This document shows, in pieces, positions 1 to 64,000 of a DNA stretch of 64,000 bases. Origin of the DNA: Pseudomonas viciae (lineage in GTDB: Bacteria > Pseudomonadota > Gammaproteobacteria > Pseudomonadales > Pseudomonadaceae); contig NZ_CP035088.1 in NCBI RefSeq assembly GCF_004786035.1, positions 3,818,001-3,882,000 on the forward strand. Reading direction: 5' to 3'. Below the pieces are notes generated by a model that did no database searches, was not told the DNA's origin, and was given only the letters and a program-made list of their open reading frames with translations. Position 1 is the stretch's first letter. Each line of letters starts with the position of its first letter. Made by a program: the position numbers and the translations under genes.

Positions 1-22
1 CCGCGACGCCGGGCCACGCTGA

Positions 23-1126
23 TCAGCGATGGGTCTTGATGGCGGTCCAGGTGCGGGTGCGGATCCGTTCCACGGCGGCCGGCACCGGTTCCAGCGCGAA
101 CAGGGTCTTGCGGGCTTCATCCGGCACATACATGGCGGGGTTGTTGCGGATATCGGCGTTCACCAACGCAGTGGCGTCCTTGTTCGGGTTGGGGTAACCG
201 ATCTTGTTGCTGATCCGGGCAATCACATCCGGACGCAGGATGTAGTTGATGAACGCGTAAGCCTCTGTGGCATGAGGGGCGTTGGTGGGCACCATCATCA
301 CGTCTGACCACATCGGCGCACCCTCCTTGGGCAGCGCCATCTCCACCTTGACGCCCTTGCCAGCATCTTCGGCCAACCGCTTGGCCAAAGCCACGCCGCC
401 AGACCAGCCCACCCCTACGCAGATCTCACCGTTGGCCAGGTCCATGCCGTAGCGCGACGAATTGAAATAGGTGATGTAGGGACGAACCCTGGCCATTGCC
501 TTCTGCGCCTGCTGGTAGTCTTCGCGCTTCTGGCTATTGGGGTCCAGGCCCTCGTAGTGCAAGGCGATGGGTACGATCTCATTGGCCGCATCAAGCAAAC
601 CGACACCGCAACTGGCCAGCTTGGCCATATTCTCTTCCTTGAACAGGATGTCCCAGGTATTCATCTGCACGTCGGCCCCAAGCACCTGGCGAACCTTGTC
701 GACGTTGTAGCCGATCAGCGTGGTGCCCCAGAGGTACGGCGCTGCATAGCGATTGCCTTCGTCACCGACGGCCTCCAGGGACTTCATGAACTCGGGGTCC
801 AGATGCTGCCAGTTGGGCAGTTGGCTGCGGTCCAGGGGTTGCACTGCGCCGGCAGCGATCAGGTGACTGACGTTGGAGCTGCTCGGGTACACCACGTCAT
901 ACCCGGAGTTGCCGGTCAGCAGTTTGGATTCCAGCGTCTCGACACTGTCGAAGACGTCATAGATCGGGCGGATGCCGGTTTCCTCCTGGAAGCTCTTCAG
1001 GATTTCCGGCGGCAGGTACTCGATCCAGTTGTAGATCCGCACCGTCCGCTCTTCGGCCAGGCTCGCGCCACTGACCAGCATCGAAACAGCAGTACCCAAC
1101 AAGGTGTTACGCAAAAGCCTGTTCAT
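23..1126 (-). CDS. Polyamine-type ABC transporter periplasmic binding protein (PotF/SpuD-like)
   Basis: A 367-residue periplasmic solute-binding protein of the spermidine/putrescine class. An N-terminal signal peptide (MNRLLRN, then a hydrophobic run ending GASLA) is followed by the class hallmark VRIYNWIEYLPPEIL, where the Trp/Tyr pair lies in the polyamine pocket of PotF/SpuD. YDVVYPSS and the downstream WGTTLIGYNVDKV also fit. The ATG at 1126 is preferred over an upstream in-frame start because a GGAG sits about 10 bases before it and the signal peptide starts cleanly there. It follows the porin gene by about 40 bases, probably in one leftward operon with the serine hydrolase. No permease or ATPase is visible before the window edge. 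The exact ligand is unknown; amines, amides or amino-acid derivatives are possible. Confidence 0.85.
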   Translation of the reverse strand: MNRLLRNTLLGTAVSMLVSGASLAEERTVRIYNWIEYLPPEILKSFQEETGIRPIYDVFDSVETLESKLLTGNSGYDVVYPSSSNVSHLIAAGAVQPLDRSQLPNWQHLDPEFMKSLEAVGDEGNRYAAPYLWGTTLIGYNVDKVRQVLGADVQMNTWDILFKEENMAKLASCGVGLLDAANEIVPIALHYEGLDPNSQKREDYQQAQKAMARVRPYITYFNSSRYGMDLANGEICVGVGWSGGVALAKRLAEDAGKGVKVEMALPKEGAPMWSDVMMVPTNAPHATEAYAFINYILRPDVIARISNKIGYPNPNKDATALVNADIRNNPAMYVPDEARKTLFALEPVPAAVERIRTRTWTAIKTHR

Positions 1127-1165
1127 GATCAAACACTCCAGCGCGGCCGCGAAGGCTCGCGGCAC

Positions 1166-2503
1166 TTAATAGCGGTAGGTGAAATAGAGTTCCAGCGCGC
1201 TGAATTTTTTATCGTCGCCGAACACCTGCTTGGCCGCGGCCATCGGCTTGACCCAGTTGTAGGACAGCGAGGTGCTCAGCGACTTCGAAGCAGCCCAGTC
1301 GAGGAAGACTACGCTCTCGTCGGCAAATCGGCGGTCACTGACGGCTGCGCCCATGTAGTTTTTCTCATCCAGCCAGAACTGGTAGTGAATCGCGCCGAGG
1401 GTCAGGCCTTCGTTGAGGTGAGTCTTGAGTGAAAACTGCTGGACGTTTTCGTTGCTGTTGAACAGCAGGTAGTTGCCAACAACATCGCCGATCAACCAGG
1501 TGCTCCAGTCGACGAACCCCTTGCTCAGGGACTCCCACGCCTCCTGGCGGTTGTCTGTGAGATTGCCGTCGCCGGAAAAGCTCGCGTAGCGGTAACCAAT
1601 GATCGGGGTCAGCGGCAACGTGTTGAAGGCGTAATCCGCCTGGCCATACCAAGCCTTGGCATCGTAATCCACGCCTTCTCCACTGCCTCGCTCCAGGGCA
1701 TATTCAGCATTCAGGGTCAGGTCAGGGATGCCCGGGACCTTGGCATTCAACGCCCTCACGTTGTACACCAGCATGCCATCGCGATGTCGCGGCGATGCCC
1801 GGCTTATGGGGCCCATGGCCTTGACCTTCATGGCCGTAGCCCCCAGCGTTACCTGATCGTCGAGGTTGTAATCCAGGTTCGCGCCACTCATGCGAAAGTC
1901 GCCAAGGTCGCTGTCGGTCCCCAGGCTGAACGCTTGAGCCTTCAAGGCGCCATGGTCCCAGGCAATCACTGCGGAATCCTTGAACGCTGTACGCGGGGCG
2001 AGCCAATAGGCGCCGTCTTTCAACTGATCAAGGTTGCCATCCATCACGATGAAACCGGTGCCGATCATGTAGTTCTGACGACCGGCGGTGACTGTCCACT
2101 CCCCCGCCCGGAAACCGCCGTAGAGCTCTTCGGTGTCCACCTTGCCATCGGAACGGCGGGTGAAGCCACCCGCATCGCCGTCGCCCAACGTGGTCGCCCC
2201 CACCAAAGAGCCGCCAGCCAGCAGGCTGAAGTCCGGCTGCACGGCGTACTCCAGCTTGACGCCGGGTTTGACGTAGAACTCCTGCCAGTCGATTTTGGTG
2301 CCGCCGTTCTTACCGCTGCGCATATCGACGCGACCACCGCCGAAATTGACATTACGGGTAGAAACAGCCGCCCCACCGGCAGTGAGGTTGACCTCGCCCT
2401 TGAGGTTGCCGTCCTCGAAGGTGTAGCCCGCCCATGCAAGCTGGGTGGTCAGGGGTAACCCAAGCGCTAAGAGCGTTCGGGAAAAACGCGTCATGGAAAC
2501 CAT
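1166..2503 (-). CDS. Outer-membrane beta-barrel protein, porin / alginate-export-like
   Basis: A 445-residue outer-membrane protein. It has a signal peptide ending LAWA and then alternating hydrophobic/polar strands rich in Gly, Tyr and Trp. The C-terminus is ALELYFTYRY, an aromatic-ended final strand like those recognised by the BAM machinery. The general look (GEWTVTAGRQNYMIGTGF, LTLNAEYALERGSG) resembles the alginate-export/substrate-specific channel group rather than OprD, but the family assignment is tentative. The start at 2503 has AGGAG seven bases upstream; the longer reading frame has no signal peptide. It lies between a hydrolase gene and a binding-protein gene on the same strand, so it probably admits the substrate or product of that set. 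An AACAACAA motif lies just upstream on the coding strand. Confidence 0.75.
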   Translation of the reverse strand: MVSMTRFSRTLLALGLPLTTQLAWAGYTFEDGNLKGEVNLTAGGAAVSTRNVNFGGGRVDMRSGKNGGTKIDWQEFYVKPGVKLEYAVQPDFSLLAGGSLVGATTLGDGDAGGFTRRSDGKVDTEELYGGFRAGEWTVTAGRQNYMIGTGFIVMDGNLDQLKDGAYWLAPRTAFKDSAVIAWDHGALKAQAFSLGTDSDLGDFRMSGANLDYNLDDQVTLGATAMKVKAMGPISRASPRHRDGMLVYNVRALNAKVPGIPDLTLNAEYALERGSGEGVDYDAKAWYGQADYAFNTLPLTPIIGYRYASFSGDGNLTDNRQEAWESLSKGFVDWSTWLIGDVVGNYLLFNSNENVQQFSLKTHLNEGLTLGAIHYQFWLDEKNYMGAAVSDRRFADESVVFLDWAASKSLSTSLSYNWVKPMAAAKQVFGDDKKFSALELYFTYRY

Positions 2504-2523
2504 TTGAAGCTCCTGTGTGATTA

Positions 2524-2531
2524 TTGTTGTT
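2524..2531 (-). promoter_or_regulatory. Candidate Crc/Hfq A-rich translational control motif before the porin gene
   Basis: On the coding strand the leader reads AACAACAA about 20 bases before the porin ATG and just before the ribosome-binding site. This matches the AANAANAA pattern bound by Hfq with Crc in pseudomonads. A single motif of this size can occur by chance. Confidence 0.4.
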
Positions 2532-2620
2532 ACAGGGCAGTGAATGGCGGCGCAAAACGTCGCCAACACCTGGCCGGGCCAGGTGAACGGAACGCGGATC
2601 TCTTGTTTTATCGGGTCACG

Positions 2621-3883
2621 TCAGCGGGCAAGGTCCGCCGCGATGGCACGCAGCATGCGCACGCTGTCCCCGTCGAACGGGCTGACGGCCTCGCTCAGCG
2701 ATGACTGCTTGACGATCACCACGCCGGAGGGTTTGTCGACGAACAGGTACTGGCCGTGAATGCCGCCGGCCATGAGTGCCTGGCTGTGGTCGTTGAAGAC
2801 GTACCACTGGCTGCGATAGGACGCGCCTGGGGTCCATGCCGCGAAGTCTGGGGACGTGACATAGATCGCCGGGTCGGCACCGGCGGCGATCCGGGGGATC
2901 GTCTCGCTCGACAGCAGTTGTCGTTCATCCTGACGACCATCGTTGGCCAACAGGCGACCGAAGCGCGCCATGTCTCGCAAGGTCGCACTGAAACCGGCAC
3001 CGGCAACGCTACGCCCCCAGGGATCGGCCATGAAGTAGCCGTCGCGCTCACAGCCCAATTGGCTCCATAGATCCTGCAGCAACCGGTCGCACGCCTTGCC
3101 GCTGGCGCGCTCCATCACCCAGGCCAAGGCTTCGGTGGTGGCGGTCACATAATGGAAGAAGCCACCGTGGCTGCCGCGTTTTTTCAGTGACGGCAGGTAT
3201 TGATACAAAGACTCGAACTGAGCGTACTGCGCCGGAGCTGGCTGGAAACCACAGGCGTAGCCGTACTGGGAGCTCTCTGAATCCGGATCCTCATAAACCT
3301 CGCTGTAATCGATGCCCACCGCCATGTCGAACAGTTGCCTGACCGTGGCATCGCCAAACGCGCTGCCCACCAGTTCCGGCACGTAATACGCGGCGGACAA
3401 CGTCGGATCCAGTACACCCTCACTGACCAACTGTTCGCCCAGGGTGCCGATCAGCGACTTGGTCACTGAAAACATGATGTGCCGGTCCTGGGGACGCTGG
3501 CCGTTGAAGTACCGTTCAAACAGCAGTGTGTCGCCTTGCAGCACCAGAAAGGCGTCGGTCTGGCTGGCGATCAGATGCTCGATCACGCTGATGCTCAAAC
3601 CCGACTCGCTGTCGAAGTGCAGCTCATCCAGCGGCCGAGGAGCCTGTTCAAACCGACTGATCGGCCCGCCCCCTGCCTGCACATCAATGGACGGACGCAG
3701 ACGCGCCAGGTTGCGAAACCCCCATTGATTGAACGGAGGTCGCATCCAGTTGCTCCAGGTAACGCGACGGTGTGGTTCGGCCGGAAAGCCTTGCATGAGT
3801 AATGGCGCGCTGCAGGTGTCGGACGGCGATTCAGTCGCCTCGACGTAAAGACGTGCCAACGAAGGCATGGTGTTCTGACTCAT
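2621..3883 (-). CDS. Serine hydrolase of the beta-lactamase / 6-aminohexanoate-dimer hydrolase type
   Basis: A 420-residue enzyme of the penicillin-recognising serine hydrolase fold. FSVTKSLIG supplies the SxxK nucleophile motif. HYVTATTEALAWVM is placed like the YxN-type second motif but has Thr in the third position, as in carboxylesterase/NylB-like members. AGGIHGQY matches the third, HxG-type motif. No lipobox or clear signal peptide is seen, so it is probably cytoplasmic. NylB-like members cleave linear amides or esters rather than beta-lactams, and an amide substrate would fit the neighbouring amine-type binding protein, but this is inference. The start at 3883 has AGGGGC upstream. It is the first gene of the leftward set; a 117-base gap separates it from the porin gene. 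Confidence 0.8.
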   Translation of the reverse strand: MSQNTMPSLARLYVEATESPSDTCSAPLLMQGFPAEPHRRVTWSNWMRPPFNQWGFRNLARLRPSIDVQAGGGPISRFEQAPRPLDELHFDSESGLSISVIEHLIASQTDAFLVLQGDTLLFERYFNGQRPQDRHIMFSVTKSLIGTLGEQLVSEGVLDPTLSAAYYVPELVGSAFGDATVRQLFDMAVGIDYSEVYEDPDSESSQYGYACGFQPAPAQYAQFESLYQYLPSLKKRGSHGGFFHYVTATTEALAWVMERASGKACDRLLQDLWSQLGCERDGYFMADPWGRSVAGAGFSATLRDMARFGRLLANDGRQDERQLLSSETIPRIAAGADPAIYVTSPDFAAWTPGASYRSQWYVFNDHSQALMAGGIHGQYLFVDKPSGVVIVKQSSLSEAVSPFDGDSVRMLRAIAADLAR

Positions 3884-4062
3884 CGGGTTGCCCCTGAAAA
3901 GTGACTCTGCGTGAAAGCAGATGCAGGGGAATAATTACTCGCTATTTATTTTTAGTCAATAAAGTTTTTTATTGATTGTTTTTTATTTGACACAGCTTTT
4001 CGCAGGGCTATGCGCAAGAGTTGCTTCATTCCAGTGCCATGACTGTCGTCGAAGACGCTAAG

Positions 4063-4083
4063 CAAATAACTTAAAGTTATTTG
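4063..4083. promoter_or_regulatory. AT-rich palindrome in the 3884-4203 intergenic region upstream of sfnR
   Basis: CAAATAAC and GTTATTTG form a perfect 8-base inverted repeat around TTAAA, inside an unusually AT-rich 320-base gap between the divergent hydrolase and sfnR genes. A weak sigma-70-like pair (TTGTTC at 4081, TAGATT at 4105, 18-base spacer) overlaps it. P. putida sfnR is reported to be under CysB (LysR-family) control, so this may be a LysR-type operator; that link is inference. I found no convincing -24/-12 promoter in this gap and nothing else coding. Confidence 0.4.
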
Positions 4084-4203
4084 TTCTGTTGTTTTTAGAT
4101 CATTTAGATTAATCCTTACGCCCAATGGCTCCGCGCGGTGATGCCATCACGGAGCGTTGGCACTCACCATCAGTCACTGCACTCTCATTAACGGGCCACC
4201 GTC

Positions 4204-5307
4204 ATGCAGCTCCTCACGCTTCCCCCTTCTCCCGGCCTGGCCACCTCGATTCGCGCCACGGCCCAAGTCTTTGAAGACCCGACGTCCCGGGCGCTGTTGG
4301 CGCATCTGCAACGCGTAGCGCCCAGTGATGCCAGTGTGTTGATCATTGGCCAGACCGGCACCGGCAAGGAGCTGGTCGCCCGCCATGTACACAACCTCAG
4401 CGCCCGCCGCGACAAGCCGTTCGTGGCGGTCAACTGCGGGGCGTTTTCCGAGACGCTGGTGGAGGCCGAACTGTTCGGCCATGAAAAAGGCGCCTTCACC
4501 GGCGCATTGACGGCCAAGGCCGGCTGGTTCGAGGAGGCCGACGGTGGCACGCTGTTCCTGGATGAAATCGGTGATTTGCCGCTGCCGATCCAGGTGAAGC
4601 TGCTGCGGGTGCTGCAAGAGCGTGAAGTGGTCCGCCTGGGCTCGCGCAAGAGCATCAAGATCAATGTCCGGGTACTGGCGGCCACCAATGTGCAACTGGA
4701 AAAAGCCATCAACGCCGGGCACTTTCGCGAGGATCTCTACTACCGTCTCAATGTCGTCAGCCTGGCGCTCAAGCCCTTGCGCGAACGCCCCGGCGACATC
4801 CTCCCGTTGATCCGCCACTTCATCGCCGAGTACAGCCGCAGGCTGGGTCACGGTGAGGTAACGCTGGACGCCCAGGCGCAGCGCAAACTGCTCGACTACT
4901 CCTGGCCGGGGAATATCCGCGAGCTGGAAAACGTCATCCATCACACGCTGCTGATTTGCCGTAACAACGTGATCGGCGAACAGGACCTGCACCTGTCGAA
5001 CTTTCGCATCGAGCGCCAGGACAACCCGCAGGAAAGCGCCCCTCAAAGCGCCGAGACACTCTTGCAAAAGGCCTTTGAAAAACTGCTCGAGCAGGAGCAC
5101 GGCAACCTCCATGAGCAGGTCGAAGCAGCGCTGTTGCGTGCCGCCTATCGTTACGCCAATTGCAATCAGGTGCACACCGCCAGCTTGCTGGGCCTGAGCC
5201 GCAACGTCACGCGCACGCTGCTGATCAAGTTTGGTGAGCTGGTGGTCAACAAACGTCGTTCAACGTTGAGCACACAGGATGGTCGGGTGATCAACCTGTC
5301 TACCTGA
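4204..5307 (+). CDS. sfnR: SfnR-like sigma-54-dependent activator of sulfone/sulfonate utilisation
   Basis: A 367-residue bacterial enhancer-binding protein that remodels sigma-54 RNA polymerase. It starts almost directly with the AAA+ domain: Walker A GQTGTGKE near residue 50, the sigma-54 contact loop GAFTGA near residue 98, Walker B GGTLFLDEIGDL, and arginine-finger region FREDLYYRL. A C-terminal helix-turn-helix follows (TASLLGLSRNVTRTLLIKF). There is no N-terminal receiver, GAF or PAS domain, which is typical of SfnR: activity is set by its amount, raised when sulfate is scarce. The nearby sfnG and sfnB genes, with -24/-12 promoters between them, support the name. The start has only a weak ribosome-binding site, but residues from LPPSPGLATSIRATAQVF match the SfnR N-terminus as I recall it. 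It is convergent with the ABC transporter operon. Confidence 0.88.
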   Translation: MQLLTLPPSPGLATSIRATAQVFEDPTSRALLAHLQRVAPSDASVLIIGQTGTGKELVARHVHNLSARRDKPFVAVNCGAFSETLVEAELFGHEKGAFTGALTAKAGWFEEADGGTLFLDEIGDLPLPIQVKLLRVLQEREVVRLGSRKSIKINVRVLAATNVQLEKAINAGHFREDLYYRLNVVSLALKPLRERPGDILPLIRHFIAEYSRRLGHGEVTLDAQAQRKLLDYSWPGNIRELENVIHHTLLICRNNVIGEQDLHLSNFRIERQDNPQESAPQSAETLLQKAFEKLLEQEHGNLHEQVEAALLRAAYRYANCNQVHTASLLGLSRNVTRTLLIKFGELVVNKRRSTLSTQDGRVINLST

Positions 5308-5317
5308 ATTCCCCCCA

Positions 5318-5343
5318 TGGCGAGGGAGCAAGCTCCCTCGCCA
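5318..5343. repeat. REP-type palindrome between convergent genes, possible bidirectional terminator
   Basis: TGGCGAGGGAGC, a two-base loop, and its exact complement form a 26-base hairpin of the common Pseudomonas REP kind. It lies between the end of sfnR and the end of the transporter ATPase gene. There is no following T tract, so a terminator role is uncertain. Confidence 0.7.
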
Positions 5344-5369
5344 CAATAGCAACTCGGCGGTGTGCTCGT

Positions 5370-6164
5370 TTATGGGGAGCGCTGCTCTTCAATCCCGGCA
5401 GCTTCCTGCCCTCTCGCTTGCGCGCCCAAATAAAAATCCTGGAGATCGTCGCGGGTCGCCAGTTGTTCGGCGCTGCCTTCGCTGACCACGCGACCGCTTT
5501 CCAACACATAGCCATAGTGGGCATGACGCAGGGCGATGTTGATGTTCTGTTCGGCGATCAAAAAGCTCACGCCATCGCGCTGATTGAGTTGGCGGACGAT
5601 TTCGAAGATTTCCTCGACGATCTGCGGCGCCAGGCCCATCGACGGTTCGTCCAGCAACACCAGTTGCGGCTTGGCCATCAGCGCGCGTCCGATCGCGATC
5701 ATCTGTTGCTCGCCACCCGAGGTGTAGCCGGCCAGGCTTTTGCGCCGCAGTTTCAGACGGGGAAAATGGGCGTAGACCCACTCCAGGTCGGCCAGAAGCT
5801 GGCGCCGCGGAACCTGGCGCGCCAGGGCGCCGGCCAAGAGATTTTCTTCCACGGTCAACTGGGCAAAGCAGTGCCGGCCCTCCAGCACTTGCAGCAATCC
5901 GTTCGCCGCCAGCGTGTGAGGCGCACTGTGGGTCACCTCCTTTCCCTGGTACACAATCCGCCCCCGCACCACTTCGCCCCGTTCGGCGCGCACCAGGTTG
6001 GAGGCCGCTTTCAAGGTCGTGCTCTTACCCGCGCCGTTGGCGCCCAGCAGCACCACGACCTGCCCTTTTGCCACCGTCAGCGACACGCTGCGCACGGCCA
6101 GGATGGTGTGTTCGTAGAGCACTTCAATATCGTCGATCTGCAGGATCGGCACTTGCGTGGTCAT
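5370..6164 (-). CDS. Branched-chain-type ABC transporter ATP-binding protein (LivF family)
   Basis: A 264-residue ATPase. Walker A is GANGAGKST, the signature is YTSGGEQQM (a SGGEQQ variant usual in LivF proteins), Walker B is LVLLDEPSMGLAP, and the switch His is in the stretch after LIAEQNINIAL. It would pair with the LivG-type ATPase encoded at 9649-10431 to drive the two permeases. The ATG at 6164 has GAGG upstream; the longer frame adds an unrelated leader. It is the last gene of the leftward sulfur-linked operon, 57 bases after the binding-protein gene. The substrate of the transporter is not given by this subunit. Confidence 0.88.
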   Translation of the reverse strand: MTTQVPILQIDDIEVLYEHTILAVRSVSLTVAKGQVVVLLGANGAGKSTTLKAASNLVRAERGEVVRGRIVYQGKEVTHSAPHTLAANGLLQVLEGRHCFAQLTVEENLLAGALARQVPRRQLLADLEWVYAHFPRLKLRRKSLAGYTSGGEQQMIAIGRALMAKPQLVLLDEPSMGLAPQIVEEIFEIVRQLNQRDGVSFLIAEQNINIALRHAHYGYVLESGRVVSEGSAEQLATRDDLQDFYLGAQARGQEAAGIEEQRSP

Positions 6165-6220
6165 GCTTTTCGCCTCTTCAGGGAGCGACCGGACGCGAGC
6201 GTCCGGGTCGCCGTGATACC

Positions 6221-7546
6221 TCAGGATTCCTTGCTGCAATCACGCGGGGTAATGCCTTTTTCCCGGGCGTACTGATGCGAAGAGGCTTCAATGATCGGCC
6301 GCAGCAAGGCGCGGTCGGCCTGCACCCAGTCGCTGATCAGCTTCCACTGGGTCCCGTCCCATTGCTGGAAGCGCACCGCACCACCGCCTTCATGGTCCGC
6401 GCACGACAGCTGCAATGGCTGCACCAGGCCCAGCGCCCCCAGTTCCTTGAGTCGGGCGTCGTCGAGCTTGAGATTCTCGAACCCCCAACGCACCTGCTCA
6501 CCGGTCAGCGGCTGCTTGCCGAACTTCTGCTGGGCAATCCGTAGCGCCTCAACGTTGAGGATGCCGTTGACCACGCCGAGGTTGTAATACACGGTGCCGA
6601 ACCGCTTGGGATCGGCCAAGTCGCCATGACCGGCGTCGACCACTTGCTGCTTGATGCCCTGCAGAACCGGAAAATCGGTGCCCGAAGGGTGAGTGGTGAT
6701 GGCGATGAAGCCCTTGGCCGCGGCACCGGCCGGCGCCGCGTCATCCTCGGAATTGCTCCAGATATTGCCAATGATGTGGTCGGCCGGGAAACCGACTTTC
6801 TGCGCGGTTTTCAGCGCCACCGGGTTCATCACCCCCCAACCGCGCAAGATCACCCAATCGGGTTTTTCCCGGCGGATATTCAGCCATTGCGATTGTTGCT
6901 CGTTGCCCGGGTGCGGCACCTCCAGCAAGGTCAGCGCAAAGCCGTACTTGTCGGCCAGGGTTTGCAGGACCTCGTTGGTTTCCTTGCCATAGGGCGAGCC
7001 GTGATACAAGGTGACGATCTTCAGGCCCTTGAGTTTGTCCAACCCGCCAGCGCGCTGGCCGATGTAGTTGATGATCGCCGAGACCTCGGAATACGGGTTC
7101 AACTGCAACGGAAAAACGTAGGGAAACACACTGCCGTCGGTGGAATCCGTGCGACCGTGGTTGATGGTGATCAGCGGCAGTTTGTCGGCTGTCGAACGCT
7201 CCAAAGTGGCATAGGCGATGCCCACCGACAACGGGTTGGTGGCCGCCGCTGGCGCGCCGTTCAAGCCTTTCTTCAGGCGCTCATAGCACTCGACGCCTTT
7301 TTCCACCACGTACTCGGTTTCGCACTCGCTCCAGGTCAGCTTGACGCCATTCACGCCGCCGTTGGCGTTGACGTACTTGAGGTAGTCGATGAAGCCGCCG
7401 AAAAAACCGGTCCCGCCGGCCGCATAAGGACCGACACGATAGCTTTGCAGCGGGAAGTATTGTTCGTTGTCCGCCTGGACGGAAAAGGCTGCGGCGGTGA
7501 GGCTGAGCGCCAGTGCCAGGCTGCTGGCGAATGATCGTTTGAACAT
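6221..7546 (-). CDS. Branched-chain-type (LivK/UrtA-like) periplasmic binding protein, probable organosulfur ligand
   Basis: A 441-residue type I periplasmic binding protein. The signal peptide is MFKRSFASSLALALSL, ending near VQA-DNEQ. The mature part carries two Rossmann lobes typical of the Leu/amide-binding group (LPLITINHGRTDSTDGSVF; LKGLKIVTLYHGSPYGKE; FPADHIIGNIWSNSEDD). ATG 7546 has AAGGA upstream; the open frame continues 134 codons further but reads back into the permease gene, so it is not the real start. Its place inside an operon headed by an FMN reductase and SfnG suggests it captures a sulfur source such as a sulfone, sulfonate or S-containing amide. That substrate is inferred from context only; a plain amino-acid or urea ligand remains possible. 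Confidence 0.85.
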   Translation of the reverse strand: MFKRSFASSLALALSLTAAAFSVQADNEQYFPLQSYRVGPYAAGGTGFFGGFIDYLKYVNANGGVNGVKLTWSECETEYVVEKGVECYERLKKGLNGAPAAATNPLSVGIAYATLERSTADKLPLITINHGRTDSTDGSVFPYVFPLQLNPYSEVSAIINYIGQRAGGLDKLKGLKIVTLYHGSPYGKETNEVLQTLADKYGFALTLLEVPHPGNEQQSQWLNIRREKPDWVILRGWGVMNPVALKTAQKVGFPADHIIGNIWSNSEDDAAPAGAAAKGFIAITTHPSGTDFPVLQGIKQQVVDAGHGDLADPKRFGTVYYNLGVVNGILNVEALRIAQQKFGKQPLTGEQVRWGFENLKLDDARLKELGALGLVQPLQLSCADHEGGGAVRFQQWDGTQWKLISDWVQADRALLRPIIEASSHQYAREKGITPRDCSKES

Positions 7547-7617
7547 CGGATTTTCCTTGTGATGAAGCCAGTGATAAGCCAACAAAATGGAACTGCAAAC
7601 CCGCTTGTGCGCATCGC

Positions 7618-8685
7618 TCAGTAGCGCAACGGCCACAGCCGTGCGCGCTCGCGAAAGCGCTGCCAGAGGCGCGCAAGGCCCTCTGGTTCCTTGATCAGGA
7701 ACAGGATGATCAGCGCGCCGAATAGCATCTTCTGCAGGTTCTCCACCTGGCCGGCGTCCACCAGCCCGCCGGGCAGCAAAGCCACCAGGTTCGAGAGCAA
7801 CACCGGAAACAAAACGATGAAGGCCGCGCCGAGAAAGTTGCCCAGCAGGCTGCCGAGGCCGCCGATAATGATGATGAACAGGATCTGGAACGACCGGTTG
7901 AGATCGAAGCCATGGGGCTCCACGGTGCCCAGGTAGGCAAAGGCCCACAGGGCACCGGCCACACCGAGAAAAAAACCACTGATGGCGAAGGCCAGCAGCT
8001 TGGTTTTCGCCAATGGGATGCCGATCACCGCTGCGGCGGTGTCCATGTCACGCACCGCCATCCAGTTGCGCCCCAGCTCGCTGCGCACCAGGTTCTTACC
8101 CAGCCAGAACAGTGCCACCACGACTGTCAGGGTCAGCAGATAGCGCCCGGCCGGTGCGTCCAGGCTCACCCCGAATACGTCCAGGCGCGGCGCGGTGATC
8201 ACGCCCGAGGCGCTGTTGTTGGAAAACCAGCTGAACCGGGTCAACGCCCAGGTTACGAAAAACTGTGCCGCCAGGGTCGAGACCAACAGGTAAAAACCCT
8301 TGATGCGCAGGCTCGGCAGACCGAACAGCACCGCCACCAGCGCCGCCGTCAGCCCGCCCAGGGCGATGCTGAACAACAACGGCAAGCCGGCGACACGCAG
8401 TTCGAGGTTGTAGGTGGCAAAGGCCCCCACCGCCATGAACGCGGCTGAGCCGAGGGACAATTGCCCGGCATAACCGGTCAGCAGGTTGAGCCCCAGCCCG
8501 GCCAGGGACAGCACCAGGAACGGAATCAGGATCGCGCTGAACCAGTAGTCATTCCCCAGCCAGGGCACCACGACGAACGCAACCAGCAACAATACGGCGA
8601 GCCCGTGGCGATCCTGGCGCAGGGCGAAGACACGGCGGTCCTGGGCATAGCGGGTGTTGAACTGACCTGCTTCTCGATAAAACAT
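7618..8685 (-). CDS. Branched-chain-type ABC transporter permease (LivM family)
   Basis: A 355-residue integral membrane protein with about nine or ten hydrophobic segments. It carries the LivM-type signature LLTGYAGQLSLGSAAFMAVGAF near residues 68-90 and a cytoplasmic coupling loop, RNWMAVRDMDTAAAVIGI, that contacts the ATPases. A charged N-terminal extension of about 25 residues (FYREAGQFNTRYAQDRR) precedes the first helix, as in many LivM proteins. The start at 8685 is preceded by GGGGAG. It lies 12 bases after the LivH gene and 71 bases before the binding-protein gene, so it is clearly co-transcribed. Confidence 0.88.
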   Translation of the reverse strand: MFYREAGQFNTRYAQDRRVFALRQDRHGLAVLLLVAFVVVPWLGNDYWFSAILIPFLVLSLAGLGLNLLTGYAGQLSLGSAAFMAVGAFATYNLELRVAGLPLLFSIALGGLTAALVAVLFGLPSLRIKGFYLLVSTLAAQFFVTWALTRFSWFSNNSASGVITAPRLDVFGVSLDAPAGRYLLTLTVVVALFWLGKNLVRSELGRNWMAVRDMDTAAAVIGIPLAKTKLLAFAISGFFLGVAGALWAFAYLGTVEPHGFDLNRSFQILFIIIIGGLGSLLGNFLGAAFIVLFPVLLSNLVALLPGGLVDAGQVENLQKMLFGALIILFLIKEPEGLARLWQRFRERARLWPLRY

Positions 8686-8697
8686 GTGGCTTCTCCC

Positions 8698-9579
8698 CTA
8701 GACTCGCTCGATGGCCCGCTCGCCAAACAATCCGGCCGGACGCACCAGCAAGAACAGCAGCGCCAGCACATAGGGAAACCAGTTCTCGATGCCACTGCCG
8801 ATGAAGGGCCCGAGGTAAACCTCCGCCAGCTTCTCCGAGGCACCGATAATCAGCCCGCCGACGATCGCCCCGCTGATGGAGGTAAAGCCGCCGATGATCA
8901 ACACCGGCAGGGCCTTGAGCACCACCAGCGAGAGCGAGAACTGCACGCCCAGGCGAGCGCCCCAGAGCAGGCCGGCGACCAACCCGACAAACCCCGCCAC
9001 CGCCCACACCACCACCCAGACCCGTTGCAAGCGGATGCCCACGGCCAACGCCGCCAGTGGGTCATCGGCCACCGCGCGCAACGCCAGCCCCAGTCGGGTC
9101 TTGTTGAACAGCCAGGACAACAGCAGTACCAACGCAGCGGCCGTCAGCGCGGCAAAAATGTCGAACTGCGACAACAACATCCCACCCAACTCCAGCGGTT
9201 CATCGCTGATGCCCAGTTCCAGGCCGTGCACCTGGGCACCCCACAGCGCCTGGGCGAAACCCTCGACGACGTAGGAAAGCCCGAGAGTGGCCATGAACAG
9301 CGTGATCGGTGAGCGGTTGACCAACGGCCGCAGCACCACGCGCTCCACCGCCACGGCGATCAGCACCATCGCTGCCAGGCTGATGACGAACGCCAGCCAG
9401 AACGGCACACCGCGCTCCAGCAGGCTGACAAAGGTCAGTGCCGAGAACAGCACCATCGCGCCCTGGGCGAAATTGAACACGCCGGAGGCCTTGTAGATCA
9501 GCACAAAACCGATGGCCACCAGGGCATACATCACCCCCGCCAACAGCCCGCCAATCAATACTTCAAAGAAAAATTCCAT
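8698..9579 (-). CDS. Branched-chain-type ABC transporter permease (LivH family)
   Basis: A 293-residue inner-membrane permease. It opens with FFEVLIGGLLAGVMYALVAIGFVLIYKASGVFNFAQG, the characteristic LivH N-terminus and first two helices (key GVMYALVAIG and FNFAQG). LRAVADDPLAALAVGI is the coupling-helix region. The remaining hydrophobic segments end at LLFLLVRPAGLFGE. It forms the heterodimeric channel with the LivM protein. The start at 9579 has AGGAACAGG upstream. It sits 69 bases after the LivG-type ATPase gene in the same leftward operon. Confidence 0.88.
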   Translation of the reverse strand: MEFFFEVLIGGLLAGVMYALVAIGFVLIYKASGVFNFAQGAMVLFSALTFVSLLERGVPFWLAFVISLAAMVLIAVAVERVVLRPLVNRSPITLFMATLGLSYVVEGFAQALWGAQVHGLELGISDEPLELGGMLLSQFDIFAALTAAALVLLLSWLFNKTRLGLALRAVADDPLAALAVGIRLQRVWVVVWAVAGFVGLVAGLLWGARLGVQFSLSLVVLKALPVLIIGGFTSISGAIVGGLIIGASEKLAEVYLGPFIGSGIENWFPYVLALLFLLVRPAGLFGERAIERV

Positions 9580-9648
9580 GCCTGTTCCTGTTCTGCGGGC
9601 GCAACTTGCCTGCCCTCTCCAAACGGAGAAGCCTGCGAATGCCCAGGG

Positions 9649-10431
9649 TTAGTGGCGCGTGCCCAGATAGGCCGCAATGACCTCGGGGTTCTGCCGTACA
9701 TCTTCGGGCGGTCCGTCGCCGATCTTGCGACCGTAATCGAGCACCACCACGTGATCGCTGATGCCCATGACCACGCCGATGTCATGCTCGATCAACACCA
9801 CAGTGGTGCCCAGTTCACGGTTGATGTCGACGATGAAGCGGCTCATCTGCTGCTTCTCCTCGGCATTCATCCCGGCCATGGGTTCGTCCAGCAGCAACAG
9901 CCGGGGCTCCGCCGCCAGGGCCCGGGCCAGCTCCACGCGTTTCTGCAAGCCATAGGGCAACTTGCCGACCAGCACGTCGCGCCAAGGCTGCAAGTGCAGG
10001 AACTCGATGACCTGCTCCGCCGCTTCACGCTGGATGTCATCCTCGGCCCGAGCCCGGCCGATGCGCAGGGCCTGTTCAATCCAACTGCTGCGCCGCTTGA
10101 GATTGCGTCCGGTGAGCACGTTGTCGAGCACGCTCATGCCCTTGAACAAGGCGATGTTCTGGAACGTCCGGGCGATGCCGCGCACCGCCACCTCGTGGGC
10201 GCGCATCCGGCGCCGCTCCTGCCGGTCGAAACGTATGCGCCCGTCCTGGGCCTGGTACACGCCGCTGATGACATTCAACAGCGAACTCTTGCCAGCACCG
10301 TTGGGGCCGATCAAGGCGCAGATCTCACCGGTGGCCACCCGAAAACTGATGTCGGTAACCGCCTTGACGCCTTTGAATGACAGTGAAATATGCTCCAGCT
10401 CCAACAAATGCGTGGCGGCCGTGTGTGTCAT
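9649..10431 (-). CDS. Branched-chain-type ABC transporter ATP-binding protein (LivG family)
   Basis: A 260-residue ATPase with Walker A GPNGAGKSS, the Q-loop region in the segment after NVISGVYQAQDG, the LivG-specific insertion VRGIARTFQNIALFKGMSVLDN, and Walker B RLLLLDEPMAGMNAEEKQQM. The ABC signature, normally LSGGQ, reads LPYGLQKRVELARAL, the usual LivG form (L-Y/S-YG-Q-R). The C-terminal ELGTTVVLIEHDIGVVMGISDHVVVLDYG is typical. AGAGGAGG precedes the start. It is 13 bases downstream of the AMP-ligase-like gene, so these are translated from one message. Confidence 0.9.
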   Translation of the reverse strand: MTHTAATHLLELEHISLSFKGVKAVTDISFRVATGEICALIGPNGAGKSSLLNVISGVYQAQDGRIRFDRQERRRMRAHEVAVRGIARTFQNIALFKGMSVLDNVLTGRNLKRRSSWIEQALRIGRARAEDDIQREAAEQVIEFLHLQPWRDVLVGKLPYGLQKRVELARALAAEPRLLLLDEPMAGMNAEEKQQMSRFIVDINRELGTTVVLIEHDIGVVMGISDHVVVLDYGRKIGDGPPEDVRQNPEVIAAYLGTRH

Positions 10432-10444
10432 GGGTCGCCTCCTC

Positions 10445-11602
10445 TCAGGCCAATTGCGAATGGCGTTCTATCCAATCGTCGGTGGTTTCTTTCACGGGAG
10501 TTTCTGGTGCATCCCACTCGGTCGAATCGCGCCAATGGCGGACCTGGATCCCCAAGGCCTCGAAAAACGCCTGGGTCTCGGGGCTCAAGGCATCCCCCAC
10601 CAGCAACGGCGCGCGAGTGCGAGAAAAACCCAGGACGTCGCGCAAGGGTCGCCGGACCAACCAGTGCCCCAAATAGCGTTGCAACAGACCCGGGCGCGCT
10701 GCCAAGGCCCAGTCCACCAGCCGGCGCTGCCAACTGCCCGCCTCCGGCAAACGCGCCAGCGCCTCCCTGTGCAGGCGCGCGTAGGTCTCACGCGTGCCCG
10801 CCACCAGCGTCGGGCCCAGCTCACGCCGGTCACGATCACGGGTCGCCAGGTTCTCCGGGAAGTTCAGGCGAAAGCCGGCAATCAGCCAAGGCGCCAACAA
10901 GTAGCGAGCCTGACCGCCCGAGGCGAAAGCCCGGGCCGCCAGTGCTTCTTCCTGGCGCCCCAACCCTTCCCGTTGCACCAGGCGCCGACCTTCCTGCAAC
11001 AGCTCGGCGTGGCTGATGCGTTGTTGCTCGATGGCCTGCGGGCCCTGGCGGTAAAAGACAAAAGCCGTATGCAGCGGCCGCGCTTGCGGCGTCAGTTCAG
11101 CGGACGTGCGCTCGGCCACCAAGGCCGAGTAGTCCAGCACTTGACCGAACGCGGCTGAACCCGACTGGCCACGCTTGTCGAGATAGATCACAACCTGCGG
11201 CCTCACCCGCGCAGCACACAGCAGAAGGATTTCCTCGTGCCCTTCGGCCAGTACGAAATCCGGTTGCAGTTCGCCGAGCAGTGACGTGCTCGACAGGTCC
11301 AACGGATCGATCAGGCTCGCCACGCCGCCCAACCACTGCGCAGCCAAGGCCGCCAGCAGCGCCTGCGGCCGCGGGCGGCTGATGATCGTCAGGGTCGCGC
11401 CCACCGAAAAGCCCAAGGCCTGCAAGGCACTCGCCAGACTGTGCACCTCGTTAGCCAGCTGCCGCCAGGTTCGCTCCTGCCAAACGCCCAGGTGCTTATG
11501 GCGCAGGGCAATGCCGCTGCCGTGCCAGTGCGCCTGCTGGCGCAGCCACTGGGGCAAACTGGCCGGCATCGCGTGCCGTGGTGTGTCGGTGGACGTGACC
11601 AT
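10445..11602 (-). CDS. Degenerate, truncated AMP-ligase-like protein within the sulfur operon
   Basis: A 385-residue protein whose first 200 residues align in outline with the N-terminal part of acyl-CoA/aryl adenylating enzymes: LPQWLRQQAHWHGSGIALRHK, TWRQLANEVHSLASALQALG, and WLGGVASLIDPLDLSS. The adenylate-forming loop is missing: where YTSGTTGxPKG is expected it reads AFVFYRQGPQAIEQQRISH. The A5, A7-A8 and A10 motifs and the C-terminal lid are also absent; full-length homologues run to about 500-650 residues. The frame is intact and the start has GGGAGAG upstream, so it is not an obvious pseudogene. It sits 14 bases after sfnG and 13 bases before livG. AMP-ligase genes commonly accompany branched-chain-type ABC transporters, so it may be a transporter-associated family that lost catalysis. 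Function unknown. Confidence 0.7.
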   Translation of the reverse strand: MVTSTDTPRHAMPASLPQWLRQQAHWHGSGIALRHKHLGVWQERTWRQLANEVHSLASALQALGFSVGATLTIISRPRPQALLAALAAQWLGGVASLIDPLDLSSTSLLGELQPDFVLAEGHEEILLLCAARVRPQVVIYLDKRGQSGSAAFGQVLDYSALVAERTSAELTPQARPLHTAFVFYRQGPQAIEQQRISHAELLQEGRRLVQREGLGRQEEALAARAFASGGQARYLLAPWLIAGFRLNFPENLATRDRDRRELGPTLVAGTRETYARLHREALARLPEAGSWQRRLVDWALAARPGLLQRYLGHWLVRRPLRDVLGFSRTRAPLLVGDALSPETQAFFEALGIQVRHWRDSTEWDAPETPVKETTDDWIERHSQLA

Positions 11603-11616
11603 GTGCTCTCCCGGGC

Positions 11617-12714
11617 CTAAGCGACTGCCGCCGTTCTGGGCGCCACTGTGCGTTGTTCGAGTTCACGCACCAGCGGCAGGACCTTGCGGCCGAAATACTC
11701 GACTTCTTCCTGGAAGTGCAAAAAGCCCGCGAGCACCAGGTCAACCCCCACGGCCTTGAGCGCCACGATGCGCTCGGCGATCTGCTGCGGCGTGCCGATC
11801 AGGTTGGTCTTGAAGCCGTCGTTGTACTGCACAAGGTCCTCGAAGCTGGATTTGGCCCAGTTGCCCTCACCTTCCGGGCTGGACTTGCCGGCCTGTTTCG
11901 CCGCATCACCGAAGGCATTCACCGCTTCGGGGTCGGCCTGGTCGATGATCTGGGCGAGGACCGCACGCGCCTCTTCCTCGGTGTCGCGGGCGATGACGAA
12001 CGCGTTCACCCCGACCTTGACCTTGTGGTTGTTGGCCGCGGCTTTCGCCTGGATGTCATCGACCTGAGCCTTGATCCCCTCGACGGTATTGCCGTTGGTG
12101 AAATACCAGTCGGAGACACGGGCGGCCATGTCCCGGGCGGCACGTGAGCTGCCGCCCTGGAAGATTTCCGGATGCTGCTGCAACGGCTTTGGCTTGAGGG
12201 TGTAGTCATGAAAGCGGTAGAAGTCACCGCGAAAGGTGAAGTTGTCGGTGGTCCAGATGCCCTTGAGTGCCGTGATGAATTCCTCGGAACGGCGATAGCG
12301 CTCATCGTGCTCCAGCCACGGTTCGCCAATGGCGGTGAACTCGCCCTTGAACCAGCCCGACACGATGTTGACCGCCACTCGGCCGCCGGTCAGGTGATCG
12401 ATGGTTGCGATCTGCTTGGCCAGCACCGACGGCGTCCATGGCCCCGGCAACACGGCGGCGATGACTTTCAGGCGTGTGGTGGCGGCCAGCAAGGCGTGAC
12501 TGAACGCCACCGATTCATGCTGGTATTCGGCACCGTACCCGGCGGTAAAGCGCACCTGGGAAAGGGCGTAGTCGAAGCCTGCATCCTCAGCGATTTGCGC
12601 AAGCTTGCGGTTGTAGTCGATCCCCCAGTCGGTGCGCTGTTCGATCTTGCTGACCACCAACCCTCCGCTGACATTGGGCACCCAGTAAGCAAATTTGATC
12701 GTGTCCTGGCTCAT
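11617..12714 (-). CDS. sfnG: FMNH2-dependent dimethylsulfone monooxygenase SfnG
   Basis: A 365-residue bacterial-luciferase-fold flavin monooxygenase. The N-terminus IKFAYWVPNVSGGLVVSKIEQRTDWG and the segment LTGGRVAVNIVSGWFKGEF match SfnG as known from P. putida, which cleaves dimethylsulfone to methanesulfinate using reduced FMN from a separate reductase. GWFKGEFTAIGEPWLEHDERYRRSEEF is the conserved luciferase-like mid-domain. It lies 38 bases after the FMN reductase gene, which would supply FMNH2, and downstream of a sigma-54 promoter. The ATG at 12714 lies 11 bases after GGAG. A near alternative is another member of the SsuD/MsuD sulfonate-monooxygenase family, but the N-terminus favours SfnG. 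Confidence 0.92.
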   Translation of the reverse strand: MSQDTIKFAYWVPNVSGGLVVSKIEQRTDWGIDYNRKLAQIAEDAGFDYALSQVRFTAGYGAEYQHESVAFSHALLAATTRLKVIAAVLPGPWTPSVLAKQIATIDHLTGGRVAVNIVSGWFKGEFTAIGEPWLEHDERYRRSEEFITALKGIWTTDNFTFRGDFYRFHDYTLKPKPLQQHPEIFQGGSSRAARDMAARVSDWYFTNGNTVEGIKAQVDDIQAKAAANNHKVKVGVNAFVIARDTEEEARAVLAQIIDQADPEAVNAFGDAAKQAGKSSPEGEGNWAKSSFEDLVQYNDGFKTNLIGTPQQIAERIVALKAVGVDLVLAGFLHFQEEVEYFGRKVLPLVRELEQRTVAPRTAAVA

Positions 12715-12752
12715 TGCATGTACTCCACGGCTCGTTGAAATGAAGTGATTGA

Positions 12753-13316
12753 TCAGGCGGCGCTGGCGTTGCGCCGCACATCCGGGACAAGGCTCAGCAA
12801 CGCCGACTCGACAGCGCGCTCGATGCGCTCCAGCACCTGCGCGCTGGAGATCCCGTAGTGAGTGAAATCGGTTTCGCTGGCATACACCCCCACGGGCAGA
12901 CTGAGGGCCTGGAAGAAGCCGAACAGTGGCCGCAACTGGTGGTCGATGATCAAGGCATGGCGATCGGAACCCCCAGTCGCGGCCAGCAGCACCGGCACGT
13001 TTTTAAGGGCTTCGTGATGAACGAAATCGAATAGATGCTTGAACAGGCCGGTGTACGACGCCCGATAGACCGGGCTCGCCGCAATCAGCAGATCAGCGCT
13101 TTCAATGGCCTGCAGGTCTTCTTGCACGGCGGCGGGCAACGCCTCGCGACGCAGTACGCCGGCGAACTGTGGACCGATCCTGGCCAGCTCGACCAAACGC
13201 ACCTCGATCGGCAATTGCTGCCCGAGCCTTTCCACCAGCGCCTTGAGCAGGACCAGGGTGCGCGACGGTTGCTGCACGCTGCCTGACACCGCCACCACTT
13301 TGAATTGCTTGCTCAT
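12753..13316 (-). CDS. sfnE: NAD(P)H-dependent FMN reductase SfnE/MsuE
   Basis: A 187-residue flavodoxin-like FMN reductase. KVVAVSGSVQQPSRTLVLLKAL gives the phosphate-binding loop, and ASPVYRASYTGLFKHLFDFV and LLAATGGSDRHALIIDHQLRPLFGFF are the standard MsuE/SsuE active-site and dimer segments. It makes FMNH2 for SfnG and related two-component monooxygenases. ATG 13316 is preferred over the adjacent GTG at 13319 because GAGG lies about six bases before it. It is the first gene of the leftward operon and starts roughly 40 bases after a strong -24/-12 promoter. SfnE and MsuE are close relatives, so the exact symbol is less sure than the function. Confidence 0.88.
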   Translation of the reverse strand: MSKQFKVVAVSGSVQQPSRTLVLLKALVERLGQQLPIEVRLVELARIGPQFAGVLRREALPAAVQEDLQAIESADLLIAASPVYRASYTGLFKHLFDFVHHEALKNVPVLLAATGGSDRHALIIDHQLRPLFGFFQALSLPVGVYASETDFTHYGISSAQVLERIERAVESALLSLVPDVRRNASAA

Positions 13317-13366
13317 CACTTACCTCATGCCAGTAGACGCCGTCGCAGCGTCTGCACAAGGTCTAC

Positions 13367-13382
13367 AGCAGCAACCGTGCCA
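13367..13382 (-). promoter_or_regulatory. Sigma-54 (-24/-12) promoter of the sfnE-sfnG-transporter operon
   Basis: On the minus strand the sequence reads TGGCACGGTTGCTGCT: a perfect TGGCACG -24 element and a GC at the -12 position exactly ten bases after the GG. The predicted start is near 13355, giving a leader of about 40 bases. SfnR, a sigma-54 activator, is encoded close by. Confidence 0.85.
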
Positions 13383-13453
13383 CCTTAATATTCCGTTATT
13401 AATCAAATACTTAATAGGTTAAGACAATCTCTGTGCTGTCGCCCGACCGACAA

Positions 13454-13540
13454 GCTGTTGCTGCGCTGTTGCCTGGGCAACACCCCGGGGTGTCGTTGCT
13501 CGCGGCGATGACTGTTGCCCAGCACACAGTCGCGCAACAG
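13454..13540. promoter_or_regulatory. Cluster of TGTTGC/GCAACA repeats, candidate SfnR enhancer sites
   Basis: Between the two divergent sigma-54 promoters there are six copies of a (G)TTGC half-site in either orientation: GCTGTTGC at 13454 and 13465, GGCAACA at 13476, GTTGC at 13495, CTGTTGCC at 13512, GCAACAG at 13534. TGTTGCC-TG-GGCAACA (13467-13482) is a perfect palindrome. It abuts another perfect one, ACACCCCGGGGTGT (13480-13493). The position, about 85 to 185 bases from either promoter, is right for an enhancer-binding protein. The rest of the 13317-13692 gap holds nothing coding that I can support. Confidence 0.6.
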
Positions 13541-13612
13541 ATTGTCCGCAGGCCGACACCCCTTTCACCCATGAGGGCCGTGCAGCCCCAGGTTTTACGG
13601 GCCTTTGACGTC

Positions 13613-13629
13613 AGGCATGGAGCGTGCAA
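13613..13629 (+). promoter_or_regulatory. Sigma-54-type promoter upstream of sfnB
   Basis: AGGCATG, then GTGCAA, with GG at 13614-13615 and GC at 13626-13627 separated by exactly ten bases. It is weaker than the divergent promoter but has correct geometry. The predicted leader to the sfnB ATG is about 55 bases. Confidence 0.65.
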
Positions 13630-13692
13630 TGGCTCCAGGCACCGGCAGGTCTTCAGCCTGCCCACCCTCTCGTCATCAGTAGGAACTTCATC

Positions 13693-14937
13693 ATGACCGC
13701 ACAGCAACAACACCTGCCGCCTGTCCTGTCCACCGGCACTGACTACCAAGCCTTGGCCGAGCGGTTTCGGCCGATTTTCGCGCGTATCCAGAGCGGCGCC
13801 CTGGAGCGTGAGCAGACCCGCAGCCTGCCCTTCGAACAGGTCAAGTGGTTGAAGGAAGCCGGCTTTGGCGCCGTGCGCGTACCGGTCGAGTTCGGCGGTG
13901 CCGGGGCTTCGCTGCCGCAATTATTGCAACTGCTGATCGAACTGGCCGAGGCCGACTCCAACCTGCCCCAGGCCCTGCGCGGCCACTTCGCCTTTGTCGA
14001 GGACCGCCTCAATGCCCACGCCAGCAGTCCACAGGACACCTGGTTCAAGCGCTTCGTCGAGGGCGATCTGGTGGGTAATGCCTGGACCGAAATTGGCGCG
14101 GTGAAAATCGGCGAAGTCGGTACCCGCGTGTCCCGCCAGGGCGATCAATGGGTCGTCAACGGCACCAAGTACTACAGCACCGGCAGTATTTTTGCCGACT
14201 GGATCGACCTGTATGCCCAGCGTGACGACAACGGCAGCGACGTGATCGCCGCCGTCAATGTCCACCAGCCGGGCGTCAAGCAAAGTGACGATTGGGACGG
14301 CTTTGGCCAACGCACCACCGGCAGCGGGACGTCGGTGTTCGAGAACGCCGTGGTCGAGGCCGAAAACCTCATCGACTTCGCCACTCGCTTCAAGTACCAG
14401 ACGGCGTTCTATCAACTGGTGTTGCTGGCGGTGCTGGCCGGCTCCGGTCGCGCAGCCGTACGCGACATCACCGAGCAGGTGAACAAACGCACACGGATCT
14501 TCAGCACCGGCAATGCCAGCCAAGTCAGCCAGGACGTCCAAGTGCAACAAGTGGTCGGCAAGGCCTCGGCCCAGGTCTACGCTGCCGAAGCCACTGCCCT
14601 GCGTGCCGCGGGCGCCTCGCAACGCGCCTACGAAAGCCGCTTTGGCAATAACTCCGAGGCCGAGCACACCGCCAACATCGCCGCCGAACTGGAATCCGCC
14701 CAGGCCCAGGTGGTGATCTCCGACCTGGTGCTGCGCGCCACCAGCGACCTGTTCAACGCCCTCGGCGCTTCGGCCACCAGCACCGGCAAAGCCCTCGACC
14801 GCCACTGGCGCAATGCGCGCACCGCCGCCTCGCACAACCCGCTGATCTATAAGGAGCGCATCATTGGCGACTGGGAAATCAACGGCACGGAGCCGCCGTA
14901 TGTCTGGCAGATTGGCAGAGGGTCCAAACAAGGCTGA
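13693..14937 (+). CDS. sfnB: SfnB-family acyl-CoA-dehydrogenase-like sulfur acquisition oxidoreductase
   Basis: A 414-residue flavin-dependent protein of the acyl-CoA dehydrogenase / DszC-like monooxygenase fold. WLKEAGFGAVRVPVEFGGAGASLPQLLQLL is the N-terminal helical domain, GNAWTEIGAVKIGEVGTRVS the central beta-barrel region, and a helical end runs to DRHWRNARTAASHNPLIYK, where HWRNARTAASHNP is typical of the DszC/SfnB group. P. putida sfnB belongs to the SfnR regulon in sulfone use, though its precise reaction is not settled. The ATG at 13693 has AGGAA upstream and follows a sigma-54-type promoter. It diverges from sfnE, so the two units probably share the enhancer between them. Confidence 0.88.
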   Translation: MTAQQQHLPPVLSTGTDYQALAERFRPIFARIQSGALEREQTRSLPFEQVKWLKEAGFGAVRVPVEFGGAGASLPQLLQLLIELAEADSNLPQALRGHFAFVEDRLNAHASSPQDTWFKRFVEGDLVGNAWTEIGAVKIGEVGTRVSRQGDQWVVNGTKYYSTGSIFADWIDLYAQRDDNGSDVIAAVNVHQPGVKQSDDWDGFGQRTTGSGTSVFENAVVEAENLIDFATRFKYQTAFYQLVLLAVLAGSGRAAVRDITEQVNKRTRIFSTGNASQVSQDVQVQQVVGKASAQVYAAEATALRAAGASQRAYESRFGNNSEAEHTANIAAELESAQAQVVISDLVLRATSDLFNALGASATSTGKALDRHWRNARTAASHNPLIYKERIIGDWEINGTEPPYVWQIGRGSKQG

Positions 14938-14985
14938 GCACTGAGTCTGCGGGGTAGATCATTGGGGCGTATTTGATTCATGGTT

Positions 14986-15046
14986 GCGAGGGGGCTTGCT
15001 CGCGAAGGGGGCTACTGCGCAGCCCAGCGCGAGCAAGCTCCCTCGC
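14986..15046. repeat. REPIN-like pair of REP palindromes
   Basis: Two inverted arms, GCGAGGGGGCTTGCTCGCG and its near complement ending CTCCCTCGC (one mismatch), flank about 22 bases. They lie between the convergent sfnB and LysR genes. This is a typical Pseudomonas REP doublet. Confidence 0.75.
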
Positions 15047-15053
15047 CACGGGG

Positions 15054-15929
15054 TTATCTGCTGTCCATGGAAACGGCTTCGATCAGCACCTGTTCCAGGA
15101 TGGCAAAAAAACATTTGATATGGGCCTGTTTCAATGCCTGTGGCCGGGTCACCAGATAAACCTCCAAGTCTGGAAGCTCGATCTGCGGGAACACCTCGAC
15201 CAGATCCTTTGCAAGAATCCGCGGCAACACGCCTACCCCCATACCTCGTCTCACCGATTCAAGCTGTGCGGCGAAGGAGCTCACGCTGATCTGCGCGCGC
15301 TCCAGGCCCGCGGCTGTTGCCGCACGCATTTGCGGCAACATGTCCAACGGCGGCAACAGGGCAATGTTGGCCGCAGTGGCCAGCGTCATGCCGGGAAACC
15401 GTTGCAGATAACTGGCAGCCGCGAAGACACCGTAGGCGAATTTGCCGATGGGGCGATAAATCAGCGACGGCTCGCCCAAATGGGCCGTGCGTACCGCAAT
15501 GTCCGCCACGCCGCGGACGATTTTGTGGAAGTCTGGCGTTGACAGCAACTCCACCGAACAGCGCGGATGCAAAGCAGTAAAGCGACTGGCGGCCTCCAGC
15601 ACGCCAGATGAAAAACCCTCCCCGGCACTGACGACAACACTGCCCGATAGCTCCTTGGGCTGCTCGGACAGGTCCGCCACGGCTTGGCGTCGCAAACCCG
15701 ATTCCGCAGCCAGGGCAACCTCCAGCAGCGATTGGCCGCGCGGGGTCAGCCAGCATCCATCCACGCCCCGCTCCACCAGTGGCTCACCCAGGGCGCTCTC
15801 CAACTGGGTCAAACGGCGGGACACCGTGGACGGTGCTATCCCCAGCAACTGGCCCGCTTGAAGAAAGCTGCCACGCCGCGAAACCGCCAACAGCAGGCGA
15901 AGATCATCCCAATTTGCTTGCAACGCCAT
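15054..15929 (-). CDS. LysR-family transcriptional regulator
   Basis: A 291-residue LysR regulator. The N-terminal winged helix-turn-helix reads WDDLRLLLAVSRRGSFLQAGQLLGIAPSTVSRRLTQLE (recognition helix around residues 30-45). A periplasmic-binding-like effector domain follows (SGSVVVSAGEGFSSGVLEAASRF; SVRRGMGVGVLPRILA). GGAAGG precedes the start. It diverges from the NAD-dependent epimerase-like gene at 16048, and the gap between them holds a perfect palindrome, so it probably controls that gene and itself. The effector is unknown. Confidence 0.85.
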   Translation of the reverse strand: MALQANWDDLRLLLAVSRRGSFLQAGQLLGIAPSTVSRRLTQLESALGEPLVERGVDGCWLTPRGQSLLEVALAAESGLRRQAVADLSEQPKELSGSVVVSAGEGFSSGVLEAASRFTALHPRCSVELLSTPDFHKIVRGVADIAVRTAHLGEPSLIYRPIGKFAYGVFAAASYLQRFPGMTLATAANIALLPPLDMLPQMRAATAAGLERAQISVSSFAAQLESVRRGMGVGVLPRILAKDLVEVFPQIELPDLEVYLVTRPQALKQAHIKCFFAILEQVLIEAVSMDSR

Positions 15930-15948
15930 GCGTCATCCTTCCCTGGTC

Positions 15949-15960
15949 TGCATATATGCA
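15949..15960. promoter_or_regulatory. Palindrome TGCATATATGCA between divergent LysR and dehydrogenase genes
   Basis: A perfect 12-base palindrome about 20 bases upstream of the LysR start, followed by a partial repeat (TATGCA at 15969). Position and symmetry suit a LysR operator. Confidence 0.45.
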
Positions 15961-16047
15961 AAGCCATTATGCAGCAGCCGCTGTTTTTCGCGAGGGGCCT
16001 GGACGGTATATCTACACGCCGTCAAAACAACAGGAAGGATTCGAACC

Positions 16048-17097
16048 ATGTACAGCGTCTTCGTCACTGGCGCCACGGGCTTGCTGGGCAACAACTTGGT
16101 GCGTGAATTGATCGCGCGTGGCTACGCGGTCAAAGCCCTGGTCCGGTCAAGGGCCAAAGGTGAACAGCAGTTCGCCAAGCTGCCACGGGTGGAACTGATC
16201 GTGGGGGACATGGCCGACGTCGAGGCCTTCGCACCGGCGCTGCAAGGCTGCGATACGGTGTTTCACACGGCGGCATTCTTTCGCGACAACTACAAGGGCG
16301 GCAGCCACTGGAAAGCTCTGGAAAAGATCAATGTCACCGGTACCCGGGAGCTGATTGACCAGGCCTTCCGCGCCGGCATCCGACGGTTCATCCATACCTC
16401 ATCGATCGCCGTGCTCGACGGGGCGCCCGGCACATCCATCGATGAAACCTGTTTGCGTGCCGAGGCCGACGCGGATGACTACTACCGCAGCAAGATTCTC
16501 GCCGACCGAGTCATTCTGTCGTTTCTGCAAGACCATCCCGAAATGCATGCCTGCATGGTCCTGCCTGGCTGGATGTGGGGCCCCGCCGACATTGGGCCGA
16601 CCTCCTCGGGGCAGTTGGTCAACGATGTCGTGAACGGCAAATTGCCCGGCCTGATCCCCGGCAGTTTTTCCGTGGTCGATGCCCGCGATGTGGCATTGGC
16701 GCATATTGCCGCTGCCGACCATGGGCGCCGGGGAGAACGTTATCTCGCCGCAGGCCGGCATATGACCATGGGCGAACTGGTGCCTGTCCTTGGACGCATC
16801 GCGGGCGTCAAGACACCCGCTCGACAAGTACCGCTGCCCCTTCTATACATACTGGCGGCGGTGCAAGAGCTCTATGCGCGTATCACCCGCAAACCGGTTC
16901 TGCTGAGCATGGCCACCTTGCGCCTGTTAGTGCGAGAAGCCGGCCGCAGCCGGTTCAATCACAGCAAAAGTGAACAAGAGCTCGGCGTACGCTTTCGCAC
17001 GCTGGAGCGGACCATCAGCGATACCGTGGCGTGGTATCGTGAGCATGATTGGTTCAAAAACTACAGTGCACCTGCCTCGCAGGAAAAACGCACCTGA
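16048..17097 (+). CDS. NAD(P)-dependent epimerase/dehydratase-like (extended SDR) protein
   Basis: A 349-residue extended short-chain dehydrogenase. The dinucleotide-binding motif TGATGLLGNN is at residues 7-16, HTAAFF follows strand 4, and YYRSK supplies the YxxxK catalytic pair near residue 150. The C-terminal substrate region includes PGWMWGPADIGPTSSGQ. It resembles the dihydroflavonol-reductase-like group acting on hydroxy/keto compounds. The ATG at 16048 has AGGAAGG upstream; the longer frame starts inside the LysR promoter region. It is followed 19 bases on by a histidine phosphatase gene and diverges from a LysR regulator. Substrate unknown. Confidence 0.82.
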   Translation: MYSVFVTGATGLLGNNLVRELIARGYAVKALVRSRAKGEQQFAKLPRVELIVGDMADVEAFAPALQGCDTVFHTAAFFRDNYKGGSHWKALEKINVTGTRELIDQAFRAGIRRFIHTSSIAVLDGAPGTSIDETCLRAEADADDYYRSKILADRVILSFLQDHPEMHACMVLPGWMWGPADIGPTSSGQLVNDVVNGKLPGLIPGSFSVVDARDVALAHIAAADHGRRGERYLAAGRHMTMGELVPVLGRIAGVKTPARQVPLPLLYILAAVQELYARITRKPVLLSMATLRLLVREAGRSRFNHSKSEQELGVRFRTLERTISDTVAWYREHDWFKNYSAPASQEKRT

Positions 17098-17116
17098 TAC
17101 AAGGACGTCACAGACT

Positions 17117-17671
17117 GTGCCCAGAGAAATAATCCTGATGCGTCACGGCCAGCCAAAACTGGGCGCGACCGCCAAGGTATCAGCGCTCGATATGAAAGAC
17201 TGGATCGAACACTACGACCGCTCGGAAATCACTCATCACCCCGCCCCGGATGCCAGCCAACAGCTCGCCGCGACCGCCACGGTCATCGTTTCCAGCTCCG
17301 CGCCCCGTGCGCTGGCCTCTGCCCTGGCGCTAGGCCTGGAGCCCACAGTCGTCGACGCGCTTTTCTGTGAAGCGCAACTGCCTTATGGCCGCTGGAAATG
17401 GCCAAGGCTCTCACCGTTTACCTGGGCGTTCATCCTGCGGATCTTATGGTTGTGCGGCTACTCACGCCGAGTTGAATCCGCAGGTGCCGCGAAGCTGCGT
17501 GCCAACAGCGCAGCGCAACGGCTGCAGGCACTTGCCGGCAATGGCCCGGTCCTGCTGCTGGGGCATGGCTGGATGAATCGAATGATCGCCAAGCAATTGG
17601 AGGCAGACGGCTGGACTCGTCAGAAGCGCAACAGCAGCCAGTATTGGAGTGCGGCGGTCTACCAGGGCTAG
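17117..17671 (+). CDS. Histidine phosphatase (phosphoglycerate-mutase-like) family protein
   Basis: A 184-residue protein of the histidine phosphatase superfamily. IILMRHGQPK holds the RHG motif with the nucleophilic His. SSSAPRALASALALG carries the second Arg position, and VLLLGHGWMNR the second catalytic His. A hydrophobic stretch WAFILRILWLCGY in the middle is unusual. I chose GTG at 17117 because it is preceded by AAGGA and starts just before the first beta strand; ATG at 17138 would cut that strand. It is probably co-transcribed with the upstream dehydrogenase gene. Confidence 0.75.
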   Translation: MPREIILMRHGQPKLGATAKVSALDMKDWIEHYDRSEITHHPAPDASQQLAATATVIVSSSAPRALASALALGLEPTVVDALFCEAQLPYGRWKWPRLSPFTWAFILRILWLCGYSRRVESAGAAKLRANSAAQRLQALAGNGPVLLLGHGWMNRMIAKQLEADGWTRQKRNSSQYWSAAVYQG

Positions 17672-17822
17672 TCCCCGCGGTTTTTTTTACACCAGCGCAC
17701 AGCCTGACAGTATTTGACCTTGAAAAATCTGCCTACTTTTCCACAAAGCCGCTAGCAACCCATACCAGACGGCCGAGAATGCTGGCAGCATGCCTTTCCT
17801 TCTTTGCACTCATGGAGTGACT

Positions 17823-18542
17823 GTGACGAATCTTGGTGCCGCCCCTCAGTTCCTACCCGCCCCCACTTCTGCGGGTTACCGCTTCTTCCGGCGATTGGGC
17901 ATGTTCGTTCTTGCCACCCTGGTGTTTTTTCTAGCCGCAATACCCGCGGTTCTCCTCATACCGGCAGAGTCGTACCTATCGCTTACCGCCACGATGGGCT
18001 CAGTCGCGCTTATTCTCCTCGCCCTGTTCGTCTGGCAATACCGTGCCGATTCGTGCGCCCAACTGCGCGGTAACGCCATCAGTAAACCGCTGCGGGTCGG
18101 CGCGCTCGGCATCATCGGGGCCTATGCGCTTTGCGGGGTCGCCATCGCCGCGCTCGGGTTGCCTCAAGAGGCCTTCATGGCCGAATTCCTGGCAGGCCTC
18201 ACCGGTTGGCAACTCGCGATCAAAGTCGCCTCACTGATCGTGCTTCCACCCATCGCCGAGGAGTTGTTTTTCCGCCATTACCTGCTGCGACTGTTCCCCT
18301 ACGAGAACAGCGCTGCCTGGAAATGGATCGCGATCATCGTGACGTCGGCCATCTTCGCCGGCATTCACATCCAATACGGTAACTGGACAACCGTCGCGCT
18401 GCTCTTTGCTTGTGGCTGCGTGCTCGCCATCGCGAGAATCAACAGCGGTGGCCTGCTGGTCCCGATACTGCTGCACTCGCTGGCGGAGATCGTAGCCCTG
18501 ACCACTGATGGGGCTTTTCGCCTGTTGGGGCTCTACAGTTGA
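17823..18542 (+). CDS. CPBP-family intramembrane glutamic protease
   Basis: A roughly 239-residue multi-pass membrane protein. The CPBP/Abi (Rce1-type) motifs are present: PPIAEELFFRHYLLR with EExxxR, IFAGIHIQYG with the conserved His, and LLHSLAEIVAL with the last His. About seven hydrophobic segments are visible. Members process prenylated or peptide substrates or act in bacteriocin self-immunity. GTG at 17823 has GGAG five bases before it; an upstream ATG at 17790 lacks a ribosome-binding site, so the protein may be 11 residues longer. It stands alone between the phosphatase gene and a small secreted protein. Confidence 0.78.
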   Translation: MTNLGAAPQFLPAPTSAGYRFFRRLGMFVLATLVFFLAAIPAVLLIPAESYLSLTATMGSVALILLALFVWQYRADSCAQLRGNAISKPLRVGALGIIGAYALCGVAIAALGLPQEAFMAEFLAGLTGWQLAIKVASLIVLPPIAEELFFRHYLLRLFPYENSAAWKWIAIIVTSAIFAGIHIQYGNWTTVALLFACGCVLAIARINSGGLLVPILLHSLAEIVALTTDGAFRLLGLYS

Positions 18543-18627
18543 TCTACAAGTACCTGACTTCTCGGCTGGCCAGGCAACTGGTCTTGGGCGTTTTTGCAGC
18601 ACATCCCCCCTCCAGGCATTCGCAACA

Positions 18628-19005
18628 ATGAAAAATCATACGATGGGTTATGCCCTGGCTGCTTTGGCACTTTCAATTCTGGCTGAGCCAGCACAAGCCG
18701 CCACCTGGCAAATTTGCCGTTTGGAACTGCGTATCGTTGAAGTGCTGAAACAACCGTATCCGCAGCTACAGGCCCAGGTCCTGAAAGTCAGTCCGGCATC
18801 GACCAGCGTAGAATGCCCGGAGGCAGGGACCACGCTCACTTTCACGCCAGAAACGACTGATTACCAAGCCACGCTCCCCCGCCGGCAATGGCCCAAGAAA
18901 GGCCAATCGGTACGTATCGATTACCGGTATCTGGATGGCATATGTAAAGGCGACGGCAACAGCTACGCCTGTCGTATCAAGCACTACCCGTTAGCGGGTC
19001 GATAA
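18628..19005 (+). CDS. Small secreted protein of unknown function
   Basis: A 125-residue protein. A signal peptide (MKNHTMGYALAALALSIL, cleaved near AQA-ATW) precedes a small, probably beta-rich domain with three or four Cys (QICRLEL, VECPEAG, DGICKGDG, YACRIKHY), which could form disulfides in the periplasm. I do not recognise a family. The start lacks a strong ribosome-binding site but coincides with the signal peptide. The gene ends 12 bases before the GNAT gene and may be co-transcribed with it. Confidence 0.6.
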   Translation: MKNHTMGYALAALALSILAEPAQAATWQICRLELRIVEVLKQPYPQLQAQVLKVSPASTSVECPEAGTTLTFTPETTDYQATLPRRQWPKKGQSVRIDYRYLDGICKGDGNSYACRIKHYPLAGR

Positions 19006-19017
19006 AGGAAGGTCGGT

Positions 19018-19524
19018 GTGAGCATGAACCCTGTCACCATTCGTACCCTGCACAGTTCGGATACTGAAGCGCTACTGGCCTTTGAGCTGGACAACCGCGA
19101 GTGGTTCGAGCGCCACATTGACCCTCGCGATCCGGCTTTTTACTCGGTGCAGGGCGTCACCGAGCACATCGCAACATACCTGTCTGATTTCGCCGCCGGA
19201 ACCTGGCATCCATTTGTCATCGAAGATTCTGAGGGGAAAATCGTGGGCCGAGCGAACCTCAAAGACATCGACATGGCCGAGGGGTCAGCAGAGGTCGGCT
19301 ATCGGATAGCCCAAAGCGCCTGCGGACAGGGACTGGCGACACTGGCGGTGAAGCACCTGATCCAGCAGGCTCAGGCGCACTGGAACCTTAAACGCTTGGT
19401 GGCCCACGTCTACGCCGACAATATCGGCTCGACCAAAGTACTCAAGCGGTGTGGTTTCCTGATCGAGCAATTAGCGCTGCACGAAGGGACAGAACGCGAT
19501 TATCGGTTTGGCCTGTGGGTTTAG
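19018..19524 (+). CDS. GNAT-family N-acetyltransferase (RimJ/RimL type)
   Basis: A 168-residue acetyltransferase. IVGRANLKDIDMAEGSAEVGYRI forms strands 3-4. SACGQGLATLAVKHLI is the acetyl-CoA pyrophosphate loop (Q/RxxGxG/A form), and VYADNIGSTKVLKRCGF is the final helix/strand typical of RimJ/RimL. The best-spaced start is GTG at 19018, five bases after AAGGAAGG; ATG at 19024 is possible. The acceptor (a protein N-terminus or a small amine) cannot be told. Confidence 0.82.
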   Translation: MSMNPVTIRTLHSSDTEALLAFELDNREWFERHIDPRDPAFYSVQGVTEHIATYLSDFAAGTWHPFVIEDSEGKIVGRANLKDIDMAEGSAEVGYRIAQSACGQGLATLAVKHLIQQAQAHWNLKRLVAHVYADNIGSTKVLKRCGFLIEQLALHEGTERDYRFGLWV

Positions 19525-19718
19525 GAAGGTGGTACGCGGATCCCCTTTGGGCACGACGACCAAGGCGCACCATTCAAGTGACCGGCATTTATCAGAGCCG
19601 TCGCGAACTGCACTGCATACGTCCGGCAGCCGTAGATAGGACTGGCGAACAAAGCGCAGAACAGGCAAAACAGAGCACCAATCAAACAATGAACGCGAAC
19701 ACGATATCCCGGGATCAT
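19521..19718 (-). CDS. Possible small membrane/secreted protein (65 residues)
   Basis: An open frame starting MIPGYRVRVHCLIGALFCLFCALF, with a hydrophobic segment that could be a signal or membrane anchor and GGAG five bases before the ATG. The rest (YGCRTYAVQFATAL, ending RVPPS) matches nothing I know. It overlaps the end of the GNAT gene by four bases on the other strand, in an otherwise empty 283-base gap. It is kept only because the start signals are good. Confidence 0.3.
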   Translation of the reverse strand: MIPGYRVRVHCLIGALFCLFCALFASPIYGCRTYAVQFATALINAGHLNGAPWSSCPKGIRVPPS

Positions 19719-19807
19719 AGGCGCTCCATTCATCCTGGTATAAAGCAGGCTTTCATTCTGGCACACGAGTATCATCCAGGATAACCAAGCCCGCCGGACC
19801 CACGCTG

Positions 19808-20260
19808 ATGCCCGCCTCCCAAATCCGATCCTCTGCCGCGCCATTGCTCAAGCCTGGCGAGACCGTGGTCTTGTTCGACGGCGTGTGCAAGCTGTGCAAT
19901 GGCTGGGCGAGATTTTTGATCCGCCATGACCACGACCGACGCGTCCGGTTGGCCGCCGTACAGTCGCCCGAGGGCCAGGCGCTGCTTGACTGGGCAGGCT
20001 TGCCCCTGGATCAATTCGACACCATGGCGGTGATTCGTGACCGGCACTACTGGGTACGTTCGGATGCGTTTTTCGAAGTCGCCGCCCAGTTGCCCGCCCG
20101 TTGGCGATCGGTGAAGCTTTTACGCATTTTCCCCCGCGCGCTTCGCGATTGGGCCTATGACCGGGTTGCCTTGAATCGCTATTGGCTCTTCGGAAAATAC
20201 GACACGTGCCTTCTGCCGGACCCGGATCATGAACGACGTTTCTTGAAGGCGCCCAGCTGA
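19808..20260 (+). CDS. DCC-family thiol-disulfide oxidoreductase-like protein (DUF393)
   Basis: A 150-residue protein with the family-defining motif VVLFDGVCKLCNGWARFLIRHD near residues 20-40 (DxxCxxC). The mid-region LAAVQSPEGQALL and DTMAVIRDRHYWVRSDAFFEVAAQL, followed by LLRIFPRALRDWAYDRVALNRYWLFGK, are typical of the family. Function is thought to be thiol-related but is not established. The ribosome-binding site is weak. It converges with the DUF2269 gene, leaving eight bases between stops. Confidence 0.83.
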   Translation: MPASQIRSSAAPLLKPGETVVLFDGVCKLCNGWARFLIRHDHDRRVRLAAVQSPEGQALLDWAGLPLDQFDTMAVIRDRHYWVRSDAFFEVAAQLPARWRSVKLLRIFPRALRDWAYDRVALNRYWLFGKYDTCLLPDPDHERRFLKAPS

Positions 20261-20268
20261 TCGCCCTC

Positions 20269-20760
20269 CTACGCCAACAACCCAACCAATCGCCATGGCG
20301 TCATCTTGGTCACCATGATCATCACGATCACAAACATCCCCGAAAATCCGCAGATACCCAACCAGAACCATTTTCTGTACACGGGAAGGTACTGATCATC
20401 GAGCGTTTTTCCAGTTTCGACCGCGCTTGACGCCAGCACGAACAACCGCTTCTGCAGCACCAATACCGGCAGCCAAAGCGCCCCCACGCACAGGAAGATG
20501 ATCAGCGAGGTCATCACCCATTCGGTGGTCAGGGGAAGCCCGGCGAGCGTCAGCAGCAGGTAGCCCGTGATGATCTGAATAAAGCCGGCCGGCGTGGTAA
20601 TCCAGGTGTCGAACCGTACGACCGCCCTGGCCACGTGCGCGATCACTTGAGGGTTGGCCGTGCGGCTGGCGGCGATCAGGTACAGGTAGGAGCCCATGCC
20701 GAATCCGAACAGGAAAACAGCGGCGATGACGTGGATGTATTTCAGGCACAGATAGAGCAT
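20269..20760 (-). CDS. DUF2269-type integral membrane protein
   Basis: A 163-residue protein with four hydrophobic segments (residues about 8-28, 52-72, 78-100, 132-152) and an N-terminal KYIHVIAAVFLFGFGMGSYLYL. That pattern, with WITTPAGFIQIITGY, is characteristic of the DUF2269 membrane family. It follows the saccharopine-dehydrogenase-like gene by two bases, so the two are co-translated and probably act together. Function unknown. Confidence 0.78.
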   Translation of the reverse strand: MLYLCLKYIHVIAAVFLFGFGMGSYLYLIAASRTANPQVIAHVARAVVRFDTWITTPAGFIQIITGYLLLTLAGLPLTTEWVMTSLIIFLCVGALWLPVLVLQKRLFVLASSAVETGKTLDDQYLPVYRKWFWLGICGFSGMFVIVMIMVTKMTPWRLVGLLA

Positions 20761-20762
20761 GG

Positions 20763-21890
20763 TCAGCCCTGCTCGTCAGAAAAGTGCACGGACAGGCTCA
20801 GGTTTTCCGGATCGTTGATCGCGGCCATGTATTCGTCGACGGTGATTTCGCCGACGCACGCGCGGGCACCGGGTGCGGGCAAGTAGCCCTGGGCGAGTTT
20901 CGCAGCCAAGGCAACGGTAGCGCAGCTGGGGATTTCCGGGCCCTTGTCATTCAAGGCCGTGAGCTGCGCCGTCATGAACAACGGTTTTCCTTCAAGCCCG
21001 ATGCCTCGGACATCGATGTACATCGCGCTTTTGCCATCGCCGAATCGCTCGAACCACAGCCCCCAGCGATGAAGCCTTGCGGCCCAGGGGGCATGGTCAC
21101 GGACGATGCCTTTGCGCAGTGCCTGGGCCAGCAGGTAGTTGGCCACGCCGCCGAGCTTAAGGCCTGAACCGGCCTTGAAACTCAGGGTCTGGGCGCCATA
21201 GCGGCCGGCAAAGATATCCATGTCCGGCACGTCGACATTGGCCAGCAGCCGAGTGCCCATGTGCTGCATTTTGCGCAGTTCAAGATCCTGCCAGCCCAAC
21301 ACCTCATGCACCTGGCCGTTCCTGAGCTGCTTGATCGGCTTGCCGGCGTAGGCCAGGACGCCTTCGACGGTGGACAGTCCGGGCATCTTGGCCGAAGAGG
21401 AAATACCATGTTCGATCGAGTCGATGCGTTTAAAGCGATAGCGCTGCTGATCAATGATCGCGGCCGATAGCGTCGGCACTGAACTGCAACCACTGAGGAT
21501 CGCCACGCCCGCCTGTTTTGCCCGGGCATCGAGAGCGCCAATGCCAGTGACGAAGGCCCTGGAATCGGACAGGTCACAGTAGTTCACGCCCGCGTCGATA
21601 CAACTCTCAGCCACTGCATAGGATTGCCCCTGGAACGGCCCGCCGGTGTGGATGACCAACTGAATGTTCATCGAGCCCAGCACGGATTTGAACTCAGGCC
21701 CCATGGCATCGCCGCACCAGCTGTCGCAGACCGTGCCCGATTGGGTGTTCAACTCAGCGACTTTGCGCAGCAACTTCTTGGGATCACGGCCCGAGAGCAC
21801 CAGCTCTATACCTGGCATCACCGCCAAATGCCTGCAAACAATGCTGCCGAAATTGCCATACCCACCGACCACCAACACCCTGAACGCCAT
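20763..21890 (-). CDS. Saccharopine-dehydrogenase-like NAD(P)-binding protein
   Basis: A 375-residue protein with an N-terminal Rossmann motif VLVVGGYGNFGSIVCRHL (GxGxxG) and the family's next elements VIHTGGPFQGQSYAVAESCIDAGVNYCDLSD and VAILSGCSSVPTLS. The C-terminal half is a substrate/dimer domain. Many bacterial relatives are not true saccharopine dehydrogenases and have unknown substrates. It is paired with a DUF2269 membrane protein two bases downstream, an arrangement I take as one operon. Confidence 0.78.
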   Translation of the reverse strand: MAFRVLVVGGYGNFGSIVCRHLAVMPGIELVLSGRDPKKLLRKVAELNTQSGTVCDSWCGDAMGPEFKSVLGSMNIQLVIHTGGPFQGQSYAVAESCIDAGVNYCDLSDSRAFVTGIGALDARAKQAGVAILSGCSSVPTLSAAIIDQQRYRFKRIDSIEHGISSSAKMPGLSTVEGVLAYAGKPIKQLRNGQVHEVLGWQDLELRKMQHMGTRLLANVDVPDMDIFAGRYGAQTLSFKAGSGLKLGGVANYLLAQALRKGIVRDHAPWAARLHRWGLWFERFGDGKSAMYIDVRGIGLEGKPLFMTAQLTALNDKGPEIPSCATVALAAKLAQGYLPAPGARACVGEITVDEYMAAINDPENLSLSVHFSDEQG

Positions 21891-22009
21891 TCAAATGCTT
21901 CCCTAATAAGTCGATGAGCCAGCGCCCTTGCCGCAGCCCTGTCCAGCATTAATCCATGCCTGCACATCGTATTCGTTAAATATTCGATGACGCTAAATCA
22001 TTGATCCTA

Positions 22010-22915
22010 TTATCGGCTGAGCGCCACCACAAACTCTAGAAACGCTCGCACCTTGGCCGGCGGCAAGTGCCTTGAAGGGTACAAAGCGTAGAGCGGGAAA
22101 TGTTCATCTGGCCAATCCGGAAAGAGTTCGATGAGCCTTCCTTCACGCAGGGCAGCGTCCAGACCCAACTCCAATACCTGGGCAACGGCCTGACCTTCCT
22201 CACAGATTCGGTGCATCGTGCCTACATCATTGACCATCAGTCTTCCGTGCGTTTTGATACTCAAACGCTCGGCACCTCGATGGAATTCCCAAATGAAAGG
22301 CTTGCCTGTTTGAGGATTTCGAAAGTCCACGCATACATGCTCCGCGCGCTCGAGCTCGGACGGATGCAGCGGACGACCGTGTTTTTCCAGGTAAGCCGGG
22401 GACGCGACGGTAAGCACCCGAGTTTGCAGCAACTGCCGGCCTATCAGTGACGAAGAAGGTTGCTCGCCAAAGCGCACAGCCAGGTCAACTCCATCTGCTA
22501 TCAGGTCCCCCATCTGCTCGCGGGTCACTAGATCCAGCTCAATCGCAGGGTAGGTTGCCATGAAGCCCCCAAGGGCAGGCGCCAAGATCAACCTGGAGAA
22601 ATACGGGTCAACATTGACCCTAAGCTTTCCCCGTACAGCCGTAGCACTGCCAGATGCGAACGTCGCCGCCTCCTCCAATCCGGCGAGCAATGGCGCTATC
22701 TCTTCGTAAAGACGGCGTCCTTCATCTGTGAGTTTCACCGAGCGAGTAGTCCTGTCAAACAAGCGAATTCCTAGCCTTGCTTCGAGGCGAGCGACAGCCC
22801 TGCTGACCCCGGACTGAGTCATATCCAGCGCATTCGCAGCCTTAACGAAACTTCCGCTATCGACCACCGCCGAGAGTATCCCCATACCGCTGACCAAACG
22901 CCCGTCGAAGCTCAT
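22010..22915 (-). CDS. LysR-family regulator (divergent from NmrA-like gene)
   Basis: A 301-residue LysR regulator. The DNA-binding region is GMGILSAVVDSGSFVKAANALDMTQSGVSRAVARLEARLG, followed by the CrgA-like effector domain (VRGKLRVNVDPYFSRLILAPAL; DLAVRFGEQPSSSLIG). The start at 22915 has GGAG eight bases upstream; the frame runs on far into the next gene and that part is not used. Base composition looks lower in GC than flanking genes, as in the divergent NmrA-like gene, suggesting the pair moved together. It probably controls that neighbour. Confidence 0.85.
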   Translation of the reverse strand: MSFDGRLVSGMGILSAVVDSGSFVKAANALDMTQSGVSRAVARLEARLGIRLFDRTTRSVKLTDEGRRLYEEIAPLLAGLEEAATFASGSATAVRGKLRVNVDPYFSRLILAPALGGFMATYPAIELDLVTREQMGDLIADGVDLAVRFGEQPSSSLIGRQLLQTRVLTVASPAYLEKHGRPLHPSELERAEHVCVDFRNPQTGKPFIWEFHRGAERLSIKTHGRLMVNDVGTMHRICEEGQAVAQVLELGLDAALREGRLIELFPDWPDEHFPLYALYPSRHLPPAKVRAFLEFVVALSR

Positions 22916-22939
22916 TAATGATTCTCCGTCATATAAGCA

Positions 22940-22950
22940 ATGAGACTCAT
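22940..22950. promoter_or_regulatory. Palindrome ATGAGACTCAT in the LysR/NmrA divergent promoter
   Basis: A perfect ATGAG-A-CTCAT dyad midway between the divergent starts at 22915 and 23027, in AT-rich sequence. It is a plausible LysR operator. Confidence 0.4.
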
Positions 22951-23026
22951 GATATCGAAGAAAAATTAGAGGCAACGCAATAATTCGCCCATAGCGGCAC
23001 CAGGTCGCTCTTCGAGAGGAATTCGT

Positions 23027-23878
23027 ATGTATACGGTTATGGGTGTTACGGGTCAGGTAGGTGCCGAAGTTGCTCGCAACCTGCTGGCTGCAAACAAGCG
23101 AGTTAGAGTTGTAGTGCGGGATGGGGAGAAAGGCAAAGCGTGGGCCGCGAAAGGTTGCGAAGTCGCGGTTGCCGACGCTAATGACATCAGCGCACTGATC
23201 CCTGCTTTCAGTGCCAGTACTGGAGTGTTCATTCTGCTGCCTGCCAACTTCGATCCTTCCGAAGGCTTTCCGGAGACACGTCAGATCATCGAAAACCTGC
23301 GCGTAGCGCTTGAGACAGCCAAGCCTGAAAAGGTGCTGTGCATCTCCACGATTGGCGCCCAGGCACATCAGCCAAATCTGCTGAACCAGCTTCAAATCCT
23401 CGAACAGAGTTTTGGCATGCTGAACCTGCCAATCACTTTTCTACGCCCAGCCTGGTTCATGGAAAACAGCCTTTGGGACATTGAGCCCGCCAAGAACAAC
23501 GGCGTGATCCTGAGCTTCCTCCAGCCACTGGATAAGCCAGTTCCTATGATCGCTACAGCCGACGTAGGCAGAGTAAGCGCCGAATTGCTGCAGGAAGATT
23601 GGTGCGGCAAGCGAATCGTCGAGCTGGAATCTGAACAACAGGTTACGCCCAATGACATCGCAGCTGCTTTTTCGGAGCTGCTGGATAAACCCGTGAAAAT
23701 GGAAGTGGTACCCAGCCATGCCTGGGAGACACTGTTCCGCTCTCAAGGCATGAGCAACCCCAATCCGCGCATCCAGATGCTCCATGGTTTCAATGAAGGC
23801 TGGATTCACTTCGAAGGTATTCCACGCAAAGGGAGTGTTGGCTTGAAAGAAGTATTGTCGGCGCTTCTCTCTCGCTGA
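23027..23878 (+). CDS. NmrA-family NAD(P)-binding protein
   Basis: A 283-residue atypical SDR of the NmrA/HSCARG/quinone-reductase-like group. MGVTGQVGAEVARNLL is the dinucleotide-binding loop at residues 5-20, and VRVVVRDGEKGKAWAAKGCEVAVAD the second strand and Arg typical of NADP preference. FLRPAWFMEN is the family's active-site-side loop. It lacks the YxxxK pair, as usual for NmrA, so a sensor or quinone-reductase role is possible. GAGAGGAA precedes the ATG. It diverges from a LysR regulator and has a less GC-rich codon pattern than the xyl genes beside it. Confidence 0.83.
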   Translation: MYTVMGVTGQVGAEVARNLLAANKRVRVVVRDGEKGKAWAAKGCEVAVADANDISALIPAFSASTGVFILLPANFDPSEGFPETRQIIENLRVALETAKPEKVLCISTIGAQAHQPNLLNQLQILEQSFGMLNLPITFLRPAWFMENSLWDIEPAKNNGVILSFLQPLDKPVPMIATADVGRVSAELLQEDWCGKRIVELESEQQVTPNDIAAAFSELLDKPVKMEVVPSHAWETLFRSQGMSNPNPRIQMLHGFNEGWIHFEGIPRKGSVGLKEVLSALLSR

Positions 23879-23890
23879 CCACAGTGCGGG

Positions 23891-25078
23891 TCAGTGAGTC
23901 GCTGCGTTAGCGCCCTGTTGATATTCCCGAGGCGTGCAGCCAAATTCGCGGCGGAACACTGTGTGCAGGTACTGCGCCGACTTGAAGCCGCAATTCTGCG
24001 CAATGTCGGCAATTGGCGAATCAGTGTTTTCCAGTCCGCTGGCGGCCGCTGCCAGTTTGAAGCGCAGGATCTCGTCGTGGACGCTGCAGCCCCGTTCCTT
24101 GCGAAAGTGCGATTCCAGCGATGAGCGCGACACGCCGACATAGGCCGCCACCTGGGCAGTCTTGATGCCCTGACAGGCGTATTGGCGGATGAACAGCAGC
24201 GCCTGCATGACATAGGGATTGCCCAACGGTTGATGCAGGCTCGAGGCTTGCACGTTGATCGCATCGGGGGGAATCAGCACCTGTGTACCCGTGGACGGCA
24301 TGCCGTGGAGCATTTGATGAAGCAGGCGCGCGGCGGTGCGGCCCATGGTTTCGGTGCCTTGGATTACCGAACTCAACGGCACTCGCGTCAGGCTGCGGGT
24401 CAGCGGGTCGTTATCGATGCCGATCAACGCCACCTGCTCGGGCACCGCGATGCCGGCGGTCAGGCAGGCTTGCAGCAGTTGCCTAGCGCGCGCGTCGCTG
24501 ACGGCGATGATGCCGATGGGTTTGGGCAGGCTTTGCAGCCAGGCGATCTGTTGTTCGACGGCACTGTCCCACAGCGGCGCGCTGGTGCCCATGCCGCGAT
24601 AGACCTCGACGTGCAGACCATCGCGCTGCAGCAGTCGGCGAAAAGCTTTTTCCCGTTCCTGGGCCCAGCGATTGGTTTGTGCTTCCGGCAAGCTGAAACA
24701 GGCAAAACGTGTCAAGCCGGCCTCGATCAGGTGCTCGTAGGCCAATTTCATCAGCGCATCATTGTCGGTGGCGACATAGGGAATGCCTTTGGGATAGGCG
24801 CGCGCATCCTGATAAGACCCGCCCACCGCCACGACCGGCAACTTGATCCCGGCCAGCGCCTCGCCAATCAGCGGGTCGTCGAAGTCGGCAATGATCCCGT
24901 CGCCCTGCCAGCGCTCGATCCCTTTCAAGCGACAGAGAAAATCTTCCTCGAGGAACAAATCCCAGGACGCGCGGGTGCTGCTCAGGTAATTGCCGATACC
25001 GCTGATGATGCCGCGGTCGTAGATCTTGCTGCCATTGAACAACAGTGCAATGCGGTGGACGGGCGGGACGGTTTTCAT
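23891..25078 (-). CDS. xylR: XylR, xylose-responsive AraC-family activator
   Basis: A 395-residue regulator. The N-terminal two-thirds is a LacI/periplasmic-binding-like sugar domain (IALLFNGSKIYDRGIISGIGNYL; IIADFDDPLIGEAL; VALIGIDNDPLTRSLTRVPLSSV). The C-terminal third is an AraC helix-turn-helix pair (TAQVAAYVGVSRSSLESHFRKERGCS; IADIAQNCGFKSAQYLHTVFRREFG). Length and layout match E. coli XylR, which activates xylose genes when bound to D-xylose. The ATG at 25078 has AGGG upstream. It diverges from xylA. In P. fluorescens SBW25 the equivalent cluster is named xut. Confidence 0.93.
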   Translation of the reverse strand: MKTVPPVHRIALLFNGSKIYDRGIISGIGNYLSSTRASWDLFLEEDFLCRLKGIERWQGDGIIADFDDPLIGEALAGIKLPVVAVGGSYQDARAYPKGIPYVATDNDALMKLAYEHLIEAGLTRFACFSLPEAQTNRWAQEREKAFRRLLQRDGLHVEVYRGMGTSAPLWDSAVEQQIAWLQSLPKPIGIIAVSDARARQLLQACLTAGIAVPEQVALIGIDNDPLTRSLTRVPLSSVIQGTETMGRTAARLLHQMLHGMPSTGTQVLIPPDAINVQASSLHQPLGNPYVMQALLFIRQYACQGIKTAQVAAYVGVSRSSLESHFRKERGCSVHDEILRFKLAAAASGLENTDSPIADIAQNCGFKSAQYLHTVFRREFGCTPREYQQGANAATH

Positions 25079-25138
25079 TGTTTTTACCCTGGACCAGTGA
25101 ACACAGACTAGGCGCGCAATCAACGAATCTCAATACTC

Positions 25139-25165
25139 AAAATCGAACGACCTGTTGGTGATTTT
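25139..25165. promoter_or_regulatory. Inverted repeat AAAATC/GATTTT in the xylR-xylA divergent region
   Basis: AAAATC at 25139 and GATTTT at 25160 are exact complements around 15 bases, between the xylR and xylA starts. It is a candidate XylR or promoter element; the match to any known XylR site is not established. Confidence 0.3.
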
Positions 25166-25210
25166 CATAATCAGCAGCCACAGGCACGGCGTTAGTATCG
25201 AGACACCGCC

Positions 25211-25218
25211 AAGAATAA
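25211..25218 (+). promoter_or_regulatory. Candidate Crc/Hfq motif AAGAATAA before xylA
   Basis: AAGAATAA fits AANAANAA and directly precedes the AAAAAGGA ribosome-binding site of xylA. Crc/Hfq represses sugar genes through such sites in pseudomonads. Confidence 0.5.
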
Positions 25219-25232
25219 AAAGGAAATCGCCC

Positions 25233-26549
25233 ATGCCGTACTTCCCCGGTGTCGACAAGATTCGCTATGAAGGCCCCAACAGCCACTCGTCCCTCGCCTT
25301 CCGCCACTACGATGCCGACAAGCTGGTGCTCGGCAAACCCATGCGCGAGCACCTGCGCATGGCGGTTTGTTACTGGCATACCTTCGTCTGGCCGGGCTCC
25401 GATGTGTTCGGCGCCGGCACCTTCAAGCGCCCGTGGCAGCGCAGCGGGGATCCGATGGAGTTGGCCATCGGCAAGGCCGAAGCGGCTTTCGAGTTCTTCT
25501 CCAAACTGGGCATCGACTACTACTGCTTCCACGACACCGATGTCGCCCCGGAAGGCAATTCACTGAAGGACTACCGTAACAACTTCGCGCAGATGGTCGA
25601 CCACCTGGAGCGCCATCAGGAGCAGGCCGGGATCAAGCTGTTGTGGGGCACCGCCAACTGTTTCAGCAACCCGCGTTTTGCCGCCGGCGCCGCCAGTAAC
25701 CCGGACCCGGAAGTGTTCGCCTGTGCCGCCGCCCAGGTGTTCAGCGCCATGAACGCCACCCAACGGCTCAAAGGCTCCAATTACGTGTTGTGGGGCGGTC
25801 GCGAAGGTTATGAAACCCTGCTCAACACCGACTTGAAGCGCGAGCGCGAACAACTGGGCCGCTTCATGCAAATGGTGGTCGAGCACAAGCACAAGATCGG
25901 CTTCAAGGGCGACCTGCTGATCGAGCCCAAGCCCCAGGAGCCGACCAAGCACCAATACGATTACGACAGCGCCACGGTGTTCGGCTTCCTGCAACAGTAC
26001 GGCCTGGAGAACGAGATCAAGGTCAACATCGAGGCCAACCACGCGACCCTGGCCGGGCACAGCTTCCATCACGAGATCGCCACGGCGGTGTCGCTGGGGA
26101 TCTTCGGCAGCATCGACGCCAACCGTGGCGATCCGCAGAACGGCTGGGACACCGACCAGTTCCCCAATAGCGTCGAGGAAATGACCCTGGCCACCTACGA
26201 GATCCTCAAGGCCGGCGGTTTCACTAACGGTGGGTTCAACTTCGACTCCAAGGTCCGCCGCCAGAGCGTCGACGACGTCGACCTGTTCCACGGCCACGTC
26301 GCCGCCATGGACGTCCTCGCCCTGGCCCTGGAACGCGCGGCGACCATGGTGCAGAACGATCAACTGCAGCAATTCAAGGACCAACGCTACGCAGGCTGGC
26401 AGCAGCCATTCGGCCAGGCAGTGCTGGCGGGTGAGTTCAGCCTCGCGTCACTGGCTGAGCATGCCTTCAATAACGAACTCAATCCCCAGGCTGTCAGCGG
26501 TCGACAGGAGATGCTGGAAAACGTGGTCAACCGCTTTATCTACCCCTGA
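25233..26549 (+). CDS. xylA: Xylose isomerase
   Basis: A 438-residue enzyme converting D-xylose to D-xylulose. Motifs: [29 protein letters not shown] with the catalytic His, [49 protein letters not shown] with metal-binding Glu, and [20 protein letters not shown] with the later metal ligands. The length is standard for the family-II (long) isomerases. ATG 25233 has AAAGGA upstream. It is the first gene of a rightward set with xylFGH and is divergent from xylR. The next step enzyme, xylulokinase, is not in the window. Confidence 0.96.
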
Positions 26550-26670
26550 CAACAGGCGGCGTCCGCAACGCAGAGGCTGTTACATTCTCGCGACAAATCT
26601 CTGCACGCGGCGCCCGGTGAGTCTCTACAGTTCTATCCGCACCACGCTCATCGTCAGGCAGTGTCTTTCA

Positions 26671-26678
26671 AACAACAA
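26671..26678 (+). promoter_or_regulatory. Candidate Crc/Hfq motif AACAACAA before xylF
   Basis: AACAACAA fits AANAANAA and immediately precedes the AAAAGGA ribosome-binding site of xylF, so Hfq/Crc binding there could block translation during growth on preferred carbon sources. Confidence 0.55.
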
Positions 26679-26695
26679 TAAAAGGACGCACCACC

Positions 26696-27697
26696 ATGAA
26701 AAAACTACAACGCACGTTACTCGCCGGCGCCCTGGCCCTGCTCTCGCTGCCGGTCATGGCCGATGCGGCCCACCCCAAGATCGGCTTTTCCATCGATGAC
26801 CTGCGTCTGGAACGCTGGTCGCGGGATCGTGACTACTTCGTCGCCGCAGCGGAAAAACTCGACGCCAAGGTCTTCGTGCAGTCGGCCGACGCCAACGAGC
26901 AGAAGCAGATATCCCAGATCGAAAACCTCATTTCCCGTGGCGTCGATGTGATCGTCATCGTGCCGTTCAACGCCACCGTGCTGACCAACGCCGTCGCCGA
27001 AGCCAAGAAGGCCGGGATCAAGGTGGTGTCCTATGACCGCCTGATCCTCAATGCCGACATCGACGCCTACATCTCCTTCGATAACGAAAAAGTCGGCGAG
27101 ATGCAGGCCAGTGGCGTGTTGAAAGCGGCGCCCAAGGGCAACTACTTCTTGCTCGGTGGCGCGCCAACGGACAACAACGCCAAGGTCCTGCGCGAAGGCC
27201 AGATGAAGGTGCTGCAACCGGCCATCGACAAGGGTGATATCAAGATTGTCGGCCAACAGTGGGTGAAGGAATGGAACCCCACCGAAGCCCTGAGCATCGT
27301 TGAAAACGCCCTGACCCGCAACGACAACAAAATCGATGGCATCGTCGCCTCCAACGATGCCACCGCTGGCGGCGCGATCCAGGCCCTGGCGGCGCAGAAA
27401 ATGGCCGGTAAGGTGCCGATCTCGGGGCAGGACGCCGACCTGGCAGCGGTCAAGCGGGTGATCGATGGCACCCAGACCATGACGGTCTACAAGCCGCTGA
27501 AACTGATCGCCTCGGAAGCCGCCAAGCTCTCGGTGCAACTGGCGCGTAACGAGAAACCCAGCTACAGCTCGCAATACGACAATGGCAGCAAAAAAGTCGA
27601 CACCATCCTGCTCACTCCGATCCCATTGACCAAGGACAACATCGACTTGCTGGAAAAGGATGGGTTCTACACCAAGGCGCAGATCGCCGGGCAGTGA
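26696..27697 (+). CDS. xylF: D-xylose ABC transporter substrate-binding protein XylF
   Basis: A 333-residue periplasmic sugar-binding protein. The signal peptide is MKKLQRTLLAGALALLSL, ending near ADAA. The mature start IGFSIDDLRLERWSRDRDYF is the XylF hallmark. NLISRGVDVIVIVPFNA, VSYDRLILNADIDAYISFDN (Arg and Asn/Asp pocket residues) and GIVASNDATAGGAIQAL also match. It delivers D-xylose to the XylGH complex. It follows xylA by 146 bases that hold no gene, and precedes a REPIN element and xylG. Confidence 0.94.
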   Translation: MKKLQRTLLAGALALLSLPVMADAAHPKIGFSIDDLRLERWSRDRDYFVAAAEKLDAKVFVQSADANEQKQISQIENLISRGVDVIVIVPFNATVLTNAVAEAKKAGIKVVSYDRLILNADIDAYISFDNEKVGEMQASGVLKAAPKGNYFLLGGAPTDNNAKVLREGQMKVLQPAIDKGDIKIVGQQWVKEWNPTEALSIVENALTRNDNKIDGIVASNDATAGGAIQALAAQKMAGKVPISGQDADLAAVKRVIDGTQTMTVYKPLKLIASEAAKLSVQLARNEKPSYSSQYDNGSKKVDTILLTPIPLTKDNIDLLEKDGFYTKAQIAGQ

Positions 27698-27705
27698 TTT
27701 CTGTA

Positions 27706-27787
27706 GGAGCGGGCTTGCTCGCGAAAGCGGTGGGTCAGTCAACATCAATGCAGACTGATGCACCGCTTTCGCGAGCAAGCCCGCTCC
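27706..27787. repeat. REPIN (paired REP elements) inside the xyl operon
   Basis: Two perfectly complementary 27-base arms (27706-27732 and 27761-27787, core GGGCTTGCTCGCGAAAG) flank 28 bases. It lies between xylF and xylG, where it could stabilise the xylF message relative to xylGH, as REP elements do between transporter genes in enterobacteria; that role is inference. Confidence 0.9.
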
Positions 27788-27882
27788 CACAGGGACTTTG
27801 CCTGACTCTGGCATTAGGGTGCGCCTGGCCCCCGGCCATCCCCACCTGCTTATGTGTGAGCCCTTTTCTATGAGCCCTCGCC

Positions 27883-29439
27883 ATGTCCGATTACCTGCTG
27901 CAAATGAATGGCATCGTCAAAACCTTCAGCGGTGTCAAAGCCCTGAACGGCATCGACATCAAGGTCCGGCCGGGTGAATGCGTCGGCCTGTGCGGCGAGA
28001 ACGGCGCCGGTAAATCCACGCTGATGAAAGTCCTCTCGGCGGTCTACCCCTACGGCACCTGGGACGGTGAAATCCTCTGGGACGGCCAGCCGCTCAAGGC
28101 GCAGTCCATCAGCGAAACCGAAGCCGCCGGGATCGTCATCATTCACCAGGAACTGACCCTGGTCCCCGACCTGTCGGTCGCCGAAAACATCTTCATGGGC
28201 CACGAGCTGACGCTGCCCGGCGGGCGCATGAACTACCCGGCGATGATCCACCGCGCCGAGGCCCTGATGCGTGAACTCAAAGTGCCGGACATGAACGTCT
28301 CGCTACCGGTTTCCCAGTACGGTGGTGGCTACCAGCAACTGGTGGAAATTGCCAAGGCGCTGAACAAGCAAGCGCGGCTGCTGATCCTCGATGAGCCCTC
28401 CTCGGCCCTGACCCGTTCGGAAATCGAGGTGCTGCTGGACATCATCCGCGACCTCAAGGCCAAGGGCGTTGCCTGCGTGTACATCTCCCACAAGCTCGAT
28501 GAAGTGGCCGCCGTGTGCGACACCATTTCGGTGATCCGCGATGGCAAACACATCGCCACCACCGCCATGACCGAGATGGATATTCCGAAGATCATCACCC
28601 AGATGGTCGGACGGGAAATGAGCAACCTCTACCCCACCGAACCCCATGACATCGGCGAGGTGATATTCGAGGCGCGCCACGTCACCTGCTACGACGTCGA
28701 CAACCCCAAGCGCAAACGGGTCGACGACATTTCCTTCTCTCTCAAGCGCGGGGAAATCCTCGGCATCGCCGGGCTGGTCGGCGCCGGTCGCACCGAGCTA
28801 GTGTCGGCACTGTTCGGCGCCTATCCCGGCCGCTACGAAGGCGAAGTCTGGCTCAACGGCCAACAGGTCGATACGCGCACACCGCTCAAGTCGATCCGCG
28901 CCGGCCTGTGCATGGTCCCTGAGGACCGCAAGCGCCAAGGCATCATTCCGGACCTGGGAGTTGGCCAGAACATCACCCTGGCCGTGCTGGACAACTACTC
29001 GAAAATGACTCGGATCGACGCCGAAGCCGAACTGGGCAGCATCGACAAGGAAATCTCGCGCATGCACCTCAAGACCGCGAGCCCGTTCCTGCCGATCACC
29101 AGCCTTTCCGGCGGCAACCAGCAAAAAGCCGTGCTGGCGAAGATGCTGCTGACCAAACCCCGCGTGTTGATCCTCGACGAGCCGACCCGCGGCGTGGATG
29201 TCGGCGCCAAATATGAAATCTACAAGCTGATGGGCGCGCTGGCGGCCGAAGGCGTGTCGATCATCATGGTCTCCTCGGAACTGGCCGAAGTGCTGGGGGT
29301 ATCCGACCGCGTGCTGGTGATCGGCGAAGGCCAGTTGCGCGGCGACTTCATCAACCACGAACTCACCCAGGAACAGGTGCTCGCCGCCGCACTCAGCCAG
29401 CCCGATGGCCATAACAATAATGATCGGAAGTCCGCGTAG
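27883..29439 (+). CDS. xylG: D-xylose ABC transporter ATP-binding protein XylG
   Basis: A 518-residue protein with two fused ATPase modules, as in all sugar-type (CUT2) transporters. First module: Walker [10 protein letters not shown] near residue 45, signature [18 protein letters not shown] and [12 protein letters not shown]. Second module: [10 protein letters not shown] as a variant Walker [17 protein letters not shown], and [19 protein letters not shown]. It energises XylH. The start is shortly downstream of the REPIN. The stop abuts the xylH ATG directly. Confidence 0.95.
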
Positions 29440-30576
29440 ATGAATCAGGTCAAACAACTCTTCAGCCGCTACAAAATGCTCGCCCTGGTGATCGCCGTGG
29501 CGGTGATCTGGCTGTTCTTCAGCTGGCAGACCGACGGCGGGTTCCTGACCCCGCGCAACCTCTCCAACCTGCTGCGGCAGATGTCCATCACCGGGATCCT
29601 GGCCTGCGGCATGGTGCTGGTGATCATCAGCGGCGAGATCGATTTGTCGGTGGGTTCATTGCTTGGGCTGCTCGGTGGCCTGGCGGCGATTCTCGACGTG
29701 GTCTATCACATCCCGTTGCTGGCGAACCTGAGCCTGGTCGCCTTGTGCGGTTTGGTGATTGGCTTGGGCAACGGCTACATGACCGCCTACCTGCGTATCC
29801 CGTCGTTCATTGTCGGCCTGGGCGGCATGCTCGCCTTTCGCGGCATTCTGCTGGGGGTGACCGGCGGCACCACCATTGCCCCGGTATCGCCGGAGCTGGT
29901 CTACGTCGGCCAGGGTTATTTGCCGCACACAGTCGGGACCGGGCTGGGTGTGCTGCTGTTCGCCTTGACCCTGTTCCTGACCTGGAAACAGCGGCGCAAT
30001 CGTGCCCTGCATGGCCTGGCGGCGCATTCACTGGTGCGTGACGTATTGCGCGTGGTGCTGATCGGCGCGGTGCTGGCCGGCTTCGTCTATACCCTCAACA
30101 GCTACGACGGCATCCCGGTGCCGGTGCTGCTCTTGTTGGTCCTGCTGGGGGTGTTCAGCTACGTCACCAGCCAGACCGTGTTCGGCCGCCGCGTCTACTC
30201 GGTGGGCAGCAACATGGAAGCCACGCGCCTGTCGGGCATCAACGTGCAAGCGGTGAAACTGTGGATCTTTGGCATCATGGGCGTGATGTGCGCCCTCGCC
30301 GGCATGGTCAACACCGCGCGCCTGGCCGCCGGCTCGCCCTCGGCCGGCAACATGGGCGAACTCGATGCCATCGCCGCCTGCTTCATCGGCGGCACCTCCA
30401 TGCGCGGCGGCTCCGGCACCGTCTACGGCGCACTCCTCGGCGCGCTGGTCATCACCAGCCTGGACAACGGCATGTCCATGCTCGACGTCGACAGCTATTG
30501 GCAGATGATCGTCAAAGGCAGCATTCTGGTGTTGGCGGTTTGGGTGGATGTGAGTACGCGCACGGGACGGCGTTGA
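29440..30576 (+). CDS. xylH: D-xylose ABC transporter permease XylH
   Basis: A 378-residue integral membrane protein with about ten hydrophobic segments. GMVLVIISGEIDLSVGSLLGLLGGLAAILD is the CUT2 permease signature (ISGxIDLSVG). RRVYSVGSNMEATRLSGINV is the coupling loop to XylG, and ACFIGGTSMRGGSGTVYGALLGALV the last conserved region. It starts at the base after the xylG stop. It completes the xylose importer. Confidence 0.95.
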   Translation: MNQVKQLFSRYKMLALVIAVAVIWLFFSWQTDGGFLTPRNLSNLLRQMSITGILACGMVLVIISGEIDLSVGSLLGLLGGLAAILDVVYHIPLLANLSLVALCGLVIGLGNGYMTAYLRIPSFIVGLGGMLAFRGILLGVTGGTTIAPVSPELVYVGQGYLPHTVGTGLGVLLFALTLFLTWKQRRNRALHGLAAHSLVRDVLRVVLIGAVLAGFVYTLNSYDGIPVPVLLLLVLLGVFSYVTSQTVFGRRVYSVGSNMEATRLSGINVQAVKLWIFGIMGVMCALAGMVNTARLAAGSPSAGNMGELDAIAACFIGGTSMRGGSGTVYGALLGALVITSLDNGMSMLDVDSYWQMIVKGSILVLAVWVDVSTRTGRR

Positions 30577-30586
30577 CTTGTATGCG

Positions 30587-31195
30587 TCACTTGCTGGCAG
30601 AAGCCATCAGCACGCCAAATCCGAGGAAGGTGATACCCGACAGCTTGCCGACAATCCTCGCGCCCTTGTTAGTGGAGAGCCAGCCTCTTGCGGCTTGGGC
30701 CGTCAGGGCATAACCGGAATGCACCAAGACCACGAGCAAACTGTAGGACGACACCAGCAAGAAGAACTGGCTGTAGTAGTCACCCGCCGGCCTGATGAAC
30801 TGGGGAAAGACAGCCAGGAAGAAGAACCCCGCCTTGGGGTTGAGCAACTGGATTGACAACGCTTCGATAAATCGTCGCCAAGGACGCGGCGACGTGGCGT
30901 TGAGTTCGGGAATAAAACGCTGGGTACGCCACATCTTGATGCCCAGGTACAACAAGTACAGGGCACCGATGTATTTGAGCAGCGTGAAGGCTGTTGCCGA
31001 GGCGGCCAGGATCAATCCCAGGCTACTGGCGCAAATGCCCGCCACGATAAAAGCGCCCAAGGCGATCCCGAAGATGCCCGGCAGCGCACCGTTCCAGCCA
31101 TGACGCAAGGCATTGGAGATCGTCAGCACCACGCCGGGGCCCGGGCTGAGCACCGTCAGGGTCGCCAGAATCAGAAAAAGTCCGTAACTGGCCAT
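30587..31195 (-). CDS. LysE/RhtB-family amino-acid exporter
   Basis: A 202-residue inner-membrane protein with about six hydrophobic segments. LTVLSPGPGVVLTISNALRHGWNGALPGIFGIALGAF is the LysE/RhtB signature (SPGP, then G..xG...G). IKYIGALYLLYLGIKMWRTQ-type and SIQLLNPKAGFFFLAVFPQFI segments follow (NPK motif). Members export threonine, homoserine, lysine or similar metabolites. The start at 31195 has GGAG upstream. It diverges from a LysR gene that probably controls it. A threonine-codon leader lies 1.1 kb away on the other side of that regulator; any link is speculative. Confidence 0.87.
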   Translation of the reverse strand: MASYGLFLILATLTVLSPGPGVVLTISNALRHGWNGALPGIFGIALGAFIVAGICASSLGLILAASATAFTLLKYIGALYLLYLGIKMWRTQRFIPELNATSPRPWRRFIEALSIQLLNPKAGFFFLAVFPQFIRPAGDYYSQFFLLVSSYSLLVVLVHSGYALTAQAARGWLSTNKGARIVGKLSGITFLGFGVLMASASK

Positions 31196-31302
31196 TAATC
31201 ACTCCACATTGAAGGGCGCATTGATTCGGCCTGCAGATTGACGTGGCCCCCCAACGCTGACAAACGCTTTAATTGCACCTCATATGTGACTAAATTAGAC
31301 AC

Positions 31303-32229
31303 ATGATTGCCAACCTCCCCCCGTTGAACGCCGTCCGCGCCTTCGCCGCTGCCGCTCGCCACCAGAGTTTCAGCCGCGCAGCCGAGGAGCTGCACGTCAG
31401 CCACAGTGCCGTCAGCCGGCACGTAAAGTTGCTCGAAGAGCGCTTGGGCGTGCCGCTGTTCGAACGTCGAACCCGCCAGTCCTTGCTCACTCCTGCCGGT
31501 CGGATTTTCTACGAGCAGGTCAGCGAGGCACTGACCCAGATCGCCAACGCCGCCACCGCACTGACTCGCAGTGCTGCCCAGCGCAGAGTGACCATTAACG
31601 TACGCCCCTCCTTCGCGGTGCGTTGGCTGATCCCACGGTTGCCCGATTTCATGGCGCGCCATCCGGACATCAAGCCTGACGTCGCCACCAGCACGCGGCC
31701 TCCCGATCCATCACGGGAACCGTTCGACGTGGTCATCCGTCGCGGGCACGCCGGCTGGTCGCCCTATGTACAGCCCACGGTGTTGCTGGAAGACGACCTG
31801 CTGCTGGTCGCCGCACCGTCGTTGCTGCAAAGCATGCCATTGGAAAACGTCCACGACCTGGCCCGGCACACCTTGTTGTCGGGCAGGACACGCAGCAGCG
31901 ATTGGCAAGATTGGGTGGAGCACGCGGGGATCGATCCATTGAACAACCTGCCGCCGCTGCAATTCGATCACATGCACCTCGTGCTGCAAGCCGCCGTCGA
32001 TGGCCTGGGCGTGGCGTTGTGTCCGGCTTCGCTGCTGGGCAGGGATTTGTCCAACGGGCGCCTGACCTGTCCACTGCCGTCGTTGCGTCTGCCGTTAGCC
32101 CGCTATTACTACGGGGTTTCCGGGGATGCGGTGGCTGAGACGCAGGTTTTTGTTGATTGGTTGCTGACCCATTGTGGGAGCGAGCTTGCTCGCGATGGCG
32201 GCGGCAGAACCAACATCTGCGCAAACTGA
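31303..32229 (+). CDS. LysR-family regulator (GcvA type) with a REP-encoded C-terminal tail
   Basis: A 308-residue regulator. The DNA-binding domain is PPLNAVRAFAAAARHQSFSRAAEELHVSHSAVSRHVKLLEERLG, followed by a GcvA/AmpR-like effector domain (FAVRWLIPRLPDFMARHPDI; AVDGLGVALCPASLL). GcvA-type proteins usually end soon after the QVFVDWLL helix. Here the frame runs on into a REP palindrome that encodes CGSELARDGGGRTNICAN, so the original stop was probably lost on REP insertion or mutation. It diverges from the LysE exporter gene and is its likely regulator. Confidence 0.85.
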   Translation: MIANLPPLNAVRAFAAAARHQSFSRAAEELHVSHSAVSRHVKLLEERLGVPLFERRTRQSLLTPAGRIFYEQVSEALTQIANAATALTRSAAQRRVTINVRPSFAVRWLIPRLPDFMARHPDIKPDVATSTRPPDPSREPFDVVIRRGHAGWSPYVQPTVLLEDDLLLVAAPSLLQSMPLENVHDLARHTLLSGRTRSSDWQDWVEHAGIDPLNNLPPLQFDHMHLVLQAAVDGLGVALCPASLLGRDLSNGRLTCPLPSLRLPLARYYYGVSGDAVAETQVFVDWLLTHCGSELARDGGGRTNICAN

Positions 32230-32254
32230 CGGACCGCTTTCGCAAGCAAGCTGA
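32175..32254. repeat. REP element with a degraded partner (REPIN remnant)
   Basis: GTGGGAGCGAGCTTGCTCGCG (key palindrome GCGAGCTTGCTCGC at 32180-32193) and a decayed opposite arm CGCTTTCGCAAGCAAGC at 32235-32251. The first arm lies inside the reading frame of the LysR gene. Confidence 0.7.
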
Positions 32255-32300
32255 CATACCCACTTGCCAAACCTGACGGCCGGACGTTAGTGTCAGCACC

Positions 32301-32369
32301 ATGAACCTGCCACAGTTTGCCTCGACCACCACGACCACGACCGCCAAGGCGGGTCGTGAGGTGTCGTGA
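32301..32369 (+). CDS. Threonine-rich leader peptide of a candidate transcription attenuator
   Basis: A 22-codon frame: MNLPQFAS, six consecutive Thr codons (ACC ACC ACG ACC ACG ACC, 32325-32342), then AKAGREVS and TGA. It is followed by mutually exclusive stems and a T-tailed terminator (see the terminator entry), which is the layout of amino-acid-biosynthesis leaders such as E. coli thrL. No strong ribosome-binding site precedes the ATG. A TTGCCA / TAGTGT pair (32264 and 32288, 18-base spacer) would start transcription about at the ATG, so it might be leaderless or transcribed from further upstream. It is too short for standard gene finding. Downstream genes are a cysteine hydrolase and a chorismate mutase, not threonine synthesis. 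Confidence 0.6.
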   Translation: MNLPQFASTTTTTTAKAGREVS

Positions 32370-32425
32370 GCCAATAACACACGTATCCCAAAGGCCCGCC
32401 AGTGATGGTAAGGGCCTTTTCTTTT
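32336..32425 (+). terminator. Attenuator: competing stems and intrinsic terminator after the Thr leader
   Basis: Stem 1:2 pairs 32336-32344 with 32349-32358 (one bulged G), overlapping the last Thr codons. The terminator stem pairs AAAGGCCC (32390-32397) with GGGCCTTT (32412-32419) and is followed by TTTTCTTTT. The alternative pairs GGCGGGTC (32348-32355) with GGCCCGCC (32393-32400): eight pairs including one G-U. It would break both other stems. Ribosome stalling at Thr codons would therefore favour read-through into the downstream genes. The terminator could also simply end the LysR transcript. Confidence 0.65.
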
Positions 32426-32462
32426 GCCCTTGTGTCACTGGCCCAAACGCAAGGAAAGCACG

Positions 32463-32981
32463 ATGCATGCTCTGTTGATTCTCGATATGCAGGTCGGGTT
32501 GTTTCATGGCCCGGAAAAACCCTGGGCCGGCGAAGCGCTGCTGGACACTTTGAATGGCTTGCTGCTCAAGGCCCGGAGGGCTGGAGCACCGATTTTCCTG
32601 GCGCGCCACGTCGGCCCACCTGGCTCGCCCATCGAACCAGCGAGTCCGTTGACGCAATTGGTGCAAGAGCTACGACTGGAAGGCGACGAGGTCATCTTCG
32701 AAAAAAGCCGCCCCAACGCTTTTGCCATGACAGACCTGGCCAATCGCTTGAAAGCCTGTGGCGCTGAAGGCGTGGTTATCACCGGCATGAAGACCCAGTA
32801 TTGTGTCGACAGCACCTGCCGTGCGGCCCGGGACCTGGGTTTCGATGCGGTGTTGATCGCCGACGGCCATACTTGCGCCGACACGTCTGAATTGACGGCA
32901 GAAATGATCATCGCCCATCACAATACAACCCTGGCTGGCCCCTTCTGCCGAGTCGTTTACGCTGAAGAGTGGAGTTTCTAG
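32463..32981 (+). CDS. Isochorismatase-family cysteine hydrolase
   Basis: A 172-residue hydrolase of the isochorismatase-like superfamily. ALLILDMQVGLF holds the catalytic Asp, EVIFEKSRPNAF the Lys, and VVITGMKTQYCVDSTCRAARDLGF the nucleophilic Cys, with the preceding cis-peptide region. A Cys nucleophile marks it as an amidase-type hydrolase rather than a true isochorismatase. DGHTCADTSELTAEMIIAHHN closes the domain. AAGGAAAG precedes ATG 32463. It lies directly downstream of the Thr attenuator and 58 bases before a chorismate mutase gene. Substrate unknown. Confidence 0.83.
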   Translation: MHALLILDMQVGLFHGPEKPWAGEALLDTLNGLLLKARRAGAPIFLARHVGPPGSPIEPASPLTQLVQELRLEGDEVIFEKSRPNAFAMTDLANRLKACGAEGVVITGMKTQYCVDSTCRAARDLGFDAVLIADGHTCADTSELTAEMIIAHHNTTLAGPFCRVVYAEEWSF

Positions 32982-33039
32982 TCCATAGCAGAGGATCGGC
33001 TCAAGCTGGGCCGTTCCTCTTCCACAAGGAGTGACCTAC

Positions 33040-33360
33040 ATGGAAACCCACCCTCCGTTGCAACCCTCGGAATGCGCAGGCATGGAGGATATCCGGCGCG
33101 AAGTCGATGCCCTCGACCAGGCCATTATCAAGCTGTTGGGCAAGCGCCTTGGCTACGTGCAGGCGGCCTCGAAATTCAAGACCTCGGCGACTGCAGTGCA
33201 GGCTCCGGAGCGTTTCAAGGCCATGCTCGGGACACGACGCGAGTGGGCTAAGGCCGAAGGCCTGAACCCAGATGTCATCGAAAAGATGTACAGCGACCTG
33301 GTGACTCACTTCATTGCTGAAGAGATGAAGCAGTGGACGGCTCATCAATCCGACACCTGA
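33040..33360 (+). CDS. Chorismate mutase (AroQ class, PchB-like)
   Basis: A 106-residue all-helical AroQ-type protein. MEDIRREVDALDQAIIKLLGKRLGYVQAASKFK is the first helix, with the catalytic Arg and Lys positions of PchB/EcCM. APERFKAMLGTRREWAKAEGLNPDVIEKMYSDLVTHFIAEEMKQW supplies the second and third helices. PchB itself mainly removes pyruvate from isochorismate to give salicylate; without PchA nearby, chorismate mutase or another function is equally likely. GGAG precedes ATG 33040. It is the last gene of the unit behind the attenuator and converges with the formate dehydrogenase operon. Confidence 0.8.
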   Translation: METHPPLQPSECAGMEDIRREVDALDQAIIKLLGKRLGYVQAASKFKTSATAVQAPERFKAMLGTRREWAKAEGLNPDVIEKMYSDLVTHFIAEEMKQWTAHQSDT

Positions 33361-33381
33361 GCCGCCACTCTTCCTCACCAC

Positions 33382-33397
33382 GGGGGCGCGTGCCCCC
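33382..33397. terminator. GC-rich hairpin between convergent chorismate mutase and fdsD genes
   Basis: GGGGGC, four-base loop, GCCCCC in the 45-base gap between the two stops. There is no T tract on either side, so it is a possible Rho-assisted or bidirectional stop only. Confidence 0.4.
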
Positions 33398-33405
33398 ATG
33401 GCTCA

Positions 33406-33627
33406 CTAGGCACTCACTTGCGACTCTGTCAGCGCCGCCAGCACCAGTGGGTGCAGGACCGCGTCAGGGTGTGTTGTCTGCCAAGCCATTAACTCGCGGC
33501 GCATGCCCGGCGTCCAGAAGCTCTTCATATGCTGCCGTACCCCATTGACGGCCAGTGTGTGGTCCGGTTCGCTGGCGAAGTACTGGGCAATCTGGTTGGC
33601 CATTTTGATCAGGCTTTCAGAGCTCAT
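33406..33627 (-). CDS. fdsD: Formate dehydrogenase delta subunit (FdsD)
   Basis: A 73-residue protein, SLIKMANQIAQYFASEPDHTLAVNGVRQHMKSFWTPGMRREL, matching the small FdsD family found at the end of fds operons. FdsD is needed for a fully active NAD-dependent formate dehydrogenase, with a role in cofactor insertion or assembly. Its ATG overlaps the fdsA stop by four bases (ATGA), so translation is coupled. Confidence 0.9.
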   Translation of the reverse strand: MSSESLIKMANQIAQYFASEPDHTLAVNGVRQHMKSFWTPGMRRELMAWQTTHPDAVLHPLVLAALTESQVSA

Positions 33628-36500
33628 CGACGCACCTCGGCTTTCTCGGCATGGCGGCGCTCCTTCAGCAGGCGCCCCTGTTCATCACTGAACGCCTGGT
33701 AGCGTTTCTGCCATTCCGAAGGCTGGCTGACCCGTACGATCTCCACCGCCGTCACCTTGTATTCCGGGCAGTTGGTGGCCCAGTCTGAGTTGTCGGTGGT
33801 GATCACGTTGGCACCCGATTCAGGGAAGTGGAACGTGGTGTAAACCACGCCCGGCGCCACCCGTTCGGTCACTTTCGCCCGCAGTACCGTTTGCCCGGCG
33901 CGGCTGCCGATGCCGACCCAATCGTCTTCGACAATGCCGCGGTTCTCGGCGTCGGTTGGGTGGATTTCCAAGCGGTCTTCCTCGTGCCAGGCCACGTTAT
34001 CGGTACGCCGGGTCTGGGCGCCAACGTTGTACTGGCTGAGGATGCGTCCGGTGGTCAGCAACAGCGGATAGCGGTTGTTGACCTTCTCTTCGGTGGGCAC
34101 ATAGCCGGTGAGCATGAAGCGCCCTTTACCGCGCACGAACTGATCGATGTGCATGGTCGGCGTACCGTCCGGCGCAGCATCGTTGCACGGCCATTGCAGG
34201 CTGCCATGACGCTCCAGTTCGGCGTAGCTGACGCGGCTGAACGTCGGCGTCAGGCTAGCGATTTCATCCATGATTTCCGAGGGGTGGTTGTAGTGCATCT
34301 TGTAGCCCAAGGCATCGGCCAGGGCGATGGTGGCTTCCCAGTCGGCCTTGCCGGCCAACGGGTCCATGACCTTGCGAACCCGGGAGATGCGGCGTTCGGC
34401 GTTGGTAAAGGTGCCGTCCTTCTCCAGGAACGAGCTGCCCGGCAGGAATACGTGGGCGAACTTGGCCGTCTCGTTGAGGAAGATGTCCTGCACCACCACG
34501 CACTCCATGGCGCTCAGGGCGGCAGTCACGTGCTGGGTGTTGGGGTCGCTTTGGGCAATGTCCTCACCCTGGCAATACAGCGCCTTGAAAGTGCCGTCCA
34601 GGGCGGCCTCGAACATGTTCGGAATGCGCAGGCCCGGATCAGGTTGCAAGGTCACGTTCCACGCCTGTTCGAACTGGGCGCGCACCGTTTCGTTGGAAAT
34701 GTGCCGATAGCCCGGCAGCTCGTGGGGGAACGAGCCCATGTCGCAGGAACCCTGCACGTTGTTCTGCCCGCGCAACGGGTTCACCCCGACACCCTCGCGG
34801 CCGATGTTGCCGGTGACCATTGCCAGGTTGGCGATGCCCATCACCGAGGTACTGCCCTGGCTGTGCTCGGTGACACCGAGGCCATAGTAGATGGCCGCGT
34901 TGCCGCCGGTGGCGTAGAGCCGTGCAGCGGCGCGAATCTGCTCGGCGGGCACACCGCACACCGGGCCGAGCACTTCAGGAGAGTTCTCCGCCAGGCTGAC
35001 GAAATCGCGCCAGCGCGCAAAGTCCGCCACCTCGCAGCGCTCCTCGACGAAAGCCTGATCCACCAGCCCTTCGCTGACAATCACATGGGCCAGTGCGTTG
35101 AGCATCGCCACGTTGGTGCCCGGACGCAGTTGCAAGTGCAAGTCGGCGCGGGCGTGGGGCGAATCCACCAGGTCGATACGGCGCGGGTCGATGACAATCA
35201 GCCGTGCGCCCTGACGCAGGCGCCGCTTGAGCTGGGAGCCGAATACCGGGTGCGCATCGGTGGGGTTGGCGCCCATTACCAGGATGACGTCGGCCTTCAT
35301 CACCGAGTCGAAATTCTGGGTACCGGCAGATTCGCCGAGGGTTTGCTTGAGGCCGTAACCGGTCGGCGAATGGCAAACGCGGGCACAGGTGTCGACGTTG
35401 TTGTTGCCAAACGCGGTGCGCACCAGTTTCTGCACCAGATAGGTTTCTTCGTTGGTGCAACGGCTGGAGGTGATGCCGCCGATGGAGTCGCGTCCGTACT
35501 TCAGCTGGATGCGCCGCAGCTCGCTGGCGGCGTAAGTCACCGCCTCTTCCCAGCTGACTTCTTGCCACGGGTCGCTGATGTGCTTGCGGATCATCGGCTT
35601 GGTGATGCGGTCCGGGTGAGTCGCGTAGCCCCAGGCGAAACGGCCCTTGACGCAGGAGTGGCCATGGTTGGCCTGACCGTTTTTGTCCGGGACCATGCGC
35701 ACCAGTTGCTCGCCTTTCATTTCGGCGCGGAACGAACAACCCACGCCGCAGTAGGCACACGTGGTGATGACGCTGCGCTCCGGCTGGCCGATCTGCACGA
35801 CACTCTTGTCGATCAGCGTCGCGGTCGGGCACGCCTGCACGCAAGCGCCGCAGGAGACGCATTCGGAGTCGAGGAAATTGTCACCGCCGGCCGCTGCCAC
35901 ACGGGAGTCGAAACCGCGCCCGGTGATGGTCAGGGCGAAAGTGCCCTGGATTTCCTCGCAAGCACGCACGCAACGGTTGCAGACGATGCACTTGCTCGGG
36001 TCGTATTCAAAATAGGGGTTGGAAACGTCCTTGGTTTCAGCCAGGTGATTGGCGCCTTCGTAGCCGTAGCGCACTTCGCGAAGGCCCACCTGCCCCGCCA
36101 CGGTCTGCAACTCGCAATTGCCGTTGGCCGCGCACGTCAGGCAGTCCAGCGGGTGGTCGGAGATGTACAGCTCCATCACGTTGCGCCGCAGATCGGCGAG
36201 CTTGGAGGTCTGGGTGCGCACCACCATGCCCTCGGTCACTGGCGTGGTGCAGGAGGCCGGATAGCCGCGCATGCCGTCGATCTCCACCAGGCACATGCGG
36301 CAGGAGCCGAACGCCTCCAGGCTGTCGGTGGCACAGAGTTTCGGGATGGTGGTGCCGAGCAACGCTGCGGCGCGCATCACCGAGGTGCCGGAGGCGACGC
36401 TGATTTCGCGCCCGTCGATGGTCAGGCTGACCTGCACGTCGCTCTCACGAGCCGGGGTGCCGAGGTCGATATCGCTGCTGGGGTCGAAGATGTTGATCAT
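33624..36500 (-). CDS. fdsA: NAD-dependent formate dehydrogenase alpha (catalytic) subunit
   Basis: A 958-residue catalytic subunit oxidising formate to CO2 in the cytoplasm. In order: an N-terminal 2Fe-2S domain (FGSCRMCLVEIDG, residues about 57-84), a His-Cys3 cluster (HPLDCLTCAANGNC), two 4Fe-4S motifs (CIVCNRCVRAC near 171-181; CVSCGACVQAC near 214-224), then the 4Fe-4S motif CAYCGVGC near 248-255 and the bis-MGD molybdopterin domain. The Mo ligand is Cys376 in TCARVCHSPTGYG, with the conserved His next to it, so this is a Cys rather than selenocysteine enzyme. The C-terminal domain includes RILSQYNVGAQTRR. It overlaps fdsB and fdsD by four bases each. Confidence 0.96.
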   Translation of the reverse strand: MINIFDPSSDIDLGTPARESDVQVSLTIDGREISVASGTSVMRAAALLGTTIPKLCATDSLEAFGSCRMCLVEIDGMRGYPASCTTPVTEGMVVRTQTSKLADLRRNVMELYISDHPLDCLTCAANGNCELQTVAGQVGLREVRYGYEGANHLAETKDVSNPYFEYDPSKCIVCNRCVRACEEIQGTFALTITGRGFDSRVAAAGGDNFLDSECVSCGACVQACPTATLIDKSVVQIGQPERSVITTCAYCGVGCSFRAEMKGEQLVRMVPDKNGQANHGHSCVKGRFAWGYATHPDRITKPMIRKHISDPWQEVSWEEAVTYAASELRRIQLKYGRDSIGGITSSRCTNEETYLVQKLVRTAFGNNNVDTCARVCHSPTGYGLKQTLGESAGTQNFDSVMKADVILVMGANPTDAHPVFGSQLKRRLRQGARLIVIDPRRIDLVDSPHARADLHLQLRPGTNVAMLNALAHVIVSEGLVDQAFVEERCEVADFARWRDFVSLAENSPEVLGPVCGVPAEQIRAAARLYATGGNAAIYYGLGVTEHSQGSTSVMGIANLAMVTGNIGREGVGVNPLRGQNNVQGSCDMGSFPHELPGYRHISNETVRAQFEQAWNVTLQPDPGLRIPNMFEAALDGTFKALYCQGEDIAQSDPNTQHVTAALSAMECVVVQDIFLNETAKFAHVFLPGSSFLEKDGTFTNAERRISRVRKVMDPLAGKADWEATIALADALGYKMHYNHPSEIMDEIASLTPTFSRVSYAELERHGSLQWPCNDAAPDGTPTMHIDQFVRGKGRFMLTGYVPTEEKVNNRYPLLLTTGRILSQYNVGAQTRRTDNVAWHEEDRLEIHPTDAENRGIVEDDWVGIGSRAGQTVLRAKVTERVAPGVVYTTFHFPESGANVITTDNSDWATNCPEYKVTAVEIVRVSQPSEWQKRYQAFSDEQGRLLKERRHAEKAEVRR

Positions 36501-38056
36501 TGGTCGGCCTCCGTGGTCGCCAGACCGAAGTCGGCGGGGAAATACTTCAGGGCACTGGCGACCGGATAGGAAGTCATCCCACCGAGGGCACAGAGCGAGC
36601 CGTATTGCAGGGTGTCGCAGAGATCCTTGAGCAGCAGGACCTGTTCCTCACGGGCAGCGGCGTCGGTGCTGGCCATCAAGCGGTCCACCGCTTCGACGCC
36701 ACGGGTAGAACCTATCCGGCAGGGCGTGCACTTGCCGCACGACTCTTCGGCGCAGAACTGCAAGGCGAAACGAGCCATGTGGGCCATGTCCAGAGTGTCG
36801 TCGGCGACCACCACACCACCGTGGCCGAGCATCGCGCCCATGGCGGCGAACGCCTCGTAGTCCAGCGGTGTATCGAATTGCGCCGGAGGCACCCAGGCAC
36901 CCAACGGTCCGCCGACTTGCGCGGCTTTCAGCGGTCGACCGCTGGCGGTTCCGCCACCATAGCCTTCCACCAACTCGCGCAGGCTCAGGCCGAAAGCGCG
37001 CTCCACCAGGCCGCCGTGACGGACGTTGCCGGCCAGTTGGAACGGCATCGTGCCCAGGGAACGACCCATGCCGAAGTCGCGGTAGAACTGCGCGCCCTTC
37101 TCCATGATCACCGGCACCGAGGCCAGGGTCACCACGTTGTGAACCAGCGTAGGCAGCCCGAACAGGCCTTGAATGGCGGGCAACGGTGGCTTGGCGCGAA
37201 CCGTGCCGCGCTTGCCCTCGAGGGATTCGAGCAGTGCGGTTTCTTCGCCACAGATATAGGCGCCGGCACCCACGCGAACGTCAATATCGAAGGCGCAGCC
37301 GCTACCGCTCACGTTCGCGCCGAGATAACCGGCGTCACGGGCGATGCGCAAGGCATCGTTCAAAGTACTGATGGCGTCCGGGTATTCCGAACGCACGTAG
37401 ATGTAACCCATCGTCGCGCCTACGGCGATACCGGCGATGATCATGCCTTCGATCAGCAGGAAGGGGTCGCCTTCCATCAGCATGCGGTCGGCGAAGGTGC
37501 CGGAGTCGCCCTCATCGGCATTACAGACCACATACTTCTGTGGCCCCACGGCATCGCGCACGGTGCGCCACTTGATGCCCGCCGGGAACGCCGCACCGCC
37601 CCGGCCACGCAGGCCGGAATCGAGCACGCTGGCGACCACCTCCGCACCGTCCATCTGGATAGCCCGAGCCAGGCCCAGAAAGCCGCCCTGGGCTCGGTAA
37701 TCGTCCAGGGACAACGGCTGGGTAATGCCGGCGCGGGCGAACAGCAGACGCTGCTGACTCTTGAGATAGGGAATTTCCTCCACCGGCCCCAAGGCCAACG
37801 GGTGGCTGGCCGGATCGCCGATCAGGGCGTCCAGCAGGCTTGGCACGTCTTGCGGCGTAACGGGACCGAAACCGAGCCGGACGCCAGCGCTTTCCAGCTC
37901 CACCAGCGGCTCCAGCCAATAGAGGCCACGGGAAGAGGTGCGGCGCAGGTCCAGCGGCAGTTGCCGACGTTCGGCCTCACGCACCAGCGCAACGGCCACC
38001 TTGTCCGCGCCCACGGCACGGGCCACCGAATCGCGAGGGATATAGAGCGTCAGCAT
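36497..38056 (-). CDS. fdsB: NAD-dependent formate dehydrogenase beta subunit (NuoF-like)
   Basis: A 519-residue diaphorase subunit. An N-terminal thioredoxin-like region (about residues 1-110) is followed by SGLRGRGGAAFPAGIKW (NADH/FMN site), VVCNADEGDSGTFADRMLMEGDPFLLIEGM, GAGAYICGEETALLESLEGKRG and the 4Fe-4S motif ESCGKCTPCRIGSTRGVE. It passes electrons from the alpha subunit to NAD. It overlaps fdsG at its start by seven bases and fdsA at its end by four. An order of fdsG-fdsB-fdsA-fdsD is standard. Confidence 0.95.
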   Translation of the reverse strand: MLTLYIPRDSVARAVGADKVAVALVREAERRQLPLDLRRTSSRGLYWLEPLVELESAGVRLGFGPVTPQDVPSLLDALIGDPASHPLALGPVEEIPYLKSQQRLLFARAGITQPLSLDDYRAQGGFLGLARAIQMDGAEVVASVLDSGLRGRGGAAFPAGIKWRTVRDAVGPQKYVVCNADEGDSGTFADRMLMEGDPFLLIEGMIIAGIAVGATMGYIYVRSEYPDAISTLNDALRIARDAGYLGANVSGSGCAFDIDVRVGAGAYICGEETALLESLEGKRGTVRAKPPLPAIQGLFGLPTLVHNVVTLASVPVIMEKGAQFYRDFGMGRSLGTMPFQLAGNVRHGGLVERAFGLSLRELVEGYGGGTASGRPLKAAQVGGPLGAWVPPAQFDTPLDYEAFAAMGAMLGHGGVVVADDTLDMAHMARFALQFCAEESCGKCTPCRIGSTRGVEAVDRLMASTDAAAREEQVLLLKDLCDTLQYGSLCALGGMTSYPVASALKYFPADFGLATTEADQ

Positions 38057-38532
38057 GCCCCATCCTCCATGCAGCCATTCACCAGCTCGCGCAGGCGTTC
38101 GGGCGTGAGCCGGGCATGCAGCTCACCGTCCAGCTCCAGGGCTGGCGAGCAGACGCAAGCGCCCAGGCAATACACCGGCCGCAAGCTGATGCTGCCATCG
38201 GCACTGGTGCCATGGTCATCCAATGCCAGTTGCTCGCGCAACTGCGCAGCCAGGCGCTCGGCGCCCATGCTCTGGCACGACTCGGCCCGGCACAGGCGCA
38301 GGGTATGGCGTGCGGGCGGCGTGGTGCGGAAGTCATGGTAGAAGCTGATTACGCCGCGCACTTCAGCCTGGCTGAGGTTGAGGGCATGGGCGATTTCCGG
38401 GACGGCGACGTCGGGGACGTACCCGCAGCCTTCCTGGATGGCGTGGAGAATCGGCAACAAGGCACCGGGGGTGTCCTTTTCGCGCGCCAATACGCTGTGA
38501 ATCAGAGGCAGGTGAAGCGTCTCATCGGGCAT
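38050..38532 (-). CDS. fdsG: NAD-dependent formate dehydrogenase gamma subunit (NuoE-like)
   Basis: A 160-residue 2Fe-2S protein. HAIQEGCGYVPDVAVPEIAHALNLSQAEVRGVISFYHDF is the NuoE-type helical region, and the cluster ligands are CRAESCQSMGAE and VYCLGACVCSPALELDG. ATG 38532 is chosen because GAGG lies about six bases upstream; ATG 38547 lacks such a site. It is the first gene of the fds operon. Hairpins lie in the leader upstream. The fdhD sulfurtransferase gene is not in view. Confidence 0.92.
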   Translation of the reverse strand: MPDETLHLPLIHSVLAREKDTPGALLPILHAIQEGCGYVPDVAVPEIAHALNLSQAEVRGVISFYHDFRTTPPARHTLRLCRAESCQSMGAERLAAQLREQLALDDHGTSADGSISLRPVYCLGACVCSPALELDGELHARLTPERLRELVNGCMEDGAC

Positions 38533-38913
38533 AAAATACCTCGGCATCTCGAACGCTACCGCTATAGCGGCAGCCGTCCGGAGTCTTGGCTGCGGCGTCC
38601 GGCCCACGTCACGGTAGCGTGGCACATCCGATCGCCATTCTCGCTCTCCGGCCAGGTGTCTTTGGCGCACCTGGTCCGGGGCATCTTCACAGCTTGCCAC
38701 TCCCGGGGGTTGGCGATTGCACGTGGACGACTAAACGTGTCCTGAAAGCGACTTGGGGTGAAAAGTCGTCCTGCGCGCGACGGAACGAAATTCACTACTG
38801 ATTGTAGGCTACCTACAGGGCGATGACGGGGTGCTTTCGGCCAAGCGCATTCGGTCCACCCAAGACGCGTGAGTTAAGATGATGAACCGATCCAATCAAG
38901 GAAGATCACGATA
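38533..38913. other. 381-base intergenic region between fdsG and the alpha/beta hydrolase gene
   Basis: No gene seen. Near fdsG it holds a perfect 12-base palindrome CCGCTATAGCGG (38559-38570), a stem GCAGCC/GGCTGC (38570-38593) and a stronger stem CCAGGTG/CACCTGG (38652-38674). On the minus strand these would lie in the fds leader. I could not match them to the molybdenum-cofactor riboswitch pattern. The right-hand 200 bases should carry the hydrolase promoter; nothing clear stands out. Confidence 0.5.
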
Positions 38914-39954
38914 TTGAAAACAGCTCTCGGCGCACTGCTCCTGATCTGCCTGACCACCCGCGCATTCGCAGACAATAGCCCTATCGGCTTCCAGGCTTCT
39001 ACGCTGCCAGACCCGCATAATGACCGCCCGTTGGAAATGGTGGTCTGGTATCCCAGTGCAACCACCGCCACACCGCAGTTGATCGCCGACAATCCGGTGT
39101 TTGTCAGTGCCCTGGCCGTGCGCAACGCACCACCGGCTGCTGGCGAGCATCCATTGGTGGTGCTCTCCCACGGTTACGGGGGAAATTGGCGAAACCAGAC
39201 GTGGCTGGCCAGTGCATTGGCCCATAAGGGTTACATCGTCGCGGCGGTCAACCACCCCGGCACCACCAGCCAGGACCGCAGCCCTCAAGCCGCGGCGCAG
39301 TTATGGCGGCGGCCCGCCGACCTCAGCCGCGCCATCGACGCGGTCATGGCTCAGCCGGAACAATTTGGTGTGGTCGCAAAACCTCGAATTGCAGCAGTGG
39401 GCCATTCACTTGGCGGCTGGACCATCCTGGAAATCGCCGGCGCACGTTTCGATCCCAACCGTTTTGCCCAGGACTGCCAGGCCCACCCGAAGTTGGCCAG
39501 TTGCACCGTTTACCAACTGATGAACCCCGAAGGCAGCACAGAATCGAAGGCGCGGATGGGCGCGGATTTGAGCGACAAACGCGTCACCGCCGTTGTTTCA
39601 TTGGACCTGGGCCTGTCACGCGGGCTGACCGATGCGAGCCTTGCGGCGCTGCCGGTCCCGGCACTGGTGATTGCGGCGGGTGTGCCGTCTAAGGAGCTTC
39701 CCGCGCAGATGGAGTCGGCAAACTTGGCCAAACGCCTGCCCCCAGCGTCGACGCGCTACGTCGAGATCAGCGATGCCAGCCATTTCAGTTTCATGGCGCA
39801 GTGCAAACCCGGCGGGGCGGCGTTGATCGAAGAGAACACGCCAGGCGATGGCATGATTTGCGCGGATGGCGACGGCGCTCGCCCACGTGACGTGATCCAG
39901 CAACAGATTGCCTCGCTGGTCAGCGAGTTTCTGGCGGGGCCACCGCCCCACTGA
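38914..39954 (+). CDS. Secreted alpha/beta hydrolase (dienelactone / PAF-acetylhydrolase-like)
   Basis: A 346-residue exported hydrolase. The signal peptide MKTALGALLLICLTTRAFA begins with a TTG codon, nine bases after AAGGAAG. VVLSHGYGGN is the oxyanion-hole strand, AAVGHSLGGWTILE the nucleophile elbow (Ser in GHSLGG), and YVEISDASHFSFMAQC holds the catalytic His. Cys pairs in the middle (FAQDCQAHPKLASC) suit the periplasm. The family acts on short lipids or lactones; the substrate is unknown. It stands alone on the plus strand. Confidence 0.8.
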   Translation: MKTALGALLLICLTTRAFADNSPIGFQASTLPDPHNDRPLEMVVWYPSATTATPQLIADNPVFVSALAVRNAPPAAGEHPLVVLSHGYGGNWRNQTWLASALAHKGYIVAAVNHPGTTSQDRSPQAAAQLWRRPADLSRAIDAVMAQPEQFGVVAKPRIAAVGHSLGGWTILEIAGARFDPNRFAQDCQAHPKLASCTVYQLMNPEGSTESKARMGADLSDKRVTAVVSLDLGLSRGLTDASLAALPVPALVIAAGVPSKELPAQMESANLAKRLPPASTRYVEISDASHFSFMAQCKPGGAALIEENTPGDGMICADGDGARPRDVIQQQIASLVSEFLAGPPPH

Positions 39955-40077
39955 AGGGGATGATTTTATTAACGGTTGCACGTCGAGGTTGCCGGTGGTC
40001 GCCAAGGTTGCCGCCGGAACCGCTGTCGCGCCAGTGCAACCTGTCAGCTCAACTGACTGGGAGTGACAGCTGTGCAG

Positions 40078-40725
40078 TTAGCAGACGCTCACTGCAACAC
40101 CTGGATTATCTTCATCGCGTAAGGCAACGACCGCCAACGACGCAATCCAGATCACCGAAACCCCGTAATTGAGCCGCTGGTACAGGCCGAACAAGCGACC
40201 GTCGGCCAATGCCGTCGCCATCAGCATAACGGTCACGATGGCCAGGATGACGCAGATCGCCGAGAACATGGCGAACCTGGACGACAGCAGCCGCTTGCCG
40301 ACAAGCGTCCACAATACCCCCGCCAGGGTAAGCGAGATGAACATCACCAACCCCGCAAGATTGTGGTTCTGCTGCGAGACCGACGGTTGAACCGGCGCAC
40401 AGCCCTGATCGCAGGAAAAATAGCCGGTCGCGAAGCTTGCCAAACCATGGACGAGAATCAGTGTTGCGCTAATCAAGGCCAACCGCGATGCCTTGAACCG
40501 CCGCGCCACGCCTATGGCGAAGAGCACGAACATCACACCCAGCGGAAAATTGTTCACCCAGGCAGAGAAGCCGTGGGTGGGCGCTCCCAGAGCACCCAGT
40601 TGGCTCATGGCTTGATCCAGATGGCTATAGCCCGGATAGGCTCGCGCAGTCAGCGCAACCCCCAAAAACAGCCAGAGCGGAATAAGTAACCCCACCCCCA
40701 GCAAAGCCCGATCCATGGTTTTCAT
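40078..40725 (-). CDS. DUF998-type integral membrane protein
   Basis: A 215-residue protein with six hydrophobic segments. YPGYSHLDQAMSQLGALGAPTHGFSAWVNNFPLG after the first helix, and FATGYFSCDQGCAPVQPSVSQQNHNLAG between helices 3 and 4, are typical of DUF998. Function unknown. GGGAG precedes the start. It is 78 bases downstream of the cytochrome b561 gene on the same strand and may share its transcript. Confidence 0.78.
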   Translation of the reverse strand: MKTMDRALLGVGLLIPLWLFLGVALTARAYPGYSHLDQAMSQLGALGAPTHGFSAWVNNFPLGVMFVLFAIGVARRFKASRLALISATLILVHGLASFATGYFSCDQGCAPVQPSVSQQNHNLAGLVMFISLTLAGVLWTLVGKRLLSSRFAMFSAICVILAIVTVMLMATALADGRLFGLYQRLNYGVSVIWIASLAVVALRDEDNPGVAVSVC

Positions 40726-40803
40726 GTTGCAACGCTCCCTGTTGTTGTGATGTCCGTTTACACGTGAAGCGAAATCCGCTCGCTACCAAGCAGCATTCTC
40801 CCT

Positions 40804-41355
40804 TCAAGATCGATTTCGTCTCGGCAATAACCGCGCAAGGGTATCATCACCCACCCAATAATGATGGAACAAACCGGCCGCCGCATGCAGGCCGATCAAC
40901 CAGTAACCGCTGGTGCCGAGCAGCTCATGCCAATATTTCAACTGCTTGGCCAGGTCAGGATCCACCGTCACGGGAGCCGGCAGGAAGAAGCCGAAATACG
41001 GCATCGGTTTACCCCCAGCGGCCAGCATCAGCCAAGCCAGCACCGGGGTCGCGATCATCAGGCCATACAGCGCCAGGTGCATCAGGTGCGCAAGGCCGGT
41101 CTGCCAGGTCGGTGGCGCGGGCGTGATGGGCGGGCGCGGCGTGAGGCGTCCTAACAGGCGAACCCATACCAGCGCAAAGATGCTCAGGCCGAACACCCCG
41201 TGCAACCCTAGAAACAGACTTCGCGCGTTGCTGCCACGGGGCAGCAAGCCTTTGATCTCGATGCACGCGTACACGCCGACAAACAGCACGAGCATCAGCC
41301 AATGCAAAGTCATCGACAATTTTCCATAACGGTTTACGGCAATATCGCGGGTCAT
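40804..41355 (-). CDS. Cytochrome b561
   Basis: A 183-residue di-heme b-type cytochrome with four membrane helices. Likely heme His residues: SMTLHWLMLVLF (helix 1), LFLGLHGVFGLS (helix 2), LAHLMHLALYGLM (helix 3) and LIGLHAAAGLFHHYW (helix 4). The family moves electrons between quinol and superoxide or other acceptors in the inner membrane. GAGG precedes the start. It diverges from the hemolysin-family gene cluster, and the paired boxes at 41449-41497 lie between them, so it may also be under that two-component system. Confidence 0.88.
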   Translation of the reverse strand: MTRDIAVNRYGKLSMTLHWLMLVLFVGVYACIEIKGLLPRGSNARSLFLGLHGVFGLSIFALVWVRLLGRLTPRPPITPAPPTWQTGLAHLMHLALYGLMIATPVLAWLMLAAGGKPMPYFGFFLPAPVTVDPDLAKQLKYWHELLGTSGYWLIGLHAAAGLFHHYWVGDDTLARLLPRRNRS

Positions 41356-41448
41356 AGCGCGCCTCGTGAAAGTTTGAGCGACCGTCGAATCATTCGACTG
41401 CCTTGATCCTGGAGTTGCGAATCGACGTCGCCAGCCTGCCGTTAAAGT

Positions 41449-41497
41449 CTTAAGGCAATCTGAAGAGCGAGTTTCTTCACCTTCAGACTTCGTTAAG
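41449..41497. promoter_or_regulatory. Symmetric pair of PmrA/BqsR-like boxes upstream of the seven-gene cluster
   Basis: CTTAAG-GCAAT-CTGAAG (41449-41465) is a direct hexamer repeat of the sort bound by OmpR-type regulators of the PmrA/QseB/BqsR group. After 15 bases its mirror image occurs: CTTCAG-ACTTC-GTTAAG (41481-41497), which on the minus strand reads CTTAAC-GAAGT-CTGAAG. A GATACT -10-like element lies at 41508, so the second box covers the -35 area of the cluster. The likely binder is the regulator encoded at 45816. Confidence 0.65.
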
Positions 41498-41546
41498 AAA
41501 TGCCTCGGATACTCCTCCCCAATCCATTAAGGGAGGCGTTCTGCCC

Positions 41547-42224
41547 ATGCCCATTGTCAACTGGAACATCCCCCTGCCCTTGCACTTCGACCAAGCCGAG
41601 GCGCCGCAGATGATCCTGTCCGCAGCCCTGCCGGACGACGTGCAGCGGCCGTCGTTCGAAGCGTTTATCCAGCAGCGTTTTCGCAAGGCCCACGGCGCCG
41701 ACATCCGGCATTTCATGCCGCAGCTGTTTGGCTTGAGCAACGCTGACCACGGGCTCTGTGCCGTGGCCGGGGTGCGCATGGCCAATGACGAATCCCTGTT
41801 TCTGGAGCGCTACCTGGACGAGCCGATCGAGCCCCTGATCGGCGCCGCCGCGGGGCATCCGGTGGATCGCGCCGGGATCGTCGAAGTCGGCAACCTTGCC
41901 GCCAGCGACACCGGCAGCGCTCGGCTGAGCATCATCGCCATCACTTATCTATTGGCCATGGGTGGCCTGGAATGGGTGGCCTTCACCGGCAACATCGGCT
42001 TGGTCAACAGCTTCCACCGGCTCGGCTTGAAACCCGTGACGTTGTGCGCCGCCGACCCGGCGCGGTTGGGCGATGAACGCCACAGCTGGGGCAGCTACTA
42101 CGAAAGTAAACCCTGGGTACACGTGGGCAATATCCGCGCAGGTTTCATTCACTTGCGCAACATCGGCCTGTTCACCCGACTGGGCTTGCCAGCCTCCCTG
42201 GAGGACACCTGTCATGTCGCCTGA
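41547..42224 (+). CDS. Thermostable-hemolysin-family (GNAT-like) protein
   Basis: A 225-residue protein matching the thermostable hemolysin family: FEAFIQQRFRKAHGADIRHFMPQLFGL, then LFLERYLDEPIE and VDRAGIVEVGNLAASDTGSARLSIIAITYLL. No signal peptide. The layout (ERYLDEPIE, then E-V-NLA, then a helix and a late strand) resembles GNAT-fold acyl transferases, including autoinducer-synthase-like proteins, so it may transfer an acyl group rather than lyse cells; this is inference. GGGAGG precedes the ATG. It is the first gene of a seven-gene overlapping unit and is downstream of the paired OmpR-type boxes. Confidence 0.8.
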   Translation: MPIVNWNIPLPLHFDQAEAPQMILSAALPDDVQRPSFEAFIQQRFRKAHGADIRHFMPQLFGLSNADHGLCAVAGVRMANDESLFLERYLDEPIEPLIGAAAGHPVDRAGIVEVGNLAASDTGSARLSIIAITYLLAMGGLEWVAFTGNIGLVNSFHRLGLKPVTLCAADPARLGDERHSWGSYYESKPWVHVGNIRAGFIHLRNIGLFTRLGLPASLEDTCHVA

Positions 42225-43695
42225 ACTGCAGCGCTTCCGGCAAACCCTGCGTAGCCATGCCGAGCGCCACACCCGGCGCATCGCGCTGTGGGGTGATCAG
42301 CTGAAACTCGATTACGCCACACTGTACGCCGAGGTGGTGTACCGCCAGCAACGTCTGCGCGATGAACAGGTATCCGTCATCGCGTTGGCGCTGGACAACG
42401 GCGTCGAAGCGATGCTCTGGGACCTGGCGGCACTGTTCGAAGGCCTGGCCTGTGTGACCTTGCCGCCCTTTTTCAGCCCGACCCAACGTGCCCACTGCCT
42501 GGAGCAAAGCCAGGCGGAACGGGTCGTTGCCGAACCGGAGTTGGCCGCCGAATTGCTCGCCGCCGGCTATGAAAAAAATGGCGAGTTCTGGCATCGCACA
42601 TTCACCGGACCGAACCGGATGCCCGCCGGCACCGCCAAGCTGACCTTTACTTCAGGCACCACGGGCACCCCCAAGGGGGTATGCCTGAGTGCCGAAAGCC
42701 TGCTGCGGGTCGCGCGCGAGCTCGATCACGCCAGCAAACCCGCCGACCCGCAGCATCACCTGGCGCTGTTGCCGCTGGCGATCCTGCTGGAAAACCTCGG
42801 CTGCTATGCGGCGCTGTATGCCGGCGCCACGCTGAGCGTACCGAGCCAGAAAAGCCTCGGCATCCAGGGTGCCAGCGGTGTCGACACTCCGCGCCTGCTC
42901 GCGTGTTTGGCCAGTCGTGCCCCCGAGAGCCTGATTCTGGTACCACAGCTCTTGCAGATACTGGTCAGCGCCGCCGAACAGAAAGCGTTCGCCCCGCACA
43001 AATTGCGCTTTGCCGCCGTGGGGGGCGCGCGGGTCTCAGAGAGCCTGTTGCACCGCGCCAAAAGCGTCGGCCTGGCGGTCTACGAGGGTTACGGCCTGTC
43101 CGAATGCGCCTCGGTGGTCTGCCTCAATCGCCCCGATGCACAGCGTCCGGGCAGTGTCGGCAAGCCCCTGCCCCATATCCAGATACGCCTGGCCGAAGAC
43201 GGCGAAGTGCTGATCAAGGGGTCGACCCTGCTCGGCTACCTGGGTGATGCCCCTTTCGCCGAGGCTTGGTGGCCCAGCGGGGACCTGGGTGAATTCGACG
43301 CGGATGGTTTTCTTTACCTCAAGGGCCGCAAAAAACACCAGTTCGTCACCAGCTATGGGCGCAACGTCAACCCGGAATGGGTCGAGGCCGAACTGACCCA
43401 GCGTCGACACATCGCCCAAGCCTTTGTCTACGGCGAAGCGCTGCCGCGCAATCATGCCCTGCTGTGGCCCCACCGCCCGGATTGCACCGACGCAGAACTG
43501 ACCGCCGCCGTGGCCGAGGCCAACGAGACCTTGCCCGATTATGCCCAGGTGCATCGCTGGACACGCCTGCCCCACCCCTTCACCGCCGCCAACGGCCTGT
43601 TGACCGCCAATGGCCGCCCGCGACGCGACGCCATCGTCGCGCTGTACCGCGTGCAACTGACTGAATCCGCCCATTTCGAGGAATCCGCATCATGA
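42214..43695 (+). CDS. Acyl-adenylating (AMP-binding) enzyme, FadD-like, with altered A10 lysine
   Basis: A 493-residue adenylate-forming enzyme. Motifs: LTFTSGTTGTPKGVCLS (A3), YEGYGLSECAS (A5), SGDLGEFDADGFLYLKGRKKHQFVTSYGRNVNPEWVE (A7-A8, in the long-chain acyl-CoA ligase style). Where such ligases have a catalytic lysine near the end (LTPTLKxRR), this one reads NGLLTANGRPRRDAI, so the lysine seems replaced by Arg. It would activate a carboxylic acid, perhaps fatty, as AMP or CoA ester. ATG 42214 overlaps the preceding gene by 11 bases, and its stop overlaps the diiron gene by four. Confidence 0.85.
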   Translation: MSPELQRFRQTLRSHAERHTRRIALWGDQLKLDYATLYAEVVYRQQRLRDEQVSVIALALDNGVEAMLWDLAALFEGLACVTLPPFFSPTQRAHCLEQSQAERVVAEPELAAELLAAGYEKNGEFWHRTFTGPNRMPAGTAKLTFTSGTTGTPKGVCLSAESLLRVARELDHASKPADPQHHLALLPLAILLENLGCYAALYAGATLSVPSQKSLGIQGASGVDTPRLLACLASRAPESLILVPQLLQILVSAAEQKAFAPHKLRFAAVGGARVSESLLHRAKSVGLAVYEGYGLSECASVVCLNRPDAQRPGSVGKPLPHIQIRLAEDGEVLIKGSTLLGYLGDAPFAEAWWPSGDLGEFDADGFLYLKGRKKHQFVTSYGRNVNPEWVEAELTQRRHIAQAFVYGEALPRNHALLWPHRPDCTDAELTAAVAEANETLPDYAQVHRWTRLPHPFTAANGLLTANGRPRRDAIVALYRVQLTESAHFEESAS

Positions 43696-44366
43696 TGTTT
43701 TTCGACACCCTGCAAGAAGCCACGAAAGAAGAACGCCACGAACTGTTCAACTTGCCGATCATCCGTGACGCCCTCGACGGCAAGGTCAGCCTGGAGAGCT
43801 ACCGGGCGTTTCTCGTCGAAGCTTATTACCACGTGCGCCACACCGTGCCACTGATGATGGCCTGCGGCGCGCGCCTGCCCGCTCACCTTGAATGGCTGCG
43901 TAAAGCGGTGTGCGAGTACATCGATGAAGAATACGGCCACGAACAATGGGTCCTCGACGATATCGTCGCCTGCGGCGGTGATCGCAATGCCGTGCGCAAC
44001 GGCCAGCCTTCGTTGCCGATAGAGCTGATGGTCAGTTTTCTCTACGACCTGATCGCCCGGGGCAACCCAGTGGGGCTGTTCGGCATGGTCAACGTGCTGG
44101 AAGGCACCAGTATCGCCCTGGCCACCCACGCGGCGGACAGCATCCGGGATCACTTGGCGTTGCCGGCCAGCGCCTTCAGCTACTTGAGCTCCCACGGATC
44201 CCTCGACATCGGGCACATGCAGACCTATCGCGGCCTGATGAACGAACTCGACGACCCGGAGGATCAAGCGGCGGTAATCCACGCCTCTAAAGTGGTGTAC
44301 CGGCTCTACACCGACATGTTCCGGGGTTTACCGCGGGACACGGAGGCTCACCATGCAACTGCGTGA
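43692..44366 (+). CDS. Heme-oxygenase-like diiron oxidase/oxygenase (iron-containing redox enzyme family)
   Basis: A 224-residue all-helical protein. Candidate iron ligands are spaced as in heme-oxygenase-like diiron enzymes: Glu43 with His47 (VEAYYHVRH), Glu79 or Glu80 with His83 (DEEYGHEQW), Glu137 (NVLEGTS), then His168, Asp172 and His175 (SSHGSLDIGHMQTY). Known members of this fold make alkenes from fatty acids (UndA), cleave C-C bonds or oxidise amines, often in biosynthetic clusters. GAGGAA precedes the start. Its product or substrate probably passes between the adjacent adenylating enzyme and dehydrogenase. TenA/PqqC-like non-metal members are an alternative, but the ligand set argues against that. 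Confidence 0.75.
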   Translation: MMFFDTLQEATKEERHELFNLPIIRDALDGKVSLESYRAFLVEAYYHVRHTVPLMMACGARLPAHLEWLRKAVCEYIDEEYGHEQWVLDDIVACGGDRNAVRNGQPSLPIELMVSFLYDLIARGNPVGLFGMVNVLEGTSIALATHAADSIRDHLALPASAFSYLSSHGSLDIGHMQTYRGLMNELDDPEDQAAVIHASKVVYRLYTDMFRGLPRDTEAHHATA

Positions 44367-45162
44367 CGCCCGCGTGGTATTGACCGGCGCCAGCGGCGGC
44401 ATCGGCCAGGCCATCGCCGCTGCACTGTGCGCCGCCGGGGCCAGGGTATTGGCCGTGGCGCGAGATCAGCAATCGCTGCTGCCACTGCTGGCGCGCTATC
44501 CACAGAACCTGTGCTGTGTGGCCGCTGACCTGACGTCACCCGGCGACCGCCGCAAGATCCTCGCCGCCGCCACTGCCCTTGACGGCGTCAACCTGCTGAT
44601 CAACGCAGCGGGAATCAACCACTTCGCCATGCTCGAACAGCTGGATGACAGTGACGTCAACGCGATGCTGGCGGTGAATATCGGTGCGCCGATTTGTCTG
44701 ACCAAACTGCTGCTGCCGCTGCTCAAGCAAGCCGACAGCGCCATGGTGGTCAACGTGGGCTCAACCTATGGCTCCATCGGCTACCCCGGCTACGCCAGTT
44801 ATTGTGCCAGCAAGTTTGCCTTGCGCGGCTTTTCCGAAGCCCTGCGCCGGGAACTGGCGGACACCCGGGTCGGCGTCCTCTACGTCGCCCCCCGCGCCAC
44901 CCGCACCTCGATGAACAGCCCGGCGGCCCAGGCGCTGAACGATGCACTCAAAGCCAACGTCGATGATCCGCAAGCGGTGGCCAACGCAGTGACCCACGCC
45001 ATCGCCGGTGACCGTCGCGATCTTTACCTGGGCTGGCCGGAGCGCTTTTTCGTGCGCCTCAACAGCCTGCTGCCGAACCTGGTGGACCGTGGCCTGCGCA
45101 AGCAATTGCCGCTGATCCGTCGCCTGAGTCACAAACCTGAAAACGAGCACCTGAAACCATGA
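44353..45162 (+). CDS. Short-chain dehydrogenase/reductase
   Basis: A 269-residue classical SDR. VVLTGASGGIGQAIAAAL gives the TGxxxGIG motif at residues 8-20, LINAAGINHF the NAG-type motif, and VVNVGSTYGSIGYPGYASYCASKFALRGFSEAL the catalytic Ser and YxxxK. The C-terminal region (LYLGWPERFFVRLNSLLPNLVDRGL) is like lipid- or ketone-acting SDRs with a hydrophobic end. GGAGG precedes ATG 44353, which overlaps the diiron gene by 14 bases. It overlaps the TPR gene by four bases. Confidence 0.86.
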   Translation: MQLRDARVVLTGASGGIGQAIAAALCAAGARVLAVARDQQSLLPLLARYPQNLCCVAADLTSPGDRRKILAAATALDGVNLLINAAGINHFAMLEQLDDSDVNAMLAVNIGAPICLTKLLLPLLKQADSAMVVNVGSTYGSIGYPGYASYCASKFALRGFSEALRRELADTRVGVLYVAPRATRTSMNSPAAQALNDALKANVDDPQAVANAVTHAIAGDRRDLYLGWPERFFVRLNSLLPNLVDRGLRKQLPLIRRLSHKPENEHLKP

Positions 45163-45803
45163 AAAAACTTCTCGCCGGCCTGATGATCGTCGCCATGGGC
45201 CAAAGCGCCTGGGCGCTGGATACCACTGACCAGCAACGCCTCGTCGGCATCCAGCAAAGCTGGGCGCACATACAATATGAGTTGCCGGAAAAACAACGCG
45301 AGGCTGCGTTCGAGCAGTTGGCGACGCAAGCCTCGACATTCACCCGTGAACGCCCGGAGCTGGCCGAAGCCTGGATCTGGTCGGGCATCGTCACCAGCAG
45401 TTGGGCCGGTGCCCAGGGCGGGCTTGGCGCCTTGAGCAAAGTCAAAGAGGCCAGGACCGACCTGGAAAAAGCCCTGGTCCTCGACCCGAAAGCCCTGCAA
45501 GGCTCGGCCTATACCAGCCTTGCGGCGCTGTATGACCGGGTGCCCGGCTGGCCGATCGGTTTCGGTGATGCCGACAAAGCCGAGCAGTTGCTCAAACAGG
45601 CGCTGCAACTCAACCCCGACGGTATCGACAGCCTGTACTTCTGGGGTGATCACCTTTACCGTCAGAAACGCTACGCTGAAGCCCAAGGCGCCCTGCAGAA
45701 AGCCCTCAATGCCGCGCCACGCCCCGGACGTGAACAGGCCGATGCCGGGCGTCGCAAGGAAATCCAGGCACTCTTGATTGAAGTGAACAAAAAACTCAAC
45801 TGA
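45159..45803 (+). CDS. Exported tetratricopeptide-repeat protein
   Basis: A 214-residue protein with a signal peptide MKKLLAGLMIVAMGQSAWA and TPR-like helices: EARTDLEKALVLDPKALQGSAYTSLAALY (around 95-125), KAEQLLKQALQLNPDGIDSLYFWGDHLYRQKRYAEAQGALQKALNAAP (around 140-190). It probably acts as a periplasmic scaffold or partner. Its ATG overlaps the SDR stop by four bases, and the response regulator gene starts 12 bases after its end, so it is part of the same transcript. Specific function unknown. Confidence 0.8.
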   Translation: MKKLLAGLMIVAMGQSAWALDTTDQQRLVGIQQSWAHIQYELPEKQREAAFEQLATQASTFTRERPELAEAWIWSGIVTSSWAGAQGGLGALSKVKEARTDLEKALVLDPKALQGSAYTSLAALYDRVPGWPIGFGDADKAEQLLKQALQLNPDGIDSLYFWGDHLYRQKRYAEAQGALQKALNAAPRPGREQADAGRRKEIQALLIEVNKKLN

Positions 45804-45815
45804 CTAGGAGTCCGT

Positions 45816-46478
45816 GTGCGTGTACTACTGATCGAGGATGACGTGGCCCTGGGCGAAGGCATCCATCAGGCCCTGGGGCGCGAAGGCTACACCGTCGACT
45901 GGCTCAAGGACGGCAAAAGCGCCTTGCACGCGCTGCTCAGCGAAACCTTTGACCTGGCCGTGCTCGACCTCGGCCTGCCGCGCATGGACGGGCTGGAAGT
46001 GCTTCAGCGCCTGCGCGCCAGCGGTTCCAACCTACCGGTGCTGATCCTCACCGCCCGCGATGCGACCGAAGACCGCATCGCCGGGCTGGACGCCGGTGCC
46101 GACGACTACTTGGTCAAACCGTTTGACCTAGCCGAACTCAAGGCCCGCTTGCGCGCCCTGCTACGGCGCAGTGCCGGGCGCGCACAAATGCTGATCGAAC
46201 ACGCCGGCATCAGCCTCAACCCTGGCACACAGCAGGTCAGCTATCTCGGTAAGCCCGTGGTGTTGACGCCCAAGGAATATCAGTTGCTGCACGAATTGCT
46301 CTCGCCCCCCGGCCGCGTCATGACCCGCGATCACCTCATGCAACTGTTGTACGGCTGGAGTGAAGAAGCCGAGAGCAACACCCTTGAGGTGCATATCCAC
46401 CACCTGCGCAAGAAGTTCTCCAGCGAGCTGATCCGCACCGTGCGCGGCGTGGGGTATCTGGTGGAGGAACATCGATGA
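45816..46478 (+). CDS. OmpR/PmrA-type response regulator
   Basis: A 220-residue regulator. The receiver has the acidic pair EDD at residues 7-9, the phospho-acceptor Asp in FDLAVLDLGLPRMDG near residue 51, and KPF with the conserved Lys. The C-terminal winged helix reads VVLTPKEYQLLHELLSPPGRVMTRDHLMQLLYGW, TLEVHIHHLRKKF and IRTVRGVGYLVEE. It resembles PmrA/QseB/BqsR. It starts with GTG five bases after AGGAG. Its likely operators are the CTTAAG-type boxes before gene 41547, which would make the cluster autoregulated. Confidence 0.93.
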   Translation: MRVLLIEDDVALGEGIHQALGREGYTVDWLKDGKSALHALLSETFDLAVLDLGLPRMDGLEVLQRLRASGSNLPVLILTARDATEDRIAGLDAGADDYLVKPFDLAELKARLRALLRRSAGRAQMLIEHAGISLNPGTQQVSYLGKPVVLTPKEYQLLHELLSPPGRVMTRDHLMQLLYGWSEEAESNTLEVHIHHLRKKFSSELIRTVRGVGYLVEEHR

Positions 46479-47842
46479 CTTCGATTCGCCGCCGTACGCT
46501 GACCCTGATCATCGGCCTGATGCTCGCAGGGCTCGCGGTGATCAGCGTGCTCAACCTGCACGACAGCAATCATGAAATCGCCGAGGTCTACGACGCGCAA
46601 CTGGCACAAAACGCCCGCCTGCTCCAAGGCGTGATGCACATGCCGATGGCGAGCCAGGCCCACGCCGACCTGTATCGGGCGTTCAACACCGCATTGGGCG
46701 AGGCAGCGCCACGAACCGACGGCCATCCTTACGAAAGCAAAATCGCCTTCCAGGTATGGAACGCCCAGGGCGAAGTGCTGGTGCATACCGCCAGCGCCCC
46801 CTCCTTCCGCACACCGCCGACCGAACCCGGTTTCAGCGATGTGGTGGATTTAAACAACCGCCACTGGCGAGCCTTTGTCCTCAAGGACAAACAGAACGGC
46901 CTGAACATCTGGGTCGGTGAACGCGATGACGTACGGGCGGACTTGGTCGATCGCATCGTGCGCCATACCCTGTGGCCGAACATATTGGGCAGCCTGATCC
47001 TGGCAGCGATGGTCTGGCTGGCCATCGGCTGGGGTCTCAAGCCGTTGGCCGACATGGCGGCCACCCTGCGCGCGCGCCACAGCGGCTCGCTGGAGCCGCT
47101 GCAACTGACACCCCTGCCCAGCGAACTGGAACCGATGCAAGCGGCGCTCAACCGCATGCTTGCGCAAATCCAGGACGTGCTCGAACGCGAACGGCGCTTC
47201 ATCGCCGATGCCGCCCACGAACTGCGTACCCCCCTGGCCGTGCTGCGGGTACATGCGCAAAACCTGCTGGAGGCCGGCACCGAACATGAGCGCCGGGAAT
47301 CACTTGAACACCTGATCGCCGGCGTTGACCGGGCCAGCCGGCTGGTCAATCAACTGCTGACCATGGCTCGGATCGAACCGAAGACAGGAGCACGCATCCC
47401 TCCCCTTATCGACCTGGCCGCTACCGTCCGGGAAAGCCTGGTTCAACTGACACCCTGGCTCCTGAGCAAGGGACTTGAACTGGTGTTCGATGTCAGCGAC
47501 GACATCGAGCCGGTCAGGGTGGACCCGGCCGACATCAACATTGCCTTGAACAATCTGGTGACCAACGCCGCCAACTTCTCCCCCGCCCAGGGGCAGATTA
47601 CGGTGCGACTGGTCAAAAACGGCAACCACTATGAGCTATCGGTCGAAGACGAAGGCCCGGGCATCGACGAATCCGAGTCCAATCGGCTCCTCGAACGCTT
47701 TTACAGCCGCGGCAATGACCAAGGCGCCGGATTGGGCCTGGCCATCGTAAAAGCCATCGCCGATCGCTTGGAAGGACAAGTCAGGCTGGAAAATCGCAGC
47801 CCGATGGGGACGCGTGCGACGCTAGTGCTGGGCCGTGTCTGA
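46475..47842 (+). CDS. Two-component sensor histidine kinase
   Basis: A 455-residue membrane kinase. A first helix at about residues 8-28 (LTLIIGLMLAGLAVISVL) and a second at about 168-188 (ILGSLILAAMVWLAIGWGL) enclose a periplasmic sensor domain of some 140 residues. A HAMP region follows, then RRFIADAAHELRTPLAVLRVHAQ with the phospho-His, the N box NIALNNLVTNAANFSP, G1 VEDEGPGIDESE and G2 GAGLGLAIVKAIADRL. It overlaps the response regulator gene by four bases (ATGA). The stimulus is unknown; iron or membrane stress are sensed by related PmrB/BqsS/QseC kinases. Confidence 0.93.
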   Translation: MTSIRRRTLTLIIGLMLAGLAVISVLNLHDSNHEIAEVYDAQLAQNARLLQGVMHMPMASQAHADLYRAFNTALGEAAPRTDGHPYESKIAFQVWNAQGEVLVHTASAPSFRTPPTEPGFSDVVDLNNRHWRAFVLKDKQNGLNIWVGERDDVRADLVDRIVRHTLWPNILGSLILAAMVWLAIGWGLKPLADMAATLRARHSGSLEPLQLTPLPSELEPMQAALNRMLAQIQDVLERERRFIADAAHELRTPLAVLRVHAQNLLEAGTEHERRESLEHLIAGVDRASRLVNQLLTMARIEPKTGARIPPLIDLAATVRESLVQLTPWLLSKGLELVFDVSDDIEPVRVDPADINIALNNLVTNAANFSPAQGQITVRLVKNGNHYELSVEDEGPGIDESESNRLLERFYSRGNDQGAGLGLAIVKAIADRLEGQVRLENRSPMGTRATLVLGRV

Positions 47843-47994
47843 AACCGATTGATCGCGCTGGGCGGCCAGTCAAACCAGGACGAGTCAACTCAACCTCGGC
47901 TTTCCTGCGATAGCCGAACAGGTTCGTTGCTCAAAGGACAGCAATCAGCCGGAACCTCTGTCATCATCCAAGACTTAAAAGCCGAGTAGAAAAC

Positions 47995-48171
47995 ATGAAT
48001 CGTCGTAAAAAAATAAAGCAGTTGCTCCAAGCACACGCTAAAAAGGCCAGTGCCAAATTGGCACCGCCAAAGAAGGACAAATACATCAGTAAAGCGGACC
48101 GTTTGAAACTGGCTGCCGAGCCCAGCCAAGACTCAACCATTTCCTCCGAAAGCGCGGACGTCACGCGATAA
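47995..48171 (+). CDS. DUF2986-type small basic protein
   Basis: A 58-residue protein, too short for many gene finders. The N-terminus MNRRKKIKQLLQAHAKKASA, then KLAPPKKDKYISKADRLKLAAE, is the DUF2986 pattern seen in pseudomonads and other gammaproteobacteria. The acidic-polar tail SQDSTISSESADV is variable. It is strongly basic and probably soluble; the function is unknown. The ribosome-binding site is weak (GAG before AAAAC). It is alone after the kinase gene. The 319 bases that follow hold no gene. Confidence 0.8.
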   Translation: MNRRKKIKQLLQAHAKKASAKLAPPKKDKYISKADRLKLAAEPSQDSTISSESADVTR

Positions 48172-48298
48172 AATTGCACGTTGACCCAGTCCGCTTCGTC
48201 CTGCTCAGGACTTAGCAGAACAATGCGTCTGGCTGAAGACCTCATCCTGCAGCCTTACGTTATGTCTACCTGTTGCAGTGAGTGCAATCCTTCCAGAG

Positions 48299-48314
48299 GC
48301 AGGTGAACACCTGC
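48299..48314. promoter_or_regulatory. Palindrome GCAGGTG-AA-CACCTGC in the 48172-48490 gap
   Basis: A perfect seven-base inverted repeat with a two-base centre, about 180 bases before the AraC/GyrI gene. No T tract follows, so an operator is more likely than a terminator. Nothing else stands out in this 319-base gap. Confidence 0.35.
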
Positions 48315-48490
48315 GGCTTTGCTTGGAAAATTCGGCGCGAAAGTTGGTTACCATGGCAACTCGAGACAGCGCAAGCTGACAGGCCTGCTACAAGCACATG
48401 GGATTATCAGCAAACGCGGCTAGGCACGCTCCTCCCGCTATAGTCGATTCTATTGCGACCGTACTTCCAAGAGCCTTTCCAGTGTCTGAC

Positions 48491-49351
48491 ATGCCGACCC
48501 ACTTCGCCTACACAAAACGCTTCAACGCCGTACTCGCCTATATCGATGACAACCTCGAAGGCGACCTGTCGGTGAAGACGCTGAGCCAAGTGGCGAATTT
48601 CTCGGCATTTCACTTCCATCGCCAATTCACCGCGTTCGTCGGCGTGCCGGTCTCACGTTATGTGCAACTGATGCGGCTACGACGCGCGGCACATCGCCTC
48701 GCCGCCCTGCCCGATTACTCGGTACTGGACGCCGCATCTGGTGCTGGTTTTGAAAGTCCCGAGGCATTTTGCAGGGCGTTCAGGCGCTCGCTCGGTATGA
48801 CACCCAGTGCGTTCCGCAAGGAACCGAACTGGCAGGTCTGGAACTCGGTGTTCGCAATTCCTCACTTTTCCAGGACTATCATCATGCAAGTACAAATCGT
48901 GGAGTTCCCTGAAGTCAGGGTAGCAACGCTCGAGCACTGCGGCCCCCCCGGGCTCGTCAATGAGAGCGTGCGCAAGTTCATCGAGTGGCGTATGCAGAGC
49001 GGCCAGTCGCCGGTGGCATCGAGTCGCTCCTTTGGCATTCCCTACGGCAACCCCGATACGACACCTCCACAAGCATTCCGCTTCGCCATCTGCGGCGAGA
49101 TTCACGAGGCCGTGGTGCCAAATGAATTCGGCGTGCATGAAACCGTCATTCCTGGCGGTCGCTGCGCCGTGGTGCGGCACGCAGGGTCACCGGATCACAT
49201 CGGCGAAACGATCTATCCGATTTACCGCGACTGGCTGCCTGCCAGTGGAGAGGAACTGCGTGACCAGCCGCTGTTCTTCCATTACCTGAGCGTCTATCCC
49301 GAGACACCGCAGGATCAATGGCAGACCGATGTGTATGTTCCGCTGCAATAA
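48491..49351 (+). CDS. AraC-family regulator with GyrI-like effector domain (Rob/SoxS-like)
   Basis: A 286-residue protein. The AraC DNA-binding domain is N-terminal: RFNAVLAYIDDNLEGDLSVKTLSQVANFSAFHFHRQFTAFVG and VLDAASGAGFESPEAFCRAFRRSLGMTPSAFRK. A GyrI/SOUL-like ligand domain is C-terminal: VQIVEFPEVRVATLEHCGPP and ETVIPGGRCAVVRHAGSPDHIGETIYPIYRDWLP. This order is that of Rob, which senses hydrophobic toxic compounds and raises efflux. The start is uncertain: ATG 48491 lacks a good ribosome-binding site and the frame is open 31 codons further upstream. Confidence 0.85.
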   Translation: MPTHFAYTKRFNAVLAYIDDNLEGDLSVKTLSQVANFSAFHFHRQFTAFVGVPVSRYVQLMRLRRAAHRLAALPDYSVLDAASGAGFESPEAFCRAFRRSLGMTPSAFRKEPNWQVWNSVFAIPHFSRTIIMQVQIVEFPEVRVATLEHCGPPGLVNESVRKFIEWRMQSGQSPVASSRSFGIPYGNPDTTPPQAFRFAICGEIHEAVVPNEFGVHETVIPGGRCAVVRHAGSPDHIGETIYPIYRDWLPASGEELRDQPLFFHYLSVYPETPQDQWQTDVYVPLQ

Positions 49352-49426
49352 CGGAGCAAGCAGCCTTCGACCCTGAGGTGACGTTGGCGAGTGTCCGCTC
49401 AGGGTCGTCGACCTCGATCAAATCGG

Positions 49427-50434
49427 TCAGGCGGCGCCCGGGACATTGGTTCCCATGCCCGCCGGCAGGAACGGTCGAATCTCCTCGATTTCCGCAGCAC
49501 TGAGGCGCCACTGCGAACCTGCAATCAGCCCATCCACTTGTGCGGGACGGCGGGCACCGACGATGGCGCCCGTCACAGCCGGCTGGCGAAGTACCCAGGC
49601 GATGGCGACTGCCGCGGCGCCGACCCCATGCCGTTCGCCAATGCGTGCCATGACGTCCACCAATGCCAGGTTTGCGCTCAAACGGGGCTCCTGGAAGTCA
49701 GCACTTCGGGCTTTGCGCCAATCGTCTTCGGGCAGTTGCGAGATGCGCTCGCGGGTCATGCTGCCGGAAAGCAGCCCCGATTGAAGCGTGGAATAGGCCA
49801 GGACACCCATCCCGGCCTGCTCGCAGAATGGCAGGACGTCCTTCTCGATATCGCGCATCAACGCGGAGTATGGCGGCTGGAGCGAAACAATCTCGGTGAC
49901 CGCCTGGGCTCGTTTGAGTTGAGCAACGTCGAAATTCGAGACACCGATCGCACGAATTTTTCCCTGGTCACGGGCCGTTGCCAAAGCCGAAAGCGCCATT
50001 TCGATACCTTCGCTGCTGGCGTCGGCCGGAAAAGCGGGCCAGTGGATCTGATAGAGATCGATTGCCTCGACTTGAAGCCGGCGCAAACTGGCATCGACTT
50101 CGGCGAGCAACGATTGGGGCGCCAGCGAGTGCGCAATCGCCTTCGTGACCGGATCCCAGACCAAGCTGCCTTTGGTGAACACCAAAGGACGTCGCGAGGC
50201 CGGCACCCGCCGCAACAATTGCCCGACTAATTGCTCGGCATGGCCCAAGCCATAAACCGCAGCGGTATCGATCCAGTTCACCCCACGTTCGATGGCATAT
50301 TCCAGTGCGTCCAGACTGTCGTTGTCATCCTGCGCGCCCCAACTGTATTCCCAACCGGTGCCGGCAATGGCCCACGTTCCCAGGCCAATCGGCGAAATCA
50401 GGAACTGCGATGAGCCAAGACGATTCTTTTGCAT
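49427..50434 (-). CDS. Aldo/keto reductase
   Basis: A 335-residue NADPH-dependent aldo/keto reductase barrel. The catalytic tetrad is visible: Asp and Tyr in NWIDTAAVYGLGHAEQLVG, Lys in LVFTKGSLVW and His in IDLYQIHWPAFP. The cofactor end reads AVTGAIVGARRPAQV, and ALSALATARDQGKIRAIGVSNF is the standard mid-barrel segment. ATG 50434 has GGAGAGG upstream. It diverges from a LysR gene at 50527, its probable regulator. Substrate unknown. Confidence 0.9.
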   Translation of the reverse strand: MQKNRLGSSQFLISPIGLGTWAIAGTGWEYSWGAQDDNDSLDALEYAIERGVNWIDTAAVYGLGHAEQLVGQLLRRVPASRRPLVFTKGSLVWDPVTKAIAHSLAPQSLLAEVDASLRRLQVEAIDLYQIHWPAFPADASSEGIEMALSALATARDQGKIRAIGVSNFDVAQLKRAQAVTEIVSLQPPYSALMRDIEKDVLPFCEQAGMGVLAYSTLQSGLLSGSMTRERISQLPEDDWRKARSADFQEPRLSANLALVDVMARIGERHGVGAAAVAIAWVLRQPAVTGAIVGARRPAQVDGLIAGSQWRLSAAEIEEIRPFLPAGMGTNVPGAA

Positions 50435-50526
50435 AGCGACCTCTCCACGAATGATGGAGGCAGTATCCGGGAGCAATCTGATGAAGATAAGATAGGTAAT
50501 CTTCTTTGGACTACTGAACAAAATTC

Positions 50527-51429
50527 ATGAGTCAGCACCCCGACCTCTCTGAACTCGATGCCTTTGCCGCCGTCGCTCGCCATCGCAGCTTTCGCAAGGC
50601 CGCCGACGAACGTGGCGTCTCGGCTTCGGCGTTGAGTCACGCGATGCGCGCGCTGGAAACACGCCTGGGCGTCAGGCTACTGAACCGGACCACGCGTAGC
50701 GTGACCCCGACCGAGGCCGGCCAGCAGCTTTTGGCAACGCTGGCGCCGACCCTGCACCAGGTTGCCGAGGCCTTGGCGCAATTGACCTCGATGCAGGCAG
50801 TGCCCGTCGGCAAACTGCGTCTCAACGTGGCACGTCCGGCGGCACGCATTGTGTTTGCGCAAGTGCTCGCGCCCTTCGTGGCCAGGTATCCACGCATTCA
50901 GCTGGAGCTGATCACCGATGATGGCTTGACCGATATCGTCAACGACGGGTTTGACGCGGGAGTCCGCTTTGGGGAAAACCTGGCCGGCGACATGATCGCA
51001 GTGCCTGTCGGCGCCCCCCAGTCATTCGTCACCGTTGCCGCACCGAGCTATCTAGCCGCGAAAGGGGTCGCACAAGTACCCCGCGACCTGCTCGATCATG
51101 CGTGCATTGCCAGGCGTTTTCCCAGCGGCAAACTGTACGCTTGGGAGTATCAGGCCGAGGGTCAGCCGATACGTTTATCCGTCACCGGCCCGCTCATCCT
51201 GGAAGACGATGGGCTGATGATCCAAGCCGCGAAAGATGGCGCTGGAATAGCCTACGTCTACGAGGCACTGGCGCGCGACGACATCCGCCGCGGGCATCTC
51301 AGAGAAATACTCCAGGATTGGAAAGCCCCACCGAGCCGCTTCTTTGTGTATTACTCCAGCCGACGCCACGTGCCACCGGCCTTGAAAGCGCTCATCGAAT
51401 TCATCAGGGCAGACGACTCGCGAATCTGA
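50527..51429 (+). CDS. LysR-family regulator (divergent from aldo/keto reductase)
   Basis: A 300-residue LysR regulator. SELDAFAAVARHRSFRKAADERGVSASALSHAMRALETRLGVRLLNRTTRSVTPTEAG is the DNA-binding domain; note HxFxxAADERGVSASALS, common in regulators of aldo/keto reductases. The CrgA-like effector part has VGKLRLNVARPAARIVFAQVL, DAGVRFGENLAGDMIAVPVG and a YYSSRRHVPPALKALIEFI end. It lies 92 bases from the divergent reductase start. Confidence 0.88.
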   Translation: MSQHPDLSELDAFAAVARHRSFRKAADERGVSASALSHAMRALETRLGVRLLNRTTRSVTPTEAGQQLLATLAPTLHQVAEALAQLTSMQAVPVGKLRLNVARPAARIVFAQVLAPFVARYPRIQLELITDDGLTDIVNDGFDAGVRFGENLAGDMIAVPVGAPQSFVTVAAPSYLAAKGVAQVPRDLLDHACIARRFPSGKLYAWEYQAEGQPIRLSVTGPLILEDDGLMIQAAKDGAGIAYVYEALARDDIRRGHLREILQDWKAPPSRFFVYYSSRRHVPPALKALIEFIRADDSRI

Positions 51430-51440
51430 TCCAAGCAGAC

Positions 51441-51475
51441 AAAAAAAAGCCCCGCAACCGAATACGGTGCGGGGC
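51441..51475 (-). terminator. Intrinsic terminator for the leftward lipoprotein gene
   Basis: Stem GCCCCGCA / TGCGGGGC (51449-51456 and 51468-51475) followed, on the minus strand, by eight T residues. It lies 60 bases after the lipoprotein stop. A second small stem TTGGTT/AACCAA lies at about 51483-51503. It may also stop the convergent LysR transcript. Confidence 0.8.
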
Positions 51476-51536
51476 AAGGAATTGGTTGGTTGCGGCCAAC
51501 CAAAGGAGCACGGTGAAAAGCGTTTACGGGCCGGGG

Positions 51537-51878
51537 TCAGATGCAATCCTGTGCGGCGCGGCCAAAACTCGAAGGCAGCAGGTTCGAAGCCAGCAGATGC
51601 CGCTCATAGATGAATACCTTGCCACCGTTGCCAGACTTGTAGGCTTCCAGCACGTTGTCCGCAGAGATTTTGCTCGGCACCACGATCCGGTAGCTGCGCT
51701 GGGTCTGCGAGACCATTGGGCTCAATGCACTGCCCTGCAATTTCGGTACGACACATTCGGCGTATTGGGCCGGTGTCTTGCTGGTCTGCAAGGTCAGGGT
51801 CGGGTCGTTCGGCACGGAGGCGCAACCGGCGAGCGACAGCGAGGCAAACGTCATGAGAAGCACAAATAAAGAGCGCAT
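51537..51878 (-). CDS. Small lipoprotein of unknown function
   Basis: A 113-residue lipoprotein. The signal MRSLFVLLMTFASLSLAGC has the lipobox LAGC with Cys19. The mature part SVPNDPTLTLQTSKTPAQYAECVVPKLQ, later YRIVVPSKISADNVLEAYKS and ending AAQDCI, has two Cys that could bond. AGGAT precedes the start. Several Pseudomonas genomes carry similar small outer-membrane lipoproteins without known role. A good terminator follows. Confidence 0.78.
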   Translation of the reverse strand: MRSLFVLLMTFASLSLAGCASVPNDPTLTLQTSKTPAQYAECVVPKLQGSALSPMVSQTQRSYRIVVPSKISADNVLEAYKSGNGGKVFIYERHLLASNLLPSSFGRAAQDCI

Positions 51879-52082
51879 CGATCTATCCTGAAAACAAAGG
51901 GTTCGGTCATCAAGCGCCCAGATGTCTGGGGCGACGTGTTCGATGGAGGTGATTTTCCACCGATCTCCGACAAAGCAGAACTTACGTTGCGTAATGGTCA
52001 CTATCACCTCTAGCGATAGTTACGCGCCGTGAAGACAGATACACACTAAGATCACCACTAAAAAAATGATGAGGACTTTTCC

Positions 52083-52322
52083 TTGAGAACGTTTGATCTG
52101 ATCCGCGATGCTGTCTTGCCCGACTTTCGTGACCGCGTGGCCGAGTACCTGGTCCAGTACGAAACCGTGCTGTTAAGCGAGATCGCCCCCGACCCGGAAC
52201 TGGCGCGGGCCACCGCCAACCAGTTGCGCGGTTATTTGCGTGGGCTGAACACCACGCGGGTATTGGGCATGGCGGATTGGGAGGAGCTGGATCGGCGGGT
52301 GGTCAATACGTGGCTCGAGTAA
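52083..52322 (+). CDS. Conserved small hypothetical protein, TTG start
   Basis: A 79-residue helical protein, FDLIRDAVLPDFRDRVAEYL, YETVLLSEIAPDPELARATANQLRGYLRGLNTTRVL, ending VVNTWLE. It has no signal peptide or Cys. The TTG at 52083 is placed seven bases after GAGGA, and the two nearby ATGs are out of frame, so TTG is the likely start. I do not recognise a family; the regular helical character and the good start support a real gene. Confidence 0.6.
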   Translation: MRTFDLIRDAVLPDFRDRVAEYLVQYETVLLSEIAPDPELARATANQLRGYLRGLNTTRVLGMADWEELDRRVVNTWLE

Positions 52323-52514
52323 TCAGCCTTGGAGCGCTAGCGAGTCGATGTGCCTGGACAAGCGATTATTTCAGGCTCTACATCAAGGAGGACCTGATGA
52401 TGCCGCAAGCAACTCATGGTCGCGAAAGGCAAATTGATCTCGCCCCAAAACGCCTCTCCCTATCAGCAACATTCGAGACACAGCCGAGGGGCCGGCGCCC
52501 CCTCGGCGCGCCCA

Positions 52515-52736
52515 TCATCCAGCATCCGCCGCAGCGACCCCCCGTCGAAAATCCTCGACCAACGCCTCGACGTTCTCCAGCCCTACATGCAAGCGCACCA
52601 CCGGATTCAACGCCCGATCTGCTGCGCTGTCGCGATCCCCGGTATCCGCAACGGTTCTCATACCCACCCCACGAATCCCCAACCCAAACAACTGGCACGC
52701 CGGGCTTATGAACTGATCAGGAATCATCAGGGACAT
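52515..52736 (-). pseudogene. C-terminal remnant of a trans-sulfuration-type PLP enzyme (MetC/MetB-like)
   Basis: On the minus strand one frame ends CQLFGLG...NPVVRLHVGLENVEALVEDF, while a neighbouring frame carries GDSWGGYEN between them. Together they spell the usual end of cystathionine lyase/synthase enzymes (LFGxGxSWGGxES, then RLHxGLExxxxLxxD). At least two frame shifts separate the pieces, and nothing of the 300 or so upstream residues is left. The rest of the 52323-52817 gap holds no gene that I can support. Confidence 0.5.
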
Positions 52737-52817
52737 GGAAACCGAATGCTCGCCAGGAATGTGGCTACGCCAGCCCCCGGCAAGTCAACGCCAGTCCCTG
52801 GACTTTCGCGGCGGGAT

Positions 52818-53258
52818 TCAAGAGCGCTTGATGCGCTCTACCAAACGCGCCTGCAGAACTTTGAGCGCCTCAGGGTCGGCCTTTCCTCTTCCATGCTCCC
52901 CAGGTGCTTCACCCTCCCAGCGCGGGATGATGTGCACATGAATGTGGTAGACCGTTTGCCCGGCCACAGCGCCATTGAATTGCGCGACCTGCACGCCGTC
53001 CGGCTCCAATTCATCCACGATGACGCGAGTGAGCCGCTGCACGGCCGACATCATCGCCCCGAGCGTAGCGGGTTCGACATCCAGAATATTGCGGGCCTGG
53101 GAGGCTTTGGGGATCACCAGGACGTGACCGCGGGATTGAGGAAAAATATCCAGGAAGGCCATGACGTCGGCGTCTTCATAAATCTTGTAGCACGGCGCTT
53201 CGCCCCGAAGGATCAGCGCAAAAATGTTCTGCGAATCGTACTGGCCGTGGAGGCTCAT
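52818..53258 (-). CDS. HIT-family nucleotide hydrolase/transferase (Hint-like)
   Basis: A 146-residue histidine-triad protein. NIFALILRGEAPCYKIYEDADVMAFLDIFPQSRGHVLVIPKA is the N-terminal half, and GQTVYHIHVHIIPRWEG carries the HxHxHxx triad that forms the nucleotidyl-His intermediate. The family hydrolyses adenosine phosphoramidates or dinucleoside polyphosphates. ATG 53258 has AAGGGA upstream; the longer frame is not supported. Confidence 0.92.
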   Translation of the reverse strand: MSLHGQYDSQNIFALILRGEAPCYKIYEDADVMAFLDIFPQSRGHVLVIPKASQARNILDVEPATLGAMMSAVQRLTRVIVDELEPDGVQVAQFNGAVAGQTVYHIHVHIIPRWEGEAPGEHGRGKADPEALKVLQARLVERIKRS

Positions 53259-53344
53259 GATCAGTCCCTTAAAAGTGCTTCTAGACAAGTTGGCTGCCAG
53301 CAAGCTGGCATCGACCGATCAAACGGTTTAGCACAAACCTGTCC

Positions 53345-53554
53345 TTAACGCCCAGCCCAGCGAAACACTTCGCTCCAGAAGCTTGCCGTGATCCCTCGCC
53401 CCTGGCGCAGATTCCGTGATCCCAACTCTGCAGACTCGCTGGCTAAGGCGCCCATCAGTTGCGGCAGCAAAAACCCACTTTCGTACTCGCTGTGGGTTAC
53501 GTTCAAAGACTCTGGCCAAGGGCTGTCGGCGCAGGCATGGAGGGTGTCGTTCAT
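53345..53554 (-). CDS. Small hypothetical protein (69 residues)
   Basis: MNDTLHACADSPWPESLNVTHSEYESGFLLPQLMGALASESAE and a basic end SFWSEVFRWAGR. AGGAG precedes the ATG at 53554. No family recognised and no signal peptide. The gap to the next gene (53555-53742) holds nothing I can name. Confidence 0.5.
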   Translation of the reverse strand: MNDTLHACADSPWPESLNVTHSEYESGFLLPQLMGALASESAELGSRNLRQGRGITASFWSEVFRWAGR

Positions 53555-53742
53555 GAGGAATCTCCTGGTGGATAGAGAACGCTGCCCAGGCCTGAGAAGG
53601 TCCGTTGCGTCTGGGGTCAGTTTCGTCGGCAGGCAGGGTTTAGAGAAGGATCAGGGACCGCATGACTTAATTGCATGGCATGAAACAATGAGTTGAAAAG
53701 CCCCGGCACCTTGCGGCGCCTGGGGCCAGATGTGGCGTGCAA

Positions 53743-54090
53743 TCACGCCGGTCTGTTCAATGCGTCATAGGCTTCAAGCGAACGCAGCGAGTAAATGTAC
53801 GCAGCCCCCGCATTCAGCGAGATCGCGGTGGCCAGGGCTGCGGTCACTTCCTCGCGGCTTGCACCGGCTTTGATCGCCGAGTCCGTGTGCGCGGCGATGC
53901 AACCGTCGCAGCGGGTGGTGACAGCGATGGCGATCGAGATCAACTCGCGCGTCTTCGCATCGAGCACGTTGTTCTCGCTGGTGGCCTCACCAAGGGCCAT
54001 GTAGGCCTTGACCATTTTCGGGTTGCTCTTGCCCAGTGCGCCGAAGGCTTTCTGAATAGTGGGCAATAATTCGGACCAGTTATTGAACAT
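53743..54090 (-). CDS. Carboxymuconolactone-decarboxylase-like / AhpD-like protein
   Basis: A 115-residue helical protein. The CxxC-plus-His centre is RCDGCIAAHTDSAIKAGASREEV, as in AhpD-like peroxide-linked proteins; ALGEATSENNVLDAKTRELISIAIAV is the preceding conserved helix. Such proteins act as thiol-based antioxidants or decarboxylases. The start at 54090 follows an AGGAG-like leader. It diverges from an AraC regulator with paired direct repeats between them. Confidence 0.87.
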   Translation of the reverse strand: MFNNWSELLPTIQKAFGALGKSNPKMVKAYMALGEATSENNVLDAKTRELISIAIAVTTRCDGCIAAHTDSAIKAGASREEVTAALATAISLNAGAAYIYSLRSLEAYDALNRPA

Positions 54091-54130
54091 GGCATTAACT
54101 CCTGAGTGGGTTGGGTGTACTGTTTCGACG

Positions 54131-54184
54131 CACTCAGTTTTTCACCCTGGCGCAGCTCGGGTTTGTTCAATCCACTCAGTTTTT
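54131..54184. promoter_or_regulatory. Direct repeats CACTCAGTTTTT in the AhpD-like/AraC divergent promoter
   Basis: CACTCAGTTTTT at 54131-54142 and again at 54173-54184, start to start 42 bases, i.e. four helical turns, so both copies face the same side of DNA. A partial reverse copy (ACTCCTGAGTG) lies near 54097. They suit AraC-family binding. Confidence 0.5.
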
Positions 54185-54200
54185 TTTGCGAAACGCTCAA

Positions 54201-55106
54201 ATGAATGCGATCGATAAACTCATCAGTCTGGCCAATGTGCGCGGCAGCCTGGATCTGCGTTGTCAGTTCCAGGGCGATTGGGCTGTGGATCATGAGCAGC
54301 AAGCGCTGGGCAAAGCGCCCTATCACATCGTGTTGGCAGGAGAATGCCGGGTAGAGTTTCCCGACGGGCAGCGTTTACCCATGCGTGCAGGCGACATTCT
54401 GCTGCTGCCTCGTGGGGCCCGGCACCTCATGCACAGCCCTGGAAAGACAGTAGCGCCAACCACCCCAGACATCGTCCCGGGGAGCATGCTGCCGATACAT
54501 CACATCGGTGGCGCCAGCCCGGAGCTGGACATGCTCTGTGGTGGCTTTCACTTCAACCGCGCCTCCCTGCTGTTTGCGTCCCTGCCCGAATACCTGGTGA
54601 TTCCCAGCGGCGCCTTGCCGGCCAATGGGCCACTACCAGCGTTGGTCGAGGTCATTCGAGGGGAAGCGGACGGGGATAAGGTCGGCGCTCGGTTTTTGCT
54701 CGACGCGCTTTCCCAGGCGTTGTTCACCCTGATTCTGCGCGCGCACCTGGCAAACCATGGCCAGGACAGCGGCTCGTTGGCCCTGCTGGGCGATAAACGT
54801 TTGGGCCGGGCCTGGCAGGCGATGCTGGCGGACCCTGCGCACGAGTGGACGATTCAAGGCCTGGCCGAGACCGCGAACATGTCCCGCGCATCCTTCATGC
54901 GGGCATTCGTTCAAGTGGCCGGGGTATCACCGTGGGTATTGCTGACGCAAGTACGCATGGAGCTGGCGTTCGGTCTGCTGAGCCATTCACATCTCGGCTT
55001 GAGCGACATCGCAGTGCAGGTGGGTTACCAATCCCAGGCGGCGTTCAGCAAGAAATTCAAGGATATCTATGGCCAAGCACCCGGAAGAGTGCGGCGCGCA
55101 ATTTGA
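54201..55106 (+). CDS. AraC-family regulator with cupin sensor domain
   Basis: A 301-residue regulator. The N-terminal cupin (AraC_binding-type) part includes LDLRCQFQGDWAVDH, YHIVLAGECRVEFPDGQRLPMRAGDILLLPRGARHLM and GASPELDMLCGGFHF. The C-terminal HTH pair is WTIQGLAETANMSRASFMRAFVQVAGVSPWVLLTQVRMELAF and LSDIAVQVGYQSQAAFSKKFKDIYGQAPGRVRR. Relatives control AhpD-like or quinone/oxidoreductase neighbours. ATG 54201 lacks a strong ribosome-binding site but begins the conserved domain. It diverges from the AhpD-like gene. Confidence 0.86.
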   Translation: MNAIDKLISLANVRGSLDLRCQFQGDWAVDHEQQALGKAPYHIVLAGECRVEFPDGQRLPMRAGDILLLPRGARHLMHSPGKTVAPTTPDIVPGSMLPIHHIGGASPELDMLCGGFHFNRASLLFASLPEYLVIPSGALPANGPLPALVEVIRGEADGDKVGARFLLDALSQALFTLILRAHLANHGQDSGSLALLGDKRLGRAWQAMLADPAHEWTIQGLAETANMSRASFMRAFVQVAGVSPWVLLTQVRMELAFGLLSHSHLGLSDIAVQVGYQSQAAFSKKFKDIYGQAPGRVRRAI

Positions 55107-55121
55107 AACTGACTGGGCTCC

Positions 55122-56033
55122 TTAGCAGACATCAGGCCTCATGGCCGGATGCTCGCGCAGCCGTTCAACAATGTAATCGACGAAACTGCGCACGCGCATT
55201 GGAGCTTTACGTCTCTCACGGTAAACCACTTGGACTGGCGTCGAGGGCGGTTCATAGGGCTGCAAGACCCTGCGCAATCGTCCGCTGTTCAAATAATCGT
55301 ACAACGGATAGCTCACACAACGCGTCACCCCTGCCCCATGCGTCGCGGCATCGATGGCCGACTGTAATGTCGCGCAACTGAGTCGCGTGCGAGCCCTGAT
55401 GTTGCTTGGCTCGCCCTGCATTTGGAAAGACCATTGAACCCTGTCCTGATTGGCTTGCGTGGCGATCAGTCGATGATTGCGCAAATCCTGCGGCACGACG
55501 GGTTCACCATGAGCAGCCAGATACGCCGGGCTGGCGCAAACGATCGAGCGAACATTGCCGACAGCTCGTGCGATCAATGCAGAACTGGGCAAATGCCCCA
55601 CCAGCACGGCCACATCCAAGCCTTCCTCATTCATGTTCGCAATACGATCATGGTACTGCGCGAACACCCTTATCTCGGGGTACAGATCCATGTAATCGGC
55701 CAGCAGCGGAGCCATGACATAGCGACTGAAGAGCAACGGCAACAGCACCGTCAGACTGCCCTGCGCCTGGACATGCAAGCCCTGGGCGCAGGCTTCGGCC
55801 TCATCGACCTCTTTGAGGATACGTGAACAATCGGCCATGAATGCCGCACCGGCTTCAGTCAGCAGCACCCCACGAGTGCTTCGCGACAGTAATTGGACGC
55901 CGAGTCGGGCCTCCAACCGAGCAATGGCACGCACGACGGTCGGGCCGGATACGTTAAGGCGCTGGGCGGCTGACGCGAGGCTCGGGCTTTGCGAAATCGC
56001 GTGGAACATCAGCATTTCATGGTGGCGTCCCAT
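55122..56033 (-). CDS. LysR-family regulator, second of a tandem pair
   Basis: A 303-residue LysR regulator. HEMLMFHAISQSPSLASAAQRLNVSGPTVVRAIARLEARLGVQLLSRSTRGVLLTEAG is the DNA-binding domain, and the effector domain has GSLTVLLPLLFSRYVMAPLLADYMDLYPEIRV and ATHGAGVTRCVSYPLYDYL. Its ATG shares one base with the stop of the upstream LysR gene, so the two are translationally coupled. The two proteins look like products of an old duplication (same segment order and parallel phrases such as TEAG and GAGVTR/GWGITR). Confidence 0.87.
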   Translation of the reverse strand: MGRHHEMLMFHAISQSPSLASAAQRLNVSGPTVVRAIARLEARLGVQLLSRSTRGVLLTEAGAAFMADCSRILKEVDEAEACAQGLHVQAQGSLTVLLPLLFSRYVMAPLLADYMDLYPEIRVFAQYHDRIANMNEEGLDVAVLVGHLPSSALIARAVGNVRSIVCASPAYLAAHGEPVVPQDLRNHRLIATQANQDRVQWSFQMQGEPSNIRARTRLSCATLQSAIDAATHGAGVTRCVSYPLYDYLNSGRLRRVLQPYEPPSTPVQVVYRERRKAPMRVRSFVDYIVERLREHPAMRPDVC

Positions 56034-56953
56034 CAGCCAACGCCCTTGCCGAGCGATTTGAGCGTCACGTCGGCCCCGAGCCGATCAGCGAGAAAGTCGA
56101 CGAAGGTACGCACCTTGGCAGGCACCCGATTGCTCTTCTGATACACCACATGAATCGGCAGCGCCGGCAGCTCAAAATCTTCGAGCACCACTTCCAGCGA
56201 TCCGTCAGCGACGTGCCTGGCCACCTGATAGGACAATACCCGCGTGATTCCCCAGCCCAGGCACGCAATATTGATCGCGGCCTGATTGGCGGTAACCACC
56301 AGGCGCGGATCAAACCGTAAACTCAATGGCTTGGCGCCATCCATGAATTGCCAATCGCTCAGCAAGTGACTGGCCGAAGACATCACGATCTTGGCTGTGC
56401 TCAACTCTGCCGGGTGCCGTGGCCTTGCGTGCCGCTCGAAATATTCGGGCGCGGCGCATATCACCTGACGTACTTCGCCGACCTTGATGGCGTGCTGAGC
56501 GTTATCGTGCAAATGACCAATGCGTATCGCCACATCGATCCCTTCGTCAGCCATGTTCACCACTCGATCGACCAATAATGCGTTGAGATGCACCGAAGGA
56601 AATTGATCAAGGTAATCCGTCAGCAGTGGCGCCACGTACAGTTCGCCAAACAGGACCGGTGCCGTGACGGTCAGGTATCCGCACGGTATCAGGTAGCTGC
56701 CGGCGGCGGCCTCCTCCGCTTCTTCGAGCTCGCCGAGAATCCGCCGGCAATCTTCCAGGTAGCGTTGCCCCGCTTCGGTCAGGTGCACATTGCGGGTGGT
56801 CCTGGATAACAGCTGGGTGCCGATCCTTTCTTCCATTGCAGCGACGGCTCGCGTCACACTCGGAGGGGAAATATGCAAGCGACGGGCTGCCGCGGCAAAC
56901 CCCTCTTCCTCGGCAACCGCCATAAAAACCTGCATTTCCTGAAAGCGATCCAT
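56033..56953 (-). CDS. LysR-family regulator, first of a tandem pair
   Basis: A 306-residue LysR regulator. FQEMQVFMAVAEEEGFAAAARRLHISPPSVTRAVAAMEERIGTQLLSRTTRNVHLTEAG is the DNA-binding domain; GYLTVTAPVLFGELYVAPLLTDYLDQFPSVHLNALLVDRVVNMADEGIDVAIRIGHL is a CrgA-type effector domain. ATG 56953 is chosen for its match to the family start; the longer frame lies within the gap before it. It is 87 bases downstream of the GST gene on the same strand and may follow it in transcription. Confidence 0.87.
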   Translation of the reverse strand: MDRFQEMQVFMAVAEEEGFAAAARRLHISPPSVTRAVAAMEERIGTQLLSRTTRNVHLTEAGQRYLEDCRRILGELEEAEEAAAGSYLIPCGYLTVTAPVLFGELYVAPLLTDYLDQFPSVHLNALLVDRVVNMADEGIDVAIRIGHLHDNAQHAIKVGEVRQVICAAPEYFERHARPRHPAELSTAKIVMSSASHLLSDWQFMDGAKPLSLRFDPRLVVTANQAAINIACLGWGITRVLSYQVARHVADGSLEVVLEDFELPALPIHVVYQKSNRVPAKVRTFVDFLADRLGADVTLKSLGKGVG

Positions 56954-57040
56954 GGGCGATCCCGTTTTGGTGGAGCAGCTACCGCGCGGCGTAATGGGGC
57001 TTGCCGCAAGATGCTTCACGGCAAGCCCCAACTGCTTGAA

Positions 57041-57670
57041 TCAAGCGTGTTGCAAGCCCTTGGCAGTCCGTTGCATGCCAACGAAATTCGGCAACGCTTC
57101 AATGCTGCCCAGCCACGCACGGACATGCGGATAGTCGGTCAACGCGACATTGCCCTCCGGGGCGTGCGCCACGTAGGTGTATGCGGCAACGTCGGCGATA
57201 GTCGGTTTGTCAGCCGCCAGGAAAGCACTTTGCCCCAACTCGCTCTCCATGACTTTCAGCAAGGCGTGGGAACGATTGATAGCATCCTCGGCGTTATAGC
57301 CCGCGCCAAACACTGTGATCAATCGCGCGTTGGCGGGGCCCGAGTTGATCTGCCCAGCGGCCACCGAAAGCCAGCGCTGAACCCTGGCTTGAGCGAGCGG
57401 GTCACTCGGCAACCATTGGCCATTGCCATACTTTGCCGCGAGGTAAACCAGGATCGCGTTGGAGTCCGTCAGGACGGTGCCGTTGTCATCGATCACCGGT
57501 ACCTGACCAAACCGGTTGATGGCCAGGAACTCGGGGGTCTTGTGCTCACCCTTCATCAGGTCCACGAATATCAGTTCGGTCGGCAGGCCGAGCAGCGAGA
57601 GCATCAACTCGACGCGATGGGCGTGACCAGACAACGGATGGCGATAGAGCTTGATCGCTTTCTGAGACAT
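57041..57670 (-). CDS. Glutathione S-transferase
   Basis: A 209-residue two-domain GST. The thioredoxin-like N-terminus reads [60 protein letters not shown], with the cis-Pro in QVPVI and [14 protein letters not shown] binding the glutathione gamma-Glu. A helical C-terminal domain includes [20 protein letters not shown]. The Ser of PLSGHAHR is the likely catalytic residue. ATG 57670 has GGAG seven bases upstream. It may detoxify electrophiles; the substrate is unknown. Confidence 0.9.
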
Positions 57671-57821
57671 GACGTACTCCATGTTGTTTTTTGGGGTCGA
57701 GGCGGGAATCGCGTCGATGGCGCTATCCTCCCCTCCTATCCCAAACAGCGGAATCACCAGCTTTTACAATCCAGCATTCCACTATTTGAAATAGTCAGCG
57801 GCCGGTCGGTTTGACGCTCTC

Positions 57822-59876
57822 TCAAACCTCCAGCACCAACGTCTCACTGCCCTGGGCCGGCACCGCGCAGCAGATCAGCACCTCATCTTCGGTCAAAGGC
57901 TCCGCCGGGCTATTGAGGTAATGCACCTGGCCGCGTTTCAACCGGGTTTTACAGGTGCCACAGGAGCCGCCGCGGCAACTGAACTCAGGGCTCAAGCCGC
58001 GCGCCTCCGCCAGCTCGAGCAAGGTGCCACTGCCGGGCTCCCAGCGCGCTTCCTTGCCGGAGGTGGCGAACAAGACCTTCACTGCTTCGCTCGCCGCCGG
58101 CGTTTGCGGTGTCGCTGGCACGCTGACTTCGGCGTCGCGGACAAGCGTCGACGGGCCAAAGGTCTCGGCGTGGATACGATCATCAGGAATGCGCAATTTA
58201 CGCAGTCCGTCATACAGCGCCTGGGTAAAGCTGCCCGGTCCACACAAGTAGTAGTCGTAGTCATCGAGGGGCAGCAACTGCTTGAGCAACCCCACGTCAA
58301 TCCGGCCCGTCGCGTCGTAGCCCTCGCCTGCCGGCGCCTCGGCGGGCGGTTGGCTGACCATGCGCAGTATCCGCAGCTTGTCACCGGCGCGGGCCGCCAA
58401 CTCATTGAGCTCGTCACGAAACGCCAGGTCAGCCACCGAGCGCGCGCTTTGCACCAGCCAGACCGGGCGCATGCGGCTGATGCGCTGCCCTTGGTAAACC
58501 ACCTCGCGCAACATCGACAGCAGCGGCGTAATGCCGACGCCGGCGGCCAGGAGTACCAACGGACGCCGTTCGGTGGGCTGGACGGTGAAATGCCCCTGGG
58601 GCGCTCGCGCTTCAATCTCGTGGGCCACCTGAATCTGCTCATGCAGGTGCGAAGACACCGAGCCGTCGCGCTTGACGCTGATGCGCAGGAAGTCATCCGA
58701 CGGCGCGCTGGAGACGCTATAGGTTCGAATCAACGGTGCGTGTTGTCCTTCCAGCAAGACCCGCACAGGCAGATGCTGGCCGGCTTCAAAACGGGGTAAG
58801 CCAGCACCGTCAGCCGCTTGCAGATAGAAAGAGCGAATATTGTGGCTTTCATCCACCACGCGTTCGACCCGCAGTGGCCGCCAATGGCTACGCACGGCTT
58901 CGGCCTGCAAGCGCTCGGCGGCTTGTTCCCAACTGCCGGTCATCAATGAATTGGGCGAGTCCCCTTCGGCCTGGTCTTTCCAGCGCAAGGGAATCGCCGC
59001 CGGGCGATAGACAATACGCTGCGGCGTGAAGCGCATCAGCCGCTCGGCGCCTTGGAACGCGGTGATTTGCGGGTCGTCCAGCAGCACTTGCGCCGAACCG
59101 CTCATGTGCAGGAGGTCGCCGCTCTGGAAATCGACGAACACCAGTCCTGCACGCGGGTTCAGCAGGATGTTGCCCAGGGTGTTGAAGAACAGGTTTCCGG
59201 AAAAATCCGGAATGGTCAGCGTCCCGTCCTCGTCCATGCGCACAAACCCCGGCTTACCGCCACGATGGGACGCATCAACCTGGCGCTCGCCGTCGCGAAC
59301 CACATAGGTGGCGATATAAAACGAGTCGGCGGCCGTGACCAGGCGACGTACCAACGGGTCTGTCGGGGCCAACTGAACAGGCTCGGCGGCCTGCTCTTCG
59401 ACAAAGCGATACTGGCGCAGGTTGATGTAGCGCGGGCAGTTGCCATAGGCCTGACTGACTGAAATCTCCAGGCCGTCGTCCAGTTGACGACGCACATTGC
59501 CGTTCATGCGGTTACGTCGACGGGTGTGCAACTCGATACCCAACATACCGATGGCATCCCCCTCGCCCATGCCCTCCTGGGCCGGGTCGCTGGGCTGTGG
59601 CTTGAGATCGATGCGCAAGGTTTGCGGGTCGGGCGACTGCATGAAGCCGGGCTGCCCGGTGCGCAGGGTCGCCCACACGTCGCCTTGCCGATCCACGGTA
59701 CCCAACACCACGAAGGGCAACTGGGCGTAGAACTCCCGGTGCTGATCCGGCATCCAGGTGCGGGCCAATTGCCGCTGGCCAACGCTGGCCATCATGTCGA
59801 CCGCGCCGACAGAGCGCTGCAATGTCAGCTCACCTTCATGCCAGGGCGAGGATGGTGGTTTCGAGGCTTCGTTCAT
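57822..59876 (-). CDS. Fusion reductase: PNPOx-like domain, FAD/NAD(P) reductase and 2Fe-2S ferredoxin
   Basis: A 684-residue three-part protein. Residues about 40-270 are a pyridoxamine-phosphate-oxidase-like split barrel (FVVLGTVDRQGDVWATLRTGQPGF; NLFFNTLGNILLNPRAGLVFVDF). About 335-570 is a ferredoxin-NADP-reductase-like part: RTYSVSS binds FAD, GVGITPLLSML and YYLCGPGSF bind NAD(P). About 600-684 is a plant-type 2Fe-2S ferredoxin, CRGGSCGTCKTRLKRG plus a later CC. Similar fusions are annotated in pseudomonads without clear function; electron delivery to or from a small redox substrate in the cytoplasm is likely. AGGAG precedes the start. Confidence 0.85.
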   Translation of the reverse strand: MNEASKPPSSPWHEGELTLQRSVGAVDMMASVGQRQLARTWMPDQHREFYAQLPFVVLGTVDRQGDVWATLRTGQPGFMQSPDPQTLRIDLKPQPSDPAQEGMGEGDAIGMLGIELHTRRRNRMNGNVRRQLDDGLEISVSQAYGNCPRYINLRQYRFVEEQAAEPVQLAPTDPLVRRLVTAADSFYIATYVVRDGERQVDASHRGGKPGFVRMDEDGTLTIPDFSGNLFFNTLGNILLNPRAGLVFVDFQSGDLLHMSGSAQVLLDDPQITAFQGAERLMRFTPQRIVYRPAAIPLRWKDQAEGDSPNSLMTGSWEQAAERLQAEAVRSHWRPLRVERVVDESHNIRSFYLQAADGAGLPRFEAGQHLPVRVLLEGQHAPLIRTYSVSSAPSDDFLRISVKRDGSVSSHLHEQIQVAHEIEARAPQGHFTVQPTERRPLVLLAAGVGITPLLSMLREVVYQGQRISRMRPVWLVQSARSVADLAFRDELNELAARAGDKLRILRMVSQPPAEAPAGEGYDATGRIDVGLLKQLLPLDDYDYYLCGPGSFTQALYDGLRKLRIPDDRIHAETFGPSTLVRDAEVSVPATPQTPAASEAVKVLFATSGKEARWEPGSGTLLELAEARGLSPEFSCRGGSCGTCKTRLKRGQVHYLNSPAEPLTEDEVLICCAVPAQGSETLVLEV

Positions 59877-60114
59877 CAGCTACTCCTCGCGCCCGCCGCA
59901 TTGCAGCCTGGGCCAGTGCGCTACGATTAGGGAAGCTGCGCTACGTCTCTTGCCGAGGCATGCAGTGCAGGTGAGGCCATCTTCTTCCCAAAGCGTCTTC
60001 GCAGGAATACGCACAAACTGCAATCCACCGTTTCATAAAATGAAATGGCGGCTTCCAGAGCGGTTGACGGGGAAATCTCCAAGGCCCGGTAGCGACCCCT
60101 TTTGGAGCTGGAGG

Positions 60115-60477
60115 TCAGCGCCTCAGTGCAAGCGCGACTTTTTGCTGCAAGGCACTTTGCGAAAACGGCTTGTGCAGGACCAGGTGCTGGGCGAAATCGC
60201 TCGGCAGCCCGCTGGCGCCGTATCCGGTGCTGAATACCATTGGGATGCCGCGATCGCGGAGAATTTCGGCAACCGGGAAAACACGCTCGCCCGCCAGGTT
60301 AACGTCCAGGATCGCCAGGTCAATTTCCGCCGAGCTGGCTATTTCAAGGGCCGTGACGAGCCGGGCCACTGACGCCACTACTTCACACCCGAACTCATCG
60401 AGCATTTCCTCGATCATCATGGCAATCGCGCCTTCGTCCTCGACCACGAGCACCCTGACTCCAGCGAATGGGCTCAT
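60115..60477 (-). CDS. Single-domain response regulator (CheY-like receiver)
   Basis: A 120-residue receiver without output domain. VLVVEDEGAIAMMIEEML has the acidic pocket, IDLAILDVNLAGE the phospho-acceptor Asp near residue 58, FSTGYG the Thr and LHKPF the Lys. It overlaps the kinase gene by four bases, so it is its partner. Such pairs with HWE kinases relay phosphate or act as a sink. No gene is seen in the 238 bases after it. Confidence 0.9.
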   Translation of the reverse strand: MSPFAGVRVLVVEDEGAIAMMIEEMLDEFGCEVVASVARLVTALEIASSAEIDLAILDVNLAGERVFPVAEILRDRGIPMVFSTGYGASGLPSDFAQHLVLHKPFSQSALQQKVALALRR

Positions 60478-62276
60478 GCCCCGGACGCGCCGATCAGAAA
60501 CGAGAAGCGGCAGAAAATGCCCTGCGGGACGAAGTTGAGCTCAAATTTCCCACCCAAATCGCGCTCGATGCAGCGTTTCATCAGACGAGACCCCAGCCCT
60601 TCTCGTTTTGGCGGTGACACCGCAGGCCCTCCGTGCTCGCGCCAGTCCAGGGTCAGCAACGCTCCGTCCGGTTGAGGTTGCACCTTCCAGGTCACTGACA
60701 GCGTGCCCGTCTCGACAGACATCGCTCCGTATTTAAGCGCATTGATTGCCAGTTCATTGAGGGTCATCGTGAGATTGAGCGCGACCCGGGTGCTGACGTC
60801 GACTGAAGCACCCTGGACGTTGATGCGACTGGGCTCATGGCCGAATACCGGCATCAGCACTTCCTGGGCAAGGGAATCCAGGGGCGTATGGCCCCAATGC
60901 CGCCTCGTCAAAAGATCATGGGCGCGGGACAACGCCAGAAGCCTGGCTTCAAAACGGTAGTAACCGTCTTTCGCGTCCTCGGCGTTGCGCGCCGTTTGCG
61001 CCGCCAGGGATTGCACCGTGGCCAGGGTGTTCTTGACCCGATGATTAAGCTCGTCAATCAGGGTCTTGTGCCGGTTTTCCGCCTGTTTTCGCTCGGTGAT
61101 ATCGACCAGCATATTGATCGCCCCCACCAAATTGCCGTCACCATCATGCAGCGGTGTGGGATACGGAACAAAGGGGACACGGGTGCCGTCCGGCCGCTCG
61201 GCGATCGCCTCGACACCGCGAATCGGCCGGTTTTCCTTCAAGGCCACCGCCATCGGGCACTCGTCATGGGGAAGCGGGGTTTCGTCCGTGTTGAACAGTT
61301 TCCAGGTCACGCACCACATTTCACCCAACTGAGGTGTGCGACCTGACAACTCGACAGCCGCGCGATTGTAGAAGGTGATGCGGCCCTCCGCGTCGGTGGT
61401 ATAAACCGCGGCGGGCAACGCCTCGAGAAGGTTACGCATATGCCGTTCGCTCTCGCGAAACTGGCTTTCCATCCGCTGGGCGATGCTGACGTCGATCGTG
61501 AAACAGCGGGTGTTGAAGAGCTTGCCTTCTTCGAACCGTCCATTGGAGGTGATCGCAACATGCTTGATCGAACCGTCTTTGGCCCTTAGGCGCGCCGGAT
61601 AACTTTCCAGACAGTCGCCGCTGCCGAGTTTATTGAGGATATCACCAATAACCGGCGCATCTACATGAAACTCCGTAATGTGGCGCCCCATGTACTCTTG
61701 CGCCGAATAACCCAGCAGCGCCAACTCAGCCTTGTTGGCACGCAGGATGATTCCGTCACCACTGACGATGTGAAGGCCCACTGCGCTGTTTTCGAAAAAG
61801 TCCTCAAGCTCGGCACTCTTGCACCGAAGCTCTTCGGCCATGGCATGGTGCGCCGAGACGTCTTGAAAGCAATTGATCGCGCCTTGGATCGCCCCCTCTC
61901 GATCTTTAAGTGCGCGGATGTTCATCAGAGCCACGAACCGCGAGCCATCCGGGCGCTGGATGAGGACTTCCTGATTGCGCGTCGCAACGCCCCCATCAAG
62001 TGCCAACGCCGTCGGGCAATGTTCAAAAGCCAACGGTGTGCCGTCTGTCAAATAAAGTCGATGCGAGCCACAGAAACGATCACCGTTCTCCCCCAATGCC
62101 GGGGTTCTCCCCCACAGTTCGGCGGCCTCGCTGTTGTACCGGACGAGCCAGCCTTGGCGATCACAGAGATACACTGCACCCGGAATGGCCTCGAGCGCGC
62201 TTGTTCCTATGGAAACCAAACTGTCGTACTCGCTCAGGGTAAACGTTTCCCTGGCAAGCTCTTCAACATTCGACAT
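60474..62276 (-). CDS. PAS-domain HWE-family sensor histidine kinase
   Basis: A 600-residue cytoplasmic kinase with no membrane helix. It has three PAS modules: about 25-145 (IPGAVYLCDRQGWLVRYNSEAAELWGRTP), 160-270 (ILRANKAELALLGYSAQEYMGRHITEF) and 285-400 (LPAAVYTTDAEGRITFYNRAAVELSGRTP). Then comes the HWE signature LIDELNHRVKNTLATVQSLAAQTARNA with the phospho-His, NELAINALKYGA (N box) and LDWREHGGPAV (the W-x-E motif). PAS domains may hold a flavin, heme or small ligand; no LOV Cys motif is seen. ATG 62276 is preferred over the adjacent TTG, with GAGGA upstream. Confidence 0.92.
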   Translation of the reverse strand: MSNVEELARETFTLSEYDSLVSIGTSALEAIPGAVYLCDRQGWLVRYNSEAAELWGRTPALGENGDRFCGSHRLYLTDGTPLAFEHCPTALALDGGVATRNQEVLIQRPDGSRFVALMNIRALKDREGAIQGAINCFQDVSAHHAMAEELRCKSAELEDFFENSAVGLHIVSGDGIILRANKAELALLGYSAQEYMGRHITEFHVDAPVIGDILNKLGSGDCLESYPARLRAKDGSIKHVAITSNGRFEEGKLFNTRCFTIDVSIAQRMESQFRESERHMRNLLEALPAAVYTTDAEGRITFYNRAAVELSGRTPQLGEMWCVTWKLFNTDETPLPHDECPMAVALKENRPIRGVEAIAERPDGTRVPFVPYPTPLHDGDGNLVGAINMLVDITERKQAENRHKTLIDELNHRVKNTLATVQSLAAQTARNAEDAKDGYYRFEARLLALSRAHDLLTRRHWGHTPLDSLAQEVLMPVFGHEPSRINVQGASVDVSTRVALNLTMTLNELAINALKYGAMSVETGTLSVTWKVQPQPDGALLTLDWREHGGPAVSPPKREGLGSRLMKRCIERDLGGKFELNFVPQGIFCRFSFLIGASGA

Positions 62277-62729
62277 CAATCAATCCTCAATCCGCCTGGC
62301 TGAAACGTCCCTGCTGTCTGTCGACCGAAAAATTATCATCCTGAGTCAGCGATCCCAGCTCGGATTAACCCGATTGAATGCGGGTACGGATATTTTTAAA
62401 AACTGCAGTGCTGAACTCTTGATCCTGATTCGCTTTGCTAGTTCATAAAAACCCCGCACCTCGTAACCGTTAGTTCTCACATCCAGGCCCGTCGGGGCGT
62501 TTCGAGGACGGTTGCGCCCCTGATCACCGTCGGGATTTTCCTGCCGCGCTGCTCGCCAATGGCTGCATTGCATCAGAGCCCGAAACCTTCAGCCCGTTGG
62601 CGTCGTCCTCCAGCGGGCACAGCCACAAACCAGGCAAACGAAGCCCCCGACCGTCGACCTCAATGGGCGCTGATCAGCCTGGCTATTCTTTTGCGTCATA
62701 GTCGTGACGGCATGCCCACACAAATGGTT

Positions 62730-62745
62730 GTTTCAAACGTGAAAC
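62730..62745. promoter_or_regulatory. Palindrome GTTTCA-AACG-TGAAAC upstream of the NarL-type regulator
   Basis: A perfect six-base inverted repeat about 57 bases before ATG 62803. It is a candidate operator, perhaps for autoregulation. The rest of the 62277-62802 gap, 526 bases, shows no gene: it has many stop codons in all frames and an AT-rich patch (62390-62450) that may hold the kinase promoter. Confidence 0.45.
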
Positions 62746-62802
62746 CCGCGTTTCCAGTTTAGGTTACGATGAGCAAACGAGAAGATCAGGAGGATCTTGA
62801 GC

Positions 62803-63453
62803 ATGACGTGCAGGGTAATAGTGGCCGATGACCACCCACTGTTTCGCGAAGGGATGCTGAAAACCATAGAACGACTTCTACCGACGGCGTCCATAGAACA
62901 AGCCGGCAACCTTGATGAGGTATTGGCGCTCGCGCGGTCGGGTGCGGAAGTGGACTCGCTGATTCTTGATTTGCGCTTCCCCGGTATCAAATCGCTGCAG
63001 GTCATAGGGCATTTGCGCAACGAGTTCAAACGCACCTCAATCATTGTGGTTTCAATGATTGACGACATCGACATTATTTCCCAGGTGATGTCACTGGGTG
63101 CAGACGGTTTTATTGGAAAGAATATCGACCCCGTCGGCATAGCCGACGCCATCATGGCAATTCGCGAAGGCGAAGTGATCGTCAGGTACCACTCGGAAAA
63201 TTCGATCCTGGACGACTTGCAGTCAGCGTCGCTTACTCAACTGACCGCGCGCCAGCGCCAAGTACTGGGCTTGGTGGCTGATGGCAAGACCAATAAGGAA
63301 ATCGCCAAGGCACTTGGCATTTCACCCTTCACGGTTCGCATCCATGTATCAAGCTTGCTAAAAGCCCTGGGAGTCCCGACCCGCGCGGCCGCCGCCGCAC
63401 AACTCTCCAATTATCCCAGCAGTGGCGCCTGGCCAGAAAAAAACAAACCGTAG
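62803..63453 (+). CDS. NarL/FixJ-type response regulator
   Basis: A 216-residue regulator. The receiver has [10 protein letters not shown] (acidic pair), phospho-acceptor Asp56 in LILDLRFPG, and FIGKN in place of the usual K-P-F/S Lys loop, with the Lys kept. The C-terminal LuxR helix-turn-helix reads [54 protein letters not shown] 62803 lies nine bases after AGGAGG. It diverges from the HWE kinase gene and may be controlled by it or by an unlinked kinase. Confidence 0.92.
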
Positions 63454-63558
63454 ATGGGTCGGCCTTGAGCCTGTCTCCCTACAAAGCAACGGTATAAAAA
63501 TATAAGTGTAATGGTCAAAAAGTTATATACAGCGTCATCCTCGCTAACCTGCTCACCG

Positions 63559-63580
63559 CCATAGCACACTTGTGCTATGG
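63559..63580. repeat. Strong hairpin (10-base arms) in the 63454-63823 gap
   Basis: CCATAGCACA and its exact complement TGTGCTATGG are separated by two bases. It is about 105 bases after the response regulator stop. No T tract follows, so it is either an operator or a weak terminator. The surrounding 370 bases are AT-rich near 63495-63535 (possible promoter) and contain no gene I can support. Confidence 0.5.
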
Positions 63581-63823
63581 CCTGCTCCAGCTTTTACACT
63601 CTACTCTGTGAGTGCTCTATTAAGGCTGACGCGAGCAGTCCAAATACTTAGACAATAAATGAGCCATACGCCGGGCAGGCGACCGCGCGTATCGATGCTT
63701 TGTGGCTTGCGGGCCCTATTGGGTTAAACAGATCGATTGGCTGCGCAACGCTGGGCCAACTTCACCGCTTGTTCGGTCGAAGAATGGAACGGTCCTGAAA
63801 ACAATCACTCAAGGTAAGTCTCT

Positions 63824-64000
63824 ATGTCCTTCAATCATGGAAAAACACTAAAAAATGGAATAGCGCTGTGCGTGCTGGCTGGACTCATCAGCGGCTGTAC
63901 AAACACGGGCGACTTAATGAATTCCTTGAACTCGTTGAATTCCTTGAGCGCCTTGAACTCAGGCGCCAAGAAATTCGATGTCACTTATCTAAAACAGACG
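63824..64000 (+). CDS. Start of a lipoprotein gene, cut by the window edge
   Basis: The first 59 codons of an open frame. MSFNHGKTLKNGIALCVLAGLISGC is a lipoprotein signal with lipobox LISGC. It is followed by a short Asn-Ser-Leu repeat (MNSLNSLNSLSALNSGAKK) and KFDVTYL. AAGG lies nine bases before the ATG. The repeat probably forms a flexible linker to a periplasmic domain beyond the window. No family can be named from this part. Confidence 0.7.
   Translation, partial: MSFNHGKTLKNGIALCVLAGLISGCTNTGDLMNSLNSLNSLSALNSGAKKFDVTYLKQT

Follow-up and report, generated by a model that had tools for sequence, protein, structure and literature searches.

A conserved threonine-codon leader, a probable ribosome-mediated attenuator, ahead of an isochorismatase-like cysteine hydrolase in Pseudomonas viciae

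In the present study, we analysed a 64,000-nucleotide stretch of the Pseudomonas viciae genome (the window), in which a short reading frame with a run of threonine codons lies before a gene for an isochorismatase-like cysteine hydrolase. Conservation among relatives has settled that this Thr-run leader is a real, conserved coding element. Judged from sequence comparison, Thr-codon attenuation of some kind is very likely here, and the attenuation part as a whole, a ribosome-mediated attenuator sensing the charging of Thr-tRNA before the hydrolase, is likely. The mechanism class is already known, being that of the E. coli thr leader; new are the gene that is served, the probably leaderless leader, the extra helices that reach the ribosome site and the swap of the codon run between gene families.

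The leader locus and its conservation

The features of the locus are collected in Table 1. The 22-codon frame with six Thr codons, the terminator and the alternative eight-pair helix, all proposed in the initial annotation of this DNA, are present as described there. In the 6.7 Mb genome, the pattern (ACN)6G has one forward match, which is the leader site, and no reverse match, and the reversed-pattern control gave 16 + 5. No second copy of the 241-base leader region was found in the own genome, where the region matched only itself and where the covariance model R1 likewise had one match. R1 scored 106.8 bits at the leader and 9.8 bits at the next place in the window, the window being among the 17 sequences from which this model was built. 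RNA folding of 32285-32425 displayed the terminator (-49.3 kcal/mol, z = -2.56, with 5 of 200 shuffles as good). A simple scanner run over 31500-33000 listed no promoter-like site and two other terminator-like sites (shuffles 0.3 and 1.4); the leader terminator is absent from this list, presumably because its 14-base loop exceeds the scanner limit of 8. Near the 3' end of a LysR-type gene, at 32173-32199, the window also carries GTGGGAGCGAGCTTGCTCGCGATGGC, which we take to be a REP-like sequence.

Table 1. Features of the leader and hydrolase locus (positions in the window)
Feature	Position	Strand	Details
Promoter-like pair	32264..32293	+	-35 TTGCCA 32264-32269, 18-base spacer, -10 TAGTGT 32288-32293
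Leader peptide ORF MNLPQFASTTTTTTAKAGREVS	32301..32369	+	stop TGA 32367-32369; without Shine-Dalgarno site, probably leaderless
Thr codon run, six in a row	32325..32342	+	ACC ACC ACG ACC ACG ACC
Helix 1:2	32323..32366	+	32323-32342 (Thr codons) with 32352-32366
Helix 2:3 (antiterminator)	32348..32400	+	32348-32355 with 32393-32400
Helix 3:4 (terminator)	32390..32425	+	32390-32397 with 32412-32419; inner CCA-GNRA-TGG 32399-32408; T-rich/U tract 32417-32425
Helix 4:5	32398..32442	+	32398-32405 with 32435-32442; 32410-32415 with 32426-32431
Helix 5:6	32428..32454	+	32428-32435 with 32447-32454; spans hydrolase Shine-Dalgarno AAGGA
Isochorismatase-like cysteine hydrolase, 172 aa	32463..32981	+	PF00857; Asp8, Lys81, Cys114 invariant in 12 relatives
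PchB-like protein (isochorismate lyase / chorismate mutase fold), 106 aa	33040..33360	+	optional; outside conserved unit

For the comparison, 108 upstream regions were collected: 66 loci found via the hydrolase protein, 20 from a genus search, 13 plasmid records, the window and 8 further loci from genus and class searches. The Thr run, whose conservation among relatives had been named as a check in the initial annotation, is kept in 95 of the 108 loci. All 95 belong to the 100 loci with a hydrolase identity of at least 48%, and no Thr leader was found before the distant hydrolase homologues (31-40% identity, 0/8 loci). Among the 100, the loci lacking a Thr leader are L033, in which the Thr run is deleted, L048, L058, in which the contig end cuts the region, L065 and L100; thus, the hydrolase is present and the Thr leader absent in 4 of the 99 loci with an uncut upstream region. 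The carriers belong to Pseudomonas, Delftia, Burkholderia, Paraburkholderia, Pantoea, Duffyella and Rahnella, those of Pseudomonas forming two clades with hydrolase identities of 63-100% and 51-58%. Removal of the near duplicates L006, L070, L071, L090 and L104, and of L109 with its hydrolase in pieces, reduced the 95 leaders to 89; L067 and L068, which duplicate the window region, had been excluded earlier. Alignments A3 (64 leaders) and A4 (20 leaders, read by eye) together cover 84 of the 89, namely all but the five Enterobacterales leaders, and A1, A5 and A6 used 23, 17 and 15 leaders. The folding and swap sets comprised 88 leaders, as L051 failed a script rule. A script rule that used the leader peptide and the identity of the protein defined the subgroups, whose names are our own.

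Across the Ser-Thr6-Ala stretch of 64 relatives, the column entropy is 0.23, 0.23 and 0.79 bits at codon positions 1, 2 and 3, and all four third bases are used at each of Thr codons 1-3. The run differs in length by whole codons (+3 in L031, +1 in L042 and L045). Since the first two positions are held, the third base is variable (mainly in Thr codons 1-3) and insertions comprise whole codons, these findings indicate selection on threonine and not on RNA pairing alone.

In 78 of the 89 leaders, a -35/-10 pair with a spacer of 17 (48 leaders) or 18 bases (30 leaders) ends 6-8 bases short of the leader ATG; the accepted -35 variants were drawn up post hoc, after the sequences had been viewed. 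The Enterobacterales leaders make up 5 of the 11 without this register. A Shine-Dalgarno-like site precedes the leader ORF in just 10 of 89. From the register and the scarcity of such sites, transcription is expected to start at or within two bases of the leader ATG, which for the window predicts a start at about 32300-32301, and from this spacing we infer that the leader ORF is probably leaderless.

Competing helices and the proposed switch

The five named helices were counted on the 64 leaders of A3, with slid-pairing and 500-shuffle controls. In helix 1:2, 85.8% of cells are paired (17-50% when slid), and no excess of double changes was found in the 64 leaders; helix 2:3 is paired in 82.6% of cells (25-48% when slid), with no change on both sides in any of the 64. 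The eight-pair form of 2:3 is complete in about 35 of the 64 close relatives, is shortened or bulged otherwise, and loses pairs in the fluorescens-type subgroup. Helix 3:4 is 99.0% paired, and one of its pairs has gone from G-C to A-U in 9 of 64 leaders (9 double-changed cells). Helix 4:5, in which the loop and the 3' arm of the terminator pair with sequence beyond the U tract, has 91.3% of its cells paired; changes on both sides occur in 29 cells over 4 pairs, against shuffle values of 13.5 cells and 3.4 pairs. For 3:4 and 4:5, the double-changed cells and the covariation score both exceed all 500 shuffles, but neither the number of pairs with a double change (364/500 for 3:4, 215/500 for 4:5) nor that of further pair types (500/500 and 488/500), measures that are less sensitive to common descent, stands above them, so that the compensatory events may be few. 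On the covariation check proposed for three stems in the initial annotation, the pairing of leader stem and terminator is kept and the terminator has one double-changed pair; 2:3 and 1:2 show no double changes in excess.

Helix 5:6 is 90.8% paired with no double changes in the 64 leaders. When its strands were swapped between leaders, the native mean was -12.2 to -13.7 kcal/mol in five of six subgroups, and partners from another subgroup paired more weakly, except between the close Pseudomonas subgroups A1/A3, which are interchangeable. For the sister clade, the native value of -13.2 kcal/mol weakened to -10.0 on swapping within the clade and to -6.9 on shuffling, and the strands are also matched within the Burkholderia-type (two leaders) and Enterobacterales (five leaders) subgroups. 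In the nine putida/syringae-type leaders 5:6 is absent (-4.4 kcal/mol, weaker than -6.4 for shuffled strands). The Enterobacterales leaders form the hairpin without a U tract and have a strong ribosome-site hairpin (-12.2 kcal/mol), which suggests that control there would be translational.

Equilibrium folding of 88 leaders was carried out with a ribosome mask set at each codon. With the ribosome at the stop codon, the mean terminator probability was 0.99-1.00, and with the ribosome on the Thr codons it fell below 0.5 in 38 of the 88 leaders; for the window it was 0.28 with the ribosome at the fourth Thr codon. By subgroup, the terminator fell below 0.5 at some Thr codon in 21/28, 8/9, 2/2 and 3/5 leaders of four subgroups, and a Thr-codon stall disrupts it in just 2/26 fluorescens-type and 2/18 sister-clade leaders. 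With the ribosome stalled at the first Thr codon, the hydrolase ribosome site becomes more open by over 0.1 in 13/88. Masked folding was therefore rejected as proof of the switch, because it fits some subgroups and fails in the fluorescens-type and the sister clade, where it counts against the switch; kinetic folding could rescue these two, which have no equilibrium switch.

The proposed switch is as follows. Transcription would begin at the leader ATG, and the leader would be translated from its leaderless end. When Thr-tRNA is plentiful, the ribosome would pass the Thr codons and reach the stop codon with which segment 2 ends; formation of the terminator 3:4 would then halt RNA polymerase, while in read-through transcripts 5:6 would hide the hydrolase ribosome site. 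When Thr-tRNA is short, the ribosome would stall on the Thr codons and cover segment 1, so that 2 pairs with 3, segment 4 is left free for 5, and the ribosome site in segment 6 is exposed, with transcription and translation both on. Owing to the alternation of 1:2, 3:4 and 5:6 (off) with 2:3 and 4:5 (on), one stalled ribosome could both block termination and expose the ribosome site. The folding order and the response to Thr-tRNA are what we infer from these pairings, and the two helices beyond the terminator would make a cascade of transcriptional and translational control, which appears to be lost in the putida/syringae-type subgroup.

The hydrolase gene and the sister leaders

The hydrolase matches PF00857 with 112.8 bits (cut-off 27), and its fold matches 2a67, 3mcw and 8cib, as expected. 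D8, K81 and C114 are invariant in 12 hydrolase sequences, and we take them to be the Asp-Lys-Cys catalytic triad of isochorismatase-like cysteine hydrolases. The distribution of the gene is patchy: at E <= 1e-30 it was found in 116 of 298 genus genomes, both clades together, and a class-wide protein search with A2 found it in 4 of 369 genomes including the own, the other three without the leader. Relatives below 60% identity occur in 63 plasmid records, and 8 of the 13 such records that were read have the Thr leader and 5 do not (L100, L105-L108). Among the relatives, a streptothricin hydrolase label is found in a single source name (P0050).

The initial annotation had placed the attenuator before a pair of genes, hydrolase and chorismate mutase, and had pointed to a LysE/RhtB exporter 1 kb upstream. 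The PchB-like neighbour does pass the NCBIfam PRK07075 isochorismate lyase model (144.8 bits, cut-off 126), but only 5 of 67 loci have a chorismate-mutase-like gene behind the hydrolase (the window, L007, L010, L014 and L025), all of them Pseudomonas. The window and L025 alone have a close LysE homologue next to the unit, with flanks viewed up to 3 kb; L008 has a 39% LysE relative downstream. Neither gene travels with the leader over the 67 loci and both were rejected as parts of the system, so that the regulated unit is the leader with the hydrolase. What holds of that proposal is a Thr attenuator ahead of a non-threonine enzyme, since Thr run, leader stem and terminator are conserved. The nearest neighbours fall into 57 upstream clusters in 65 loci and 52 downstream clusters in 66 loci, a diversity that is an upper bound because the ORF script was crude. 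Leader and hydrolase appear to form a self-contained unit found in many different places. L156 and L215 have a Thr leader and terminator with no hydrolase directly behind and are perhaps remnants after gene loss. At 3001-3485, L109, a plasmid record labelled Pseudomonas silvicola, carries a Pantoea-like leader and a hydrolase match broken into three pieces. Plasmids of Pantoea are listed under the same replicon cluster, so this record may be mislabelled.

The leader design is modular, one form with Met codons standing before GNAT acetyltransferases and another, with nine Thr, before an MFS transporter. R1 had matches in 97 of 199 genus genomes, many of them distant from any hydrolase, and 40 of the matched places were fetched for reading. 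Nineteen of these are of a second kind, in which a Met-rich leader, typically MM...MTAxGGP, precedes a GNAT acetyltransferase (L149 360-547, L143, L151, L199 and others), with the same promoter register, a core GCC-NNN-GGCGGG and a similar terminator and ribosome-site hairpin. Met occupies the three core positions in 22, 24 and 25 of 27 distinct loci, a non-independent count, as 26 of the 27 were found via the leader. A search by the GNAT protein gave 35 places, of which 5 were not returned as loci. Among the 30 GNAT loci found by protein alone, 14 have a Met leader and 16 do not (L233, counted with a leader, is the same place as L155/L190), and the Met leader was thus rejected as a fixed partner of this family. 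The GNAT was also found in three plasmid records, one with a Met leader (Burkholderia) and two without. The Burkholderia leader lies 265 bases upstream of the matched GNAT start, against about 165 usually. Upstream of this Burkholderia GNAT, found by protein at 43% identity, MMCTMTAYGES is encoded, which implies that the Met codons survive long divergence.

The nine-Thr leader MNIFFVTTTTTTTTTAIGGPRGGCAL occurs before an MFS-family protein in two copies in one genome (L140 350-1819 and L141). This protein matches PF07690 with 108.9 bits (cut-off 33.4), and its best NCBIfam models, MdtH (41 bits) and YdeE (33 bits), score far under their cut-offs; no match to it was found in the other 148 of 149 genomes at E <= 1e-60 or in plasmid records at 1e-40. 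At about 330-500 of L213, a leader MTTQSRMHIIRSSIFAFGGA with all three core Met codons replaced by ATT (Ile) stands before a truncated GNAT; as the gene is truncated, decay and codon swap look alike, and the Ile leader may be decay. A strict pattern search for codon variants returned the Thr and Met types and one stray match (17 places in 16 of 298 genomes). Further R1 places among the 40, mostly weak, were set aside as ordinary terminators or leader remnants, as were weak R2 matches, and R1 with stricter filters in 229 class genomes gave the own genome and two weak matches, both ordinary terminators. The probable leaderless start, the two helices past the terminator and the Met-codon sister leaders go beyond the initial annotation.

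Alternative readings and possible function

Classical attenuators govern the supply of the amino acid that they sense, and the fold family of the hydrolase includes N-carbamoylsarcosine and other amidohydrolases; the enzyme might accordingly split an amide or carbamoyl conjugate to free threonine, or a precursor of it, when threonine is short. We consider such metabolic feedback unlikely, as the hydrolase is patchy in the genus, its neighbours differ between loci, and the genes behind the sister leaders (GNAT, and MFS in one genome) are not supply genes on their face.

In another reading, the switch works alike, but the S-T-T-T-T-T-T-A run is a trap for an antibiotic and not a meter of Thr-tRNA. 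According to excerpts of PMC8987054 and PMC12121999, drugs of the chloramphenicol and linezolid type stall the ribosome when the penultimate residue is Ala, Ser or Thr; Ser and Ala often adjoin the run, with Ala directly after it in 71 of 89 leaders, and the controlled genes are of detoxification type. However, Ala is the strongest trigger in the excerpt of PMC8987054, yet the runs of the 89 leaders, delimited by a script that tolerated single non-Thr residues, contain 553 Thr residues, compared with 32 Ser, 19 Ala, 14 Arg and 24 of other kinds. Six Thr would be needless for such a trap, and in the sister leaders it is Met codons that are conserved. With Thr so far ahead of Ala (553 to 19), and given the Met leaders, we regard a drug trap as rather improbable.

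That the Thr run arises secondarily from an ACC/GACC-rich strand needed for pairing with segment 2, in a simple terminator or small RNA, would agree with the fixed third bases of Thr codons 4-6 (62-64 of 64), which lie inside helix 1:2 (the leader hairpin), but is already disfavoured, and in our view very improbable, given the variable third positions of codons 1-3 with positions 1 and 2 held, the whole-codon differences and the retention of the frame in 95 loci including other bacterial families. Some alpha-proteobacterial leaders are short and leaderless. A leader peptide acting in trans, as reported for peTrpL of Sinorhizobium (excerpt of PMC7298713), would suit a short and probably leaderless ORF and is the least credible reading, since leader codons 2-7 vary freely (about 1.1 bits at each codon position) and the stop codon shifts between loci.

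Of the hallmarks of ribosome-mediated attenuators, the locus has a Thr-run leader ORF and an intrinsic terminator (the U tract is absent in Enterobacterales). Like the E. coli thr operon leader (RF00506), it combines a Thr codon run in a short ORF with predicted alternative hairpins and a U-tailed terminator, but a PF00857 hydrolase and not the Thr synthesis genes follows, the leader is probably leaderless, and the pairing extends through two more helices to the hydrolase ribosome site. The Rfam Thr_leader model aligned over its whole length but weakly (19.9 bits, E = 0.12, gathering cut-off 55); two other Rfam families scored slightly above it, all three were under their cut-offs, and no Rfam match at gathering score was found in the window. 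In inducible resistance leaders of the erm and cat type, a stalled ribosome frees the hidden ribosome site of an accessory gene, much as proposed here; in the present leaders the signal would be read through Thr (or Met) codons, and in Pseudomonas a terminator is added. In the toiL/topAI uORF of E. coli, stalling also controls translation and premature termination behind the uORF, but termination is Rho-dependent and, in the excerpt of PMC12121999, several ribosome drugs are sensed without Ala, Ser or Thr codons. The initial annotation knew of no described case, and we too found no prior description of these leaders in the open-licence literature.

The hydrolase, the acetyltransferase and the transporter have no evident shared metabolic role, but they are usual classes of detoxification genes, for which reason we favour an alarm function over amino-acid supply. 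The hydrolase would most likely remove a compound that is felt as threonine shortage, such as an antimetabolite of threonine synthesis or an inhibitor of threonyl-tRNA synthetase; a detoxification role of this kind is plausible, if short of probable. Streptothricin acetyltransferases are GNAT members, and natural inhibitors of threonine synthase exist. Thr, Met and Ile are all made from homoserine, so that homoserine-pathway inhibitors are one candidate class. ThrRS is the target of borrelidin and of obafluorin from P. fluorescens (excerpt of PMC10619133), and MccE acetylates aminoacyl-nucleotide synthetase inhibitors, as does RimL by unpublished data cited there (excerpt of PMC3817062). Streptothricin, a translation inhibitor, is inactivated both by acetyltransferases and by an isochorismatase-like hydrolase, SttH, which by description is of the kind encoded here; the excerpt of the review PMC11702664 doubts its natural substrate and mentions no SttH leader. 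We tentatively suggest, as a still bolder step, that modular, leaderless, amino-acid-coded attenuators guard detoxification genes and that the codon run names the amino acid cut by an inhibitor (Thr for the hydrolase and the MFS protein, Met for the GNAT). An antimetabolite or synthetase inhibitor of a rival would then cause starvation, and starvation would call up the enzyme or transporter that destroys, modifies or exports it.

If true, codon-run attenuation would operate outside amino-acid synthesis, as an alarm for accessory genes with transcriptional and translational control from a leaderless leader. It would also give a testable physiological trigger for an uncharacterised cysteine hydrolase family and a GNAT family, and knowing which amino acid is sensed narrows the range of substrates to look for in both. 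Overall, amino-acid shortage may serve these bacteria as an alarm for detoxification genes.
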